This document shows, piece after piece, positions 1 to 59,595 of a stretch of 59,595 nucleotides of DNA. The DNA lies in the NCBI GenBank assembly GCA_902774055.1, contig CACYGX010000016.1, positions 1 to 59,595 on the forward strand. The letters are read 5' to 3'. This stretch comes from an uncultured Bacteroidales bacterium. Its GTDB lineage: Bacteria; Bacteroidota; Bacteroidia; Bacteroidales; Muribaculaceae. Both the position numbers and the translations under genes were made by a program. The notes beneath the pieces were generated by a model, which was not told where the DNA came from, did not search any database, and saw only the letters and a list, made by a program, of their open reading frames with translations. Numbering within the stretch: position 1 is the first letter of the stretch; every line of letters starts with the position of its first letter.

Positions 1-1269
1 GACCAGCAGATGGTCATTGGTATCCAGCCGCCCTATCTGGGCCCGACGATTACTGCCAGCGCCCTGAACATGGCCATCGAGTCCTATGCCGAGAAATCGG
101 CTACCCAGGTGCTCTCGGTCTTCGGCTACTACCTTGATCATGACGTGACCGTTACCCTCGACGACCCCAATGGTGTCTTCTCGATTGACGTTAACCATAT
201 CGCCTTGAGCGAGGTCGAGAGCGGTAAGGACATCACCATCACCTATGCTCCCCAGGAGGTGGGCACCCACAACGCTACCATCACCTTGAGCAGCGAGAAT
301 GCCGAGGACGTAGTCGTCAGCATCGTGGGCACCTCGGTGTTTGAGAACTTCATCAAGCTCACTGAGTTCCGCGCCGACTGGACCGACGAGACTCCCGACA
401 AGAATGTGGAGAGCTACACCCTTGAGGTGGCCACCAAGCCTATCACCGCTCTCCTGGGCGAGACCGACTGGAGCGACCTCACTTACAGCAGTTACAGTGT
501 AATTTCTCACTGGCAGGACTACTTCCCCGAGGGCTGGACCTATGACGGCCGCCAGCTGTTTACCGGCAATGGTTACCTCCAGTTGGGTTCCGGTGGTGGC
601 ATCATCACACCGCAATATGACTTGACGGGCTATGAGAAGGTAACTGTCGTCCTGCGAGCTTCGGGCTACAACACATGGCGCACTTCTGGCGTGACGGTAT
701 CAACTAGCCTTCAGTCAGTTCATCTTGAACTTGCCCCTGGCAACTTCACCGACTATGTCGTTGTGCTGGATTGCACCGAGAGTGAGCAAATCACCATCCG
801 CGGTGACTATTATCCCAACGATTATGGCCAGATCGAGAGCATCAAGATCTATGCCGGCGATGCCAGCGAGCCCTCGAAACTCAGGGCCGTTAACGAGGAA
901 GGCGATGCCACCTATCGCTTGATTACCGGCATAACCCCCGACAAGTTCTACACCGTTAAGAACCTGACAGCCGGCGGCACCTTCTTCTTCCGCGTGAAGG
1001 CCCATTACACTGACGACACCTGGAGCAGTTGGAGCAAGGCCAAGACTGTTGTCCTGCATGGTGAAGGCCACGGTTACGACCTCGGTGACGTAGACCACAG
1101 TGGTGACGTGGGCATCAGTGACGTGTCCGCCCTGATTGACTATTTGTTGAATCCCGAACAGCCGATTTGCACCATCTGTGCCGATACCGACGGTGACCAA
1201 GAGGTGAGCATCTCTGATGTGGCAGGACTCATTGATTTCCTGCTCACAGGAAGCTGGCCCGAGAACTGA
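1..1269 (+). CDS. secreted modular protein with dockerin-like C-terminus, 5' partial
   Basis: The reading frame is open from base 1, so the true start lies outside the window; about 420 residues are visible. The N-terminal part looks like an Ig-like/choice-of-anchor D sandwich (TITLSSENAEDVVVSIVGTS). The middle part resembles a fibronectin type III module (FYTVKNLTAGGTFFFRVKAH). The last ~65 residues hold two dockerin-like calcium loops (DVDHSGDVGISDV and ADTDGDQEVSISDV). Such dockerin-like ends are common on surface proteins of Prevotella-like bacteria and do not prove a cellulosome. Substrate or partner is unknown. A strong hairpin follows at 1351-1383. Confidence 0.8.
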   Translation, partial: DQQMVIGIQPPYLGPTITASALNMAIESYAEKSATQVLSVFGYYLDHDVTVTLDDPNGVFSIDVNHIALSEVESGKDITITYAPQEVGTHNATITLSSENAEDVVVSIVGTSVFENFIKLTEFRADWTDETPDKNVESYTLEVATKPITALLGETDWSDLTYSSYSVISHWQDYFPEGWTYDGRQLFTGNGYLQLGSGGGIITPQYDLTGYEKVTVVLRASGYNTWRTSGVTVSTSLQSVHLELAPGNFTDYVVVLDCTESEQITIRGDYYPNDYGQIESIKIYAGDASEPSKLRAVNEEGDATYRLITGITPDKFYTVKNLTAGGTFFFRVKAHYTDDTWSSWSKAKTVVLHGEGHGYDLGDVDHSGDVGISDVSALIDYLLNPEQPICTICADTDGDQEVSISDVAGLIDFLLTGSWPEN

Positions 1270-1350
1270 TCTTCGATATTCTACAATGAAATGAGTATGT
1301 AAAGTTGAAGTGTGAGCGCAAGCTCAAAATAACCTTTTCATAAAATCCGG

Positions 1351-1383
1351 CAACAAACCCGCTGAAATTCAGCGGGTTTGTTG
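1351..1383 (+). terminator. rho-independent-type hairpin after the dockerin-like gene
   Basis: Perfect 16-bp stem with core AACCCGCTGAA / TTCAGCGGGTT around a single central base, about 80 bases after the stop codon. It closely resembles the hairpin beside tRNA-Leu at 4940-4972. No long T-tract follows, so efficiency is uncertain. Confidence 0.7.
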
Positions 1384-1389
1384 TATTGT

Positions 1390-1606
1390 ACGCATAATAT
1401 AGAAGTCTATTTCGTGCCTCCCCAAAACTTAAAAAACTCGTGGCGTCTGATTGACAGCACCTTCCTGGACGCCGATGAGCCGTTAAGAGCCGCGGAAAGA
1501 GGTAGCGCGCGCACCCCCAAGTATTTGGCGCAAATACGACTCATCGACGAATCAGTAAAGAATAAAAGTCAAATTTTTACATCAAAAGAACCGTCCCTTT
1601 TTTCTT
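1390..1606 (+). repeat. left copy of a ~220-bp imperfect direct repeat
   Basis: The last 85 bases (1522-1606) match 3462-3546 with one mismatch (G at 1546, A at 3486). Upstream, 1411-1521 aligns more loosely to 3331-3461, sharing the order GCCTCC, AAAAC, TTAAAAAAC, CTGAT, GACAGC and a GCGC-CACCCCCAA block. No convincing ORF is present. It accounts for most of the gap between 1270 and 1848 together with the AT-rich repeats that follow. Confidence 0.85.
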
Positions 1607-1671
1607 TCGGGCGGAAAGTAGAAGAAAAAATAATGACATACCGCTCAAAAGTACATATTTTTATCAATTTC

Positions 1672-1826
1672 AGCCAATTATTGTAATAAAATCAGCTAGA
1701 TGTAAACATAGTCTTTATATTTAGCCAACTATCATAATATATTTGGCTGAATATTGTAATAATTTTTGATTTCAGCTAATTATATGATAAAAACTTGGCT
1801 AATATTGAAATTTTTGTTATCTTTGC
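1672..1826 (+). repeat. three degenerate ~51-bp tandem units before the ATPase gene
   Basis: Cores of the form RGCYRA followed by an AT-rich tail start at 1672, 1694, 1723, 1745, 1774, 1797 and 1827. The gaps alternate 22, 29, 22, 29, 23, 30, giving units 1672-1722, 1723-1773 and 1774-1826. The third unit contains the promoter of the ATPase gene. The sequence is very AT-rich, so chance similarity contributes, but the alternating spacing is regular. Confidence 0.5.
1795..1825 (+). promoter_or_regulatory. Bacteroidetes-type promoter of the ATPase gene
   Basis: TTG at 1795-1797, 20 bases, then TATCTTTG at 1818-1825, matching the Bacteroidetes primary sigma consensus. Transcription would begin around 1832, which rules out the TTG at 1795 as the start codon and supports ATG at 1849. 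Confidence 0.65.
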
Positions 1827-1848
1827 GGCTAAATCAATAATAGACGCT

Positions 1849-3246
1849 ATGAAAATTATCGGTCGTAATGCTGAAATCAGTGAACTGGAGCGCCTACGTG
1901 ACTCTGGGCGCAGCGAGTTTGTGATGGTTTATGGACGCCGTCGCGTGGGCAAGACATTTCTCATTAGGGAGTTTTTCCATAACGAATTTGCTTTTCAGGT
2001 GACAGGCATCGCTCGTGGAACACGGCAGGAGCAATTATTCAATTTTGATGCCGCGCTGTTGCGTTATGGACTTGACGGTGTGACGCCTCATAGCAATTGG
2101 TTAGATGCTTTTGGAGCTTTAATCACGTTATTGGAGCACAATCAAAGTAAGCGCAAGGTCGTGTTTCTTGATGAATTGCCTTGGATGGATACCGCAAAAA
2201 GTGATTTTGTCAAGGCTTTGGAATGGTTTTGGAACAGTTGGGCTTCGGCACGTGACGATATCTTATTGATTGTTTGCGGGTCGGCGGCATCATGGTTGGT
2301 TAAGAAGATAGTTCGTAATCATGGAGGATTACACAACCGCTTGACATTCCGCATCAAGATCAATCCGTTTACGCTTAACGAGGTACAACAGTTCTTGATG
2401 AATCGGGGAATCCTATGGGAAGAGGACATGATAGCCGAATGCTATATGGCACTGGGCGGCATTCCCTATTACTTGGATTTACTTTCCCCGGCCCTGAGTC
2501 TGGCTCAGAACATGGATGCGTTGTTTTTTAACGACTCGCCATTACTTGAGACGGAATTTCAAGACCTGTACGCATCATTATTTAAATCGAGTGGGGATCA
2601 CATCAAGATAATCAAAGCGCTCTCAGCAAAACGTCAAGGGTTGACTCGAAACCAAATTATAGAAGCGACTGGCTTGAGCAATGGAGGCAGTCTCACCAAT
2701 AGGCTTGATGAACTGGAACAGTGCGGGTTTATAAGGACTTACCGTTCTCTTGGTGAGGCTACCGAAATCTATCAGTTAATCGACTTCTATACTATTTTCT
2801 ATTTCACATTCATCCACAACAAGAAGTTCTATGACGCCGACACATGGATGCACATGATGGAAACGCCCGCCTATAACACTTGGTGTGGCTTGTCGTTTGA
2901 GAGGCTCTGTCTTACTCATTTGCCGCAGATCAAGCGGTCATTAGGAATCGAAGGAGTTAGCACCCAGGCCATGGGATTCACTTCAAGCAAAGCACAGATT
3001 GACTTGGTGATAATTCGTGGCGACAAAGTTGTCAACTTGTGTGAGGCTAAATACACTCGAAGGCCATTCGCTTTCACCGCTGCCACAGCAGCATCAATCC
3101 GAAATAAAATGGATGTATTGCGTGACACAATTAAGAAACGAGTCCTCATCCAGCCTGTAATGATTACTGCTAACGGCCTAGCTCCCAACCAACATTCCAT
3201 CAACCTTATCCACCGTCAGGTCACCCTCCACGACCTGTTCAAGTAA
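1849..3246 (+). CDS. AAA-family ATPase with C-terminal DUF234/PD-(D/E)XK-like region
   Basis: 465 residues from ATG 1849; the frame extends upstream into the promoter, so this start is preferred. Walker A GRRRVGKT is at residues ~29-36 and Walker B VVFLDELPW at ~103-111. A winged-helix-like segment (LTRNQIIEATGLSNGGSLTNRLDELEQ split over ~270-300) follows. Near the C-terminus, QIDLVI...NLCEAKY fits the D...ExK pattern of PD-(D/E)XK folds. This matches the widespread archaeal-type ATPase/DUF234 family, whose role is unsettled (mobile DNA, defence or conflict have been proposed). The gene is AT-richer than its neighbours and lies between long direct repeats, which suggests transfer. Confidence 0.88.
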   Translation: MKIIGRNAEISELERLRDSGRSEFVMVYGRRRVGKTFLIREFFHNEFAFQVTGIARGTRQEQLFNFDAALLRYGLDGVTPHSNWLDAFGALITLLEHNQSKRKVVFLDELPWMDTAKSDFVKALEWFWNSWASARDDILLIVCGSAASWLVKKIVRNHGGLHNRLTFRIKINPFTLNEVQQFLMNRGILWEEDMIAECYMALGGIPYYLDLLSPALSLAQNMDALFFNDSPLLETEFQDLYASLFKSSGDHIKIIKALSAKRQGLTRNQIIEATGLSNGGSLTNRLDELEQCGFIRTYRSLGEATEIYQLIDFYTIFYFTFIHNKKFYDADTWMHMMETPAYNTWCGLSFERLCLTHLPQIKRSLGIEGVSTQAMGFTSSKAQIDLVIIRGDKVVNLCEAKYTRRPFAFTAATAASIRNKMDVLRDTIKKRVLIQPVMITANGLAPNQHSINLIHRQVTLHDLFK

Positions 3247-3268
3247 CATACTACATAGAACTTTAAAA

Positions 3269-3300
3269 ATTGCGTCGCATTGGTTTTCATACGATGCAAT
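3269..3300 (+). terminator. hairpin downstream of the ATPase gene
   Basis: Stem ATTGCGTCG / CGATGCAAT (9 bp, one G-T pair) with a 14-base loop, 22 bases after the ATPase stop. It is followed by a short pyrimidine run only, so it is a weak terminator candidate. Confidence 0.4.
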
Positions 3301-3309
3301 TTCCAGTGT

Positions 3310-3546
3310 GCACTAGATAGGACTCAAGTTCGCGCCTTCCAAAACCTTAAAAAACCTCCCAACGCCTGATGGACAGCCCTTTCCAGCGATCCCACGAGGC
3401 GTTTAAGGGCGTCTAAAGGCGCCCAACGGCGCAAAAAGGGGGAGCGCACGCACCCCCAAAATATTTGGCGCAAATACGACTCATCAACGAATCAGTAAAG
3501 AATAAAAGTCAAATTTTTACATCAAAAGAACCGTCCCTTTTTTCTT
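3310..3546 (+). repeat. right copy of the ~220-bp imperfect direct repeat
   Basis: Same orientation as 1390-1606, with 84 of 85 identical bases over 3462-3546. Its upstream half has extra short GGCG-rich segments (3400-3440) absent from the left copy. The end of the repeat supplies the last ~8 codons of the small minus-strand ORF at 3522-3710. Confidence 0.85.
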
Positions 3547-3710
3547 CCCTTTTTCTCTTGAGGTCCCTTCAAGTAAGAAAAAGCGGATATCATAACTAAT
3601 GATTCATATAAACTATTTAATTCATGAATTGAAAAATTGAATTCAGCCAATTCGTCAAACATTATATTATACAATGCTTTGGCTGCTTCTTGCTTTGGAT
3701 TGATTCTCAT
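3522..3710 (-). CDS. small hypothetical protein, 62 aa
   Basis: The protein begins MRINPKQEAAKALYNIMFDE and ends in a basic tail (KKGRKKGRFF). A good TAnnTTTG box (TATCTTTG, minus strand, 3741-3748) lies ~30 bases upstream of the ATG, which supports a real gene. The last codons lie inside the direct repeat ending at 3546, so the original C-terminus may have been replaced when the repeat arrived. No family is recognised; the residues before the tail are amphipathic and acidic. Confidence 0.45.
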   Translation of the reverse strand: MRINPKQEAAKALYNIMFDELAEFNFSIHELNSLYESLVMISAFSYLKGPQEKKGRKKGRFF

Positions 3711-3740
3711 TGTTGTTGATCGTTTAATGTAATAAGCATG

Positions 3741-3748
3741 GCAAAGAT
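3741..3748 (-). promoter_or_regulatory. -7 box for the 62-aa ORF
   Basis: TATCTTTG on the minus strand, about 30 bases before the start codon at 3710. No clear TTG was found at the usual distance. Confidence 0.4.
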
Positions 3749-3917
3749 AGGAAAAAAAACGAAGGACTGATACATTTTCAGATTCTTTGTCTTTTGGCTT
3801 CCAAGCATTGCTCCATGATTTTGTGGCAACTTAAACCGTAAGATTATAGATTAAATTATATTCAGTAAAAAACATTCCTGTCCTAAACGCATCTGCAGTA
3901 TTCCAGATGGACAGTGG

Positions 3918-3946
3918 TTCATCAAAGGGAGGGTTCTTTTGATGAA
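3918..3946. repeat. inverted repeat; also partial inverted copy of the direct-repeat end
   Basis: TTCATCAAA (3918-3926) pairs with TTTGATGAA (3938-3946). Read on the minus strand, the segment CATCAAAAGAACCCTCCCTT matches the end of the 1390/3310 repeats (CATCAAAAGAACCGTCCCTT) with one mismatch, so a third, inverted fragment of that family is present. It could also act as a weak terminator after the tiny-gene operon. Confidence 0.5.
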
Positions 3947-3971
3947 AGATTCCGTGCGTTAGCCTAGTCCA

Positions 3972-4139
3972 TCAGTATCTTCTTTTGTTGATTCCTTCCA
4001 TTTCTTTCTTGGTCCACTCTTTCAGGCGTATAGCTTGAGCTACAGCTTCTTCCACTGAGCAACCACGTTGATTGGCCAAGTGCTGCCTTGCAGATTCTCG
4101 ACTCTTCAGCCAAAATTCGTTTGAATGCAAATCTACCAT
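3972..4139 (-). CDS. tiny hypothetical protein, 55 aa (operon gene 4)
   Basis: Read directly from the sequence: ATG at 4139, TGA at 3972. The protein begins MVDLHSNEFWLKSRESARQH and contains a helix-like segment GCSVEEAVAQAIRLKEWTKK. It starts 2 bases after the stop of the 63-aa gene upstream, so the two are probably co-translated. No family is recognised. The SVEEAVAQAI pattern resembles the helical DNA-binding or antitoxin-type small proteins, but that is only a resemblance. Confidence 0.6.
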   Translation of the reverse strand: MVDLHSNEFWLKSRESARQHLANQRGCSVEEAVAQAIRLKEWTKKEMEGINKRRY

Positions 4140-4141
4140 TT

Positions 4142-4333
4142 TCAATCTGCTTTATTGTTTTTTTCAGTCGTGTTCTGCATATTCTTCTTGACGCATGTAC
4201 CCCTTGTCAGTTCCTTGTGTTTCAGCAGCATTTCGTGAACCTCTTGAGGTGATAGGCGCTTCTGCTTGCGCAAGGCTTCCCCTAAGCGCTCTTGGCTCTC
4301 TCTGTGAAAATCGTTTAGGTAAATGTCGTCCAT
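4142..4333 (-). CDS. tiny hypothetical protein, 63 aa (operon gene 3)
   Basis: The protein begins MDDIYLNDFHRESQERLGEA and contains LSPQEVHEMLLKHKEL, a helical segment similar in style to PSQEQVMDKAQEIM of the 47-aa protein encoded just upstream. Its ATG lies 3 bases after the stop of that gene, and its stop is 2 bases before the next ATG. Highly charged, with no signal peptide or membrane segment. Function unknown. Confidence 0.6.
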   Translation of the reverse strand: MDDIYLNDFHRESQERLGEALRKQKRLSPQEVHEMLLKHKELTRGTCVKKNMQNTTEKNNKAD

Positions 4334-4336
4334 TAT

Positions 4337-4480
4337 CTATTTGTTTTCTATTTGTACTTGTTTCAACATTATTTCTTGTGCTTTGTCCATCACCTGCTCT
4401 TGGGAAGGCATTTTCTTACTTTTGAAGTTTTGATAGAGCCATTCCTGCATTTCCATTACCTGTGATTCTGAACGAAGCAT
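4337..4480 (-). CDS. tiny hypothetical protein, 47 aa (operon gene 2)
   Basis: ATG at 4480 overlaps the stop of the 94-aa gene by one base (TGATG); TAG at 4337. The protein begins MLRSESQVMEMQEWLYQNFK and is rich in Gln, Glu, Met and Lys, consistent with a short helical protein. The coupled start argues for a real gene. Function unknown. Confidence 0.6.
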   Translation of the reverse strand: MLRSESQVMEMQEWLYQNFKSKKMPSQEQVMDKAQEIMLKQVQIENK

Positions 4481-4764
4481 CAACCCCACAATTCAGTTCT
4501 TTTGTGAACCCTCTTATATCTACCTGTAATCAGATAAAGATCTTCGTTGATGCGTTCTAAGTACTTCAAACACTCTTCGATATCTGAAGGCTGGTCGTTT
4601 AATTTTTTACACCCATCTTCATATTGATCTTCGGTTATCACTTTATTTTTATAGAAATATTCCAATTTGAACTTATACACATATTCATAAAAAGAACACT
4701 GCTCTAATAGTAGACCTCTTTTATCTACAATACGTATTCTTTCAGGTGTTTCAATAACTTTCAT
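4480..4764 (-). CDS. small hypothetical protein, 94 aa (operon gene 1)
   Basis: First gene of a four-gene minus-strand operon. The protein begins MKVIETPERIRIVDKRGLLL, with a possible beta-strand start, then a helical, Tyr-rich and charged middle (FYEYVYKFKLEYFYKNK), ending in a basic segment. A TATATTTG box lies ~40 bases upstream. No family is recognised. Size, charge and tight coupling would fit a toxin-antitoxin or phage-type accessory module, which is inference only. Confidence 0.65.
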   Translation of the reverse strand: MKVIETPERIRIVDKRGLLLEQCSFYEYVYKFKLEYFYKNKVITEDQYEDGCKKLNDQPSDIEECLKYLERINEDLYLITGRYKRVHKRTELWG

Positions 4765-4804
4765 TGTTTCAGAAATTAAAAATGTTTCTTCATCTTTTAA
4801 CTTA

Positions 4805-4812
4805 CAAATATA
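4805..4812 (-). promoter_or_regulatory. -7 box of the tiny-gene operon
   Basis: TATATTTG on the minus strand, ~40 bases before the ATG at 4764. No good TTG is seen at 19-20 bases, so the promoter is partial. Confidence 0.4.
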
Positions 4813-4939
4813 GATATAATTCCTGATTTATAAGTCTGTCGAGATCAAGAAATCACTTTATTAAGAAGAAAAAATGACCTTTCTTTTTATGTAAGAAATT
4901 AACAGTAGGTTCAGTTTCATTTCAGGGCCTAAATATACA

Positions 4940-4972
4940 CACAAAACCCGCTAACATCCAGCGGGTTTTGTG
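4940..4972 (-). terminator. hairpin after tRNA-Leu
   Basis: Perfect 13-bp stem CACAAAACCCGCT / AGCGGGTTTTGTG with a 7-base loop, ten bases past the tRNA 3' end on the minus strand. The core AACCCGCT / AGCGGGTT is shared with the hairpin at 1351-1383. Confidence 0.75.
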
Positions 4973-4981
4973 GTTTTCTTG

Positions 4982-5063
4982 TGCGCCTGATAGGACTCGA
5001 ACCTACACAACCGGAGTTACCAGATCCTAAGTCTGGCGCGTCTACCAATTTCGCCACAGGCGC
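4982..5063 (-). tRNA. tRNA-Leu(UAG)
   Basis: A full cloverleaf can be drawn on the minus strand: acceptor GCGCCTG / CAGGCGC, anticodon arm CCAGA-CTTAGGA-TCTGG with anticodon TAG, a 13-base variable arm typical of class II tRNAs, and T-arm GTAGG-TTCGAGT-CCTAT. CCA is not encoded. It borders the small island at 1390-4830. Confidence 0.95.
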
Positions 5064-5165
5064 GTGGGTGATTTTTTATGAAAATGGGGTGGGCCTGAGG
5101 GGAAATCAAGAAAAACTTGTTTCCTGTTGGGCTTGCTCCATCTTTGCGGGTGCAAAGGTAATCAT

Positions 5166-5206
5166 TTTTTAGTTAATAGTTATTAGTTAATAGATAATAG
5201 TTTTTG
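5166..5206 (-). repeat. heptanucleotide array, ~5 units
   Basis: Read on the minus strand: CTATTAT, CTATTAA, CTAATAA, CTATTAA, CTAAAAA. It lies between xseB and tRNA-Leu. Units of the same 7-base family occur at 17515-17571 and 25015-25089. Confidence 0.7.
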
Positions 5207-5259
5207 ATTGTACTATTTATTGAACTAATAACTGGTTGACCGTGAATAGATTACTGTTG

Positions 5260-5457
5260 CTAGATGGTGGCGAGGATTTGCTTGAGTTGCTCGTCGGCTG
5301 CGGTGAGCTTTTGGCGGCAGATGTCGAGCAGTTGCTTGCTGCGCTTGGTGTAGTCGGTGAGGTTGTCGATGCTGCACTGCGGGTCTTGCATCTTCTGGAC
5401 CAGCTGCTCGAGTTCGGTAACAGCCTGGGTATAGGTCATTTTGTTGTTTTCTTCCAT
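5260..5457 (-). CDS. xseB: exodeoxyribonuclease VII small subunit
   Basis: 65 residues, the usual size. Small subunit that binds the catalytic XseA chain; the complex degrades single-stranded DNA in the cytoplasm. The signature TYTQAVTELEQLVQKMQDP is at residues ~8-26, followed by a coiled-coil helix (TKRSKQLLDICRQKL). It lies 36 bases after xseA on the same strand, in the order expected for an xseAB operon. The short gap holds two CTAAnAA-type heptads. Confidence 0.93.
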   Translation of the reverse strand: MEENNKMTYTQAVTELEQLVQKMQDPQCSIDNLTDYTKRSKQLLDICRQKLTAADEQLKQILATI

Positions 5458-5493
5458 GATGATTTCTTGTTTTTTAGTTGTTAGTATCGTTGC

Positions 5494-6819
5494 CTAATCC
5501 TCTACTGTCGCATCGGTAGTGCCCTCGGCAAACTGGACGGTGATGCGGTCGCCGGGCTGTAGCTGGCTGGCGGCGGTGACACATCGGTCGTTGTGCCACA
5601 CCAGAGAGTAGCCGCGTTGCAGGATGTTTACCGGGGACAGCAGGCGAGCCTTGTCGTCAAGGGCCTGCAGGCGGAGCTGCTCGCGCTGCAACGCTCGGGC
5701 AATGGTGTCGTCCATGCGCTGGATGAGGCGGTCCAGGTGGGTGCGCTGGTTGGCGATGAGCCCATTGGCGGCAAAGGGTATGTTCCTGGCAAAATTCTCT
5801 AGCTTGACGCGGTTGGTCTCGATGATGCGTTGGGCAGTTGGGGGAATCAGGCTGGTATAATAGGCCAACTGCTCCCTGGCCTGGCCGACGGTGTCCCTCA
5901 CGGCATTCATCACGGCGACTTGCAGTTCGTCGAGATGCGCCAGGGCGTTGGCGCCCTGCTGGATGAGCCACTCGGCAGCAGCCGTCGGGGTCTTGACGTG
6001 CTTGGCGGCGACATAGTCCAGGACCGTGACGTCGCGCTCGTGCCCGATGCCCACAATCACGGGCAACGGGAAATTGGCCACATAGGATGCCAGGTCATAG
6101 TTGTCGAACGAGTTAAGTTCGGACGTGGCGCCACCGCCACGGATGATGACCACGCAGTCAAACAGGTCAATGTAACGATTGATGCGATCAAGGGCGGCCA
6201 TTACCGTAGGGACCGTCTGGGTGCCCTGCAGGACCGCATTGAACAGGCAGGTGTAGAACTGCAAGCCATAGGGGTTGCCCTGGAGCTGATTCATGAAGTC
6301 GCCGTAGCCCGCAGCACCCTCGGCCGACACAATGGCCACGCGTTGTGGTACCTCGGGCATCGGTAATTCCTTGTTCAGGTCAATGATGCCCTCGGCAGTG
6401 AGGCGGTTGATGATTTCTTGGCGCTGACGTGCCATGTCGCCCAGGGTGTAGCTGGGATCGATGGCGTTGATGACGACCTTGACGCCATAGAGGCGATGGA
6501 AAGACGCCGTGACGTTGACCAGCACCTTCATGCCTGTGGCAAGGACTTGGCCCGTACGCGTCAAGAACTCATGATACAGTTGCCTATAAGTGCCAGCCCA
6601 GATAACAGCGCCAATCTTAGCAATGGTCGTGCCCTGTGCGTCCTTCTCGATGAGTTCGGTATAGCAGTGCCCACTGCGGTTCAGGCGCAGGTCGCTAGTC
6701 TCGGCAATGACCCACTGGCTCTGAAGGTCTTCCACTCCATTTAACTGGCGCTCGATGCGGGCGTTGAACTCGCTCAGGGTCACGCCCTGAGGTTGAGATG
6801 ATGAAAAAGGATTGCCCAT
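5494..6819 (-). CDS. xseA: exodeoxyribonuclease VII large subunit
   Basis: 441 residues, full length. Catalytic subunit of exonuclease VII, which degrades single-stranded DNA to oligonucleotides in repair. An N-terminal OB-fold domain (~10-105) precedes the nuclease core with AAGYGDF, VIIRGGGATSELNSFDN and IGHERDVTVLDYVA, which are family hallmarks. A coiled-coil segment follows. The ATG overlaps the stop of the upstream DUF3256 gene by one base (TAATG), indicating coupled translation, and xseB follows. Confidence 0.95.
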   Translation of the reverse strand: MGNPFSSSQPQGVTLSEFNARIERQLNGVEDLQSQWVIAETSDLRLNRSGHCYTELIEKDAQGTTIAKIGAVIWAGTYRQLYHEFLTRTGQVLATGMKVLVNVTASFHRLYGVKVVINAIDPSYTLGDMARQRQEIINRLTAEGIIDLNKELPMPEVPQRVAIVSAEGAAGYGDFMNQLQGNPYGLQFYTCLFNAVLQGTQTVPTVMAALDRINRYIDLFDCVVIIRGGGATSELNSFDNYDLASYVANFPLPVIVGIGHERDVTVLDYVAAKHVKTPTAAAEWLIQQGANALAHLDELQVAVMNAVRDTVGQAREQLAYYTSLIPPTAQRIIETNRVKLENFARNIPFAANGLIANQRTHLDRLIQRMDDTIARALQREQLRLQALDDKARLLSPVNILQRGYSLVWHNDRCVTAASQLQPGDRITVQFAEGTTDATVED

Positions 6820-7460
6820 TATTTCTTGACAGGCTTGATTTTCAAGCCATCAAAACGGTAACGTATCGACGGCTTAAAGTACTCGGCAAAGCGCTTATAC
6901 TCGTTAGGGGCAAGGAACTGTTCCAAGCCATGTGTTGCCTCAATAATATCGTGGTTGTCGCCCTTGAAAGTGAGCTGGACGAGCGGAAAGAGCATCACGG
7001 CCTGCAAGTCGGCCCGCGTGTCGCCATTCATCTTTTTCACGATGAAATCGTCGATGCCAGGCATGGCGAACAGTCGGTCGCTGGTATATTGCTGCCAATG
7101 GGTATTCCACTGGGTGAGCCTGCTGTCGGGAACTGGTGCCATCACTGTCTCGATTACAGTAATGACCGTGTCCTTGCCCGCCAGCCTCATGCGCATCTCC
7201 ACCACCTTGCCAGCACTGGACTGCAACTTGAGGTAAGTGCTATCCATCTCCAGGAGTTGGCTCGCGCCTTCCATGTTGTTCTGGATAGCCACCTGCTGGC
7301 CACTGCGATAGTAATCCACCATGTCAAGGCGGTGTGTGCGGGTGAGCAAGGTGAAAATCTCACCTGGCTCACTCGCAAAAAAGTCCGCTATCGTGCGTGC
7401 CGTTACCGTCAATGGCAACAACGCCACCGATAAGGCAATGATGCTAAATAAACGCCTCAT
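6819..7460 (-). CDS. DUF3256-like secreted protein
   Basis: 213 residues with a clear signal peptide (MRRLFSIIALSVALLPLTVTA). Size, signal and motifs such as LLTRTHRLDMVDYY and QWNTHWQQYTSDRLF fit the Bacteroidetes DUF3256 family; the family name is from memory. Probably periplasmic; function unknown. Its ATG directly abuts the stop of the M48 protease gene and its stop overlaps the xseA start, so the three share a transcript. Confidence 0.7.
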   Translation of the reverse strand: MRRLFSIIALSVALLPLTVTARTIADFFASEPGEIFTLLTRTHRLDMVDYYRSGQQVAIQNNMEGASQLLEMDSTYLKLQSSAGKVVEMRMRLAGKDTVITVIETVMAPVPDSRLTQWNTHWQQYTSDRLFAMPGIDDFIVKKMNGDTRADLQAVMLFPLVQLTFKGDNHDIIEATHGLEQFLAPNEYKRFAEYFKPSIRYRFDGLKIKPVKK

Positions 7461-8261
7461 TTACTGCTTGCTGCCGTACTGTTTCTTTACCTCGGGCAGC
7501 CACTTCTTGATGTCAGCGATGCGGGTGGCATGGCTCGGGTGAGAACTCATAAACTCGGGCGGTTCCTGGGTAGTGGTGGCCGCCATCTTCTGCCAGAATG
7601 TGACAGCAGTGTCCGGATTATAACCGGCGATTGTCATGAGCACCAGACCCATCTTGTCGGCCTCGCTCTCATGCTTGCGCGAGAAGGGCTGCATCACGCC
7701 ATACTGTGCACCCAGGCCATAGACCTGCTGGGCAATCTGCTGGGTTGCAGCACTCTTGCCACTGGTAAAGATGCCGATGGCATTGGCGCCATACTCGGCC
7801 AGAACCTGCTGACTCATGCGCTCGTTGCTGTGCTTGGCAACGGCGTGAGCCACCTCATGGCCTATCACTACCGCCAACTCATCGTCACTGCCCACAAGGT
7901 TCATAATGCCCTCGTAAACCACGATTTTGCCGCCAGGCATACACCAAGCGTTCACCTCATCGCTCTTGACCAGGTTGAACTCCCAAGCGAAATTCTGCAA
8001 TTCGCTCTCCAGGCCGGCATACTTCAGATAGGCCTCGGTGGCCGCTGCGATGCGCTGACCGACGCGGGTCACCTGGGCACTCTGGGCCTTCTGGTTGGAT
8101 ATGGTTGCCGTCTGCATGAAGCTGGCATACTGCTGGAGACTTGCCGCCAACACTTCCTGGTCGCTGACAAGGTTCAACTGCTTGCGTCCCGTGATGGGAA
8201 CCGATCCACAACTGGTGAGCAACATAGCTGCTACAGCCAGCATTGCAATAATCTTTTTCAT
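7461..8261 (-). CDS. M48-family metallopeptidase lipoprotein (LoiP/YcaL-like)
   Basis: 266 residues. A lipoprotein signal ends at LTSC (Cys18). Zinc ligands and catalytic Glu are seen in HEVAH (residues 135-139) and the third ligand in ESEAD (198-202), the M48 layout. Such proteins sit at the outer membrane facing the periplasm and clear misfolded proteins. It is followed with no gap by the DUF3256 gene. All catalytic residues are present. Confidence 0.93.
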   Translation of the reverse strand: MKKIIAMLAVAAMLLTSCGSVPITGRKQLNLVSDQEVLAASLQQYASFMQTATISNQKAQSAQVTRVGQRIAAATEAYLKYAGLESELQNFAWEFNLVKSDEVNAWCMPGGKIVVYEGIMNLVGSDDELAVVIGHEVAHAVAKHSNERMSQQVLAEYGANAIGIFTSGKSAATQQIAQQVYGLGAQYGVMQPFSRKHESEADKMGLVLMTIAGYNPDTAVTFWQKMAATTTQEPPEFMSSHPSHATRIADIKKWLPEVKKQYGSKQ

Positions 8262-8309
8262 AATCAGTAGATTTTGATGTTATACGGAAATATTATTTAT
8301 CTGTTAGCA

Positions 8310-9413
8310 TTAATGCGTTTGTACAACCTCGGTTGGCGGCAAGGTCTCGTTGCGCTTATCCACCGCCTCGACAACGCGTGTAGCCAGTTTCTTGAAGGCG
8401 ATACCGCTCACGTCGTTCATGCGCACCACGGGCTGGCCGTCATCGCTGCCCTTGCAGATGCCTGCCACCAGGGGAATCTGTCCCAGCAGCTCAACATCCA
8501 GTTTCTCGGCCAACTGCTTACCGCCGTCGCGGCCGAAAATGAAGTATTGCTCATCGGGGTGGGCTGCAGGAGTAAACCACGACATGTTCTCGACAATGCC
8601 CAGCACGGGAACTCCCACGTGCTCGCCCATGAACATGCTGATGCCCTTGCGCGCATCGGCCAGGGCCACCTGCTGGGGCGTGGTGACCACAATGGCACCA
8701 GTGATAGCCAGTGTCTGCACCAGGGTCAGGTGAATGTCGCTCGTGCCCGGCGGCATATCGATGACGAAGTAATCGAGTTCGCCCCAATCGGCCTCGGTGA
8801 TGAGCTGGCGCATGGCATTGCTGGCCATAGCACCGCGCCATAGCACAGCCTTCTCCTTATCCACGAGGAAGCCGATGGACAGCATCTTCACGCCATACTT
8901 CTCCAGTGGGATGATGAGGTTCTTGCCATCGACCTCGTGCATATATAGTTGCTCGTCCTCGGCGCCGAACATCTTGGGCATCGAGGGGCCGAAAATGTCG
9001 GCATCCAGCAAGCCCACACGGTAGCCTTGCAGCGCGAGGGCCACAGCGAGGTTGCAGGCGACGGTGGATTTGCCCACACCGCCTTTACCCGAGCTAACGG
9101 CAATGATGTTCTTGACGCCAGGCAACGGATTCTCAATCTTGCGCACAGGATTGTCCTGGCGGGTTTTCACACCGATGTTGCCCTTGATATCCACGTCATT
9201 GCCCACATGGGCGAGAATAGCGGCCTCGGCGGCCTTGACCACACTCTTGATGAAGGGGTCGGTAGGCTTCTCAAAGGTCAGTGAAAAACTCACGTGGTTG
9301 TCATCGATGCGTATGTCATCGTTCACCATGCCCATATCCACGATGTCTTTTCCCGTTCCGGGATAACGCACCGTGCGCAGGGCATCCAGTATCAGATTTG
9401 GATAGATTGTCAT
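8310..9413 (-). CDS. Mrp/ApbC-family P-loop ATPase, iron-sulfur carrier type
   Basis: 367 residues. N-terminal MIP18/DUF59-like domain (~1-85), then the ParA/MinD-type nucleotide-binding domain with deviant Walker A SSGKGGVGKST (107-117), DADIFGPSMPKMFG and DMPPGTSDIHLT. Family members carry or deliver Fe-S clusters in the cytoplasm. The usual CxxC near ENMSWF is absent here (WFTPAAHPDEQYFIFG). I recall the same form in other Bacteroidetes, so it may be lineage-typical. It lies 22 bases after trmB. Confidence 0.92.
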   Translation of the reverse strand: MTIYPNLILDALRTVRYPGTGKDIVDMGMVNDDIRIDDNHVSFSLTFEKPTDPFIKSVVKAAEAAILAHVGNDVDIKGNIGVKTRQDNPVRKIENPLPGVKNIIAVSSGKGGVGKSTVACNLAVALALQGYRVGLLDADIFGPSMPKMFGAEDEQLYMHEVDGKNLIIPLEKYGVKMLSIGFLVDKEKAVLWRGAMASNAMRQLITEADWGELDYFVIDMPPGTSDIHLTLVQTLAITGAIVVTTPQQVALADARKGISMFMGEHVGVPVLGIVENMSWFTPAAHPDEQYFIFGRDGGKQLAEKLDVELLGQIPLVAGICKGSDDGQPVVRMNDVSGIAFKKLATRVVEAVDKRNETLPPTEVVQTH

Positions 9414-9435
9414 ATTTGTTGATTATATAGTTAGG

Positions 9436-10221
9436 TTAATGGTTAGCATTATTGTCATCATCGGGCATGAGTTGCGGCATCTGTATGTAGCCACGGTTGT
9501 AGCTGCGGTAGGTGTCGGGCTCAATGTCGATGTCTGGCTCGATGAGTTCGATATCATGAGGCAGGGCGAAGCGGATGTACTTGATGGTCAAGCCACGCTG
9601 CAGCCACTGCATCTCGTAATGGGTCTTGATGTCCAGGATGTCATTGGCCAGGCCGCTGGCATACAGGTCATCGGTATCGGCCTCGACGGGAAGATGGTTC
9701 TCCTCGACAAGGGCATGGGTATAGGTATAGAGGAAGGGGCTGTCGGTCTTCAAGTGAACGATGCCGCCATCGCACAGGATGTTACGGTAGTTGCTCAGGA
9801 AGCGCGTCGAGGTCAGACGCTTGTTCACCTTCTTCATCTGCGGGTCGGGGAAAGTAATCCATATCTCAGACACCTCGTCGGGGGCAAACATGCGGTCAAT
9901 CAACTCGATGCTCGTGCGCAAGAAAGCCACGTTGGGCAAGCCGAGTTCCGTCGCCAGCTTAGCACCCGTCCACATGCGGGCGCCCTTGATGTCCACACCG
10001 ATGTAATTCTTATCAGGGAAGCGTTGAGCCAGTCCCACGGCATATTCCCCCTTGCCGCAACCGAGTTCCAGCACGATGGGATTGCCGTTCTTGAAGTACA
10101 ACTCGTTCCACTTGCCGCGCATGGGGCAGCCACCCTCTTGAGTGACTACTGCAAAGGGGAACTGGAAGACGCACTCCATGCGCTCCATGTCAGCAAATTT
10201 CTTGAGTTTATTCTTACCCAT
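9436..10221 (-). CDS. trmB: tRNA (guanine-N7-)-methyltransferase
   Basis: 261 residues, of normal length. SAM-dependent enzyme that makes m7G46 in tRNA. The SAM-binding motif [14 protein letters not shown] is at ~54-67, followed by [13 protein letters not shown] and the family motif [14 protein letters not shown]. Its neighbours on both sides are on the same strand with gaps of 22 and 28 bases, so it is probably in an operon running from the BspA-like gene to xseB. Confidence 0.95.
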
Positions 10222-10249
10222 ATTCTTTCAATACCTTTATTGTCGGTTT

Positions 10250-12211
10250 TTACTTAATCGCGATTTTGTAACTCCTGTTGTTGAGGGAGACGACGTAGAA
10301 GCCAGGCGCCATGTCAATGCGGTTCACGCCCTGCTCGACATTGACAGTGCGTGCCATGCCATTGACAGCCGCAAGCATTGCGGTACCCTCGCAGCGGGTA
10401 TCAATCAACAAGGTGCGGCCTTCGGTCCACACGCGGTCAGCATTGGCCATCAGGTCTTCAACGCCTGTGCTATTGGTCACCTGTGCAGTGTAGTCGGCAG
10501 CATGCCAGCCCACGTTGTTATCGTCTGAAAGCACCACATGAGTCAGCGTAATCTCGCTCTCGGTGGCCAATGCCGCATCGGCGCGCACGGTGACCGTGAG
10601 CACAACCTCGTCCTCGAAGCGCGATTTCACCTTCGAGTAGGAAATTACACGTGAAGCCATGCCATCGCCTTCATTCAAGGCTACCTGTCCACGAGAAGCC
10701 TTCACACCCACCAGCGTCAAGCCATCGGGCAAGATGATGTCGCACTGCAGGGCGCTGTAGTCCTGGGCATTGTCGAGCACAAGACTAAGGGTGCGCTCCT
10801 CGCCAGGCTGAATGGCCACATCGGCAAGTCTCAACAGGTCATCGATATCCACTTGGCTCGACAGCAACGATTTACTGCCAAGAATGATATTGATCAAGGC
10901 ATTGACATCGGCGATATTTACCTCGCCGTCCTCGTTGACGTCGGCGCGCATCATGGTCTCGGCGTCGGCAGTACTGCCCAGAATGATATTAATCAAGGCA
11001 TTGACATCGGCAATATTCACCTCGCCGTCGCCATTGACATCCCCCTTGAGCCAAGAGGTATCAAACTTGAATTCCTTCCATTGCTCAGCGGCCTGATAGT
11101 CGCCCATCGAGGACTTGGGCACCGTCAAGGGTATCTCATGCTGATTCACGCCTGCCCACACGTTCTCGCCTAACTCAGGCACACTGGAGGCATTGCTGGT
11201 CAGCGCCGTCATGCCCGTCATGCCTGCCATGGCATAATTGCCTATCCAGGTCAGTGTAGCCGGCAACTCCACAACCGATAGTTGCGAGAGGTTGTACAAG
11301 GCATAGTCACCAATGCGTGAAACCCCTTCGAGCGCGAGGTCACCGCTCAGGTTGGTACCTGCCAGCAGATAGTCATTCAAATTATCCAGATGATCGCCCA
11401 ACGTGATGCTGTACAGATTGGTATCGTAGAGGAAGGCACCGTTGCCCAGTTCGGCTAGGGCGTCAGGCAATTTGGCTTGGGACACAGGCGTGTTGACCAT
11501 CGCCCAGTCGCCCATCGTTGTCAGTTTTGTGTTCTGTGAGAGATCCAACTGCTCGATTCCCGTTCCGGCCAGGGCACGCTCGCCGACAAGTTGTACGGCG
11601 GGACCAAGGTTGACGGTTTTCAACGCGGGGCAATCGAGCAGCGCCGTCGCGTCAAGCGTGGTCAACTGACTCGCCAAGGTCACAGCGAAACTCTGCAACG
11701 CCTTGCAGCGCATGAATGCACCACGGCCCACGGTAACGACACTAGCGGGCAGAGTGACTGAAGTCAACGCCTCACAACCCGCAAACGCATAGTCGCCGAT
11801 GGTCACCAGAGATGTGGGCAAGGTAAGAGAGGTCATGTGGTCACAATCGACCATGGCGGCCCTCTCGATGACGGTGATGCCTTGAGGCAATTTCACCGTG
11901 CTCACCTTCAAGCCGGCAAGAGCGCCAACAGGCAACGTGTTAGCATCAAAATCATGTTTCCAATAGTAACTTTTTGTCGTGTGGCAAGCAACTACATTCA
12001 CTAGCGACAGATCCAACTTGGTCAACTTGTGTAATTTTTCAGAGATGAAGTAGAAATCGCTGGCGTTCATCGATCCGGTCACCGTCAGCTCAGTAATGTT
12101 CAGGTCCTTGACCATTTGTGACAAGCCGCCCGCAGGGTTATTCACGACGTTCAACGCCGACACCTGAAAGGCGACAGTTACCATGATGATATATAATATC
12201 TTTCTCATCAT
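10250..12211 (-). CDS. BspA-like leucine-rich repeat surface protein with dockerin-like and cohesin-like parts
   Basis: 653 residues from ATG 12211; a longer frame begins at 12253, but a TATATTTG box at 12241-12248 places that codon at or upstream of the promoter. A signal peptide (MMRKILYIIMVTVAFQVSA) is followed by ~10 BspA-type LRRs (pattern VTIGDYAFAGCEALTSVTLP). Then come two dockerin-like repeats (GDVNGDGEVNIADVNALI and ADVNEDGEVNIADVNALI), which are also near-identical as DNA (10876-10937 and 10977-11038). A cohesin-like sandwich (ALQCDIILPDGLTLVGVKAS) precedes a C-terminal tail (GFYVVSLNNRSYKIAIK) resembling a type IX sorting domain. Likely exported and surface-bound. Confidence 0.85.
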   Translation of the reverse strand: MMRKILYIIMVTVAFQVSALNVVNNPAGGLSQMVKDLNITELTVTGSMNASDFYFISEKLHKLTKLDLSLVNVVACHTTKSYYWKHDFDANTLPVGALAGLKVSTVKLPQGITVIERAAMVDCDHMTSLTLPTSLVTIGDYAFAGCEALTSVTLPASVVTVGRGAFMRCKALQSFAVTLASQLTTLDATALLDCPALKTVNLGPAVQLVGERALAGTGIEQLDLSQNTKLTTMGDWAMVNTPVSQAKLPDALAELGNGAFLYDTNLYSITLGDHLDNLNDYLLAGTNLSGDLALEGVSRIGDYALYNLSQLSVVELPATLTWIGNYAMAGMTGMTALTSNASSVPELGENVWAGVNQHEIPLTVPKSSMGDYQAAEQWKEFKFDTSWLKGDVNGDGEVNIADVNALINIILGSTADAETMMRADVNEDGEVNIADVNALINIILGSKSLLSSQVDIDDLLRLADVAIQPGEERTLSLVLDNAQDYSALQCDIILPDGLTLVGVKASRGQVALNEGDGMASRVISYSKVKSRFEDEVVLTVTVRADAALATESEITLTHVVLSDDNNVGWHAADYTAQVTNSTGVEDLMANADRVWTEGRTLLIDTRCEGTAMLAAVNGMARTVNVEQGVNRIDMAPGFYVVSLNNRSYKIAIK

Positions 12212-12240
12212 AATCCGATGGTTGTAATGTGTTAAACATG

Positions 12241-12248
12241 CAAATATA
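12241..12248 (-). promoter_or_regulatory. -7 box of the BspA-like gene/operon
   Basis: TATATTTG on the minus strand, 29 bases upstream of ATG 12211. It decides between the two possible starts of the gene. Confidence 0.5.
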
Positions 12249-12281
12249 GACATTAATCACGAAACATCATCTTAAAATAAC

Positions 12282-12311
12282 AAAAAAAGCACTCTTCTAG
12301 TTTAAGAGTGC
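12282..12311 (-). terminator. terminator of the rimP-nusA-infB-folK operon
   Basis: Stem GCACTCTT / AAGAGTGC (12289-12296 and 12304-12311) around a 7-base loop that contains the folK stop codon, followed on the minus strand by seven T (12282-12288). Confidence 0.85.
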
Positions 12312-12758
12312 CAACATCTGTGATGCCGTGAGCCCGGTCACGGGATGGCGCCACAACGGCGCCAACTCCATCATGGGCCGCAGGAAAAAGTCGCGCTCCG
12401 CCATGTGCCGATGAGGCACCTGCAAGGCGGGAGTGTCAATGACCATGACATCAATCGCCATGATGTCGATATCGACCAGGCGGTCAATGTAGTGGCCATC
12501 AGCATCGCGGTGATTAGCGCTGCCCAGCGCTCGCTCGATGTCATGCAGGCGGTCAAGCATAGCCTGCGGGTCCAAATCGCTATCAAGACACAGGCCTATG
12601 TTCATAAACCTGTTCTCGCTGTCAAACCCCCAGGGCTCACTCTCGACAATCCGCGACACAGCGGCACCACTGCTGCCCTCGACCAAAGCAACGACGGCGC
12701 GATAGAGATTATCGCGCCGATTGCCAATATTACTACCTATATTGAGGTAATATTTCAT
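12297..12758 (-). CDS. folK: 2-amino-4-hydroxy-6-hydroxymethyldihydropteridine diphosphokinase
   Basis: 153 residues, of normal length. Transfers pyrophosphate from ATP to the pterin in folate synthesis. N-terminal NIGSNIGNRRDNL, then RLVDIDIMAID and the conserved PHRHMAERDFFLRPMMEL pattern. It starts 14 bases after infB and ends inside the operon terminator, so it is the last gene of the rimP-nusA-infB transcript. Confidence 0.93.
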   Translation of the reverse strand: MKYYLNIGSNIGNRRDNLYRAVVALVEGSSGAAVSRIVESEPWGFDSENRFMNIGLCLDSDLDPQAMLDRLHDIERALGSANHRDADGHYIDRLVDIDIMAIDVMVIDTPALQVPHRHMAERDFFLRPMMELAPLWRHPVTGLTASQMLALLN

Positions 12759-12772
12759 GTCCTGAGGCAGGA

Positions 12773-15619
12773 TTACAAGGTCTTGTGAACCTCAATCTCC
12801 TCAAATGCCTCGATGATATCGCCCTCTTGCAGGTCGTTGTAGGACTTGATGCTCAAACCGCAGTCATAGCCGCTGGTAACCTCCTTGGCATCGTCCTTGA
12901 AACGCTTGAGCGAAGCCAGTTCGCCAGTGTGGATAACGATACCGTCGCGAATCAGGCGTACCTTGCTCTGGCGCTTGACCTTGCCCTCGGTAACCATGGC
13001 TCCGGCAATGGTACCCACCTTGCTGATGTGGTAAACCTGGCGCACCTCGGCAGTACCGGTGACTTCTTCCTTGATATCGGGTTGAAGCATACCCTCCATA
13101 GCGCTCTTGACCTCCTCGATGGCGTCATAGATGATGGAGTACAGACGAATGTCAACACCCTCCTGCTCGGCGGCACGCTTGGCCGATGCCGACGGACGCA
13201 CCTGGAAGCCGATGATGTAAGCATCACTGGCAGCCGCCAGGGTAACATCGCTCTCGGTAATGGCACCCACAGCCTTGTGGATAACATTCACTTGAACCTC
13301 GGGGGTGGACAACTTGATGAGTGAATCGCTCAGAGCCTCGATTGAACCGTCCACGTCACCCTTGACAATACAGTTGAGCTCATGGAACTCACCCAACGCG
13401 CGGCGACGGCCGATGTCTTCCAGACTGACGCGGTGCTGAGTGCGGCGTGACTGCTCACGCTGCAACTGCTCGCGCTTGTTAGCAATCTGGCGGGCTTCCT
13501 GATCGGTGTCCATCACGTTGAACTTGTCACCAGCGGTGGGAGCACCGTCAAGACCCAGAATCAGCACAGGCGTTGAGGGACCACTCTCGGTAATGCGCGC
13601 ATTACGCTCGTTGAACATGGCCTTCACCTTACCGAAGTGTGTACCTGCCAGCACGATATCACCCACATGCAGGGTGCCGTTGTCGATGAGCACGGTAGCG
13701 ATATAGCCGCGGCCCTTGTCCAGCGACGACTCGATGACCGAACCCGTGGCTTTGCGGTTGGGATTGGCCTTGAGGTCGAGCATGTCGGCCTCGAGGAGCA
13801 CCTTCTCCATCAATTCAGCAACGCCGATACCCTTCTTGGCCGAGATATCCTGGCTCTGATACTTGCCACCCCAATCCTCGACGAGGTAGTTCATCTGAGC
13901 CAATTCCTCCTTAATCTTCTCGGGGTTGGCGCTAGGTTTATCAATCTTGTTGATGGCAAAGATGATGGGCACGCCTGCTGCCGACGCGTGGTTCAACGCC
14001 TCGACGGTCTGCGGCATGACGTTATCATCAGCAGCGACAATCACAATGACGATATCGGTCACCTTAGCACCACGTGCACGCATAGCGGTAAACGCCTCGT
14101 GACCAGGGGTATCCAGGAAGGTGATGCGGCGGCCATTGGGCAACTTCACGTTATAAGCACCGATGTGCTGGGTGATACCACCAGCCTCACCAGCGATGAC
14201 GTTAGAGTTGCGGATGTAGTCCAGCAACGAGGTCTTACCGTGGTCCACGTGACCCATGACGGTCACAACGGGCGGACGCTGAACGAGATCTGCGGGATCG
14301 TCTTCCTCGTCGTTGATAGCCTCGGCCACCTCGGCACTGGTGTACTCGGTCTTGAAGCCAAATTCATCGGCAACAATATTGATGGTCTCGGCATCGAGAC
14401 GCTGGTTGATGCTCACCATCACGCCCAGATTCATACAAGTGGCGATAACCTTGTTGATGGGCACATTCATCATGCTTGCCAAGTCATTGGCAGTCACAAA
14501 CTCGGTGAGTTTCAACACCTTGCTCTGAGCTGCTGCCAGAGCTGCCTCTTCACGCTGCTCCTCACGGAACTCCTCGCGTTTCTCGCGACGACGTGCTGCT
14601 GCGGCCTTCTTGGTATTCTTGGCGGTGAGGCGTGCCAGCGTCTCCTTCATCTGGCGCTGAACGTCCTCCTCGCTGACCTCGGGCCTGAGCGGCCTGCGGT
14701 TCTTGTTCTTATCTTTACCGCGCTTGCCAGCCTGCTCGTCTTTGCTGCCACGGTTCTTGCCAGGCTGAGCCGACGGCTGGTTGCCGGCGCTCTCGATATC
14801 CACTTTCTCCTTGCCGATGCGTTTGCGCTTCTTCTTGCCGGCATTCTCGGCCTGAGCCTTGGCGATGCGCTCATTGCGCTTCTCCTCCTTGCTCTTCTTG
14901 CGGGGACGGGTTTGCTGGTTGATGGATGTGAGGTCAACCTTGCCCACCACCTTGAGTTGAGGGCCGCTAACGGTCTCGGAAACGGGCTTGAACACCTCGT
15001 CGGTCTTCTCGTCCTGAGGCTCCTCGACCTGAGGCTCTACTTCCTGAACGGGCTCGGGCTGAGGCTCAGTCTGTTGTACTTCAACAGATTTCTCCTCTTT
15101 AACCTCGGGGGCTTCAGCCTTGGGCTCTGCCGATTCCACGGCTACGGGTTGCTCGGCAACCGGTTTGGTCTCGGGCTTCTCCTCCTTGACGGTTTCGGCC
15201 TGCTCGGTTTTCTTCTCTACAGGCTTGGCTTCAGTCCGTTTTGCCTCGACGGGTTTCTCCGCCTTAGCCTCGGGCTCACTTTCAGGCTTCACTGCGGGTT
15301 TGGGCTTGCCAGCAGCATCCAAGTCGATCTTGCCCAAGATTTTAGGTTTCTGTCCGGGGAGGACAGTCTTGATCTCGTGCGACTCCTTGGTGGCGTTCTG
15401 CTTGGCTTTCTCCTTCTGGCGTTCGTTGGCCATCTTCTCCGACTTGCTCTTTAAGTCCATGTCGGGCTTGAATTCCTTGACAAGCATCTCATAGACCTCG
15501 TCATCGATGCGCGCATTGATGCTGGCGTCGATTTCGATGCCCTTCTTGTGCAGGAATTCCTCGATGGTCTGCCTACCCACGTTCAGGTCCTTAATGACTT
15601 TACTGATTTTTATCGCCAT
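12773..15619 (-). CDS. infB: translation initiation factor IF-2
   Basis: 948 residues. GTPase that brings initiator tRNA to the 30S subunit. N-terminal IF2_N helix bundle (1-~50), a long charged low-complexity linker (~60-370, rich in Glu, Lys, Pro), a second IF2_N-like domain (~370-425), then the G domain: GHVDHGKT (456-463), DTPGH (503-507), NKID (557-560), followed by domains II-IV. It lies downstream of nusA in the classic rimP-nusA-infB order. Confidence 0.97.
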
Positions 15620-15727
15620 ATAATGTCTTTTTGTTGTCGGTTTGCTTTCGGCAAAATGCTTTCGGCTGTATTATATTGAAATTGAGAAGTGAATAATTGT
15701 CAAATACTCGTGGCTAGAAGCCAGTCT

Positions 15728-16984
15728 TTACTCTTCAAACTCTGCTCTGAGGACAGACAACAGGTAGTCCACGGTGTCCTCTTCGAGGTCGGCACGGTCG
15801 ATCAGGTCTGCGCGCGGGGTGCGCAGCACACTCTTGGCGGTGGCAAGGCCCACATTCTTGAGCGCCTCGATTACCCACTCGTCGATCTCGTCCTTGAACT
15901 CATCCAGGTAGATGTCTTCCTCGCCCTCGGTCTCCACATCGCGGTAAACATCGATGCTGTAGCCGGTGAGAATGCTAGCCAATTTGATGTTCAAGCCGCC
16001 CTTACCGATGGCCAGCGACACCTCTTCGGGACGCAGGAACACCTCGGCATGCTTGTTCTCGTTATCCAAGCGGATGGACGAGATTTTGGCGGGGCTCAAC
16101 GCACGCTGGATGAGCAACTGAGGATTGCTGGTATAGTTGATGACATCGATGTTCTCGTTACGCAACTCGCGCACGATGCCATGGATGCGGGCACCCTTGA
16201 CGCCGACGCAGGCTCCAACGGGGTCGATGCGGTCATCATAGCTCTCAACGGCGATCTTGGCACGCTCACCCGGGATGCGGGCAACGGCACGGATCACGAT
16301 GAGGCCGTCGTGAATCTCGGGCACCTCCTGCTCAAACAGGCGACGCAGGAAGTTCTGGCTCGTGCGAGACACAATCACCTTGGGGTTATTGTTCAGATTG
16401 TCCACGCGCTCAATGACAGCCCTCACGACATCGCCCTTGCGGTAGATGTCGGTGGGAATCTGTTCCTCCTTGGGCAACAAGAGTTCGTTCTTGTCGTCGT
16501 CGAGCAGCAGGACTTCGCGTTTCCACACTTGATAAACCTCACCAGCCACCAGTTGGCCCTCGAGGGCTTTGAACTTGGTGAAGATGGCATCCTTCTGCAA
16601 ATCCAGGATTTTGCTGGCCAACGTCTGGCGCAGATTAAGGATTGCACGGCGACCGAACTTCGTGAAGTCGATCTTGCGGGTGTGCTCCTCGCCCACCTCA
16701 CAATCGGGGTCATCATCGGCCTTAGCGTCGCTCAACGAAATCTGCTTGTTGGGATTCTCGACCTCGCCGTCGTTAACGACAGTCAAGTTCTGATAGATCT
16801 CGCAGTCGCCCTTGTCAGGGTTGACGATAATGTCAAAGTTATCATCATCGCCAAACATCTTAGAAAGCACGCTGCGGAATGATTCCTCGAGCACGCTGAT
16901 GAGTGTACCCTTGTCGATGTCCTTGAGCTCTTTGAACTCGGCAAATTGCGCGGTCATGTTCACCGCTTCTTCTCTTTTAGCCAT
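15728..16984 (-). CDS. nusA: transcription termination/antitermination factor NusA
   Basis: 418 residues. Binds RNA polymerase and nascent RNA, affecting pausing and termination. N-terminal polymerase-binding domain, S1-like region (VAGEVYQVWKREVLLLD), KH1 (GVKGARIHGIVRELRNE) and KH2 (AIGKGGLNIKLASI). A short acidic C-terminal helix-hairpin segment ends the protein; the E. coli C-terminal repeats are shorter here, as usual outside Proteobacteria. It sits between rimP and infB. Confidence 0.96.
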   Translation of the reverse strand: MAKREEAVNMTAQFAEFKELKDIDKGTLISVLEESFRSVLSKMFGDDDNFDIIVNPDKGDCEIYQNLTVVNDGEVENPNKQISLSDAKADDDPDCEVGEEHTRKIDFTKFGRRAILNLRQTLASKILDLQKDAIFTKFKALEGQLVAGEVYQVWKREVLLLDDDKNELLLPKEEQIPTDIYRKGDVVRAVIERVDNLNNNPKVIVSRTSQNFLRRLFEQEVPEIHDGLIVIRAVARIPGERAKIAVESYDDRIDPVGACVGVKGARIHGIVRELRNENIDVINYTSNPQLLIQRALSPAKISSIRLDNENKHAEVFLRPEEVSLAIGKGGLNIKLASILTGYSIDVYRDVETEGEEDIYLDEFKDEIDEWVIEALKNVGLATAKSVLRTPRADLIDRADLEEDTVDYLLSVLRAEFEE

Positions 16985-17039
16985 ATTTCAGTTTTTTGTC
17001 ATGAGTGTATTACTATCGCCTGTTGCTAAAGCCTACACC

Positions 17040-17507
17040 TCACATTTTGATGATATTTTTTGTTTGTTTAATGTCACTGTAATTGAAGTGCTCTTGCTCC
17101 TCGACCATCTCGGGACGTTTCTTGCCCTCGATTTTACGCTTGACGGTCATTGTCAGGGTAAATCCCTCATCGTCGGCATCGGCGATGACGCCCTTGAGTT
17201 TACGGCCGTCGGCGGTGAGCACTTCAACCTCGTTACCGATGCTATTGCGGTACTGGCGGGGCAGCAACAACGGCGAGGTAATGCCGTATGAACCCACAGT
17301 CAGTTCATAGTCCTCTCCAGTGTCACGGTCAAAGGCAGCAAGCACTGCATCGTTGACTGCCACACAATCATCGATGGTGATGTCCTCGTCACTGTCGAGG
17401 GCCACGTCAATCACGTTATCCTTGCTCACCTTGAGGGTGACCAGGAACATCTTGGTGCCCTCAAGTGCTTGGGTAATCACTTTTTCCAGTTCCGTCTTGT
17501 CGATCAT
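17040..17507 (-). CDS. rimP: ribosome maturation factor RimP
   Basis: 155 residues, of normal length. Assists 30S subunit maturation. The family pattern DITIDDCVAVNDAVLAAFDR is followed by YELTVGSYGITSPL, with a C-terminal SH3-like domain. First gene of the rimP-nusA-infB-folK operon, preceded by a heptanucleotide array (17515-17571) and a consensus promoter at 17658-17688. Confidence 0.94.
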   Translation of the reverse strand: MIDKTELEKVITQALEGTKMFLVTLKVSKDNVIDVALDSDEDITIDDCVAVNDAVLAAFDRDTGEDYELTVGSYGITSPLLLPRQYRNSIGNEVEVLTADGRKLKGVIADADDEGFTLTMTVKRKIEGKKRPEMVEEQEHFNYSDIKQTKNIIKM

Positions 17508-17514
17508 ATCTTTT

Positions 17515-17571
17515 GTTTTAGTTATTAGTCCTCAGTCCTTAGTCCTTAGTCCTCAGTTCTTAGTCCTTAGC
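17515..17571 (-). repeat. heptanucleotide array in the rimP leader, 8 units
   Basis: Read on the minus strand: CTAAGGA, CTAAGAA, CTGAGGA, CTAAGGA, CTAAGGA, CTGAGGA, CTAATAA, CTAAAAC. It ends about 8 bases before the rimP start codon and lies within the transcribed leader if the promoter at 17658-17688 is used. Confidence 0.85.
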
Positions 17572-17657
17572 TTTTGGCATCGGCCAAAATAGGCCTAAAC
17601 CATGAATTTATAATAAAAACGAGGAAGCCCGATTGCCCCCTCTCACGAATGCTGGCG

Positions 17658-17688
17658 CAAAAGTACTCATTTTCCGTCATTCACGCAA
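17658..17688 (-). promoter_or_regulatory. promoter of the rimP operon
   Basis: On the minus strand: TTG (17686-17688), 20 bases, TACTTTTG (17658-17665). It gives a leader of ~145 bases that contains the heptad array. The remaining stretch 17689-17868 up to the divergent gene shows only AT-rich sequence. Confidence 0.7.
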
Positions 17689-17868
17689 TATCTAATGTGA
17701 AAAGGCCTGCAAAACGATACAGTAATTCATATTATTTAACGTTATTTAACGCGACTCAGTGCACTTTTGGCTTCTTTTGTCCCCCAATAGTCGCGCTGGC
17801 ACCGCTCTACAAAAGCATTTTTAGCACTACAAAAGAAGTCGTGAGCGAGATAATTTTGTATTTTTGTA

Positions 17869-17876
17869 CCCATAAT
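17869..17876 (+). promoter_or_regulatory. -7 box before the 144-aa membrane protein
   Basis: TATTTTTG, 22 bases before ATG 17899. No clear TTG at 19-20 bases. Confidence 0.4.
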
Positions 17877-17898
17877 TTACAGACAACCCAAAAACGCG

Positions 17899-18333
17899 AT
17901 GAAACCGGCGATTGTGTTATTAACGATACTGGTGGTGGGCGGTGCCATTGTGTGGCTCATCGACAAGTTGTTTTACAGCCATAAAACTGGCGAAAATGTC
18001 GATGAAACCGATGAAAATCCCACCAGCAACGAGGCGGCCCCACAGGGTTGCGCCGATGAGGGCTGCGGCCTGCGCCCGATTTGCCCTAGCGAGCAGATTC
18101 TTGCCGGGGAGTGCAAGCAGGAGATCACCTACTATGAAGACGAGGAACTGGACGCCTTTGCAGGCCGTGGCGAGAACGACTACACGCCCGACGAGGAAGA
18201 GCAGTGGCGCGACGTGCTTTACACCCTGCAACCCGCCGACCTGCTAGGCTGGGGTCAGAGCATCAAGCACCGGGGACTGGTGATGCCGGCCGCCATCCGC
18301 CTGGAATTCATGCAACTTGCAGGCGAATGCTAA
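17899..18333 (+). CDS. membrane-anchored protein of unknown function, 144 aa
   Basis: N-terminal membrane segment (IVLLTILVVGGAIVWLI) followed by a Cys-containing linker (GCADEGCGLRPICP) and a C-terminal region with EEELDAF-like and DVLYTLQPADLLGWGQSIKHRGLVMP patterns. I recall similar small proteins in Bacteroidetes, sometimes labelled phospholipase without evidence. The four cysteines in a short span could bind metal or form disulfides. It lies 94 bases upstream of the PorW-like gene. Confidence 0.75.
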   Translation: MKPAIVLLTILVVGGAIVWLIDKLFYSHKTGENVDETDENPTSNEAAPQGCADEGCGLRPICPSEQILAGECKQEITYYEDEELDAFAGRGENDYTPDEEEQWRDVLYTLQPADLLGWGQSIKHRGLVMPAAIRLEFMQLAGEC

Positions 18334-18427
18334 ACTTTGAGGTTGAGGTTAAAAAGGTGTCTGAGGCAATAAAAAAGCACGGTGCACGTTTATTAGATAC
18401 TATTGACAAAGAAAACCGAACTGGAAT

Positions 18428-21400
18428 TTGAACAGGACACGACGTTTCATACCGGTAATTATCATAGCGATGGTGGTCGCGCTTGCCGCATGCAGCAACA
18501 AGACCAACACCGCCAGGTCGCGCTTCTGGCAATCGTTCACTACCAAATATAACGTCTATTTCCACGGCAAGACCAACTATGACGAGCAGGAAAAGGCGAT
18601 GCTAGAGGGCTATGAGGACGACTATTCCCAGCACCTGTATTTACACCCTGCTGAGGCGCGTGCCAACCCGAAGGCACCACAGCCCACAGGCAGTTTTGAG
18701 CGCACCATAGAGAAGATGGAGAAAGCCATCACCACACACTCCATCAAGAAGAAGCCCAAAAAGAAAGGCAGCAAGAGCCGCGATGCCAAGTATCGCGAGT
18801 GGCTGGCCCGCGACGAGTATAACCCCTTCCTGCACAATGCCTGGTACTTGCTGGCCAAGTCCCAGTACATGAAGGGCGATTTTCTCGATGCTGCCGCCAC
18901 ATTCCGTTACATTGCACGCCACTTTACATGGAAGACCGACCTGGTGCAGGAGTGCCAGGTGCGTGAAGCCCTGTGCTACTGCGCCCTAGGGTGGACCACC
19001 GAGGCCGATAACGTCCTGACCCACGTCCACATGGACGAAATCACCAATAAACGTGTCCGCGCACTGGCCAATGCGGCATTTGCCGACTATTACATCAAGT
19101 CGCAACAGCCCGAGGAGGCCATCCCCTATCTGGCCAAGGCCGTCAAGGGCAAGGGTTTCAAGGGTAACGAGAAGGTGCGCATGAATTTCCTCCTCGGTCA
19201 GCTCTATGAAGATGTTGGTGACAAGCGTAATGCCTACCTGGCCTATAAACAGGCGGGTAGCAGCAGCGGCTCGACCTACCGAACCAAATTCAACGCGCGC
19301 ATCAAGCAGAGCGCGGTCTATGAGGGCGCAAACATCGCCAGCGAGGTCAAAGCGTTGAAGCGCATGACCCGCTATGACCGCAATAAGGATTACCTCGACC
19401 AGATTTACTATGCCATCGGTAACCTCTACCTGACTCATGGCGACACAACAAACGCCATCGAGAACTACAAACTTGCTGCCGAGAAGAGCACCCGCAACGG
19501 CGTGGACAAGGCCATCAGCCAGTTGACGCTGGGCGGCATCTACTTTGACCAGCGCCAGTATGACGAGGCACAGCCCTGCTATGCCGAGGCCATCCCCCTT
19601 GTCAACGAGGATTACCCGAACTACCGCATGCTCAAGAAGCGCAGCGACGTGCTCGACGAATTGGCCGTGTACTCCCAGAACGTGACCCTCCAAGACTCTC
19701 TGATCAAACTGTCGAAGATGACCCCAGAGGAGCAGAAAGCCGTTATTGCCAAGATCATCGAGGAACTCAAGAAGAAAGAGAAGGAAGAGGCCGAAGCTGC
19801 TGCCCGCGAAGAGTACCTCGCCCAGCAGAGCGCCAAGGGCAGCCAGCTACAAGGCAACGCCAACGATCCCGCCAGCTACAATATCAACACCGATAACTCC
19901 TGGTACTTCTATAACACCGCTACCAAGAACGCCGGTAAGACCCAGTTCCAGAAACTGTGGGGCAGCCGCAAACTCGAGGATAACTGGCGCCGCAGGAACA
20001 AGACCACCTTCTCGTTTAACGATGAGGAAGCCGACAGCACCCTCCTGGCACTCGGCGACAGCGTGATGCTGGACGAGAATGGCGATACCATCAAGGTGGA
20101 TGTCGAAGCGCTCAAGCGAGCCGAGGATCCGCACTATGAGGAATTCTACCTCAAGCAGATTCCCAAGACCGAAGAGGACATCCAAGCGGCCCACGAGATC
20201 ATTCAGGAGGGCCTCTACAACATGGGTACCATCCTCAAGGACAAGATGGAGGACTATAACGCGGCAGCCTATGAATACGGCCAACTGCTCGAGCGTTATC
20301 CCGACAACACCTACCGCCTGGACGTCTTTTATAGTATGTACATGATGTTCATGCGCAACGGACAGGTGGCCGACGCCGATCCCTACCGCGACAGTATCCT
20401 TGTCCATTTTGCCGACTCCAAGTATGGCCAAGCGATGCAGGATCCCAATTATCTGGAGAACCTCAAGAACATGAACCGCGATCAGGAGAACATGTATGAG
20501 GCTGCCTATGCCAATTATCTGGCCAACAACCACACAGCTGTGCATGATGCCTATGCCGAGATGATGCGCAAGTATCCGCTCTCCAAAATCATGCCCAAGT
20601 TCATGTTCATCGACGCGCTGAGCTACCTTACCGAGAAAGACTACGACAAGTTCAAGGAGACCCTTAAGGACATGTTGCAGCGCTACCCGCAAACCGACAT
20701 CACGCCCACCGCGTCAGAGATTGTCAAGCAACTCAACCAGGGTCGCCGATTGGAAGGCGGCGGCAGCAACGTGCGCGGCATGTTGTGGACAACGCGCCTG
20801 AGCAACGATACTACGCCTCAGGCTCTGGAGCGAACCTTCACCCCGTTTGCCGAGGACAACGATAAGCCCCAGGTGTTCATCCTGCTCTATCCCATGGATA
20901 GCATCAATGGCAACATGCTGCTCTATGAGGTGGCACGCCACAACTTCAATGCGTTCCAGGTCAAGGACTATGACATCGAGCAGATGAACTTCGGCACGTT
21001 AGGCCTGCTAGTGGTCAAGGGTATGGACAACTTCAAGGAGGCCACCCACTACCGCTCGCTGTTCGAGAAGGATCAAACCATCAATATTCCCAGCCAGGTA
21101 CACTATGTCATCATCAGTGTGGACAACTTCAACCTGCTGTTGAACGAGGGTCGCACCTTCGAGGACTACTTCAACTACTTGGAGGAGAAGAACGACAAGG
21201 AGCACAGCGACCTCGAGAAGAAAGAACTTGACGAGGCCGAGAAGAAGGCGATGGAAGAAGCCGAACGCGAAGCCGCCATTGAGCGTGAACGCGAACGCCT
21301 GGAGGCCGAGGAAATGGAGCGTGAGGCTGCCGAACTCGCCAAGAGGGATGCCGAGGAGAAGGCTAAGGAGATGGCTGCGGAAGAAGCACTCCGTGAGGCC

Positions 21401-22204
21401 GAAGCCGCCGAGCAGGCTCGCCTGGAGGCCGAGGAAAAGGCCCGTCAAGAGGCCGAACGCCAGCAGATCAAGGCCAGCGACTACCGCAGCAAGCCCACCG
21501 TCTCTGGTTCACAGAGGACCCTCAGCGACAAGGAAATCAAGGCTCAAGAGCGTGCCGAGGAAGAACACCTCAAGCAGCTCGAACGCGAAGCCAAGGCCCG
21601 CGAGAAGGCTGAACGCAAGCGCCAAAAGGAGATTGATGACAGCATCAAGAAGGAACAAAAGCACCAGCGCAAACTGGCTCGAATAGAGGAAATCGCCGAA
21701 CAAGACTCCATCGAACAAGCCGAGAAGGAGAAGGAGAAGGAACGCGACTTCCGCTACAAGTGGCGCGAAGACTCGGCCAAGGCTGCTTATAAGGCTGCCG
21801 AGCAGGCCAAGAAGGATGCCAAGAAGGCTAAGGAACAGGCCCGCAAGGATAAGGCCAAAGAACGTAAAGAACTGGCCAAGCAGCGCGAAAAAGAGCGTAA
21901 ACAAAAGGCCAAAGAGCGCGAACGCGAACGCAAAGAAAAGCAAAAAGAGCGCAAGGAGCAGGCCAAGGCCCGAGAGCAGGAACGCAAGCAGCGGCAGAAG
22001 GAGCGCGAACAAGATCGCAAAGAAAAAGCCGCTGAACGCAAGCAGCAGACCAAAGAACGCGAACAGGAACGCAAGGCCGGCAACAAAGGCAATGGCAAGA
22101 ATAATGGACAAGCCAACCCGTCCAGCCAAGCCAGCCAGTCGGGCCAGTCAGGCGACGACACCCCCGCCCAGCGTTCGGTCAAACCCAACAAGAAGAACGA
22201 TTAA
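18428..22204 (+). CDS. PorW/SprE-like TPR lipoprotein with long charged tail
   Basis: 1258 residues. TTG start at 18428: an in-frame TGA at 18404 and the absence of ATG or GTG before the lipoprotein signal (NRTRRFIPVIIIAMVVALAAC, split by the membrane segment) leave TTG as the only sensible start. The opening RFWQSFTTKYNVYFHGKTNY and the TPR array (~130-420) match the PorW/SprE type IX secretion family; more helical repeats run to ~900. The last ~350 residues are a Lys/Glu/Arg/Ala coiled-coil tail, unusual for the family as I know it. The response regulator gene porX follows 23 bases on. Confidence 0.75.
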   Translation: MNRTRRFIPVIIIAMVVALAACSNKTNTARSRFWQSFTTKYNVYFHGKTNYDEQEKAMLEGYEDDYSQHLYLHPAEARANPKAPQPTGSFERTIEKMEKAITTHSIKKKPKKKGSKSRDAKYREWLARDEYNPFLHNAWYLLAKSQYMKGDFLDAAATFRYIARHFTWKTDLVQECQVREALCYCALGWTTEADNVLTHVHMDEITNKRVRALANAAFADYYIKSQQPEEAIPYLAKAVKGKGFKGNEKVRMNFLLGQLYEDVGDKRNAYLAYKQAGSSSGSTYRTKFNARIKQSAVYEGANIASEVKALKRMTRYDRNKDYLDQIYYAIGNLYLTHGDTTNAIENYKLAAEKSTRNGVDKAISQLTLGGIYFDQRQYDEAQPCYAEAIPLVNEDYPNYRMLKKRSDVLDELAVYSQNVTLQDSLIKLSKMTPEEQKAVIAKIIEELKKKEKEEAEAAAREEYLAQQSAKGSQLQGNANDPASYNINTDNSWYFYNTATKNAGKTQFQKLWGSRKLEDNWRRRNKTTFSFNDEEADSTLLALGDSVMLDENGDTIKVDVEALKRAEDPHYEEFYLKQIPKTEEDIQAAHEIIQEGLYNMGTILKDKMEDYNAAAYEYGQLLERYPDNTYRLDVFYSMYMMFMRNGQVADADPYRDSILVHFADSKYGQAMQDPNYLENLKNMNRDQENMYEAAYANYLANNHTAVHDAYAEMMRKYPLSKIMPKFMFIDALSYLTEKDYDKFKETLKDMLQRYPQTDITPTASEIVKQLNQGRRLEGGGSNVRGMLWTTRLSNDTTPQALERTFTPFAEDNDKPQVFILLYPMDSINGNMLLYEVARHNFNAFQVKDYDIEQMNFGTLGLLVVKGMDNFKEATHYRSLFEKDQTINIPSQVHYVIISVDNFNLLLNEGRTFEDYFNYLEEKNDKEHSDLEKKELDEAEKKAMEEAEREAAIERERERLEAEEMEREAAELAKRDAEEKAKEMAAEEALREAEAAEQARLEAEEKARQEAERQQIKASDYRSKPTVSGSQRTLSDKEIKAQERAEEEHLKQLEREAKAREKAERKRQKEIDDSIKKEQKHQRKLARIEEIAEQDSIEQAEKEKEKERDFRYKWREDSAKAAYKAAEQAKKDAKKAKEQARKDKAKERKELAKQREKERKQKAKERERERKEKQKERKEQAKAREQERKQRQKEREQDRKEKAAERKQQTKEREQERKAGNKGNGKNNGQANPSSQASQSGQSGDDTPAQRSVKPNKKND

Positions 22205-22227
22205 CACCATAAAGTGAGACAAACCAA

Positions 22228-23772
22228 ATGAGTAAAGAAAGAATCCTCTGGGCCGATGACGAAATCGACCTGTTGAAGCCACATATCCTGTTCCTCCAGA
22301 ACAAGGGCTATGAGGTGGAAACTGTCACCAATGGCCGTGACGCCCTCGATGCATTAAATAGTCAGATTTTCAACCTGATTATCCTGGACGAGAACATGCC
22401 AGGCATCAGCGGTCTTGAAGCGCTGCAACGCATCAAGATCCTGCAACCCAATGTCCCCGTCATCATGATTACCAAGAGTGAGGAAGAGGACATCATGAAC
22501 CAGGCCATCGGCGGAGAAATTGCCGACTACCTGATCAAGCCCGTCAACCCGATGCAGATCCTGTCATCTATCAAGAAGAACCTGCACAGCGACGAACTCA
22601 TCACCGACAAGGTTACCAGCGATTACCAGCAAGAATTCAATCGCATCAGCCAGATGATCAACTCGGCTCAGACTATCGAGGACTGGTATGACCTCTACTC
22701 CACCCTCGTCAGGTGGGAACTCACGCTCTCCAACGCCGACACCAAGATGGACGAGATGTTGAAGATGCAGAAGGTTGAAGCCAACAACGCCTTTGCCAAG
22801 TTTGTCAAGCGCAACTACGAGGACTGGATCACACAGCCCGAGCACCCCTTGCGCAGCAATGAATTGTTCAAGACCAAGGTGCTGCCCCTGCTCGACAAGG
22901 GCGAGAAGGTCTGCTTTGTGGTCATTGACAACTTCAGGCTCGACCAGTGGCGGACCGTCAGCCCACTGCTCGCCGATTATTATAATGTCGAGAGTGAGGA
23001 ACTCTACACGACCATCCTGCCCACAGCCACTCAATATGCCCGCAACGCTATCTTCTCGGGATTGATGCCTGTGGACATCGAACGCCTGTTCCCCGACCTG
23101 TGGGTCGATGAGGAAAGCGAGGAGGGCAAGAACCTGAACGAGGCGCCGCTGATCCAGACGCTGCTTGACCGCTACCGCCGCAAGGTACACTTCTCCTACA
23201 ACAAGATGAACGACAGCGTTGCCGGAGAGAAATTGATTCAGAATATCGGCAAACTCAAGAACTTTGAGCTCAATGTGCTGGTGTTCAACTTTGTGGATAT
23301 GCTCTCGCACGCTCGCACCGAGTCCAAGATGATACGCGAGTTGGCCAATACCGACGAGGCCTATCGTTCGGTGACTGTCTCATGGTTCAAGAACTCCAAT
23401 GTGTTGGAAATCTTCAAACTCATGGCTCAAAACGGCTACAAAGTCGTTCTGACCACCGACCATGGCACCATCAAGGTGGATCGTCCCATCAATGTCATCG
23501 GCGACAAGAACCTGAACACCAACCTGCGTTACAAGGTGGGCAAGAGCCTCACCTACAATGGCAAACAAGTCTATGAAATCAAGCAACCCAAGCGTGTAGG
23601 CCTTCCCGCTCCCAACATTTCAAGCACCTACATCTTTGCAATGAACCGCGACTTCTTTGCCTATCCCAACAACTACAATTACTATGTATCCTACTACAAC
23701 GACACGTTCCAGCACGGCGGCATCTCGATGGAAGAGATGCTCGTGCCCCTCGTGACGTTGTCACCGAAATAA
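22228..23772 (+). CDS. porX: PorX-like response regulator with PglZ domain
   Basis: 514 residues, close to known PorX (~517). Receiver domain 1-~120 with acidic pair D10/D11, phospho-acceptor D54 (LIILDENMPG) and K83 (ITKS). The C-terminal alkaline-phosphatase-like PglZ domain has VVIDNFRLDQW, NFVDMLSHAR and TTDHGT metal-site motifs. In Porphyromonas, PorX links a sensor (PorY) to control of type IX secretion. Located directly after the PorW-like gene and before tsaE. Confidence 0.9.
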   Translation: MSKERILWADDEIDLLKPHILFLQNKGYEVETVTNGRDALDALNSQIFNLIILDENMPGISGLEALQRIKILQPNVPVIMITKSEEEDIMNQAIGGEIADYLIKPVNPMQILSSIKKNLHSDELITDKVTSDYQQEFNRISQMINSAQTIEDWYDLYSTLVRWELTLSNADTKMDEMLKMQKVEANNAFAKFVKRNYEDWITQPEHPLRSNELFKTKVLPLLDKGEKVCFVVIDNFRLDQWRTVSPLLADYYNVESEELYTTILPTATQYARNAIFSGLMPVDIERLFPDLWVDEESEEGKNLNEAPLIQTLLDRYRRKVHFSYNKMNDSVAGEKLIQNIGKLKNFELNVLVFNFVDMLSHARTESKMIRELANTDEAYRSVTVSWFKNSNVLEIFKLMAQNGYKVVLTTDHGTIKVDRPINVIGDKNLNTNLRYKVGKSLTYNGKQVYEIKQPKRVGLPAPNISSTYIFAMNRDFFAYPNNYNYYVSYYNDTFQHGGISMEEMLVPLVTLSPK

Positions 23773-23809
23773 TCACCATTAAGAACAACCAGACTAACTG
23801 ATAAACCAA

Positions 23810-24259
23810 ATGAAAGAAGCAAAAACAATTGAAATACCCATTCCCAACCTGGAAGCCATCGATGCAGCTGCCTATAAGTTCATGACCGAGATGGGCGACT
23901 TGACCGTATATGCCTTCTATGGCGAAATGGGCGCCGGTAAGACCACCTTCATCAATGCGTTGTGCAAGCAGTTGGGTGTCGAGAGCGACGTGACCAATTC
24001 ACCCTCGTTCTCCATCATTAATGAGTACCGTAGTGACACCACTGCCGAACTGATTTACCACTTTGACTGCTATCGGCTGGAGAAGGAAGAAGAGGCCGTG
24101 GACCTGGGCGCCGAGGACTACTTTGACAGCGGCGCGCTATGCTTTATCGAGTGGCCCGAGCGCATCGACGGCCTGCTGCCCGACGATACCGTTCGCGTGG
24201 ACATCACCGTCAATGAGGACGAGAGCCGCACTCTCAAGATGACATTCCCTACCGTCTGA
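23810..24259 (+). CDS. tsaE: tRNA threonylcarbamoyladenosine biosynthesis ATPase TsaE
   Basis: 149 residues, of normal length. ATPase of the TsaBDE complex that makes t6A37 in tRNA. Walker [10 protein letters not shown] (38-46), then [19 protein letters not shown] and IEWPERID, all family motifs. It is 37 bases after porX and 2 bases before the biotin ligase gene, so it is probably co-transcribed. Confidence 0.95.
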
Positions 24260-24261
24260 CC

Positions 24262-25014
24262 ATGCCACACTACATCAAGGTCAGCCAGACGGCTAGCACC
24301 AACACCTACCTGTCCCGCTTGGCGGCTACGCTGCCAGGCGGTACGGTCATTTATACCCCTAGCCAGACTGCAGGGCGCGGCCAGAAAGGCAATTCGTGGG
24401 AGAGCGAGGACGGCAAGAACCTCACCTTCTCGCTTTTGCTCAAGCGACCGCCCGTCAAAGCGCGTAACCAGTTCTACCTGAGCGAGGCAGCAGCGGTGGC
24501 TGTTGTCGAGGCATTATCGACCGAGGCTGGTGACGGTTTCTCTGTCAAGTGGCCCAACGATGTCTATTGGCAGGACAAGAAGGTCTGCGGCATGCTGCTG
24601 GAAAATTCCCTAGACGGTAGCGACATTGCCCACTGCGTGGTGGGCATCGGCATCAACGTCAACCAGGAGTGCTTCGTCAGCGACGCCCCTAACCCCGTGT
24701 CCCTCATCAACATCACAGGGCACGAACACGACTTGATGGCGCTATTGAAGCGCGTGTGCTCCCGCATCGAGCAACTGGTGGGCTCTTTGGGCGACAACAA
24801 TGCCCGCAGCAGTCTGCACCAGCAATATATGAGTGCGCTTTACCGTAACGACGGCCAGTTGCACCCCTACGAGGACAATACGGGGCACCAATTCATGGCC
24901 AGCGTGGCAAACATCGCCCCCGACGGCACCCTCACCCTCCAACACCAAGACGGCACCTGCCACGACTACCTCTTCAAGGAAGTCAAGCACGTCATCAATG
25001 ATAGTGTGTTGTAA
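24262..25014 (+). CDS. birA: biotin-[acetyl-CoA-carboxylase] ligase
   Basis: 250 residues. Attaches biotin to carboxyl-carrier proteins. TAGRGQKGNSW corresponds to the biotinyl-AMP loop (usually GRGRRGR), followed by NLTFSLLLK, SVKWPNDVYW and CGMLLEN. The DNA-binding HTH of E. coli BirA is absent, so it is a ligase only. The ATG lies 2 bases after the tsaE stop. Confidence 0.93.
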   Translation: MPHYIKVSQTASTNTYLSRLAATLPGGTVIYTPSQTAGRGQKGNSWESEDGKNLTFSLLLKRPPVKARNQFYLSEAAAVAVVEALSTEAGDGFSVKWPNDVYWQDKKVCGMLLENSLDGSDIAHCVVGIGINVNQECFVSDAPNPVSLINITGHEHDLMALLKRVCSRIEQLVGSLGDNNARSSLHQQYMSALYRNDGQLHPYEDNTGHQFMASVANIAPDGTLTLQHQDGTCHDYLFKEVKHVINDSVL

Positions 25015-25089
25015 GATTAGAGATTAGGGATTAGAGATTAGGGATTAGAGACAATAAACTAAGGACTAAGGACTAAAAACTAAAAACTA
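25015..25089 (+). repeat. heptanucleotide arrays before the LOG-family gene
   Basis: Five units GATTAGA/GATTAGG, a short spacer (GACAATAAA), then CTAAGGA, CTAAGGA, CTAAAAA, CTAAAAA, CTATAAC. They fill most of the gap between the biotin ligase stop and ATG 25098. Same 7-base family and same position relative to a start codon as at 17515-17571. Confidence 0.85.
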
Positions 25090-25097
25090 TAACACAA

Positions 25098-25631
25098 ATG
25101 AATATCGTCGTTTATTGCAGCGCTCAGGATGGGCTTGATGAGAAATACCAGCAACTGGCCACGACATTGGGCCGCTGGATAGGTGAGAACAAGCACACCC
25201 TCGTCTATGGTGGCGTGAATTCGGGCCTGATGCATGTCACGGCTCAAGCCGTTCACGATGCGGGCGGTCGCTGTGTGGGCATCATCCCCGAGATGTTCCT
25301 GCACCGCCTGGACCCCTTGTGCGACGAGGTGGTGGCCACGAGCGACCTTGCCGATCGCAAGCAGCGCATGATAGCAACTGGCGACGTGTTTATCGTCCTG
25401 CCGGGAGGCATTGGCACCCTCGACGAATGGATTTCTACCCTCACGGTGATGTGCATCGGCGATGATGACCACCGCCCCATCATCGTCGCCAACCTTGACG
25501 GCATGTACGATGCTACCATCCAGCAACTCGCCGACCTCTCCCTCACCCCCTTCGCCCGCGGCAAGGACCTCACCCGCACCCTCACCGCCCGCACTGCCCA
25601 GGAGTTTATCGCAGTCCTCAACAACCTCTGA
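25098..25631 (+). CDS. LOG-family (TIGR00730-type) nucleoside 5'-monophosphate phosphoribohydrolase-like protein
   Basis: 177 residues. Rossmann-type fold with VYGGVNSGLMHVTA and the signature PGGIGTLDEW. LOG proteins release free cytokinin-type bases or more generally cleave nucleotide monophosphates; they are often mislabelled lysine decarboxylase. Cytoplasmic. The heptad array directly precedes the start codon. Confidence 0.9.
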   Translation: MNIVVYCSAQDGLDEKYQQLATTLGRWIGENKHTLVYGGVNSGLMHVTAQAVHDAGGRCVGIIPEMFLHRLDPLCDEVVATSDLADRKQRMIATGDVFIVLPGGIGTLDEWISTLTVMCIGDDDHRPIIVANLDGMYDATIQQLADLSLTPFARGKDLTRTLTARTAQEFIAVLNNL

Positions 25632-25740
25632 AATCACGCGAGGCTGCCATCAGATTTTTCAGGCACCTCAGCTATTGATAAACCAGAGGCATCAGATGCT
25701 AAAAATCAGTGAAAAAGTGTGTTAAACCAGAAATTTTTAG

Positions 25741-25748
25741 TATTTTTG
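25741..25748 (+). promoter_or_regulatory. -7 box before the secreted 372-aa protein
   Basis: TATTTTTG, 40 bases upstream of ATG 25789. No good TTG at 19-20 bases. Confidence 0.4.
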
Positions 25749-25788
25749 CTTCGACAACTTTAATCTCAAACCTCTAAAGGATTACGTT

Positions 25789-26907
25789 ATGAAAAAAATA
25801 GGATTTATTGCGCTGTTCGTCTCATTGTTGTGCTGCCTGCCCGCACAGGCACAGTTTGGCGGTCTCCTCGACAAGGGCAAGAAAGCCGTTAATAAGGCCA
25901 AGGAAGTCAAGGAGAAGGTTGATGACGAAGTGAAGAAGGTCAATGGCGACGTTGATTTCTTTTTCATGGACGCCCATAAGGGATTTTACCGCAGCCGTAA
26001 CCGTAAGATTTTCTTCGACGACCTTCACAAGGAAGGAGAGCGTTCAGGAAAGAATGTCATCTACACCATCGAGAAAAACGGTGACGTGAAGTTTGATGAC
26101 GGCAGGAAGGTTGGCGAAGTGCTTGATGGAGGCGTCGTCAACTGCCACAGTACCGCACCCTACCTCACCCTGACAAACAATGGTGACGTCGTGATGGATG
26201 GCGAAACCATCGGTCACATCGACGACAAGGGCAACGTGACGCTGGAAGGCATGTCGATAGGTAAAGCAGCAGGTATTGACAAACAGGTGGCCGCCTATAT
26301 CTTTTTCGGCATCCTATATGACAAGCAGGGCATCTCCAGCGTGAGGACAAAAATCAAGGAAGAGAAACTGCGCGTCGAACAGGAGAGAAAACAGGCCGAA
26401 GAAGCCCGAATCAAGACTGCTCAGGAGGCCGAAGCCAAACGCAAGGCTGCAGCCGCCAATCAACCCAAGAACACTCAAGCCAGCACCAACAAGGCGAGTG
26501 GCAAGAAGACCAGCAGCAACACTAAGGCCTCGACCCCAAAAGTCCAGGAATGGACCATCGAGAAGGGCAGCAGCCGCGGTTATGTTGATGCCAATGGTGT
26601 AGTCTATGACTCGTCACACAGGAAGATTGGCCAACTACCCAATGGCAGCGGCGACATCAAGGACGCCTCGGGCAGCACAATCGGACGCATCAGCATGGGC
26701 GACATCTATGACCGCAGCGGCAACAAGGTGGCCACAGTGTCCAGCGGCGGCTCAATTTCTGTCCCAGGCTCCAACGCCACCGTTGCCGAAGTGCGTGGCT
26801 CAGGACGCATCGACATGACCAAGGACTCCAAGACGCTTGGCTATTGTGACGTACGCCCCTATGAATGGGCTGTCGCCATCATCTTCTGCGACATCTTCAG
26901 GTTCTAA
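25789..26907 (+). CDS. secreted protein with repeated short beta-hairpin motifs
   Basis: 372 residues. Signal peptide MKKIGFIALFVSLLCCLPAQA, a charged helical region (~25-55), short G-x-V/I repeats such as NGDVVMDGETIGHIDDKGNV, a coiled-coil/low-complexity linker (~200-255, Lys/Ala/Gln/Ser), then another repeat block (GVVYDSSHRKIGQLPNGSG, GDIYDRSGNKVATV). The repeats resemble proteins annotated as beta-flower type in Bacteroidetes; that is from memory. Likely periplasmic or surface. Function unknown. Confidence 0.7.
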   Translation: MKKIGFIALFVSLLCCLPAQAQFGGLLDKGKKAVNKAKEVKEKVDDEVKKVNGDVDFFFMDAHKGFYRSRNRKIFFDDLHKEGERSGKNVIYTIEKNGDVKFDDGRKVGEVLDGGVVNCHSTAPYLTLTNNGDVVMDGETIGHIDDKGNVTLEGMSIGKAAGIDKQVAAYIFFGILYDKQGISSVRTKIKEEKLRVEQERKQAEEARIKTAQEAEAKRKAAAANQPKNTQASTNKASGKKTSSNTKASTPKVQEWTIEKGSSRGYVDANGVVYDSSHRKIGQLPNGSGDIKDASGSTIGRISMGDIYDRSGNKVATVSSGGSISVPGSNATVAEVRGSGRIDMTKDSKTLGYCDVRPYEWAVAIIFCDIFRF

Positions 26908-26936
26908 GGTCGCTTAACCCCAGGATTAAGGTTTTT

Positions 26937-26969
26937 GTGCCATTACGTCAGTCTTGACCGTAATGGCAC
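26937..26969 (+). terminator. terminator after the secreted 372-aa protein
   Basis: Perfect 11-bp stem GTGCCATTACG / CGTAATGGCAC with an 11-base loop, 30 bases after the stop, followed by a T-rich stretch. Confidence 0.8.
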
Positions 26970-27052
26970 GTTTCTTGCTAGATGATATAACATTAACGCG
27001 CTTTGTACGTTAAGAATATACAACGCTAACAACACTATAAGAATATTACACT

Positions 27053-27607
27053 ATGAAAGGAAAAGTTTATACCCGCACCGGCGATGCCGGTACCACGTCG
27101 CTGGTGAGCGGCAACCGTGTGAGTAAGGATGACGTGCGCGTCGAGGCCTACGGCACTGTAGATGAGTTAAATTCCAACATTGGCGTGCTGCTGCACAGCA
27201 CCAAACTCGATGACCGCGACATCATTAACCTGTTGCGTAAGGCCCAGAACAAATTGTTCAACATCGGTGCCTATCTCGCCAACGATGCCGCTGACGCCAC
27301 GCTCTACGGACTAACCCAAGAAGATGTCGCCGCACTGGAGCAGATGATGGATGAGATGAGCGAGGAATTGCCGCCCATGCGCGGTTTCATCCTGCCTGGC
27401 GGGTCACGCCTGTCGGCCCAAGCCGACCGCTGCCGCACCATCACGCGCCGTGCCGAACGCCGCGTCGTGACATTGTCACACACGGCCCATGTCGAACCGC
27501 TCGTGCTTGAATACCTGAACCGATTAAGCGATTTCTTCTTTGTTTTTGCAAGATTTAACAATATCTCCAACCAAGTCGAAGAAATTTATTGGGACAAGGA
27601 TGCGTGA
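27053..27607 (+). CDS. PduO-type cob(I)alamin adenosyltransferase
   Basis: 184 residues. Transfers the adenosyl group of ATP to cob(I)alamin. The N-terminus KGKVYTRTGDAGTTSLVSG is the family phosphate-binding motif, followed by VEAYGTVDELNS, ILPGGS and CRTITRRAERRVV. The product, adenosylcobalamin, would serve methylmalonyl-CoA mutase, whose chaperone MeaB is also in this window (46628). Confidence 0.94.
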   Translation: MKGKVYTRTGDAGTTSLVSGNRVSKDDVRVEAYGTVDELNSNIGVLLHSTKLDDRDIINLLRKAQNKLFNIGAYLANDAADATLYGLTQEDVAALEQMMDEMSEELPPMRGFILPGGSRLSAQADRCRTITRRAERRVVTLSHTAHVEPLVLEYLNRLSDFFFVFARFNNISNQVEEIYWDKDA

Positions 27608-27624
27608 TATTCAAAATATAGTAT

Positions 27625-27632
27625 TACTTTTG
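27625..27632 (+). promoter_or_regulatory. -7 box before the DUF2795 gene
   Basis: TACTTTTG, ~58 bases before ATG 27690. It supports the short form of the downstream gene. Confidence 0.4.
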
Positions 27633-27689
27633 CGCAATTTTTTAAAAACACAGGATATTTTCATAAAAACAGCACAACAAGAAAAGACT

Positions 27690-27914
27690 ATGTATTGGAC
27701 ACTTGAATTGGCAACAAAACTCGAGGACGCTCCCTGGCCCGCTACTAAGGCCGAGCTCATCGACTATGCCGTGCGCAGTGGCGCACCTCTCGAAGTGATC
27801 GAAAACCTGCAGGAAATTGAAGACGAAGGCGACACCTACGAATCCATCGAGGACATCTGGCCCGACTATCCGACCAATGATGACGACTTCTTCTTTGACC
27901 CTGACGAATATTAA
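27690..27914 (+). CDS. DUF2795-like small acidic protein
   Basis: 74 residues from ATG 27690. The frame extends to 27540, but that part overlaps the adenosyltransferase gene and precedes the -7 box at 27625, so the shorter start is preferred. MYWTLELATKLEDAPWPATK and LIDYAVRSGAPLEVIENLQ fit DUF2795; the C-terminus is strongly acidic (DDDFFFDPDEY). A terminator follows. Function unknown. Confidence 0.85.
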   Translation: MYWTLELATKLEDAPWPATKAELIDYAVRSGAPLEVIENLQEIEDEGDTYESIEDIWPDYPTNDDDFFFDPDEY

Positions 27915-27946
27915 TCAAGGTCATATCAAGAGAGACGATAACAGCA

Positions 27947-27982
27947 ACCCAGCCCGACAAAAATCAGGCTGGGTCGCTTTTT
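27947..27982 (+). terminator. terminator after the DUF2795 gene
   Basis: Stem ACCCAGCC-GA / TC-GGCTGGGT followed by CGCTTTTT. It overlaps the end of the convergent CYTH gene region. Confidence 0.85.
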
Positions 27983-27985
27983 GTA

Positions 27986-28453
27986 CTACCACTCAGTGTA
28001 TGGATGCTTGGCGAGCATGACATTATAGTAACGCGGATCACCGGTGACCTCCTTGCCGAGCCATGCCGGGCGCTCAAAGGGGGCATCCACATCGGGCAAC
28101 TCCACCTCGGCGACGACTAGGCCCTCGTTCACGCCATGAAACTCATCGACCTCAAAGGTGGATTCTCCCACCTTGACCAGGTATCGCGTCTTGTCGATCA
28201 TCCCGGGCTCACACAGGAGCAACAACTCCTGTGCCTCGTCAAGGGGAATCTCTTTCTCCCACTCATAACGGGACAAGCCGCCGTGGTCGGCCAGGCCCTT
28301 GATGGTGATAAAACCTCGCTCGCCCTTGACGCGAACACGAACCGTGCGCTCGGGCACCGAACTCAGGAAGCCCTGCGTGATGCGCACCGCATCATAGGCT
28401 TCGCTCTTGTAATCACCGTTTACCAGAAATTTCCTTTCAATCTCCCTTGCCAT
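27986..28453 (-). CDS. CYTH-domain (triphosphate tunnel) protein
   Basis: 155 residues from ATG 28453; a longer frame from 28531 starts upstream of a consensus promoter (28501-28531) and is rejected. EIERKFLV at residues 3-10 is the ExExK motif of CYTH enzymes, followed by TVRVRVKGERGFITIKG and YEWEKEIP. Family members hydrolyse triphosphates such as tripolyphosphate or thiamine triphosphate; substrate here is unknown. Confidence 0.92.
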   Translation of the reverse strand: MAREIERKFLVNGDYKSEAYDAVRITQGFLSSVPERTVRVRVKGERGFITIKGLADHGGLSRYEWEKEIPLDEAQELLLLCEPGMIDKTRYLVKVGESTFEVDEFHGVNEGLVVAEVELPDVDAPFERPAWLGKEVTGDPRYYNVMLAKHPYTEW

Positions 28454-28500
28454 ATCCAATTCATTCTCCAGGCCCCTCAAAAAAACGCCTGGCTCAGATG

Positions 28501-28531
28501 CAAAATTAGTAATAATAAACAAGTAGCACAA
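28501..28531 (-). promoter_or_regulatory. promoter of the CYTH gene
   Basis: On the minus strand: TTG (28529-28531), 20 bases, TAATTTTG (28501-28508). It decides the start at 28453. Confidence 0.7.
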
Positions 28532-28555
28532 GAATGGGCACGATTATTGCAGGAT

Positions 28556-28586
28556 TTGTACTGTAATATGATTTTGATTAATTTTG
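28556..28586 (+). promoter_or_regulatory. promoter of the zinc-ribbon protein gene
   Basis: TTG (28556-28558), 20 bases, TAATTTTG (28579-28586), 28 bases before ATG 28614. Back to back with the CYTH promoter. Confidence 0.7.
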
Positions 28587-28613
28587 CAGTAGCACAATAA
28601 CCTGTCAACGATT

Positions 28614-29261
28614 ATGATATACACTTGTCCAAAATGCGGCAAAAAGATGGACCTGAGCACCGAGGTGCTCATTAATAGCGAGTACAAGGTCATCTGCCCA
28701 CAATGCCTGAGCGAACTGCAGATTGTGGGTGACTATGCCTATATCCCTGACGACTCGCTCAACCTGGACACGACCATAGAGCAGTCACGAACCATCAACT
28801 GCCCCCATTGTGGCCGAGAGGTGAACAGCAATGCCCACTTCTGCCCCAACTGCGGTACCAGCTTTGACGAGGCATCAAGTCCAGTCATTGACGTCGAGGC
28901 CGTTCCCGTGCCGCCTCCCATTCCCAATGGCGACCCGCTATATAACGAAGCCATCAATTTCCTGGCTAGTTGCACGGCCATCACCCCGATGATGTTGCGC
29001 GACCGCTTCCACATCAGTGACGAACGTGCCGCCGAGCTCATCCGCCAGCTCGAAGCCGGCGGTATCATCGGCCCTTATAACAACGGCGGCCCCCGCCAAA
29101 TCCTTATCCCGCACCGCACCCTGTATGGTCCTGCTCCTCGAATTGGAGGAGAAATCCCGGAAGGCAGCAATCCCATGCCTCAACGCCGCAGCCCTGGCTG
29201 TGTCACCATATTCATTGTGGTCATGTTCTTCTTCATCCTCATGAAGGCCTGCGGCATGTAA
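28614..29261 (+). CDS. zinc-ribbon / FtsK-gamma-like / single-membrane-segment protein
   Basis: 215 residues. A first zinc ribbon (CPKCGKK ... CPQC, residues ~4-33), a second (CPHCGREV ... CPNCG, ~63-81), a proline-rich linker, then residues ~106-165 (DPLYNEAINFLASCTAI, MLRDRFHISDERAAELIRQL, GGIIGP) closely resembling the FtsK gamma winged helix, which reads KOPS DNA motifs. A C-terminal hydrophobic helix (VTIFIVVMFFFILMKA) would anchor it in the inner membrane. There is no ATPase domain. Function is unknown; membrane-tethered DNA binding is inferred. Confidence 0.8.
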   Translation: MIYTCPKCGKKMDLSTEVLINSEYKVICPQCLSELQIVGDYAYIPDDSLNLDTTIEQSRTINCPHCGREVNSNAHFCPNCGTSFDEASSPVIDVEAVPVPPPIPNGDPLYNEAINFLASCTAITPMMLRDRFHISDERAAELIRQLEAGGIIGPYNNGGPRQILIPHRTLYGPAPRIGGEIPEGSNPMPQRRSPGCVTIFIVVMFFFILMKACGM

Positions 29262-29285
29262 GCATCAAGTAGCCACACATCATAC

Positions 29286-29321
29286 AACAAGGGCTTGGAA
29301 CGATTTTTCCAAGCCCTTGTT
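29286..29321. terminator. bidirectional hairpin between convergent genes
   Basis: Perfect 15-bp stem AACAAGGGCTTGGAA / TTCCAAGCCCTTGTT between the zinc-ribbon gene (ends 29261) and the GYF gene (ends 29345). Confidence 0.8.
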
Positions 29322-29344
29322 GATGATATGGATAGCCCTATGGC

Positions 29345-30295
29345 TTACTTCTTGCCCAGATTGTCGATTTGGTTCTTAGCCCACTCCTTAGCGGCGCGTA
29401 CGACGTCGTTTGCCAAACTGTTGAGCATCGAATCCATGCCCTCAGGGACCTCGACTCCCAAGATGCTATCGGGGAGAATTTGGGGGTCACTCATGTCTTG
29501 CTCCTCTTCTTCGTCGCCATAGGACGGCTGGGTCTGCTGTGGTGCGGGGGTTGGAAGGATTGAGGGACGTTTGTCTTCCTGCTGGTCCATCACCTGGGCC
29601 CACAATTGCTCCAGATTCTCCTTGCCAAAAGTGAACACGTGGCCTAAAAGTCCTACCGAAACCACTTTCTCCTTGTCAACAAGCCTTACACGTCCCACCG
29701 AGCAAACCATGTAGTTGTCCACATGGAGATAGGTCGAGATGATCTTGTCGGTACCAGTGCCCGTGAGTTGCTCAATGACTCGCCCGATGATATCACTCAT
29801 CATGCCGCCCAGGCCGTTATTGCCAGTGATTGTCGCCACATTATCTTGGATTTTCTCGCCGAGCCACTCCTTGGTGACCTCTTGGATAGCCATCTCATGG
29901 TCGTGACGGCTGGGACATGTGAACACCATCGTGACAAACAGGATTGCAACAATCAGTGCTGCAATGAGCCACGGCGTACAGCCGCTTTTCTTCTTGGGCT
30001 GCTCCTGCACGGGAGTGCGAGGGGGCACGGTTGGCGGCACTTGATTGGGCGTATAGGAGGGCTCATAGGGCTGACCCATGGTCGCCTGGTTTTCGGCAGC
30101 ACGGGCGGCAGCCTGGGACGCTTCAAACTCAGCCCGCTGGAGCACAGCGGTCAGCTCAGCCACGTCGCCGGCCTGTTTCCAGTCATCCATGCCAGGAGCC
30201 CACACTTCGCTTTCGGGAGTGATCCCCTTCTGCGACAACTCTTCAACAGAAAACGGACCTTCTTGTTTTCCGTTCACAATGAGATGAAATTCCAT
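29345..30295 (-). CDS. GYF-domain membrane protein with DUF4359-like region
   Basis: 316 residues. N-terminal GYF_2-type domain (GPFSVEELSQKGITPESEVW, ending at ~55), Ala/Pro linker, basic stretch then membrane helix (WLIAALIVAILFVTMVF, ~108-125), and an extracytoplasmic part with LHVDNYMVCSVGRV and VVSVGLLGHVFTFG typical of DUF4359. An acidic low-complexity segment lies near the end. GYF_2 domains bind peptides and are often fused to membrane domains in Bacteroidetes. Function unknown. Confidence 0.75.
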   Translation of the reverse strand: MEFHLIVNGKQEGPFSVEELSQKGITPESEVWAPGMDDWKQAGDVAELTAVLQRAEFEASQAAARAAENQATMGQPYEPSYTPNQVPPTVPPRTPVQEQPKKKSGCTPWLIAALIVAILFVTMVFTCPSRHDHEMAIQEVTKEWLGEKIQDNVATITGNNGLGGMMSDIIGRVIEQLTGTGTDKIISTYLHVDNYMVCSVGRVRLVDKEKVVSVGLLGHVFTFGKENLEQLWAQVMDQQEDKRPSILPTPAPQQTQPSYGDEEEEQDMSDPQILPDSILGVEVPEGMDSMLNSLANDVVRAAKEWAKNQIDNLGKK

Positions 30296-30363
30296 ATTCA
30301 GTCCTTAATCAATTTAATCAGTTAGTTATACAAAAGATATAGGATTCAAGCCAGGAAAAATGC

Positions 30364-30395
30364 AAAAACCGTGCCAAGGGGGTCCATGGACACGG
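30364..30395 (-). terminator. terminator of the LytS/LytR-type pair
   Basis: On the minus strand CCGTG-T-CCA pairs with TGG-CACGG (30369-30395), followed by five T (30364-30368), just after the stop at 30403. Confidence 0.75.
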
Positions 30396-30402
30396 CTACA
30401 GG

Positions 30403-31128
30403 TCACTTGGCGTTGATGAAATTCTGGAAAGCCTGCTTGTAACTGTCGCCAATGGGGATATAAACGTCACCAAAGACGATGCGGTTGCGTTCAATCTCGC
30501 GTATCTTACTCTTCTGCACGATGAACGAGCGGTGCACCCTGATGAAACGCGACGCGGGCAACATCTGCTCGATCGCCTTCATGTTCATCAGCGAGAGGAT
30601 GGGATGAGGCGACTGTTCGGTGTAGATTTTCACATAATCCTTCAGACCCTCGATGTAGCGGATGTCGTCAAGGTTAATCTGCAACAACTTGTACTCGCTC
30701 TTGACAAAGATGCTGGTGGGTTCCTCCTCGGCCTTGGCGGCAGCGGGTTGTTGTTCCTGCTGCTGGGTGAGTTGGAACCACTGCATAGCCCTGTTGCATG
30801 CCTCAAGGAAATCGGCATAGCTGATGGGCTTCAGCAGGTAGTCCAATGCGTTGACACGAAAACCGTCAATCGCATACTGGTCAAATGCCGTGGTGAACAC
30901 GATGCGTGTGTTCTCGGGCACCATCTTGCTCAACTCCAGGCCATTGAGTTCGGGCATCTGGATATCGAGGAAAAGCAGGTCAACGGGCTGCTCGCCGATG
31001 CCGTGCAGGGCATCGGTAGCGTTGTTGTATTTCCCACACAGTTCCAGGAACGGTATTTTCTCGACATAACTAGCCAGCAGATTCACTGCTAGAGGCTCGT
31101 CGTCAACTATGGCGCACTTGATGGTCAT
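30403..31128 (-). CDS. LytTR-family response regulator
   Basis: 241 residues. Receiver domain with D9/D10/E11 acidic cluster and phospho-acceptor D55 (LLFLDIQMPELNG), a Gln/Ala-rich linker (~130-145), and a LytTR DNA-binding domain (RFIRVHRSFIVQKSKIREIE). Its start overlaps the stop of the histidine kinase gene by four bases (ATGA), so the two form a two-component pair. Targets are unknown. Confidence 0.95.
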   Translation of the reverse strand: MTIKCAIVDDEPLAVNLLASYVEKIPFLELCGKYNNATDALHGIGEQPVDLLFLDIQMPELNGLELSKMVPENTRIVFTTAFDQYAIDGFRVNALDYLLKPISYADFLEACNRAMQWFQLTQQQEQQPAAAKAEEEPTSIFVKSEYKLLQINLDDIRYIEGLKDYVKIYTEQSPHPILSLMNMKAIEQMLPASRFIRVHRSFIVQKSKIREIERNRIVFGDVYIPIGDSYKQAFQNFINAK

Positions 31129-32213
31129 GATGCTTCTTTTTTGATGATGATTTTAGAAAAATATTCCTTGCCGTCGGCAGTTGTCCCGCGCTCCCACGTG
31201 TAGCGGTCGGGGTACATGAGCTCCAGGCGACGGCTCACCTGTTCCAGGCCGATGCCCGAGCCGCTCTTGTCGTTTCCGCGCTTGGGATAACTGGTATTGT
31301 GTATCTCACAGGTGATGTTCCCATCAACCTGATTCAGGTCAATTTTAATCTCCCCCTTGCCCTGTGGCGAGATGCCGTGCTTGAAGGCATTCTCGATAAG
31401 CGAGATAAAGATGAGCGGTGCCACGGGAGTAGAGTCGTTGGGCTGCACGTTGATGTTCGTTTCAATCTTGACATTGTCAGTCATGCGTATTTTCATCAAC
31501 TCGATGTAATTGCGCATGAAGTCAGCCTCCTTGCAGAGCGGAACGAAATCCTGCTGGTTCTCGTAGAGCACATGACGCAGCAACTTGCTCAACTCGCCCA
31601 CGGCAGTCTGCGCCTTGTCGCGGTCAAAGGCGATGAGGGCATAGATGTTGTTTAACGTGTTCAACAGGAAGTGGGGATTCAACTGGTTGCGCAGGTTGCT
31701 CAACTCGGCCTCGGCACGGGCGGCCTCGGCTTCCTTACGTGCCTCCTCGATGTGCTGCCAGCGCTGCACCATGCGCACAGCCACAGCGAGCGCTATAATC
31801 AGCATGAGCGTCAAGATAGCCCAAAAATACCTGGGCATCCTTGATGGCGGCATCTTCTTGGGCATATTGTTGACAATCTCGGGCAACAAGCGCGTGGCAC
31901 ACCAGTGCCACACATCCATAGCAAGGACTCCGCCAATGATGGCAAGCACGTTGATGAGCACAAACATTTTCCAGTCATTCTTCTTGAGCAGGAAACGAGG
32001 TACTATCCACAAGTAATTCAGGTAGAAGACCAGCATGTAGGTCAGCGGATTGCCTAACCAGCGGATGTAACGGTTCCAAATCGTGGGCCAGTCATAGTTG
32101 GAACTATGAAAAAACAAAGGCACAACGATGAGCACCGACCAGCAGAGCAGGTGCAGCACCAGATAGCGCGATTTGGACTTTCTTTCTTGAAGAGAAGCAG
32201 TCATATCGGTCAT
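31125..32213 (-). CDS. LytS-type sensor histidine kinase
   Basis: 362 residues. Four predicted membrane helices in the first ~145 residues (for example YLVLHLLCWSVLIVVPLFF and MFVLINVLAIIGGVLAM), a coiled-coil linker, then the His_kinase domain with QLNPHFLLNTLNNIYALI (phospho-accepting His) and an ATP-binding region (FISLIENAFKHGIS, GSGIGLEQVSRRL). The short inter-helix loops suggest sensing within the membrane. Partner of the overlapping LytTR regulator. Confidence 0.95.
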   Translation of the reverse strand: MTDMTASLQERKSKSRYLVLHLLCWSVLIVVPLFFHSSNYDWPTIWNRYIRWLGNPLTYMLVFYLNYLWIVPRFLLKKNDWKMFVLINVLAIIGGVLAMDVWHWCATRLLPEIVNNMPKKMPPSRMPRYFWAILTLMLIIALAVAVRMVQRWQHIEEARKEAEAARAEAELSNLRNQLNPHFLLNTLNNIYALIAFDRDKAQTAVGELSKLLRHVLYENQQDFVPLCKEADFMRNYIELMKIRMTDNVKIETNINVQPNDSTPVAPLIFISLIENAFKHGISPQGKGEIKIDLNQVDGNITCEIHNTSYPKRGNDKSGSGIGLEQVSRRLELMYPDRYTWERGTTADGKEYFSKIIIKKEAS

Positions 32214-32256
32214 GAAGATAGGTTCCTATAAAGTGTCGCTAAATCATTCACAGTCG

Positions 32257-32287
32257 CAAAGATAATGCACTCTTTCCTCCTTGACAA
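32257..32287 (-). promoter_or_regulatory. promoter of the LytS/LytR-type operon
   Basis: On the minus strand: TTG (32285-32287), 20 bases, TATCTTTG (32257-32264), about 44 bases before ATG 32213. Confidence 0.75.
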
Positions 32288-32345
32288 ATAATATCGACAA
32301 AAACAGATTTACTCTCGACAAAATAACGCAATTAGACTTGTTATA

Positions 32346-32388
32346 ATCAATCAGGGGCCAGCAAGATAGTTGCCGACCCCTGATTGAT
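32346..32388 (-). terminator. hairpin after the endonuclease/phosphatase gene
   Basis: Stem ATCAATCAGGGG / CCCCTGATTGAT (12 bp) with a 19-base loop that itself can pair (GGCCAGCAA with TTGCCGACC, imperfect). It lies 21 bases past the stop at 32409. No T-tract follows. Confidence 0.6.
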
Positions 32389-32408
32389 GAGATAAATGGG
32401 CTAGAGTG

Positions 32409-33497
32409 TTACTTGAGTTCCTTCACCAGGTAAATCATGGTGGGGAAGTGGTCACTGTAACCGTTCAGGAAGATGCCTGCCGTATAGGTGCGCAGGGGAT
32501 AACCCTGACGGTCGCCCTCGTTGCTGCGCAAGAACTTGCGGTTCAGCACCTCGGCACGCAGGAACGTCAAGGTGGGCTTGTCCTTGCTGTCGTAGTTCTT
32601 CAAGAAGTAGTTGGTGAAGATAATCTGGTCAAACAAGTTCCAGTTGCCCTTGTAACCCAGTGTACCGATGCCCTTGTTAAGGATGTTCCACCAGGGGTTG
32701 AAGCATGAGCCTGGTTCAACACAGTCCGAGATCTCCTTCTTGGCACCCAAGGCCTCGCTGCACGACTTGTTCTGCGGGTCGTCGTTCAAGTCGCCCATGA
32801 AGATGATGCCCTGGTTGGGGTCATCGAGCAAGAGCGAGTCAATCGTTGCACGTGCCATGCGGCCAGTGGCCTCACGCAGGTAGCTGGATGCCTCTTCACC
32901 GCCCAGACGCGAAGGCCAGTGGTTAACGATCACCGACACCTTCTCTCCGGCAAGCATACCCGTTACCGTCAACTGGTCACGCGTGCGGAAATCGGGATAG
33001 TCAGGAAGATACTTGTTTACACGCTGAGTAGTAACATTCAGCACCTTGAAGAAACGCGGGTTGTACAAGAGTCCCACATCCACGCCACGGCGGTCGGGAC
33101 CGTCATGGTGAACAATCTGGTAATGGCGATCCTTGATCTCGGGCTGACGCACGAGATCTTGCAGCACCGTAATGTTCTCAATCTCGCTGACACCAATGAT
33201 AACGGGACCAACAGCGGGTGAGCCTTTGACTACCATCTCGCTGATGGCATAGGCCATGTTGTGCTGTTTCTGCCAGTACTTGGTACCATTCCACTGACGG
33301 GCACCCTCGGGCGAGAACTCCTTGTCATAGACACCATTGTTGTTAATCGTGTCGAACAAGTTCTCCAGGTTGTAGAACATCACGCCATACACCGTGTAGC
33401 GGCGATCCACCTGTCCATCCTGAACTGCGATCGGTTCCTGGGCCAGTGCGGGCAGGAATGCCGCCAGCATCAAGGCCATGTATAATAACTTCTTCAT
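32409..33497 (-). CDS. secreted endonuclease/exonuclease/phosphatase-family protein
   Basis: 362 residues from ATG 33497 (a start 4 codons upstream at 33509 is possible). Signal peptide MKKLLYMALMLAAFLPALA. Family motifs: FYNLENLFDT (metal-binding Glu), VNHWPSRLGG, MGDLNDDP and SDHFPTM (catalytic Asp-His). The fold cleaves phosphodiesters or phosphomonoesters in nucleic acids, lipids or inositol phosphates. Last gene of a likely operon TonB receptor - DUF5689 lipoprotein - this protein, suggesting phosphoester scavenging outside the inner membrane. Confidence 0.9.
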   Translation of the reverse strand: MKKLLYMALMLAAFLPALAQEPIAVQDGQVDRRYTVYGVMFYNLENLFDTINNNGVYDKEFSPEGARQWNGTKYWQKQHNMAYAISEMVVKGSPAVGPVIIGVSEIENITVLQDLVRQPEIKDRHYQIVHHDGPDRRGVDVGLLYNPRFFKVLNVTTQRVNKYLPDYPDFRTRDQLTVTGMLAGEKVSVIVNHWPSRLGGEEASSYLREATGRMARATIDSLLLDDPNQGIIFMGDLNDDPQNKSCSEALGAKKEISDCVEPGSCFNPWWNILNKGIGTLGYKGNWNLFDQIIFTNYFLKNYDSKDKPTLTFLRAEVLNRKFLRSNEGDRQGYPLRTYTAGIFLNGYSDHFPTMIYLVKELK

Positions 33498-33595
33498 AAC
33501 TGTTGTCATTATTTTGATGTTCGACTTCGTTTTTTAACTCTATGACATGAGGTCTATCCTAAAGTTTAAAAACCTGAAGCCTAAAATCTGACTCA

Positions 33596-35845
33596 TTACT
33601 CTGCAGGATCCCAATTCACGTTCCAGATAGATGCACGGTCCTTGTTGCCAGTTGCATTGGACGGGCACAGGTTGGTGAACTCGATGGTGAAGTCACCATT
33701 GATGGAGCAACTCTCCTCGAAGCTGTAAGCATGCTTCTGGGTCACATCGCTGTTGTTGATCGTCCAAGTCTTGACCACGTTGCCGTTCTGCTTCACGTCA
33801 ACACGGAAGGCGAGCAACTTGCCCGAATAGGCTGATCCGTAGCTGAAGCGCAACTTTGACATGCCACCCTTGAGCGTTGGCGAAACAATCGTACCAATGC
33901 TGGAGGTACCGCCATTCATGGTCGGAGCCTTGGCATAAACGGTGGTGGAGCCCAATGCATAACCGATGAAGGCAAACACAGGGTTACCATCTGAAGCGCC
34001 ACCCTCGAGCAGGGTGCAGTTGTTAGCCTTCCAGCCTGCATTGGAGGTGTAGTTGCCCAATGTGGTTGTGTGGGCGGGCATTGTCTCAAAGTCGGATGCC
34101 GATGCAGCAGGGGGGGTGCTGCCACCCATGCCGAACATCACGTCGTCGATACACCAGGTTCCTACACAAGTTGACGCATCACCTTTGTAGTTAAAGCCGA
34201 TGTAATATTCACCATCAGCCCACTGGCTCAAATCAATATCACCCGATGAAGTCCAGGGACTATAACCGCTTGAGGGAATCGAGGGCAGAATAGGATTCAG
34301 TTTTGCCTTGACAGTCGCGGTGCTGGGATCATTGCTATTGAGGACATAAACTTCGATGTTCTTCTTGGTGCCAGACGCTACCTCAGAAGTGAAAGACAAG
34401 ATCTTGCTTGTGGCATTCTTGATATCAAGCTTGGGTGTGATCAACCATGCATCAACAGGAGATGTTCCCTTGCTATTAAAGAACTCAGCGCAGAAGGTAT
34501 TAGGATTGTTCTTGGGATATGCATAGTAAATCCAATCTACTGAACCCTCCAAGGTCACAACAGACCAAGTCTCGGGAATACGGGTGTCAAAGGTCTCATT
34601 CAGCGAGGTAACAGCTTTCTCGGGATAAGGATAAGGCAATACATACTCATCGGTAGAGCCACCGTTTCCAATAATTCCAGGAACGCCATAGGTATCCTTG
34701 TTGGTAGCGATTTGACCCTTTACCTTAAATATACCCTTGTAATAGAACGCATTATCCTTCAGGTTGGCCTGCTCACGGAATCTTGAATTCTGAGGCAGGG
34801 GCACAATCAGACACTTGGTGTAGTCCTTGCAGTTGGGATCATCGGCAAGCACGAGCGTGAGCGGCAGCTCAGTGGGAGCACCCCATTCAATGTCGGCATT
34901 GCTGGAGACTGTGGTCTTCTCGGAAGCTACAGCACCCACGGCATAACCCATAACCCATCCTTTGGCACCCATGTTTGACGGGTTAATCGCCTCGGCAATG
35001 GTGTAGGGGTTGTTCTTGGTACCAGTCTTGCCGGCTCCAATCACGTCATTGATATCACGCAGACTAAGTTGCCAGGTCGTGTTGTAGTAGCCAAGAAGGC
35101 CTATAATATCCACCTCGCCATCAGGCAAAATTTCGGCACGGAAGTCAGCATAGTTGCTGTTACGCACCGTGAGGCTGACACCATTGGCATCTGTCACCAA
35201 ACGATCGGTAGTTTTACTTGCCTCGGAATATGTGTTCACACCATTGGCGTCATTAAAGGTTACACCATTGATGCGAATCAGACGGCCTTGATATTTCTTC
35301 AAGGTCTCGGCATCGGACTTACCCATGAAGTCACTGAGGTTGACCTCGAGAGTATCAATCTTGCTCAATGCGGGCAATCCATTGAGTTCAATCATCGATT
35401 CCCAATTTGCTTGGGGAATGAAAGTGGTACCTGAACCCGTTTCGCTAGGATAACCCATCTGCATCAATCCATGGTACTTGCCCACATAGGTATCTTTTAA
35501 GAGAATGACTATCTCCTGTCCAATACGGTAATTGTTGTACAAACTTGTCTGGCCAATGGCGATAGGCATACCAACGCCAGACTCATCCATGATGTAAAGA
35601 TACTTGTAGATATTGCCACTCTCGTCGCTACTGGTCACCCAACCATGGATGATCTCGTCCTCGGTAATCTGCGTAACATAGTTATCAGTAGATTGCCAGT
35701 ACTTTTCTTTAAATTCAGCGATGGTCATGTTGGCATGGTGCTCGGCAGTAGGAATCACCATAGGCGGCTGGTCAAACTCATCACTGCAAGCGGCGGTGAA
35801 CACCAACAGAAGCATCAGGCTGAGATAATAATTAAAACGTTTCAT
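33596..35845 (-). CDS. DUF5689 / choice-of-anchor J lipoprotein
   Basis: 749 residues. Lipoprotein signal with LVFTAAC (Cys20). The N-terminal ~250 residues fit DUF5689 (OB-fold-like: IIHGWVTSSDESGNIYKYL, GRLIRINGVTF). Two jelly-roll choice-of-anchor J type modules follow (DAWLITPKLDIKNATSKIL, GTWCIDDVMFG, and WKANNCTLLEGG). Probably a surface-exposed lipoprotein partner of the receptor encoded 63 bases upstream. Binding target unknown. Confidence 0.85.
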   Translation of the reverse strand: MKRFNYYLSLMLLLVFTAACSDEFDQPPMVIPTAEHHANMTIAEFKEKYWQSTDNYVTQITEDEIIHGWVTSSDESGNIYKYLYIMDESGVGMPIAIGQTSLYNNYRIGQEIVILLKDTYVGKYHGLMQMGYPSETGSGTTFIPQANWESMIELNGLPALSKIDTLEVNLSDFMGKSDAETLKKYQGRLIRINGVTFNDANGVNTYSEASKTTDRLVTDANGVSLTVRNSNYADFRAEILPDGEVDIIGLLGYYNTTWQLSLRDINDVIGAGKTGTKNNPYTIAEAINPSNMGAKGWVMGYAVGAVASEKTTVSSNADIEWGAPTELPLTLVLADDPNCKDYTKCLIVPLPQNSRFREQANLKDNAFYYKGIFKVKGQIATNKDTYGVPGIIGNGGSTDEYVLPYPYPEKAVTSLNETFDTRIPETWSVVTLEGSVDWIYYAYPKNNPNTFCAEFFNSKGTSPVDAWLITPKLDIKNATSKILSFTSEVASGTKKNIEVYVLNSNDPSTATVKAKLNPILPSIPSSGYSPWTSSGDIDLSQWADGEYYIGFNYKGDASTCVGTWCIDDVMFGMGGSTPPAASASDFETMPAHTTTLGNYTSNAGWKANNCTLLEGGASDGNPVFAFIGYALGSTTVYAKAPTMNGGTSSIGTIVSPTLKGGMSKLRFSYGSAYSGKLLAFRVDVKQNGNVVKTWTINNSDVTQKHAYSFEESCSINGDFTIEFTNLCPSNATGNKDRASIWNVNWDPAE

Positions 35846-35908
35846 AGTGTATTGTATTGTTTGTTTTATTAATATCTGGTTGATAGTTGAATTAAATGTG
35901 ATGAATGA

Positions 35909-38671
35909 TTAGAACTTCAGACCCAAGTTCAAGAACACCTTGAAGCCCTGTGCATAGTAGTACTTGTTGGGGAACTTGTTGGCGGTGTTGGTGATATCCT
36001 TGGTGTCGATACGACCCTGCTGATAACCACCCGTCTGGATGTTCTTGTTGTTGAGAATGTTGTTCAGGTTCAAGTTGATGTTGAACGACGCCGTGCGGTT
36101 GATGTAGATCACATGACCGATGCTAGCGTTAATCACCAGAGCCTCGTTGAGCTTCTCCTGCTGGCTGATATCCTTGATTATCTGCATGAGGTGCTCCTCG
36201 CTATCGGCCCAGGTGTACAGGGTGGGCATTATCTCATGGCGGACGGGCGAAATGTTCACATAGGAACGGTTCATCCATGCACCGTTCAGTTCAACATACC
36301 ACTGCTTGGGACCAGCCCAGTTGAATGCCAGCATGTAGCACTCTTGGGGAGATCCTGCCACATAGAAGTTCTTCAGATAAACCTGGGTGGTCACATCAGG
36401 GCTTGTACCGTTCTCAAAGCTACGGGTACCCATGGGACGGTTCTTGTACTGATAACGGGCGATATTGGCAGCTGCACTCACGGTGAGTGAGGGCGACAGC
36501 TTGTAGCTGGCGCCAAACTCGATACCCTTGTACTGCTTGCGGATGCCGGTGAGCGCGTAGTTCATGAAGGTGCTGTGAACATCGTCGTAGTAGGCCGTGC
36601 GCTCAACGTTGTCGCGCTGGTCGGTAAAGAAGGCGGTTACAATGGCCTTGAAGCTGCGGAAGTTCATCGCATAGCTCAGGTCGGCCGAGAAGATTTTCTC
36701 CACCTTCAACTCAATCACATCGTCCTTAACGCGAGGCGAGATGTAGGCATCATAGGGACGCGGAGCTTCGGTACCGTAGAAGACATGGCCCGTGAAGCTA
36801 TTGCGGCCGTCGAGTTTATAGGTAACACCAGCCTTGGCACCATAGGTCAAGAAACGGTGCGCAGTTCCCTTGCCATAGGAATTCTCGGGAGCACGTCCGT
36901 TGCGCATCTTACCATCGCGCTGGAACTGGAAATATTCACCCTTGACACTGGCAAACAACTCCCACTTGGCCAGGTTCAGCACCCACTGGTGCCACAACTG
37001 GGCCTTGGTTGTGAGGATATTGTAGTCATAACCGAAGCGGTCTCCCTTGACCACCTTTCGGTCGGGGTTTTCCATATCATTCTGGGCCATATCAGGATTC
37101 TCGGGGAAGTCACGCTCGCTGAAGTTGTCAATATCCAGCCAGTAACGTCCACCCAGCAGGTCCTTGATGGTTTTGTAGTAGGATGATAAGGTATAGTTGG
37201 CGTTAGCACCAGTCTGCATCGTCAGCTTGTTGGAGAAACGCATGTTCAGTACCGACGACAGCGCGAAACTGGACTGGTTGCTGTGACGCTTCTCAAGGAT
37301 GTAGGTTGAACCCTTCTCCATGCCTGTCTCGTCGGCTTGGACGTTGTTGATGTAGTTGGTCTGATACAGGTTGTCCCACATGATTTGGGTGTAGTCGCTC
37401 TCGCTAGCCCAGCGGTCGGTATAGAGGGCCACGGTGGGCTCATCGGTATAGTACGACGGCAAGTAGCGGTAATAATCAGGACGCGGGTCAGCAGCCTTGT
37501 GCCAGTTGAGCGCGGCCTTGCTGTAGAACGACTTGTGGTAGGCAAAACCAGTGTTCAATGACGTGTGATCATTGGGCTTCCATATCCAGTTCAAGATTGC
37601 AGTCGGGTCAAAGGATTCAACCACCTTGGAGTTGCGTTTCTTGCCATTTTGCCAACCCCAGTCGGGACTGTACATGTTATTGCCCACCAGTCGGGCACAT
37701 TCCTCATAGATGGCTGAATTGGCAGCGCGCTTGGTGGGAGCGCCAAAGGTCGTCAGCGACAACGTGTGCTTCGGGTTGAAGACCTTCTGCAATGACAGGA
37801 AGTAACCCCAGCTGTCGTAGAAGGAGCCGGGATAAACACCCTCCTTGGCATAGCGAGCCACGGCCGAAACCGTCATGGCCCAACCGTGCTTGTTCAAACC
37901 AGTAGCATGAGTCACCATACCACGCCAGCGGTAGTTACCGTTGGTGTAGGCAAGGCTCACACGGGTTCCGGGAGCATAATCAGCAGCAAAGGTCTTGATG
38001 TTATTGGCACCGCCAATACCGCCAAAGCCATAGAGATTGTCTTCCAGACCCATGCCGATGGTCTTGTTCCTAAAGGCCTGGTTCATGCCACCGGTCATCG
38101 AGTAGTTGAACGAGAAGCGGATAGCATCATTAAACGGCACGCCGTTGATGTAGGTCTCGGTCTTGTTGTTCTCATAACCACGGATGCGGAAACGGGCGGT
38201 GCTGAAGGTGTAGCTCGAAGCCTGATAGAAGGGATTGTCGGTCGCGCCACTCAACAGGGCGACTTCCTGAGTGTGACCCTCCTCGTCTTCAAGCTGCGAC
38301 TCCGACAGCGCCATGTCGGCCATAACATTGCGGAACTCCATCTCCTCGGCCGTTTCAAACGAGAGATGTTCGACCCGAATGACACCCAAATCCTCAACGA
38401 CACCGTTGATGAGGGTAACCGGTTGTGACCAGTCCTTGAAGCCGTAGCACAGGACCAAAAGGACGTCATTGCCTTGACTGGCCTCGTCAATGAGGAAGTC
38501 ACCGTTGCGACCTGTAGTCGCCACGATGCCCTGATTGTCAAGAATGACAGTAGCACCCTCCACAGGAAGGCCGTTCCTGGCGTCTAACACCACGCCATGA
38601 ACGCCCGTCTGCTGTGCCAGCATCGGCAAGGTGGTAAAGAGTGCTAATAGCAAAAACAGTTTAAGTCTCAT
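35909..38671 (-). CDS. TonB-dependent outer membrane receptor
   Basis: 920 residues. Signal peptide MRLKLFLLLALFTTLPMLA, a carboxypeptidase-regulatory-like domain (VHGVVLDARNGLPVEGATVI, ~24-100), a plug (RFRIRGYENNKTETYINGVPFND, ~160-230) and a beta-barrel ending KVFLNLGLKF with the terminal aromatic typical of BamA recognition. It would import a ligand delivered by the DUF5689 lipoprotein. It lacks the long SusC N-terminal signature and has no SusD neighbour. A consensus promoter lies at 38788-38818. Confidence 0.92.
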   Translation of the reverse strand: MRLKLFLLLALFTTLPMLAQQTGVHGVVLDARNGLPVEGATVILDNQGIVATTGRNGDFLIDEASQGNDVLLVLCYGFKDWSQPVTLINGVVEDLGVIRVEHLSFETAEEMEFRNVMADMALSESQLEDEEGHTQEVALLSGATDNPFYQASSYTFSTARFRIRGYENNKTETYINGVPFNDAIRFSFNYSMTGGMNQAFRNKTIGMGLEDNLYGFGGIGGANNIKTFAADYAPGTRVSLAYTNGNYRWRGMVTHATGLNKHGWAMTVSAVARYAKEGVYPGSFYDSWGYFLSLQKVFNPKHTLSLTTFGAPTKRAANSAIYEECARLVGNNMYSPDWGWQNGKKRNSKVVESFDPTAILNWIWKPNDHTSLNTGFAYHKSFYSKAALNWHKAADPRPDYYRYLPSYYTDEPTVALYTDRWASESDYTQIMWDNLYQTNYINNVQADETGMEKGSTYILEKRHSNQSSFALSSVLNMRFSNKLTMQTGANANYTLSSYYKTIKDLLGGRYWLDIDNFSERDFPENPDMAQNDMENPDRKVVKGDRFGYDYNILTTKAQLWHQWVLNLAKWELFASVKGEYFQFQRDGKMRNGRAPENSYGKGTAHRFLTYGAKAGVTYKLDGRNSFTGHVFYGTEAPRPYDAYISPRVKDDVIELKVEKIFSADLSYAMNFRSFKAIVTAFFTDQRDNVERTAYYDDVHSTFMNYALTGIRKQYKGIEFGASYKLSPSLTVSAAANIARYQYKNRPMGTRSFENGTSPDVTTQVYLKNFYVAGSPQECYMLAFNWAGPKQWYVELNGAWMNRSYVNISPVRHEIMPTLYTWADSEEHLMQIIKDISQQEKLNEALVINASIGHVIYINRTASFNINLNLNNILNNKNIQTGGYQQGRIDTKDITNTANKFPNKYYYAQGFKVFLNLGLKF

Positions 38672-38787
38672 AAAATTACAAATAGTATTTAAAGTTACAG
38701 ATGTTTGCTTAACAGAATGCTGACACTTTTTTAAGTTAATTTAATTAAACCCAATCAGCGGTTTTCCCTTTGAAAGGTAAATTTTGT

Positions 38788-38818
38788 CAAAAGTACAGTA
38801 TTTTTCCGACTCGTCAAA
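38788..38818 (-). promoter_or_regulatory. promoter of the TonB-receptor operon
   Basis: On the minus strand: TTTG (38815-38818), 19 bases, TACTTTTG (38788-38795), giving a ~110-base leader before ATG 38671. Confidence 0.7.
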
Positions 38819-38841
38819 GAAAATAGCATCCTTTTTTAAAA

Positions 38842-38876
38842 ATGGCATCACTCGTCATTTTTCGGAGTGATGCCAT
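38842..38876 (-). terminator. terminator after the SemiSWEET gene
   Basis: Perfect 12-bp stem ATGGCATCACTC / GAGTGATGCCAT with an 11-base loop, followed on the minus strand by TTTTTAAAAAA, 16 bases after the stop. Confidence 0.8.
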
Positions 38877-38892
38877 CGTTAAGTCTCGAGAG

Positions 38893-39186
38893 CTAACCTT
38901 TCTTGTCTTTCTTGAAATAATCGTTGTACATTTTCATGCCGAACACTATCAAGCTTGAGACAGTCGTGATCACATTGGTGATGAGTAGCGGCCAGTTGTC
39001 AGTCAACAGGCCCTGGATGGCAAAGAAGATGCTTCCCAAGCCTGTCATCAGGAAGGTGGGCAAGGCTATGCCATCGGTGTCATGGGTGCGCATCGTGTGG
39101 ATGGCCTGGGGCATATAACCCAGAATCAGGCAGATAGATGCGATGGTGCCAATGATGTTGGACGGTGAAAATAAGGTTTCAAACAT
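38893..39186 (-). CDS. SemiSWEET-family small sugar transporter
   Basis: 97 residues with three membrane helices (IIGTIASICLILGYMPQAI, ALPTFLMTGLGSIFFAIQGL, PLLITNVITTVSSLIVFGM), the SemiSWEET size. The LGYMPQ motif at ~22-27 is the PQ-loop hallmark; two chains would form the pore. It lies 36 bases after the tricorn-like gene and ends at a terminator, so it is probably the second gene of that operon. Substrate not predicted. Confidence 0.9.
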   Translation of the reverse strand: MFETLFSPSNIIGTIASICLILGYMPQAIHTMRTHDTDGIALPTFLMTGLGSIFFAIQGLLTDNWPLLITNVITTVSSLIVFGMKMYNDYFKKDKKG

Positions 39187-39222
39187 AATCTTAAAAACGT
39201 TATAGGTTATTCTCAGTGTTTC

Positions 39223-42200
39223 TTACTTCAAGCCGCACTCGCGCATGAGTTCCTCGACGGCGGCCTTGAGTTGCAGGTCCTCGCCGTTGATGACGGTCTC
39301 GGGGTTGTTGGCAATCTTGATATCGGGCTCGAGCTGCGTGTTCTCGAGGTAATTGCCCTCGGGCAACAGGTAGCCGATGATGGGGATACCGAAGATGAGC
39401 GACGAGTCTTGAAGCCTCTCCCACGACACACTGGTCATGGTGCCGGGAACGGGCATACCGACGAGTTTGCCCAACTTGTCATGGCTGTAAACCCAAGGTG
39501 TACCATGGGCGTTACTGTAGTTGGCCTCGCACTGCAACATGATGCTGGGCTTGTTCCAGCGGCGGCTGGGCATGTCACAGGCCTCGCGACCGCGCACCAC
39601 CTGGGTGAAATACTTCTTGCCGCTGAAGAGCACCTCGATATCCTCGTGCAAGCGACCACCGCCGTTAAAGCGGGTATCGATCACGATACCATCGCGCTTG
39701 TTGTACTTGCCCAACACGTCGCTATAGATGTCGCGGTAACTGGCATCGTTCATCGACTCGAGGTGGACATAGCCCAAGCGGCCGCCCGAAAGGCTGTCAA
39801 CAATATGGGCATTGCGTTTTACCCAGCGCTTGTAGAGCAGGTCGCTCAACTCGCTCTTGTTGATGGGCTTCACGACCTCCTCCCAGCGCTTGCCGGTCTT
39901 GGGGTTGTAGAGCGAGAGCAGGGTCTTCTTGCCTGCCTGGCCATTGAGGAGTTCGGTATAGTCGTTTTCCTCGTCGATGGCAGTGCCGTTGATCTTCTCG
40001 AGGATGGTTCCGGGCTTGATTTGGCTCTTGGCCTTGGCCAGCGGGCCTCCCACGATCACCTCGTCAACCTTGAGGCCCTTTCCGGTGTAGTTCCAGTCAT
40101 AGATGAGGCCCAGGTCAGAGGTGGCCTCGCCGCTGGTGGGATAGAAGCGACCGCCGGTGTGTGATGCGTTCAATTCACCTAACAGTTCGCTCAACAGGTC
40201 GGCAAAGTCATAGTTGTTGTTGATGTGGGGCAAGAACTTGCGGTAGGTTTCCACATTGGCTTTCCAGTCACATCCGTGATAATTCAGGTTGTAGAAACGT
40301 TTCTCGATTTGCTTGTCCACATGGTTGAACATGTATTCACGCTCGGCAAACAGATCCATCTTCATGTCGGCCTTGTAGTCGATTGAAGTGAGTTTGTCGC
40401 CCGACACGGTAAGTTTCTGCATCTTGCTGCCTCCCAGCACATACAAGGTCTTGCCGTCCTTGCTGGCCTGGATGTCGGCGCCACCGCCACCCATCTTGTT
40501 CAGGAGCTTGGTCTCATGCTTGCGCAGGTCCATCTTCCACAGGTCATAGCCTTTCTCGATGGCTGACAGGTAGTAGAGCGACTCGCCGTCGGGGGTAATC
40601 ATGCAGCCCGAGATATTGCTCGAGTTGGGCGTCACGCGCACGATGCGGTCCTCGATGCCGTCGAGTTCGACCTTGATTGACTTGTCGTCAGCCTTGGGCG
40701 CAGCAGCAGCGGCTTTACCTTTCTTTTTGCTCTTCTTTGCGTCCTCGGCTTTTTTCTCCTCGGCCTTCTTGGCCTCCTTCTCGGCCTCGGTCAGCAGTTC
40801 ATAGTCCTCCTTGTTGAGGTTGTAACGGTCCAGCGCTTCCTGGTTGACAAAGGCCAGGAAGACATCGTCCTGTGAGCCCCAAGAGGCATGACTGCGCATG
40901 CCGTAACGGTTGCTGCGGAACATGATGGCATTACCCTCCATCACCCAGCGGGGATCCTCGCTGATGTAGGCGCTACCCGTGATATTGGTGATAGGGCCAC
41001 CGTTGGCCGACACGATACCGATGTCAGTATAGGGGTCACGCTGGTTGCCGATGAACTCGAGGGTGAACCACTTGCCGTCGGGCGACCACGAGTAGTTGAA
41101 CTCGCCGTTGGTCTCGTACCAGGTCGAGCCGTCGGTCACCTGCGTCACCTGCTTGGTCTTGAGGTCAAGCACCTTGAGGCAGAAACGATCCTCGATGAAG
41201 GCCAGTTTCTTGCCGTCGGGAGACATACAGGGACGTGTGCGCTCTACTGTCGTCGAGGGCAGCAGGATTTCTTCCTTGATGAGGGTGGCATTGGGGAAAT
41301 TCGGGTCATCTTTGCGTTCGATGGTGGCCAGAACGAGTTCCCAGTTGCCATTACGCTCGGTGGCATAGGCCAGCGTGCGGTTATCATCGCCCCAGGATAC
41401 CCAATTCTCGGCAGCAGGGGTGTTGGTGATGCGCTTAGTTGTGTTATATTCTACTGAAGTGACAAAGACCTCGCCGCGAACCACAAAGGCGACCATCTTT
41501 CCATCGGGAGAAACGGCGGCATCGGTAGCGCCACGGGTGTGCGACATGCGCTGCACCTGGTCGCTGTCGTCATGCCACAGGGTGATGTTCACCTTGCTGG
41601 GCTGACCACCCTGACGCATGGTGTAGAGTTCACCATCCTGGGTGAAGCACAAGGTGCCATTGTCGGTGATGGAGAGGAAACGCACGGGATTGACGGTGAA
41701 GTGGGTCAAGGCCGTGAGTTGGCTGGGACGGTCGATGGGGAACGAATAGACGTTCATCGAGCCGCCATTGCGCTCACTCAGGAAATAGACGGTCTTGCCA
41801 TCGGGGCTGAGGACGGGGTTACGGTCTTCACCGCCGATATCGGTCAGGTTGGTGTGCTTGCCCGTCTTGGCGTCATAGCGCCAGATGTCGCGTGTGATGG
41901 ACGAGGTGTGGTGTTTACGCCACTCGTCCTCACCGCCCTTGCGGTCCTGATAGACGAAGTATTCGCCTGTCTTGTTCCAGGTGATATACTCGGCTGGAGT
42001 ACCCAGTTCACGTGTGGCACGTCCACCTGCAACAGGCACCTTATAGACCTCGGTCAAGCGGCCGCTAGGGAACAGCATGCTGCTGGCAGGGTCCTGTATC
42101 GAGGCGCTATAATAGACGTACTTGCCGTCGGGGCTGAAGGTCCACGGGGTCTCACCAGCGCTGTTGCGAGTCAGTTGTTTGGGCTGGCCACCAGTGGCCG

Positions 42201-42480
42201 GCATGACAAACACGTCATTGTTACCCTTGCGGTCACTGGCAAAGGCCAGCATCGTGCCGTCGGGCGACCACACAGGCATGGATTCATAACTTGACTGTGA
42301 TGTTAACTGCACAGCCTGTCCACCGCTCGAGGGCACCACATAGATGTCACCCTTGTAGCAAAATGCAATCTTGTTGCCATCAGGCGAGATGCGCGCATAA
42401 CGCATCCACAATGGCGTGTCGGCCATTGCGGTAATCGCCGTCACCATCGCAATTAAAAGGAGAATTCTCTTCATCTTCAA
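39223..42480 (-). CDS. tricorn-like S41 protease with beta-propeller and PDZ domain
   Basis: 1085 residues. Signal peptide (MKMKRILLLIAMVTAITAMA). Repeated SPDGK/WSPDG blades form the N-terminal propeller region (~25-560), then a Lys/Ala low-complexity segment (~575-610), a core domain, PDZ (DLGLIYDWNYTGKGLKVDEVI, ~800) and an S41 serine-protease region with nucleophile Ser in EANYSNAHG. Tricorn enzymes degrade short peptides; here the signal indicates periplasmic or exported action. Promoter -7 box TAAATTTG lies at 42503-42510. Confidence 0.92.
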   Translation of the reverse strand: MKMKRILLLIAMVTAITAMADTPLWMRYARISPDGNKIAFCYKGDIYVVPSSGGQAVQLTSQSSYESMPVWSPDGTMLAFASDRKGNNDVFVMPATGGQPKQLTRNSAGETPWTFSPDGKYVYYSASIQDPASSMLFPSGRLTEVYKVPVAGGRATRELGTPAEYITWNKTGEYFVYQDRKGGEDEWRKHHTSSITRDIWRYDAKTGKHTNLTDIGGEDRNPVLSPDGKTVYFLSERNGGSMNVYSFPIDRPSQLTALTHFTVNPVRFLSITDNGTLCFTQDGELYTMRQGGQPSKVNITLWHDDSDQVQRMSHTRGATDAAVSPDGKMVAFVVRGEVFVTSVEYNTTKRITNTPAAENWVSWGDDNRTLAYATERNGNWELVLATIERKDDPNFPNATLIKEEILLPSTTVERTRPCMSPDGKKLAFIEDRFCLKVLDLKTKQVTQVTDGSTWYETNGEFNYSWSPDGKWFTLEFIGNQRDPYTDIGIVSANGGPITNITGSAYISEDPRWVMEGNAIMFRSNRYGMRSHASWGSQDDVFLAFVNQEALDRYNLNKEDYELLTEAEKEAKKAEEKKAEDAKKSKKKGKAAAAAPKADDKSIKVELDGIEDRIVRVTPNSSNISGCMITPDGESLYYLSAIEKGYDLWKMDLRKHETKLLNKMGGGGADIQASKDGKTLYVLGGSKMQKLTVSGDKLTSIDYKADMKMDLFAEREYMFNHVDKQIEKRFYNLNYHGCDWKANVETYRKFLPHINNNYDFADLLSELLGELNASHTGGRFYPTSGEATSDLGLIYDWNYTGKGLKVDEVIVGGPLAKAKSQIKPGTILEKINGTAIDEENDYTELLNGQAGKKTLLSLYNPKTGKRWEEVVKPINKSELSDLLYKRWVKRNAHIVDSLSGGRLGYVHLESMNDASYRDIYSDVLGKYNKRDGIVIDTRFNGGGRLHEDIEVLFSGKKYFTQVVRGREACDMPSRRWNKPSIMLQCEANYSNAHGTPWVYSHDKLGKLVGMPVPGTMTSVSWERLQDSSLIFGIPIIGYLLPEGNYLENTQLEPDIKIANNPETVINGEDLQLKAAVEELMRECGLK

Positions 42481-42488
42481 TAAAATAA

Positions 42489-42516
42489 TTGGGTTTATGG
42501 CGCAAATTTACAAAAA
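42489..42516. repeat. 28-bp direct repeat, copy 1 (promoter of the tricorn-like gene)
   Basis: Identical to 43831-43858. It contains the minus-strand -7 box TAAATTTG (42503-42510) used by the tricorn-like gene. Confidence 0.9.
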
Positions 42517-42689
42517 AACTACTGTTTTCTTCACCTAACTCAAAAAAAAGTCAAAATTGAACTTATTGTTATAGAAAAAAGGGGCTAGGTCGCAACCTAC
42601 AACTGTATTCAACGGGCTCATCGTTCCAATCACGAAAGACCATGAAGAATGGAAGTAGCCTGGGTGTAATAAACAATACACCATTTTCA

Positions 42690-43682
42690 TTAAGACAGTT
42701 TACACGCCACAGCTAAACGATTGACTACAGGCTTTAACAGGCATGCGAAAAAATAACATATTATCACCCACACAATCCATATCAGCAACGGCCATCGTAA
42801 CTGTAAAATATACTCAGAAAACATCATGGCACCCAAAAAACCTTGAGCTAACCACATAATCATCGACTTATCACCTAATTCGGTCATAATCAGTTTTGGT
42901 ATTTCCTTGAAATCTAGATGCAAAACTAGCCACACAACTAAAGTAGCGTGAAATGGATTTAAAACAGATGTATGGATCAACCCCCTGAATGCAAAAGACG
43001 CGATTAAAAGTAGTATGATTAAGATATTCTTACCATGAAGTTGATTCCAGATAATGCTCCTGCCCGACAAAAACAATCGTGCCATCACTGCACCCACTGT
43101 TAGCCCAAATAAAGTTTGAGCCCATAGTATCACATGATAAATCCCAAAATACCATTGTAACCACAATTCAAAATAACGACTAATCAGGAATGAAGTCGAT
43201 AAATAGATAATCATTGCACCGGCAAGCGAGATGGCATTCCCCAAATAGTCAATGATGCGAAAAACCCATTTTGCTGAGAAAGTCATTAATATATATGGCA
43301 TTAAAAACCACGTAAAAAGACAATAATCCCATCGCCAACCGATAAAATTCAGAATATGCTTATCCCATGGCATTTCAAACCTTCCTGGATAAAGCCATGA
43401 GGCCAGACCGACAACAAAAATCAAGAGAACTAACCAAAAAGCTAAATACAATTTCAATGTTCTTTTAGCAAGATATTTCCATGATATTCGTCCTTGCTTA
43501 TAAGCACAATATAACCCATACCCACTCACAATCAAGAAAAAACTGATGGGATGAGAAGCATGAGAAAGTGTATCATAAAACACATTATCTAGACCTAGTA
43601 TGCCTGGTATGCTGCCAAGATGATATATAAGCATGAGTATTATTGCAACACCCTTAATTATAGCAGATTGTTCTCTTGACAT
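42690..43682 (-). CDS. acyltransferase-3 family membrane protein
   Basis: 330 residues with about ten membrane helices. The start SREQSAIIKGVAIILMLIYH carries the family His; FFLIVSGYGLYCAY follows, as in OafA/YrhL-type O-acyltransferases that acetylate cell-surface glycans. No periplasmic SGNH domain is fused. The gene is markedly AT-rich compared with its neighbours and lies between two identical 28-bp repeats, which suggests recent acquisition. The upstream repeat copy brings a -7 box ~165 bases from the ATG. Confidence 0.85.
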   Translation of the reverse strand: MSREQSAIIKGVAIILMLIYHLGSIPGILGLDNVFYDTLSHASHPISFFLIVSGYGLYCAYKQGRISWKYLAKRTLKLYLAFWLVLLIFVVGLASWLYPGRFEMPWDKHILNFIGWRWDYCLFTWFLMPYILMTFSAKWVFRIIDYLGNAISLAGAMIIYLSTSFLISRYFELWLQWYFGIYHVILWAQTLFGLTVGAVMARLFLSGRSIIWNQLHGKNILIILLLIASFAFRGLIHTSVLNPFHATLVVWLVLHLDFKEIPKLIMTELGDKSMIMWLAQGFLGAMMFSEYILQLRWPLLIWIVWVIICYFFACLLKPVVNRLAVACKLS

Positions 43683-43998
43683 AAATATTTGATTTCGAGT
43701 TAAATAACAATTTATCGAATAAAGTATGGGACCCTTAAGCCTTAGATTGATCCATTAGCAACAGGCCTGAATGAGAATAAAGATGAGATCCATTTCAACT
43801 GGAAGAGTTTGATTAACAGGGTCATTATATTTGGGTTTATGGCGCAAATTTACAAAAATATGCTATTGCAGTCGTCATTTCTTGCAGAAAAAGCTAAAAA
43901 AACTATCTGCAGATATGCGACATCAGCCGCTGTCCGAGTCATCGATAACAGCGGCTGACGGGTATCGTGAATTGAAAAATCCCGTTGGGTTGATATCG
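43683..43998. other. intergenic stretch with promoter copy and inverted repeat
   Basis: No gene seen. It holds AT-rich sequence, the second 28-bp repeat (43831-43858) and an 11-bp inverted repeat TCAGCCGCTGT / ACAGCGGCTGA (43923-43933 and 43948-43958), which may terminate the minus-strand gene at 43999-44925. Confidence 0.6.
43831..43858. repeat. 28-bp direct repeat, copy 2
   Basis: Identical to 42489-42516; carries minus-strand TAAATTTG at 43845-43852, which may drive the acyltransferase gene. Confidence 0.9.
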
Positions 43999-44925
43999 TC
44001 ACTTACTTGAATTGAAAGATTCAAGCATCGACTTGAAATATCCCATGACAGCGTTGGGGTCTTCGCTGGTCTTTGCACCCTGTTCCTTCATCCAGTTCAG
44101 GTACTTGAAATAAGCATGATTGTTATAAAGTTTCTCCATATCGATGCTGTTCAGGTCAAAGCTTTGGAATTTGTTATAGGTCTTGTTGTCATAGAGCTTG
44201 GCAGCATAGTCAAGGTCTTCGAGAGTCAAATTGTCGTAAGCGAAATTCAGCAAAAGGACGGGCACATTCTTGGTCATCCAATCTTTAACCTTATTATCCG
44301 GTTTTGGGAAGTCAGGATCATCGGAGAATTTATTTTCATCGAACCTCTTGAGCATCATTTCCATCATAAGCTTTATAGAAGGCGATTCCAACATCACGTG
44401 ATTGAATTTGTCAGCATAGGCAGCATCGATTTCTGGTCTGGGCTGGACTGGAGAGTCTAAAAAAGACACGTAGTCTTTTACCTTGTCCAAGTATTCACCT
44501 GACTCCATCGGTTCTTGCATGACTTTCATATGCTCTAGGAACGGTGTCAACATATAGGAGGCGTACTCCTTCATCCAATTTTGGTTATGAGCGGTAAAGG
44601 CCTTAAACTCAGGTGTGGTGAGTAACGATGACAATTCGCTCAATTCGGCCTCGGTCATGCCTTGTTCTTTCCACGTGGTGACGTAGAAGTCAATCATGTC
44701 ATTCTCATACCGTTCATCGAGATAGCGCTGTGTCAACTGGTCAATGTCCACTTTACCATCCCTATCAAAAACCATACTCATCGTTGAGATGTACGCCTTT
44801 TCTTTTTCAAATTGGTTAACTGCTGTCAAGTAATCCTTAACAGCCTTGCGGTAACTGTCCTGAGCATAACTGCTGGCGGCAACCAGCATTACCAGCAGCG
44901 CAATGAGAAATCTAGTTTTTTTCAT
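43999..44925 (-). CDS. secreted protein of unknown function, DUF2059-like
   Basis: 308 residues from ATG 44925; the frame runs to 45030, but a TAACTTTG box at 44970-44977 puts the upstream starts before the transcript. Signal peptide MKKTRFLIALLVMLVAASSYA. Helical throughout, with YLDERYENDMIDFYVTTWK and LLTTPEFKAF resembling DUF2059-type secreted helical proteins. Probably periplasmic. Function unknown. Confidence 0.75.
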   Translation of the reverse strand: MKKTRFLIALLVMLVAASSYAQDSYRKAVKDYLTAVNQFEKEKAYISTMSMVFDRDGKVDIDQLTQRYLDERYENDMIDFYVTTWKEQGMTEAELSELSSLLTTPEFKAFTAHNQNWMKEYASYMLTPFLEHMKVMQEPMESGEYLDKVKDYVSFLDSPVQPRPEIDAAYADKFNHVMLESPSIKLMMEMMLKRFDENKFSDDPDFPKPDNKVKDWMTKNVPVLLLNFAYDNLTLEDLDYAAKLYDNKTYNKFQSFDLNSIDMEKLYNNHAYFKYLNWMKEQGAKTSEDPNAVMGYFKSMLESFNSSK

Positions 44926-44969
44926 AGTCAATTCTATTAGCGTTATTGTTAGTGATTTATCCAGTACCG

Positions 44970-44977
44970 CAAAGTTA
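44970..44977 (-). promoter_or_regulatory. -7 box of the DUF2059-like gene
   Basis: TAACTTTG on the minus strand, 45 bases before ATG 44925. The sequence around it (to ~45005) closely matches the promoter region of the tricorn-like gene. Confidence 0.55.
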
Positions 44978-45081
44978 CAAAAAACTACCGTTTTCTTGAC
45001 CTTTTCATCACGAAAAACCCAGGTAGCCATTATTTTTTGAAAATATCCACCCTCATTAAACGTTTTCCCAAAAAAAGTTTC

Positions 45082-45089
45082 TAACTTTG
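45082..45089 (+). promoter_or_regulatory. -7 box of the DUF1573 operon
   Basis: TAACTTTG, 30 bases before ATG 45120. Confidence 0.5.
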
Positions 45090-45119
45090 CAGATTAGACA
45101 GTTATAAACTGTAGGTATT

Positions 45120-45509
45120 ATGACTAAACGTTTTTTCATAGCATTTTTTGCAGTATGCATGGTCGCCATCAGTGGATTGGCCGACAACAAGTATGCCGAA
45201 GCGACTTTTGACACAAAAAGTCATGACTTTGGTACCATCCAGGAGGCTAAGGGCCCTGTAAGTTGCGACTTTGAGTTCACCAACACGGGCGACAAGCCAC
45301 TGCTCATCATCGATGCTGCCGCATCGTGTGGCTGTACCCGCCCCGAATACCCTTCCAAACCCATCAAACCGGGTAAAAAGGGCAAAATCAAGGTGACTTT
45401 CAGTCCTATTGGGCGTCCCGGCGCATTCAAGAAGAGCGTCAAAATCAAGACCAACGGAAGAGAACGCACTACGACCCTCCGCATCGAGGGCACCGTTATC
45501 CCTAAGTAA
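45120..45509 (+). CDS. DUF1573-domain secreted protein, short
   Basis: 129 residues. Signal peptide MTKRFFIAFFAVCMVAISGLA, then one DUF1573 Ig-like domain: HDFGTIQEAKGPVSCDFEFTNTG, the SCGCT motif and FSPIGRPGAFKKSVKIKTN. Such proteins are common exported Bacteroidetes proteins of unknown role. First of a five-gene plus-strand cluster; the next DUF1573 gene begins 3 bases later. Confidence 0.92.
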   Translation: MTKRFFIAFFAVCMVAISGLADNKYAEATFDTKSHDFGTIQEAKGPVSCDFEFTNTGDKPLLIIDAAASCGCTRPEYPSKPIKPGKKGKIKVTFSPIGRPGAFKKSVKIKTNGRERTTTLRIEGTVIPK

Positions 45510-45512
45510 TAG

Positions 45513-46613
45513 GTGAGACACGCTTGGACCATAGCGCTGCTTACTTTTATGGCACTCATTGCTGCCGCTCAGCCACATGCAACTTGGCTGGAACGGCAGC
45601 ATGACTTTGGCGTCTTTCTGGAGAAGGACGGCAAGGTGACTTGCCACATGCGACTGGTGAACACGGGCAACGAGGCGTTGTTCATCACCAAGGCTCAAGC
45701 GGGCTGTGGCTGCACGGGTATTTCTTACACCGAGGAGCCCATCCTGCCCGGGGACACCGCCACCGTGGGGATCACCTATAACCCGTCGGGGCGGCCTGGC
45801 CAGTTCTCCAAGCAGGTTCTCATTTTCACCAACACCTCAATCAGGCGTACCACACTCGAGATCACGGGTAACGTGATTCCCACCACCGCCACGCTCAACA
45901 AGCAGTACCCGCTGAAAGCCGGCGACCTGCACATCAGTCAAGAGAGCATCCCCTTTGGGGAAATGATAAAAGGCCAAAACAAGACGCTATTCCTGAGCGC
46001 TTACAATGCCTCGACCGACACACTACTGGTCCACGTCAGTGGCGACATGCCACACATCCACCCCACCCTTGTCCCTGACACGGTGCCGCCGGCCCGTGTG
46101 ACAGCCCTCACGGTACAGTACATTTCGGGCCATGCGCCCTTGTGGGGGTTAAACGTGGACACGCTCACCCTGTCGTGCGAGCCCCTGAGGCCCTCAGCAT
46201 CGTCAACCCCCAGCATAGCACGGGTCAACGTGATGGCCCAGGTACTGGAAGATTTTAAAGACTTGACCGACAAGCAACGCCGTGACGCGCCCGTTGTGGC
46301 TACTGAGTGCGGCGACAGGTTAGACTTTGGCACCATGAAGCGCGGTGAGGTCGCTACCCGCACGTTCACCGTCTCCAACACGGGCAAGGATCTGCTGCTC
46401 ATCAGGCGCCTGTGGGTCCCCGAGGGCGAGGGCATCACCGTTAAGGCCGATAAAACCGAAATCAAACGGGGAAAAGCGGCTACAGTCACCGTCACCGTGG
46501 ACACGTCACAACTGAGCGAGGACATACTTAACGTGCCCTTAACTCTCATGTGCAACGACCCTGAATCACCACGGGCCACCATCCGCCTAGTGGGTATCAT
46601 CGATAACAAATAA
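45513..46613 (+). CDS. DUF1573-domain secreted protein, long
   Basis: 366 residues from a GTG start 3 bases after the previous stop; no ATG precedes the signal peptide (RHAWTIALLTFMALIAAAQP). Domain 1 carries the GCGCT motif and NPSGRPGQFSKQVLIFTNT, like the preceding protein. A middle Ig-like domain and a third ASH-like domain (LDFGTMKRGEVATRTFTVSN) follow. It looks like a tandem paralogue of the short DUF1573 protein with added domains. Function unknown. Confidence 0.9.
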   Translation: MRHAWTIALLTFMALIAAAQPHATWLERQHDFGVFLEKDGKVTCHMRLVNTGNEALFITKAQAGCGCTGISYTEEPILPGDTATVGITYNPSGRPGQFSKQVLIFTNTSIRRTTLEITGNVIPTTATLNKQYPLKAGDLHISQESIPFGEMIKGQNKTLFLSAYNASTDTLLVHVSGDMPHIHPTLVPDTVPPARVTALTVQYISGHAPLWGLNVDTLTLSCEPLRPSASSTPSIARVNVMAQVLEDFKDLTDKQRRDAPVVATECGDRLDFGTMKRGEVATRTFTVSNTGKDLLLIRRLWVPEGEGITVKADKTEIKRGKAATVTVTVDTSQLSEDILNVPLTLMCNDPESPRATIRLVGIIDNK

Positions 46614-46627
46614 CATCAACAAGCATA

Positions 46628-47782
46628 ATGGCAAAAAAAACAAAAATAGTACAGCATACCGAGGAGTGCCCCAGCATGAATCACCCTGAGAACGACGAGC
46701 AGTTTGCCGGACTACAGGTGAACAGTGGCGTGGAGCAACCACCTATCGTCAACCCTTACCTCAAGCGCAAACGCAAACCCCAACTCACGCCCGCTGAATA
46801 TGTCGAGGGCATCCGTAAGGGAAACCGCGCCGTGCTGGGACAGGCCGTGACGCTGGTCGAGAGCCGCAACGCCGAGCACCAGATCATTGCCCAGGAGGTG
46901 ATCGAGAAATGCCTCCCCTACACGGGCAACTCGCGCCGCATCGGCATCACAGGTGTGCCTGGAGCTGGCAAGAGCACGTCGATCGACTCCTTTGGCATGC
47001 ACGTCATCAAGCAGGGCCACAAACTGGCGGTCCTCGCTATCGACCCCAGCAGCGAGCGCTCCAAGGGTTCTATCCTGGGAGATAAGACCCGCATGGAACG
47101 CCTGGCCATTGAGCCCGACGTGTTCATACGCCCTTCCCCCTCGGCAGGTTCGCTGGGTGGTGTGGCCCGCAAGACCCGCGAGACCATCGTGCTATGTGAG
47201 GCGGCAGGCTACGACACCATCTTTGTCGAGACCGTAGGCGTGGGACAGAGCGAGATTGCCGTCCACTCGATGGTGGACTACTTCCTGCTCATCCAACTTG
47301 CCGGCACGGGCGATGAACTGCAAGGCATCAAGCGCGGCATCATGGAGATGGCCGACGGCATCGTCATCAACAAGTGTGACGGCGATAACATCGAACGCGC
47401 CAACCTGGCAGCGGCCCAGTTCCGCAATGCCCTGCACCTCTATCCCCTGCCCCCCAGTGGCTTCTTGCCCGAAGTCATCACCTATTCGGGCTATTACGAC
47501 CTCAATATCGAGGGCGTGTGGGACATGATCGACCGCTACTTTGCCCACGTCAAGGCCAATGGCTACTTCGACGAGAAACGCCACGAACAGGAGCGCTACT
47601 GGATGCGCGAGACCATCAACGAGCAGTTGCTGGCACGCTTCTACTTTGATCCCGAGATAGAGCGCCTGCTCACCATCAAGGAGGACACCGTGCTTGCCGG
47701 CAAGCAGACCTCGTTTGTCGCCGCCAGCGATGTGCTCAATTTCTATTACGACAAAATCACTCAACACCAACTGTCAAAATGA
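46628..47782 (+). CDS. meaB: methylmalonyl-CoA mutase-associated GTPase
   Basis: 384 residues. G3E GTPase that protects and reloads methylmalonyl-CoA mutase. P-loop GVPGAGKST (109-117), AIDPSSERSKGSILGDKTRM, PSPSAGSLGGVARKTRE, ETVGVGQSE and the base-specificity motif NKCDGDN. Linked by function to the cobalamin adenosyltransferase at 27053 and to propionate formation from succinate. The next gene overlaps by four bases (ATGA). Confidence 0.96.
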   Translation: MAKKTKIVQHTEECPSMNHPENDEQFAGLQVNSGVEQPPIVNPYLKRKRKPQLTPAEYVEGIRKGNRAVLGQAVTLVESRNAEHQIIAQEVIEKCLPYTGNSRRIGITGVPGAGKSTSIDSFGMHVIKQGHKLAVLAIDPSSERSKGSILGDKTRMERLAIEPDVFIRPSPSAGSLGGVARKTRETIVLCEAAGYDTIFVETVGVGQSEIAVHSMVDYFLLIQLAGTGDELQGIKRGIMEMADGIVINKCDGDNIERANLAAAQFRNALHLYPLPPSGFLPEVITYSGYYDLNIEGVWDMIDRYFAHVKANGYFDEKRHEQERYWMRETINEQLLARFYFDPEIERLLTIKEDTVLAGKQTSFVAASDVLNFYYDKITQHQLSK

Positions 47783-48249
47783 AAAAGTTTTCCGTCTTTA
47801 TAGCGCTGATATCCATCTTGATGCTCTGTTGCCAGTGCACGACATCCAAGGAATTACGCCAAGCCAAAAAGGGCGCTAAAGCCGTCCCCTATGTCGTGCT
47901 GGACAACTACTTTGTGCGCAACAATGTGGATTGCAGCAACCGCCAGCGCCTGATCATCGACAACGAGAGGGATTTTGATGCCTTCTTCGGGCCAGCGGCC
48001 ATCATGGGTGGCTTGCCCACTGACATCAACTGGAAAAAACAATTTGTCATTGCTGTCCTGTTGCCCGAGACCAACCGCCCCACCATGGTCAACCCCCTGG
48101 AGGTGAAACAAAGCCCTGGAAACATCATTTTCAAGTACCAAGTGATCCGCGGCACCAAGACCAGTTATTCACTGGTGCCCTTTGTCGCGATAGCGCTGAA
48201 CAGGGCCGAGGATCCGCAGCAACTCGAGGTGTTCTTTATTGAGAAATAA
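47779..48249 (+). CDS. lipoprotein of unknown function, 156 aa
   Basis: Signal MKKFSVFIALISILMLCCQC with Cys near residues 17-20, then a compact domain with RLIIDNERDFDAFFGPAAIMG and KKQFVIAVLLPETNRP. No family is recognised with confidence. Translation is coupled to meaB by a 4-base overlap. Likely anchored to a membrane facing the periplasm or surface. Confidence 0.75.
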   Translation: MKKFSVFIALISILMLCCQCTTSKELRQAKKGAKAVPYVVLDNYFVRNNVDCSNRQRLIIDNERDFDAFFGPAAIMGGLPTDINWKKQFVIAVLLPETNRPTMVNPLEVKQSPGNIIFKYQVIRGTKTSYSLVPFVAIALNRAEDPQQLEVFFIEK

Positions 48250-48256
48250 CTGCAAT

Positions 48257-48781
48257 ATGGAAGGAAATTTCTGCTACCGTTACCCACACCCCGCCGTCAC
48301 AACCGATTGTGTCGTGTTTGGCTACGACGGATTAAGACTCAATGTATTACTCATCGAGCGCGGCAATGAGCCCTACCAGGGTTGCTGGGCTTTCCCGGGC
48401 GGCTTCCTCAATATCGACGAGGATGCTCCCGACGGCGCACGTCGCGAACTGCTTGAAGAGACGGGACTCATCGTGAGCAATATAGAACAGTTAGGAGCGT
48501 TTGCCACACCTGACCGTGACCCACGCGAGCGGGTTATCTCAATCGCCTATTTCACGCTCACGCGCGTACAGGATGTCGTGGGGGGTGACGACGCTAAGAT
48601 GGCCCGCTGGTTCCCCATCAACCAGCTGCCTGAACTGGCGTTTGACCACCAACAGATGTTCACCATGGCCTTGCAGCGGCTCTCGGACTACCTCAAGCTG
48701 AAAACGGGCAACTTTATTAGTGGCGATTTCTCCTACGAGGAGATTGACATGATCTATTTCGCCACGCTCTCCAAACGATAA
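48257..48781 (+). CDS. NUDIX hydrolase
   Basis: 174 residues from ATG 48257; a TTG 6 codons upstream overlaps the previous gene and is less likely. The Nudix box GGFLNIDEDAP...RRELLEETGL (~50-73) fits G(x5)E(x7)REUxEExGU. The N-terminal TTDCVVFGYDGLRLNVLLIERG resembles ADP-ribose pyrophosphatase/NrtR-type Nudix domains; no C-terminal winged helix is evident. Cleaves nucleoside-diphosphate derivatives; substrate unknown. Confidence 0.9.
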   Translation: MEGNFCYRYPHPAVTTDCVVFGYDGLRLNVLLIERGNEPYQGCWAFPGGFLNIDEDAPDGARRELLEETGLIVSNIEQLGAFATPDRDPRERVISIAYFTLTRVQDVVGGDDAKMARWFPINQLPELAFDHQQMFTMALQRLSDYLKLKTGNFISGDFSYEEIDMIYFATLSKR

Positions 48782-48885
48782 TTCCCGAAATAAAAATTTG
48801 TTAATAAATCTATAAATTTGTGGTACATTTTCATTATACTGCAAATTTTTGTTAATTTTTCGCCTGTTTGTGTTCAAAAACTATG

Positions 48886-48913
48886 TTGTAAAACATATTT
48901 TGCACTATCTTTG
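48886..48913 (+). promoter_or_regulatory. promoter of the candidate small RNA
   Basis: TTG (48886-48888), 17 bases, TATCTTTG (48906-48913). Spacing is a little short of the 19-20 seen elsewhere. Confidence 0.55.
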
Positions 48914-48918
48914 CAGTG

Positions 48919-49082
48919 GTTTTTCATGGTAATAGTTTTTTAAGGTTATGAGAATACAGGTTCCGTGAGGCAGTTGTATTCTCAATGTAAAAAACAAAAA
49001 AAAGATGTTTTAAGGTTTATGTTAATGGTATTAGAAGGTTAATTAGTTAAGCAATCCCCGACGTGAGTCGAGGATTTTTTTT
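48919..49082 (+). ncRNA. candidate structured small RNA, ~160 nt
   Basis: It sits in a 371-base gap without a credible ORF. It starts just after a promoter, contains a perfect 10-bp hairpin TGAGAATACA / TGTATTCTCA (48949-48958 and 48975-48984) enclosing GGTTCCGTGAGGCAG, two TTTTAAGG blocks, and ends at a clear terminator (49053-49082). I have the impression that the GTTCCGTGAGGCAG hairpin recurs in Bacteroidales but cannot name the RNA. 5' end is estimated. Confidence 0.6.
49053..49082 (+). terminator. terminator of the candidate small RNA
   Basis: Stem AATCC-CGAC / GTCG-GGATT with a GTGA loop and one mismatch, followed by a run of eight T (to 49082). Confidence 0.85.
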
Positions 49083-49116
49083 GTACCAGAAACAATCATG
49101 TCTCAGCAATAATACC

Positions 49117-49124
49117 TAACTTTG
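49117..49124 (+). promoter_or_regulatory. -7 box of the DUF3298 lipoprotein gene
   Basis: TAACTTTG, 28 bases before ATG 49153. Confidence 0.5.
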
Positions 49125-49152
49125 CAATCGTAACAATCAATTAACTATTACA

Positions 49153-50010
49153 ATGAAAAAGATTATCCTCTTCATCCTCGCCACTATCACAGTGAGCACC
49201 ATGTGGTCATGTGCCAAGAGCAACAACGGCAACACCACGTCAAATGATGGCAACAAAGTTACCGACAGCACCTTGTGCCAGTTTAATAATCTCGATGCCG
49301 AGAAAATGTTCGCCTACGTCAACGAGGAGGGCGATACAGTGTATTTTGATAACAAGTTCTCGGCATTCTGGCCCCAGATTATCAACGGCAAACCCTGCCC
49401 CGAACTCCAGCAAGCGCTGTTCAGAGCTATGACCGACAGCGCTGGGCTCAATGAGCTGGACAAGGTCACCGAATTCCTGCTGAATCCTGCCAACTATACC
49501 GAAATCGACACCAAGGACCTCATTCCTGTCAACGCCGTCAAGGACGATGAGAATAAACTCTCGACCAGCGAAATAGACGTGATCTTGAAAAGCATGAACG
49601 ACCGCCTGCTCGTCTATCATCTGGGAACAGACTCCTATTCGGCCGGCGCTGCTCACGGCATCTACGCCAACAACTATGTCACCTACGACCTCAAGACCGA
49701 GAAGGCTGTCACCTTTGACGACATAATCGCCGACACCACACTGTTGCGCACCGTAATCCTCAAGTCCATCAAGCAGGAATACAACTACGGCACAGACGAA
49801 CTCTTCCTGCCCGACAACGGCCTGCTGCCGCTACCTCGTGACTTCGTTCTCGACGGTCAAGTGTTCCACGCCATCTATCAGGTCTATGAAATCGCCAGTT
49901 ATGCCCAGGGCATGATCGACGCCCCCATCTATCCCTACCTGCTCAAACCCGAGGAAATCAAACGCCTCTTCACCCCCTACGGCCTAGAACTCCTCGACCT
50001 CGCAGAATAA
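49153..50010 (+). CDS. DUF3298-type lipoprotein
   Basis: 285 residues. Signal MKKIILFILATITVSTMWSC (Cys20). The C-terminal part has YSAGAAHGIYANNYVTYDLKTEKAVTFDDI, the hallmark of the DUF3298/DUF4163 (RsiV-like) fold, and ends LKPEEIKRLFTPYGLELL. Some relatives bind lysozyme; here the role is unknown. Convergent with the LuxR-type regulator gene, 12 bases apart. Confidence 0.85.
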   Translation: MKKIILFILATITVSTMWSCAKSNNGNTTSNDGNKVTDSTLCQFNNLDAEKMFAYVNEEGDTVYFDNKFSAFWPQIINGKPCPELQQALFRAMTDSAGLNELDKVTEFLLNPANYTEIDTKDLIPVNAVKDDENKLSTSEIDVILKSMNDRLLVYHLGTDSYSAGAAHGIYANNYVTYDLKTEKAVTFDDIIADTTLLRTVILKSIKQEYNYGTDELFLPDNGLLPLPRDFVLDGQVFHAIYQVYEIASYAQGMIDAPIYPYLLKPEEIKRLFTPYGLELLDLAE

Positions 50011-50022
50011 AACATCTGGATT

Positions 50023-50778
50023 CTACAACAGCCCCTGATTGGTGGCAACAGTGAGGGCCTCGGTAATGCTACGCACACCCAGGCGCTCAAACAGCGCACG
50101 CTTGTAAGTCTTGACGGTGTCCACTGCGCGACACATCTTATCGGCTATCTGAGGTACTGTATAACCCTGAGCCGACAGGATAAGCACCTGCTTTTCCTGT
50201 TGCCGCAGACTCACGCTTTTGCGTTCCTGCCAGCGGTGACCGTTCAGGTCATATTCCCAGTATATGGATTGACCCTTCTTGCGGAACTCTACGTGACCAG
50301 GCGTAGTGTGATGTGACATCGAAACGACACACATCGCCAGCCAGGCACGTCCGTCGGGTGCTAGGGCAAACGGTGTAATCTTGTGGTTTACTAGGTAGCA
50401 ATCCTCGCCATTCACAATATGGAAGTCGTAGCTCATGAAGCAGCGGCTGCGGTCAGCCATGGGCTCCTCGTTGAAGCGCTTGAAGCCCACCTCGTTGATC
50501 TCAGTGAGCATAATCTGTTCCTCGGCAGGCACGTGGTCGATATACAGGCGGTAGCCCATCTGACGCACCTCCTCGGCCGCATGTCCGCACAGGAATAGCG
50601 GATTACTCGCCACATACAGGAAACCATGCTTCAGGTAGTCGATGATATAAATACTCTGGTAGGTCGCATTGGCCATCGCATCGATGGCGCGTATCATGGG
50701 TTCAAGGTGGCGGTATTGCTCATCATCAATGCCCTCTACACTGTTGGTCAAGGTGAAGAAATCCTCAATTCTAGCCAT
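50023..50778 (-). CDS. LuxR-type HTH regulator with PAS-like sensor domain
   Basis: 251 residues from ATG 50778. ATGs at 50805 and 50820 overlap or precede the -7 box (50807-50814), so they are rejected. N-terminal PAS-like region (~35-120: SIYIIDYLKHGFLYVASNPL) and a C-terminal LuxR HTH (LRQQEKQVLILSAQGYTVPQ, then IADKMCRAVDTVKTYKRALFERL). No receiver domain, so it probably senses a ligand. It is divergent from an outer membrane barrel gene that carries paired palindromes, and is the obvious candidate to bind them. Confidence 0.88.
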   Translation of the reverse strand: MARIEDFFTLTNSVEGIDDEQYRHLEPMIRAIDAMANATYQSIYIIDYLKHGFLYVASNPLFLCGHAAEEVRQMGYRLYIDHVPAEEQIMLTEINEVGFKRFNEEPMADRSRCFMSYDFHIVNGEDCYLVNHKITPFALAPDGRAWLAMCVVSMSHHTTPGHVEFRKKGQSIYWEYDLNGHRWQERKSVSLRQQEKQVLILSAQGYTVPQIADKMCRAVDTVKTYKRALFERLGVRSITEALTVATNQGLL

Positions 50779-50806
50779 ATCACGGTCTTGCTGGTTGATA
50801 GTCATG

Positions 50807-50837
50807 CAAATGTACCCCAAATGCCCAATTCCGACAA
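50807..50837 (-). promoter_or_regulatory. promoter of the LuxR-type regulator
   Basis: On the minus strand: TTG (50835-50837), 20 bases, TACATTTG (50807-50814). It fixes the gene start at 50778. Confidence 0.75.
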
Positions 50838-50892
50838 CTGGTAAAACTTAAAAAGCCTTATCCTTAAGAAGTAGTAACATGTCACAAGGCAA

Positions 50893-50961
50893 TTTAACAC
50901 CCTAAAGTGTGAAAATGCAATTTCATCGCCCCGATACTGCAACCTTTCACCCTTTAGTGCG
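50893..50961 (+). promoter_or_regulatory. paired operator before barrel gene 1
   Basis: Palindrome CACCCTAAAGTGTG at 50898-50911 and CACCCTTTAGTGCG at 50948-50961, exactly 50 bp apart. The flanks TTTAACAC and TGCAACCTTT are also shared with the site at 53815-53883. The second palindrome ends 24 bases before the -7 box and covers the -33 region, where no TTG is found, which would suit an activator. Confidence 0.7.
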
Positions 50962-50985
50962 TGTCTCTATTGAAGTTTGTCTCGA

Positions 50986-50993
50986 TAATTTTG
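50986..50993 (+). promoter_or_regulatory. -7 box of barrel gene 1
   Basis: TAATTTTG, 28 bases before ATG 51022; no TTG at 17-23 bases upstream. Confidence 0.55.
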
Positions 50994-51021
50994 CAGTCGA
51001 ACAAACCAAAAAAGAGAGATT

Positions 51022-53337
51022 ATGATTGAACGAACTATTATCTTCATTGTAGAACTATTCATTGCGGCTTTGACAGCTGTGGCAGGTACGATTACAGGCC
51101 GTGTGCTGGATGAGAATCATGTGCCGATGCCCTATGTGAACGTATTATTGCTCAATAGTGCTGATTCCACTTTTATCCAAGGCTCTGTGACTGGTGAAGA
51201 TGGTGCCTTCTCAATTGCTGGAGAGTTGGAATCTGGTATATTGAAAATATCCAGCGTGGGATACAAGACCCTGTGCATTGACGTAACTCCAGGCAACGTG
51301 GGTAGTATTGTGATGGAACCTGACGCGGCAATGCTCGATGATGTAGTGGTCAAGGGATATCGTCCCGTCCATAAATTAGGTACAGAAGGGCTACTTACCA
51401 CTATCGAGGGCTCGATTTTGTGTCAATTGGGAACTGCTGAGGACGTATTGAGAAATGTTCCCGGCATCTTGAGCAAAGATGGCGGTATTGAGGTATTCGG
51501 CAAGGGCAAACCCCTCATTTACATCAATAATCGCCTGATGCGCGACGCGTCGGAACTCAACGAATTGAAATCACAAGACATCGTAAGTGTCGAGGTCATC
51601 AACAATCCTGGTGCCAAGTATGATGCTTCGGTGCAAAGCGTGATTCGGATTAAGACACGCAAGCCACTGGGTGAGGGATGGGGCGGTCACCTGCGCAGCA
51701 GTTTCTTCCAGGGCGAAATGTCCCGCACCTATAATGCCTTTCTTTGGAATTACCGTCACCAGGGATTGGATGTCTTCGGTACAGTCAGCGACTTTGAGAA
51801 TGGCTGGTTACAGAAATACCGCATTACTCAGGACGTCACTGCCGACACAATTTGGCATCAGGACAATCACGGCCGCAGTCAGGGTAATTACAACATCTTG
51901 CGCTTAGTATTTGGAGCCAATTACCAGTTTAATAATAAGCATACGATGGGCATCCAATATAACAGCAGTATTCGTCTCAGGGATGTTGACAAAGGCTTTT
52001 TTGCAGCCGAAGTGACCGCTAACGGCAATTTCTACGACAGCCTGATGACCAATAGTAAGAATAAAACACGACACAATATGCCGCACTCGCTCAATTTCTA
52101 TTATAATGGCGAAGTAGGCAAGACAAACATCGATTTTAATGCCGATTACTATTTTACCAAAAACCGCGAGAGTGAATGGAACCTTGAGGAGAGCCAAGAG
52201 CGGAAAGACCGCACAGTAACCAGCGAGAATACCGTGAGAAATGAACTGTTTGCCGGCAAACTCGTGCTCTCATGGACATTATGGTGTGGCAACCTGTCGG
52301 TGGGCAGTGAAATTGACTACACCCACCGCAACGATGATTACCTTAACCCTGAGCAGATTGTTCCGTCAAGTTACACCGAGGTCAAGGAACGCAACTACAG
52401 CGCTTTTATTGAGTATAGCCGGTTGACACCCATTGGTCAGGTAAGTGGTGGATTGCGTGACGAATATGTCACCACCGACTACTACAGTCAAGGCGTTCAC
52501 ATGGACGGGCAAAGCCGTCATCAGAACCACTTGTTTCCCAGCATATCGTTATCGACTCAGGTAGGCAATGTTAATATGATGCTGGACTATGCGATGAAGA
52601 TTCGCCGCCCTACATATTTTGAGCTCAGTAACAAGACTTATTATTCTAACCGTTTCACTTGGCAATCGGGCAACCCGTTTCTGAAGCCCACCATCATCAA
52701 TAACTTGACACTGGATGCCACATGGAAGTTTCTCTCTCTTAACATGAGTTACTCCCACCTCAAGGATGTCGTTCTACAGTTAGGACGCCAGATAGAGGGG
52801 CATGAGTCCACTACGCTCATCATACAAGAGAATATCGACAAAAAGGATGTGCTGAGCCTTAGCCTAACAGCCGCACCACAGTTTGGCATTTGGCATCCGC
52901 AATTGACTCTCTCACTAATGAAAGACTGGATGAAGATTCCCATGCCCTATGGTTATTACACCCCCTCGCGACCCATTTTTAGTGGCCAGTGGAATAATAC
53001 CTTCAAGTTTTCACCCACATGGACTGGGTCGCTCTCCCTTGACTGGCAGAGCACGGGTGACAGCGAGAACATCAGCAGCCGCAGCCATCAACTTGACCTG
53101 TACATCGGCTTGACCAAGACATTCTTAGATGACCGACTGTCAGTTAAGGTTGCGGGGCATGACCTCTTTCATCGCAATGGCCAGGACGTGCTGGTGCACT
53201 TCGGTGAGTTGACCTTGTGGCAGCACCGCACCAACGAAACCCGTTATGCCGAGGTGACCGTGCGTTATCACTTCAACTGGACACGAAGCAAGTACAAGGG
53301 CACAGGAGCCGGAAATCAAGAGAAAAACAGGCTATGA
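51022..53337 (+). CDS. TonB-receptor-like outer membrane barrel protein 1
   Basis: 771 residues. Signal peptide (ending ~21), carboxypeptidase-regulatory-like domain (TITGRVLDENHVPMPYVNVL, ~22-105), plug-like region (EDVLRNVPGILSKDGGIEVF, PLIYINNRL, ~110-215) and a barrel of the outer-membrane family-3 type ending FNWTRSKYKGTGAGNQEKNRL. It is shorter than SusC and has no SusD neighbour. Paralogue of the protein at 53954. The stop overlaps the ATG of a 114-aa gene. Confidence 0.88.
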   Translation: MIERTIIFIVELFIAALTAVAGTITGRVLDENHVPMPYVNVLLLNSADSTFIQGSVTGEDGAFSIAGELESGILKISSVGYKTLCIDVTPGNVGSIVMEPDAAMLDDVVVKGYRPVHKLGTEGLLTTIEGSILCQLGTAEDVLRNVPGILSKDGGIEVFGKGKPLIYINNRLMRDASELNELKSQDIVSVEVINNPGAKYDASVQSVIRIKTRKPLGEGWGGHLRSSFFQGEMSRTYNAFLWNYRHQGLDVFGTVSDFENGWLQKYRITQDVTADTIWHQDNHGRSQGNYNILRLVFGANYQFNNKHTMGIQYNSSIRLRDVDKGFFAAEVTANGNFYDSLMTNSKNKTRHNMPHSLNFYYNGEVGKTNIDFNADYYFTKNRESEWNLEESQERKDRTVTSENTVRNELFAGKLVLSWTLWCGNLSVGSEIDYTHRNDDYLNPEQIVPSSYTEVKERNYSAFIEYSRLTPIGQVSGGLRDEYVTTDYYSQGVHMDGQSRHQNHLFPSISLSTQVGNVNMMLDYAMKIRRPTYFELSNKTYYSNRFTWQSGNPFLKPTIINNLTLDATWKFLSLNMSYSHLKDVVLQLGRQIEGHESTTLIIQENIDKKDVLSLSLTAAPQFGIWHPQLTLSLMKDWMKIPMPYGYYTPSRPIFSGQWNNTFKFSPTWTGSLSLDWQSTGDSENISSRSHQLDLYIGLTKTFLDDRLSVKVAGHDLFHRNGQDVLVHFGELTLWQHRTNETRYAEVTVRYHFNWTRSKYKGTGAGNQEKNRL

Positions 53338-53678
53338 AACAGGAATTGAGATATATCGATTTGTCGTGGGCAGTCGTGGCCGTGTGTGAGACTGATTCAT
53401 TCACCATCAATCAGCTCGTCCACAACGACAGTGTAGAGCAAGCTGTAGAACGTTACGTTATCGGTTATATGGCTTTTTGGCAGATCGCTTTTGTCGAGAG
53501 AGAGCGGCTGGTCCCTTGCGATGACGAGACACTGCGAGCATCCGCCCGCCGCAAGATTGACCGCCACATTGCCAAACACCCGCCCGTAGAATGCCTGCCT
53601 CGTTTCTATATCGTGCTGCTCGGGCAGCCCTTCGCGCCACTTGAACCCGATGGCATGACCAGCGTCTATCAAATATAA
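53334..53678 (+). CDS. small protein of unknown function, 114 aa
   Basis: ATG 53334 overlaps the stop of barrel gene 1 (ATGA). Starts MKQELRYIDLSWAVVAVCET and contains VIGYMAFWQIAFVERERLVP and an Arg/His-rich helix (RASARRKIDRHIAKHP). No signal peptide, so probably cytoplasmic. No family is recognised. Coupled translation suggests it acts with the barrel protein or its control. Confidence 0.7.
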   Translation: MKQELRYIDLSWAVVAVCETDSFTINQLVHNDSVEQAVERYVIGYMAFWQIAFVERERLVPCDDETLRASARRKIDRHIAKHPPVECLPRFYIVLLGQPFAPLEPDGMTSVYQI

Positions 53679-53701
53679 ATGTGATGTTTTAATTTTTTAA
53701 C

Positions 53702-53790
53702 TGCTCCGTAACGACTTAAAAAAATGGGTTACGGAGTACCATTTTTGGTTTTTACTACTCCGTAACGGTAAAAAACAACGTTACGGAGCA
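53702..53790 (+). promoter_or_regulatory. four-segment stem-loop switch
   Basis: Four complementary segments: 1 TGCTCCGTAACG (53702-53713), 2 GTTACGGAGTA (53728-53738), 3 TACTCCGTAACG (53756-53767), 4 CGTTACGGAGCA (53779-53790). Segments can pair 1-2 and 3-4 as two hairpins, or 1-4 (12 bp) with 2-3 (11 bp) nested. It lies between the 114-aa gene and the operator of barrel gene 2, so it could be a terminator, attenuator or processing site. Confidence 0.75.
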
Positions 53791-53814
53791 CTAATTTTCT
53801 CTTTATCTGCCTTT

Positions 53815-53883
53815 TTTAACACACTAAAGGGTGAAAAAGAAAAAAGATTGATGAGTGCTTGCAACCTTTCACCCTAGGTTGTG
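53815..53883 (+). promoter_or_regulatory. paired operator before barrel gene 2
   Basis: Palindrome CACACTAAAGGGTG at 53820-53833 and a weaker copy CACCCTAGGTTGTG at 53870-53883, again exactly 50 bp apart, with the same flanks (TTTAACAC, TGCAACCTTT) as at 50893-50961. No good -7 box was found between it and ATG 53954. Confidence 0.7.
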
Positions 53884-53953
53884 CGTCTATAGGGAAAACG
53901 GTAGGAAAATATTGCTACCAGTAAAATGATAACTCAATAAAACCTATAGACAA

Positions 53954-56263
53954 ATGAAAAGAAACTTTTTCACACTGATGATGGCGCTGGTGGTCGCACT
54001 GACCGCAGCTGCCGACACGTTTACCGGGCGAGTAGTTGACGAGACGCACGCACCAGCGCCCTTTGTCAACGTGGTGATGCTCAATGCCAGCGACAGCGCT
54101 TTTGTGGCAGGAACGACGACCGATACCGATGGGCGGTTCACCCTCACGGGTAACGCCACCCGTCCCATCGTGTTAATCACCTATCTGGGTTACAAGGCGC
54201 TGGTGCTGAATGCAGCAGGCAATGACTTGGGTACCATCGCACTGGAGCCCGAGGCGACCATGCTGTCCGAGGTCGTCGTCAAGGGGCAGCGCCCCGCCTT
54301 CAAGTTGACGACCGAGGGCCTCAAGACCGAGGTGGAAAACACGCTGTTAAGCAAGGTGGGCACCGCCAAGGCTGTGCTCGAGAACCTGCCGGGCGTGCAG
54401 CGCAAGAAGGACGGACTGGAAGTCTTCGGCAAGGGTACACCGCTCATCTATATCAACGGCCGCAAACTCCAAAACCAAACCGAACTGGACCAAATCAGCA
54501 GTGAGGACATCCAAAGTGTGGAACTGATTACCAGCCCCGGTGCGAAGTATGATGCCACAGTCGAGTCGGTCATCCTCATCAAGACCAAGCGGCCGCAAGG
54601 CGAAGGCTTCAGTTTCAACACCCAAGCCTCTTACTACGTGGGCGAGGGTCCCGACCTGGCGCTAGGCTTGAACTGGAACTACCGCCACAAGGGGCTGGAC
54701 GTGTTCGGCAGCGTGTGGTACAACGATGACAAGTACCTGGAGAACGACGATTTCGTCTTTGACGTGCAAGCCGACACCACATGGCGCATGAATGAGCATT
54801 CCGACTTCAAGAGCCACGACAACTCGATTTACACCTCGGCGGGAGTGAACTACATCTTCAACGACAACCACTCGATGGGCTTCAGATATGATACCAAGAC
54901 CTATTTCCTGAACCGTACCCGCGGCACCTTCACCGCCGACGTAATGGCCAATGGAGAGTTTTATGACCACTTGGAGAATGGTGTCCACATGAACACCAAG
55001 TCCAACATGCCCCACACCCTCAATGCCTACTACAACGGCCGTGTGGGCAAGACCTCGATTGACTTCAATACGGACTATGTCTTCCATAAGGACCGCAAGA
55101 GCCAGTTCAACAATGAAGTGAGTCAGGAATGGGAAAGCCGCACAGTGACCAGCACCAGTGTGGTTCGCAACCAGCTGTGTGCGGCAAAACTCGTCCTGTC
55201 ATGGCTGCTGTGGGGCGGCAACCTACAGGTGGGTACTGAGTATGACCACACACGCCGCAACGACGAGTACATCAACCCCGAACAGGTCGTGCCCACTTCC
55301 TTCACCGAGCAGAAGGAGAACAACTACATCTTCTTTGCCGAGTACGGCCATCCACTGCCTTTTGGTCAGTTGAAGGTGGGCCTGCGCAACGAGAACGTCA
55401 ACACCGACTACTATAGCCAGGGTGTGCGCATGGCCGAACAGAGCCGCAATTACCACCACTTCTTCCCCAGCGTGGGACTGATGGCACGAGCAGGCAATGT
55501 GCAACTGATGCTGAACTATGCGATGAAAATCAAGCGTCCTGGCTACTGGCAGCTGCGTGGCAGTGTCACCTATGCCAACCGTTTCACGTGGGACAGCGGC
55601 AACCCTTATCTCAAGCCCACTATCAACAACGAGGTATCGTTCATGGCAATCTACAAGTGGATGAACCTGATGTTGGGCTACAAGCATGACCGCGACGTGA
55701 TTGTCAACGTGGCGCATGAGATACCCGGCAGTGAAGCCACCACACTGATGACCACCGAGAATGTGGACCACAAGGATGCAATGCGCGTGATGCTCACCTT
55801 CTCACCGCGCTTCGGACTCTATCAGCCGCAACTCACTTTGGGCGTCATCAAGGATTGGATCAAGATACCATCACCCGTAGGCTTCATTTCCCCCAAGAAC
55901 CCCGCCTACATCATGCAGTTCAATAACAACTTCCAGATTATCCCCACCCTAACGGCCAACGTCAACTTCAATTTCTCCAGCCGTGGCGACATAGAAAACG
56001 TCACCCTCTCCGAGCCCCAGTATCTGCTCGACATCGGCGCCACCAAGACCTTTTTGAACGACCGCCTGTCCATCCAGGTGACAGGTCACAACCTGCTCAA
56101 TTCACATGAGCATTACAAACTGCGCTACGGGCTGCGCACGATGCAGCAGGTTCAGCGCCGTGATGTCCGCGAGGTGGAATTCACCGTCCGCTACAAGTTC
56201 AACGCTGCACAGAGCAAGTACAAGGGCACTGGTGCAGGCTCTAGCGAGAAGGAACGCTTCTAA
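53954..56263 (+). CDS. TonB-receptor-like outer membrane barrel protein 2
   Basis: 769 residues, clearly paralogous to the product of 51022 along its length (same domain order and shared segments such as TPLIYINGR, RFTWDSGNPYLKPT, KYKGTGAG). Signal peptide MKRNFFTLMMALVVALTAAA, regulatory-like domain, plug-like region, barrel. GC-richer in codon choice than gene 1, so the duplication is not recent or one copy was acquired. Ends before a terminator-type hairpin at 56285-56376. Confidence 0.88.
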   Translation: MKRNFFTLMMALVVALTAAADTFTGRVVDETHAPAPFVNVVMLNASDSAFVAGTTTDTDGRFTLTGNATRPIVLITYLGYKALVLNAAGNDLGTIALEPEATMLSEVVVKGQRPAFKLTTEGLKTEVENTLLSKVGTAKAVLENLPGVQRKKDGLEVFGKGTPLIYINGRKLQNQTELDQISSEDIQSVELITSPGAKYDATVESVILIKTKRPQGEGFSFNTQASYYVGEGPDLALGLNWNYRHKGLDVFGSVWYNDDKYLENDDFVFDVQADTTWRMNEHSDFKSHDNSIYTSAGVNYIFNDNHSMGFRYDTKTYFLNRTRGTFTADVMANGEFYDHLENGVHMNTKSNMPHTLNAYYNGRVGKTSIDFNTDYVFHKDRKSQFNNEVSQEWESRTVTSTSVVRNQLCAAKLVLSWLLWGGNLQVGTEYDHTRRNDEYINPEQVVPTSFTEQKENNYIFFAEYGHPLPFGQLKVGLRNENVNTDYYSQGVRMAEQSRNYHHFFPSVGLMARAGNVQLMLNYAMKIKRPGYWQLRGSVTYANRFTWDSGNPYLKPTINNEVSFMAIYKWMNLMLGYKHDRDVIVNVAHEIPGSEATTLMTTENVDHKDAMRVMLTFSPRFGLYQPQLTLGVIKDWIKIPSPVGFISPKNPAYIMQFNNNFQIIPTLTANVNFNFSSRGDIENVTLSEPQYLLDIGATKTFLNDRLSIQVTGHNLLNSHEHYKLRYGLRTMQQVQRRDVREVEFTVRYKFNAAQSKYKGTGAGSSEKERF

Positions 56264-56284
56264 TAATACCTGTTTCATTCTTCG

Positions 56285-56376
56285 ATATCACATCATCAGG
56301 TAGTCAAGTCCACCAACAAATCATTTGCCATTTGCATTGATTTTCAACTGATTAACCGATGGTGTGATATTTTTTT
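56285..56376 (+). terminator. terminator-type hairpin after barrel gene 2
   Basis: Stem ATATCACATCATC / GATGGTGTGATAT (56285-56297 and 56358-56370, one wobble pair) with a ~60-base loop, followed by six T. Confidence 0.55.
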
Positions 56377-56397
56377 GAAAAATTTCTTAGAAAATCC

Positions 56398-56428
56398 TTT
56401 GTCAATTCAAAAAGTCGCAGTACCTTTG
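56398..56428 (+). promoter_or_regulatory. promoter of tRNA-Asp
   Basis: TTTG (56398-56401), 19 bases, TACCTTTG (56421-56428), 42 bases before the tRNA. Confidence 0.75.
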
Positions 56429-56470
56429 CACTCGCTTTGAGAAAGAAATTTCGATTGGCATTCACATGAT

Positions 56471-56544
56471 GGTGCGTTAGTTCAGTTGGTTAGAATACCT
56501 GCCTGTCACGCAGGGGGTCGCGTGTTCGAGTCACGTACGCACCG
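56471..56544 (+). tRNA. tRNA-Asp(GUC)
   Basis: Cloverleaf with acceptor GGTGCGT / ACGCACC, D-arm with TTCAGTTGGTTAGAA, anticodon arm CCTGC-CTGTCAC-GCAGG (anticodon GTC) and T-arm CGTG-TTCGAGT-CACG. CCA is not encoded. A terminator hairpin follows. Confidence 0.96.
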
Positions 56545-56560
56545 CAGTGGAGAGAGGATT

Positions 56561-56597
56561 TGGGTAAGTATGCTTCGGCTGCTTGCCCATTCTTTTT
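56561..56597 (+). terminator. terminator of tRNA-Asp
   Basis: Stem GGGTAAG / CTTGCCC with an inner TGC-TTCG-GCT hairpin, followed by ATTCTTTTTT. Confidence 0.8.
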
Positions 56598-56600
56598 TAT

Positions 56601-56641
56601 GCATAGTGGCCTGCCCGGGGATGCCGGGCAGGCCACTATGC
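56601..56641. repeat. perfect 18-bp inverted repeat
   Basis: GCATAGTGGCCTGCCCGG paired with its exact complement around a 5-base loop, very GC-rich. It lies between tRNA-Asp and the convergent GH97 gene. A second 8-bp hairpin GCTACCAC / GTGGTAGC lies at 56654-56672. Either may stop transcription from both sides. Confidence 0.85.
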
Positions 56642-56677
56642 GTTAACAACTGTGCTACCACTTTGTGGTAGCTGTCT

Positions 56678-59030
<2,353 letters not shown>

Positions 59031-59045
59031 GGGTCGGGCGGGGGG

Positions 59046-59090
59046 ATAAAAAAAACGAGGGAGCCGCTGTTTGACCAGTGACTCCCTCTT
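59046..59090 (-). terminator. terminator of the rRNA operon
   Basis: On the minus strand stem GAGGGAGTC / GGCTCCCTC with a ~14-base loop, followed by eight T, just after the 5S gene. Confidence 0.9.
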
Positions 59091-59094
59091 AGGG

Positions 59095-59221
<127 letters not shown>

Positions 59222-59430
59222 TTATCTTTGCCTTTTTCAGCCCTTACGGCGCATTGGCTTGCGACGCGGCTGTGATAACTAAAAAGACCATCGGGGGAAC
59301 GCTCAGCGCGAAAACCTTCTTCGCGACTCCAATGCGGCTCTCGTAACGGAACCGCGCACGCCTGATAGCATGCCCTGTTTCTTTCCGCCATCCGCCCGCA
59401 CAATTGACTGCGCGCGCGAATCGCGCCAAG
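59222..59430 (-). other. 23S-5S internal spacer
   Basis: About 210 bases between the 23S 3' end and 5S, with no tRNA seen. GC-rich, with some CGCG-type short repeats; probably part of the rRNA precursor. Confidence 0.6.
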
Positions 59431-59595
59431 AAAGCTTTCGGGTGATTAGTACGGCTCGGCTGAGGACGTCACCGCCCGTGCACCTGCCGCCTATCTACGT
59501 CGTCGTCTGCAACGACCCTAATGGAGATCTCATCTTGAGGTTGGCTTCGTGCTTAGATGCTTTCAGCACTTATCCGTACCCGACGCGGCTACCCG
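59431..59595 (-). rRNA. rrl: 23S rRNA gene, 3' end only
   Basis: The minus strand matches the universal 23S 3' region, for example GCTGAAAGCATCTAAGCACG, GACGACGACGTAGATAGG and GTACTAATCACCCGAAAGC. The rest lies past the right edge of the window. The exact 3' end is uncertain by ~10 bases. Confidence 0.93.

Follow-up and report, generated by a model that had tools for sequence, protein, structure and literature searches.

Signalling by N-acyl-cyclolysines (ACLs) involves a regulator, AclR, an N-acyltransferase, AclB, and an ACL-cyclising enzyme, AclA, and is reported to show autoinduction. The system, described only recently, belongs to the Bacteroidota (Linares-Otoya et al. 2025, Nature 646:423, as cited in PMC13419125). 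We present here a locus from an uncultured Bacteroidales bacterium whose regulator is a member of a phylum-wide family that elsewhere often adjoins aclA or aclB of ACL signalling. On the reading that we prefer, at a probability of roughly 0.57, the locus represents a signal-receiving, non-producing AclR branch that activates two SusC-like receptors and a 114-aa protein.

Genes of the locus

The window is the whole stretch of 59,595 nucleotides that was analysed (contig CACYGX010000016.1, forward strand). Its source organism is a rumen bacterium. The features of the locus, in window coordinates, are as follows.

50023..50778, minus strand: AclR-family PAS-LuxR regulator, 251 aa (alternative end 50805)
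50807..50838, minus strand: likely regulator promoter, with -7 box TACATTTG at 50814-50807 and -33 TTG at 50837-50835
50896..50914, no strand: predicted distal operator of barrel 1, core 50898-50911, exact match, conserved in relatives
50938..50961, no strand: predicted proximal operator of barrel 1, TGCAACCTTT plus core 50948-50961, one mismatch, conserved
50986..50993, plus strand: barrel 1 -7 box TAATTTTG, TTG absent at -33 spacing
51022..53337, plus strand: barrel 1, 771 aa, carboxypeptidase-regulatory-like domain and OMP_b-brl_3 barrel (Pfam)
53334..53678, plus strand: 114-aa protein, similar to the C-terminal portion of the ThiF-family enzyme AclA, lacking the nucleotide-binding half
53704-53736 and 53758-53788, no strand: two hairpins CTCCGTAAC..GTTACGGAG, two exact copies genome-wide
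53818..53836, no strand: predicted distal operator of barrel 2, core 53820-53833, exact match, conserved in relatives
53860..53883, no strand: predicted proximal operator of barrel 2, core 53870-53883, degenerate
53954..56263, plus strand: barrel 2, 769 aa, barrel 1 paralogue, 49% identical

A recheck of the window's open reading frames and Pfam matches bore out the genes and coordinates of the original prediction, as well as the translational coupling of the 114-aa gene to barrel 1, with which its reading frame overlaps by 4 bp. The two hairpins are the only exact copies of CTCCGTAAC..GTTACGGAG in the genome, and a hairpin like them lies at the equivalent position in several relatives. If translation began instead at an in-frame ATG, at 50805, the regulator would be 260 aa long; the start at 50778 is favoured because conservation begins there and because the -7 box ends directly before the upstream ATG. 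That box, also seen in closer relatives, is separated from the -33 TTG by a spacer of 20 nt, as read from the sequence; the -7 consensus is that given in PMC12632263.

Regulator, ACL synthases and receptors

The regulator had been called a PAS-LuxR protein, and the evidence agrees: a GerE domain is present (Pfam, E 1e-10), the AF2 model (pLDDT 90.6) predicts a PAS-HTH fold, and the best Foldseek matches of that model are 3clo and VqmA. By Foldseek its N-terminal part has a PAS-like fold in place of an AHL-type autoinducer-binding domain, and no such domain appears in the list of 9 Pfam families matched by the regulator at E up to 1. From a regulator profile search, the best 80 of 225 loci were used; the 51 with identity of at least 62% were defined as the window-type clade, and three of the other 29 (L172, L180 and L190) are additional regulators from genomes of that same kind. 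An AclA- or AclB-profile gene lies within 4 kb in 18 of these 29 outside-clade loci. Many regulator relatives at 40-49% identity adjoin a ThiF gene, and the one in Tenacibaculum discolor matches the solved AclA structures 9egb/9egc (E 2e-122). Against nine acl-linked regulators (alignment A5), the window regulator shows 41-49% identity and full-length homology over PAS and GerE. The window clade forms a single group in a 41-row tree (100/100), with the acl-linked regulators scattered over several other positions (6 changes).

The 114-aa protein, which had been placed in no known family, shows a resemblance to AclA over the C-terminal portion of that enzyme (hhalign against an AclA profile 95-96%, with controls at 0.1-0.2%; pairwise E 4e-8 and 2e-9). 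Its gene is under selection, with a median dN/dS of 0.18, and in one genome (G089) a relative converges on the end of the regulator gene, which is the position of AclA in acl loci. The protein lacks the AclA nucleotide-binding half and therefore cannot be an ACL-cyclising enzyme. Full AclA was not found in the organism's own draft genome, where the best match (48 bits, positions 3-120 of 250) is at the level of a generic ThiF protein; among 61 same-genus genomes, full AclA occurs in two, G033 and G020. A profile search for an AclB-type N-acyltransferase returned none in 101 genomes, with a sensitivity that is limited, as only 2 of the 5 control genomes that contributed no profile row gave AclB-like frames. 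The sites in the window front barrel genes and not a synthase gene.

By profile, both barrels are SusC/TonB-dependent-receptor-like. In a PDB profile search, the stretch of the barrel profile that covers the N-terminus and plug is matched by SusC, RagA and the colicin I receptor; in Pfam, barrel 2 gives a weak Plug match that narrowly misses the curated cut-off, and barrel 1 gives no such match. No SusD-sized free-standing open reading frame lies between the regulator and GH97. This likeness makes uptake, of signal or nutrient, a more probable role than export. The locus had been proposed as an undescribed outer membrane uptake or export module: it does appear to be regulated, but relatives exist and the two roles are not equally likely.

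An AclR-family regulator with a switched ligand would use the same operators and activation with no cell-cell signalling, and would sense a nutrient or a host or diet molecule imported by both receptors. The undetected synthase and the SusC/RagA match of the barrel profile are consistent with such a switch. A second regulator in the same genome (42% identity) comes with CACCCTTTTGGGTR sites of its own as well as a PF14905 barrel, so regulator-receptor pairs multiply, and acl-linked regulators cannot be told apart from the rest by PAS-core identity. We nevertheless consider a switched ligand less likely, because against most acl-linked regulators the PAS core is conserved at least as well as the HTH, and because the AclA-like segment of the 114-aa gene has been kept under selection.

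Operators and promoters

Two consensus copies at exactly 50-bp spacing had been claimed for each barrel promoter. The distal sites, at 50898 and 53820, are exact copies of CACNCTWWAGNGTG and the sole exact matches in the 3.17-Mb draft assembly, but the proximal sites depart from that consensus, 50948 by one mismatch and 53870 (CACCCTAGGTTGTG) by three on manual count. The latter is absent from a 2-mismatch scan; within the barrel 2 proximal operator, TGCAACCTTTCACCC is exact and the right half-site has diverged. The flanks TTTAACAC and TGCAACCTTT are common to both promoters, as had been noted. Generic palindromes number 23 in the genome versus 8 for a reversed control; 2 of the 23 are the window's distal sites, and 3 are on contig C40, which also carries the second regulator.

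The 50-bp spacing holds at both window promoters but not throughout the relatives, among which it is 48-50 bp, and 39 bp in two diverged promoters (42 of the 56 sources compared have a pair; in this set the 49-bp match of L078, minus strand, is the same pair backwards, and the 42-bp match of L194 overlaps a 50-bp pair). Among the best 80 of 225 regulator loci, 58 carry a pair in their divergent region, at spacings of 50 (29 loci), 49 (13), 48 (4), 39 (6), 38 (5) and 30 bp (1); with 100 shuffles per locus, an equally good result arose for not one of these 58. Four of the 22 loci with no pair (L118, L138, L166 and L188) have fewer than 130 upstream bases; in L161 and L166 a 39-bp pair stands in front of their barrel, not in the divergent region. 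Second sites fall 38-39 or 48-50 bp further upstream, classes that differ by about one helical turn, and the helical phasing suggested for the paired sites is supported.

The distance from proximal operator to -7 box is 38 bp for barrel 1, and barrel 2 has a poor box, AAATATTG, 37 bp past its proximal operator. The corresponding distance is 36-38 bp in 45 of 51 loci inside the window-type clade. Outside it, the site is present in 24 of 29 loci and the distance is 37 bp in all 24; the shuffle control for this test gave 91 matches in about 2,900, scattered over 33-41 bp. A palindromic site about 37 bp ahead of the -7 box is defined here, not from print, as an AclR-family trait. The activator geometry originally proposed is supported by barrel 1, with its site upstream of the -7 box and no -33 TTG, an element found in none of the 32 promoters listed with it. 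From regulator kinship, the constant 37-bp distance and the second-site spacing, we infer that the palindromes are AclR-type boxes placed for activation. A repressor would instead have its proximal dimers block the promoter, with the 50-bp pair permitting looping or cooperative repression. The position of the proximal site directly upstream of the -7 box would suit this, but it is made very unlikely by the lack of a -33 TTG in 62 of 68 promoters, as expected of activator-dependent promoters, by a proximal site that ends 23-24 bp ahead of the -7 box and leaves it uncovered, and by an equivalent site ahead of aclB in several acl loci, where autoinduction is said to occur.

A genome-wide search for the palindrome, one of the checks first suggested for this locus, allowed one mismatch at most and detected AACACNCTAAAGNGTGAAA in 39 of 101 genomes and a reversed control pattern in none of the 101; the palindrome is not frequent elsewhere. 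Among 61 same-genus genomes, the site is present in 31 of 33 with the regulator and in 7 of the 28 that lack one (Fisher p 1.9e-8, the species not being independent), which supports the regulator as the likely binder. A 66-residue contig-edge fragment in G008 was left out as a regulator; the two regulator-bearing genomes lacking the site are G020, with its regulator at a contig edge, and G015, with a diverged site. In six same-genus genomes the site is kept before a barrel-2 relative and no regulator was found, which counts against the simple model; the contig of G035 begins only with the 114-aa gene, which means that its regulator could be missing from the assembly. Binding of the palindromes by another protein, with the neighbouring regulator incidental, would account for these six but is highly improbable given the distribution of the site and the presence of the same palindrome type and 37-bp geometry beside regulator relatives in other families of the phylum.

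Interpretation and comparison with known systems

If the locus is a signal-receiving AclR branch, the PAS domain of the divergent regulator would bind a small ligand, for which the best candidate is an N-acyl-cyclolysine-type signal from neighbouring Bacteroidota. Regulator dimers would occupy the proximal palindrome, centred near -42, and stand in for the -33 element; they would also occupy the distal palindrome 50 bp upstream, on roughly the same helix face. The bound regulator would recruit RNA polymerase to two weak promoters, so that the two paralogous outer-membrane receptors, SusC-like and of TonB-dependent type, would be switched on along with the co-translated 114-aa protein. This protein probably goes back to the C-terminal portion of AclA and may serve to bind the signal or to modulate regulator activity. 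Regulator binding, activation, ligand identity, the role of the 114-aa protein and the receptor substrate are all predicted.

A broader proposal, which we advance tentatively and at less than even odds, is that this rumen lineage listens, without producing it, for a lipid-lysine signal used across the phylum. On sensing ACLs from neighbours, its AclR would switch on two dedicated receptors, an AclA remnant would have been repurposed for intracellular signal binding or regulator modulation, and one fixed promoter grammar would apply to such regulators across Bacteroidota, with a first box around -42 and, optionally, another some four or five helical turns upstream. If true, this would be listening without talking in a dominant gut and rumen phylum. 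It would provide a DNA signature for reading AclR-type regulons (a palindrome 37 bp before TAnnTTTG, with an optional partner 38-39 or 48-50 bp upstream), link an orphan protein family to AclA, and suggest outer-membrane receptors as a common output of ACL signalling.

The VqmA-type PAS-LuxR quorum-sensing receptors of Vibrio (6ugl, 6ide) combine PAS and GerE as the window regulator does (Foldseek E 2e-7), but identity is 14-16%, and phylum, target and ligand differ. The top PDB match by both sequence and fold is the LuxR-domain regulator NP_811094.1 of Bacteroides thetaiotaomicron (3clo), at 19% identity. The SusC/RagA TonB-dependent receptors share with the window barrels a carboxypeptidase-regulatory-like domain, a plug-like region and a barrel, whereas the window barrels are about 770 aa long, have a PF14905 barrel and have no SusD-sized neighbour gene. 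The ACL system has aclA and aclB, whereas neither a full aclA nor an aclB was detected in the organism's own genome; its operators front the acyltransferase and those of the window front outer-membrane receptors, and its AclA is matched here by a 114-aa relative lacking the nucleotide-binding half. The two nevertheless share a regulator of one family, a palindrome type 37 bp ahead of the -7 box and an optional second site. PF14905 barrel genes lie near several acl loci, and a relative of part of AclA is encoded together with the window regulator.

The palindromes paired ahead of both barrel genes are, on sequence comparison, well supported as operators following activator logic. They belong to the following set of features.

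50023-50778 or 50023-50805, minus strand: PAS-LuxR regulator, 251-260 aa, Pfam GerE
Directly upstream of the regulator's first ATG, minus strand: putative regulator promoter, TTG + 20 nt + TACATTTG, read from the sequence as the canonical Bacteroidota type
Divergent from the regulator: barrel 1, Pfam carboxypeptidase-regulatory-like and OMP_b-brl_3
Overlapping the end of barrel 1 by 4 bp: 114-aa gene, no family match in the Pfam scan
Downstream of the 114-aa gene: barrel 2, Pfam carboxypeptidase-regulatory-like and OMP_b-brl_3
Beyond barrel 2: tRNA-Asp
Past the tRNA-Asp, convergent: GH97 gene

The regulator start at 50778 is favored because the putative promoter sits just upstream of the first ATG and conservation begins at 50778. 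Among solved structures, the barrel profile matches SusC, RagA, and the colicin I receptor, mostly over the N-terminal domain and plug region, which makes both barrels TonB-dependent-receptor-like by sequence. The order nudix, DUF3298, regulator/barrel 1, 114-aa gene, barrel 2, and GH97 is kept in relatives such as loci L052, L058, L060, and L064; the DUF3298 gene (49153-50010), convergent with the regulator, is sometimes doubled in relatives that have it. Some other relatives carry an insert separating the 114-aa gene from barrel 2 (L123:4065-5030, L116:3502-4974, and L134:2231-3619), and the cargo at this insertion spot differs among them (IS200-like transposase, PF01637 ATPase, or AAA_14/DUF4143 ATPase). 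The same gap in the window holds two tandem hairpins, CTCCGTAAC..GTTACGGAG (53704-53736 and 53758-53788), which have no further exact copies in their own genome and similar counterparts in the same place in several relatives; they are perhaps a terminator or processing element. A second group of relatives has the regulator with a single barrel close to barrel 2, and in a few the site precedes another gene, e.g., a beta-lactamase-family (L148) or DUF6249-like (L077) gene.

The distal palindromes, at 50898 and 53820, are the only exact copies of CACNCTWWAGNGTG in the 3.17-Mb assembly, and the proximal ones carry 1 mismatch (barrel 1) and 3 mismatches (barrel 2, on our count). The distal form is present in 39/101 genomes and the reversed control pattern in 0/101. 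Pairs of AACACNCTAAAGNGTGAAA and TGCAACNTTTCACCC, with mismatches allowed, occur in 42 of the 56 sources scanned, at spacings of 50 (38 hits), 49 (14), 48 (4), 39 (2), and 42 (1) bp, where one 49-bp hit and the 42-bp hit each read another pair a second time. Within a pair, the DNA separating the two sites is dissimilar between the barrel 1 and barrel 2 promoters and between groups of relatives.

Regulator relatives were collected by profile search of genome contigs, and the best 80 of 225 loci were kept: a window-type clade of 51 loci, set by identity (≥62%) and not by genus, and 29 others, among which L172, L180, and L190 are second regulators sharing MAGs with window-type ones. The consensus TANNTTTGY for the -7 box is given in a passage of PMC12632263. 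Using a generic palindrome, YACMCWNNWGKGTR, drawn up after viewing about 20 regions, pairs were found in 58 of these best 80 divergent regions, spaced by 48-50 bp in 46, 38-39 bp in 11, and 30 bp in one, so that the two modes lie about one helical turn apart. With one mismatch allowed in the TAnnTTTG-like box, the gene-nearest site lies 37 bp before it in 24/24 non-clade loci with a hit (29 tested; no hit in L163, L167, L170, L180, and L186) and 36-38 bp before it in 45 of the 51 clade loci, while about 2,900 trials on shuffled regions yielded 91 hits, scattered over 33-41 bp. A TTG at -33 is missing in 62/68 promoters and in all 32 promoters that have a perfect -7 box among the fetched loci, a set that excludes window barrel 2, whose box is poor. 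If the box stands at -7, the proximal site would be centered near -42 and the distal site near -81 or -92. Such centers resemble those of class II plus class I activators. The original prediction had read the paired sites as fitting an activator operator, and this geometry (the fixed site-to-box distance, the absent -33 TTG, and the spacing modes) argues most strongly that they would function as one. A counter-example is the genome's second AclR-like regulator (L087, G000:C40:1-9000; 42% identical), which adjoins a PF14905 barrel. The divergent region of L087 holds two exact CACCCTTTTGGGTR sites separated by 116 bp, and the contig has a third; in the relative L086, the spacing is 49 bp.

Six genomes (G006, G018, G019, G025, G052, and G054) count against a simple model in which the regulator binds the site, as they have the site and a barrel 2 relative and no regulator was found in them. 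The regulator, barrel 1, and the 114-aa gene are absent as a block from the flanks in G006, G019, and G025. The barrel 2 relative in G025 (L194, contig C26) has a large internal deletion with the operator pair ahead largely kept, the proximal sites are degraded in G018 and G052, and the barrel 2 loci of G006 and G019 look functional by sequence. Recent loss of the regulator, its location elsewhere, or binding of the sites by another protein may account for this.

AclR senses N-acyl-cyclolysines (ACLs), and AclB acylates lysine. The discovery of these compounds in Bacteroidota is credited to Linares-Otoya et al. in a passage of PMC13419125. Membership of the window regulator in the AclR family is supported. 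A gene matching the AclA (ThiF-family cyclizing enzyme) or AclB profile lies within 4 kb in 18 of the 29 non-clade loci among the best 80 of 225. The ThiF gene adjoining the Tenacibaculum discolor regulator matches solved AclA (9egb, 9egc, and 9egd; E 2e-122), and three of the scanned AclB-called genes have sub-cut-off matches to Pfam FeeM (N-acyl amino acid synthase). A tree of 41 rows unites the window clade (support 100/100), beside which stand L161 and L166, both with a 114-aa relative (80/73), followed by Prevotella regulators, 2/3 of them adjoining AclA (90/87). Because acl-linked rows fall in several places (6 changes), synthase loss in the window lineage would be the simpler reading on this tree, whose root is a midpoint only.

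Membership of the module in the ACL system is not borne out by sequence, since no synthase was detected. A full AclA-like gene is present in 2/61 same-genus genomes, G033 and G020, with no aclB or regulator near it in the 16-kb stretches read. At L221:7873-8658 and L222:7787-8548, from two same-genus genomes, a full-length AclA-like gene is followed by a 286-287 aa gene with no match to the profiles built here; the downstream surroundings differ between the two loci. The window's own draft assembly gave a generic ThiF hit only and no full AclA, and the AclB profile found nothing in 101 draft assemblies, where absence is no proof. As a control, the profile found AclB in 4/7 genomes, two that had given rows and two that had not (in broken frames in one, with a flagged stop in the other), and none in 3/7, one of which has aclA beside the regulator. 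AclB-like frames broken by stops (L243 and L244) were seen in the Prevotella disiens genome of L165, where two barrels with operator pairs at 39-bp spacing lie opposite an AclR-like regulator.

The window regulator is 47-52% identical in the PAS core and 39-50% in the HTH to nine acl-linked regulators. PAS-core identity is no proof of ligand, because L175, L179, L180, L190, and L192, none adjoining acl genes, are comparably similar (45-52%). That an ACL is the ligand we only infer, and the same holds for the role of the 114-aa protein and the receptor substrate. For the regulator, AF2 predicts a mixed N-terminal domain and an HTH (pLDDT 90.6), and the best fold matches of this model are 3clo and VqmA, the Vibrio PAS-LuxR receptor.
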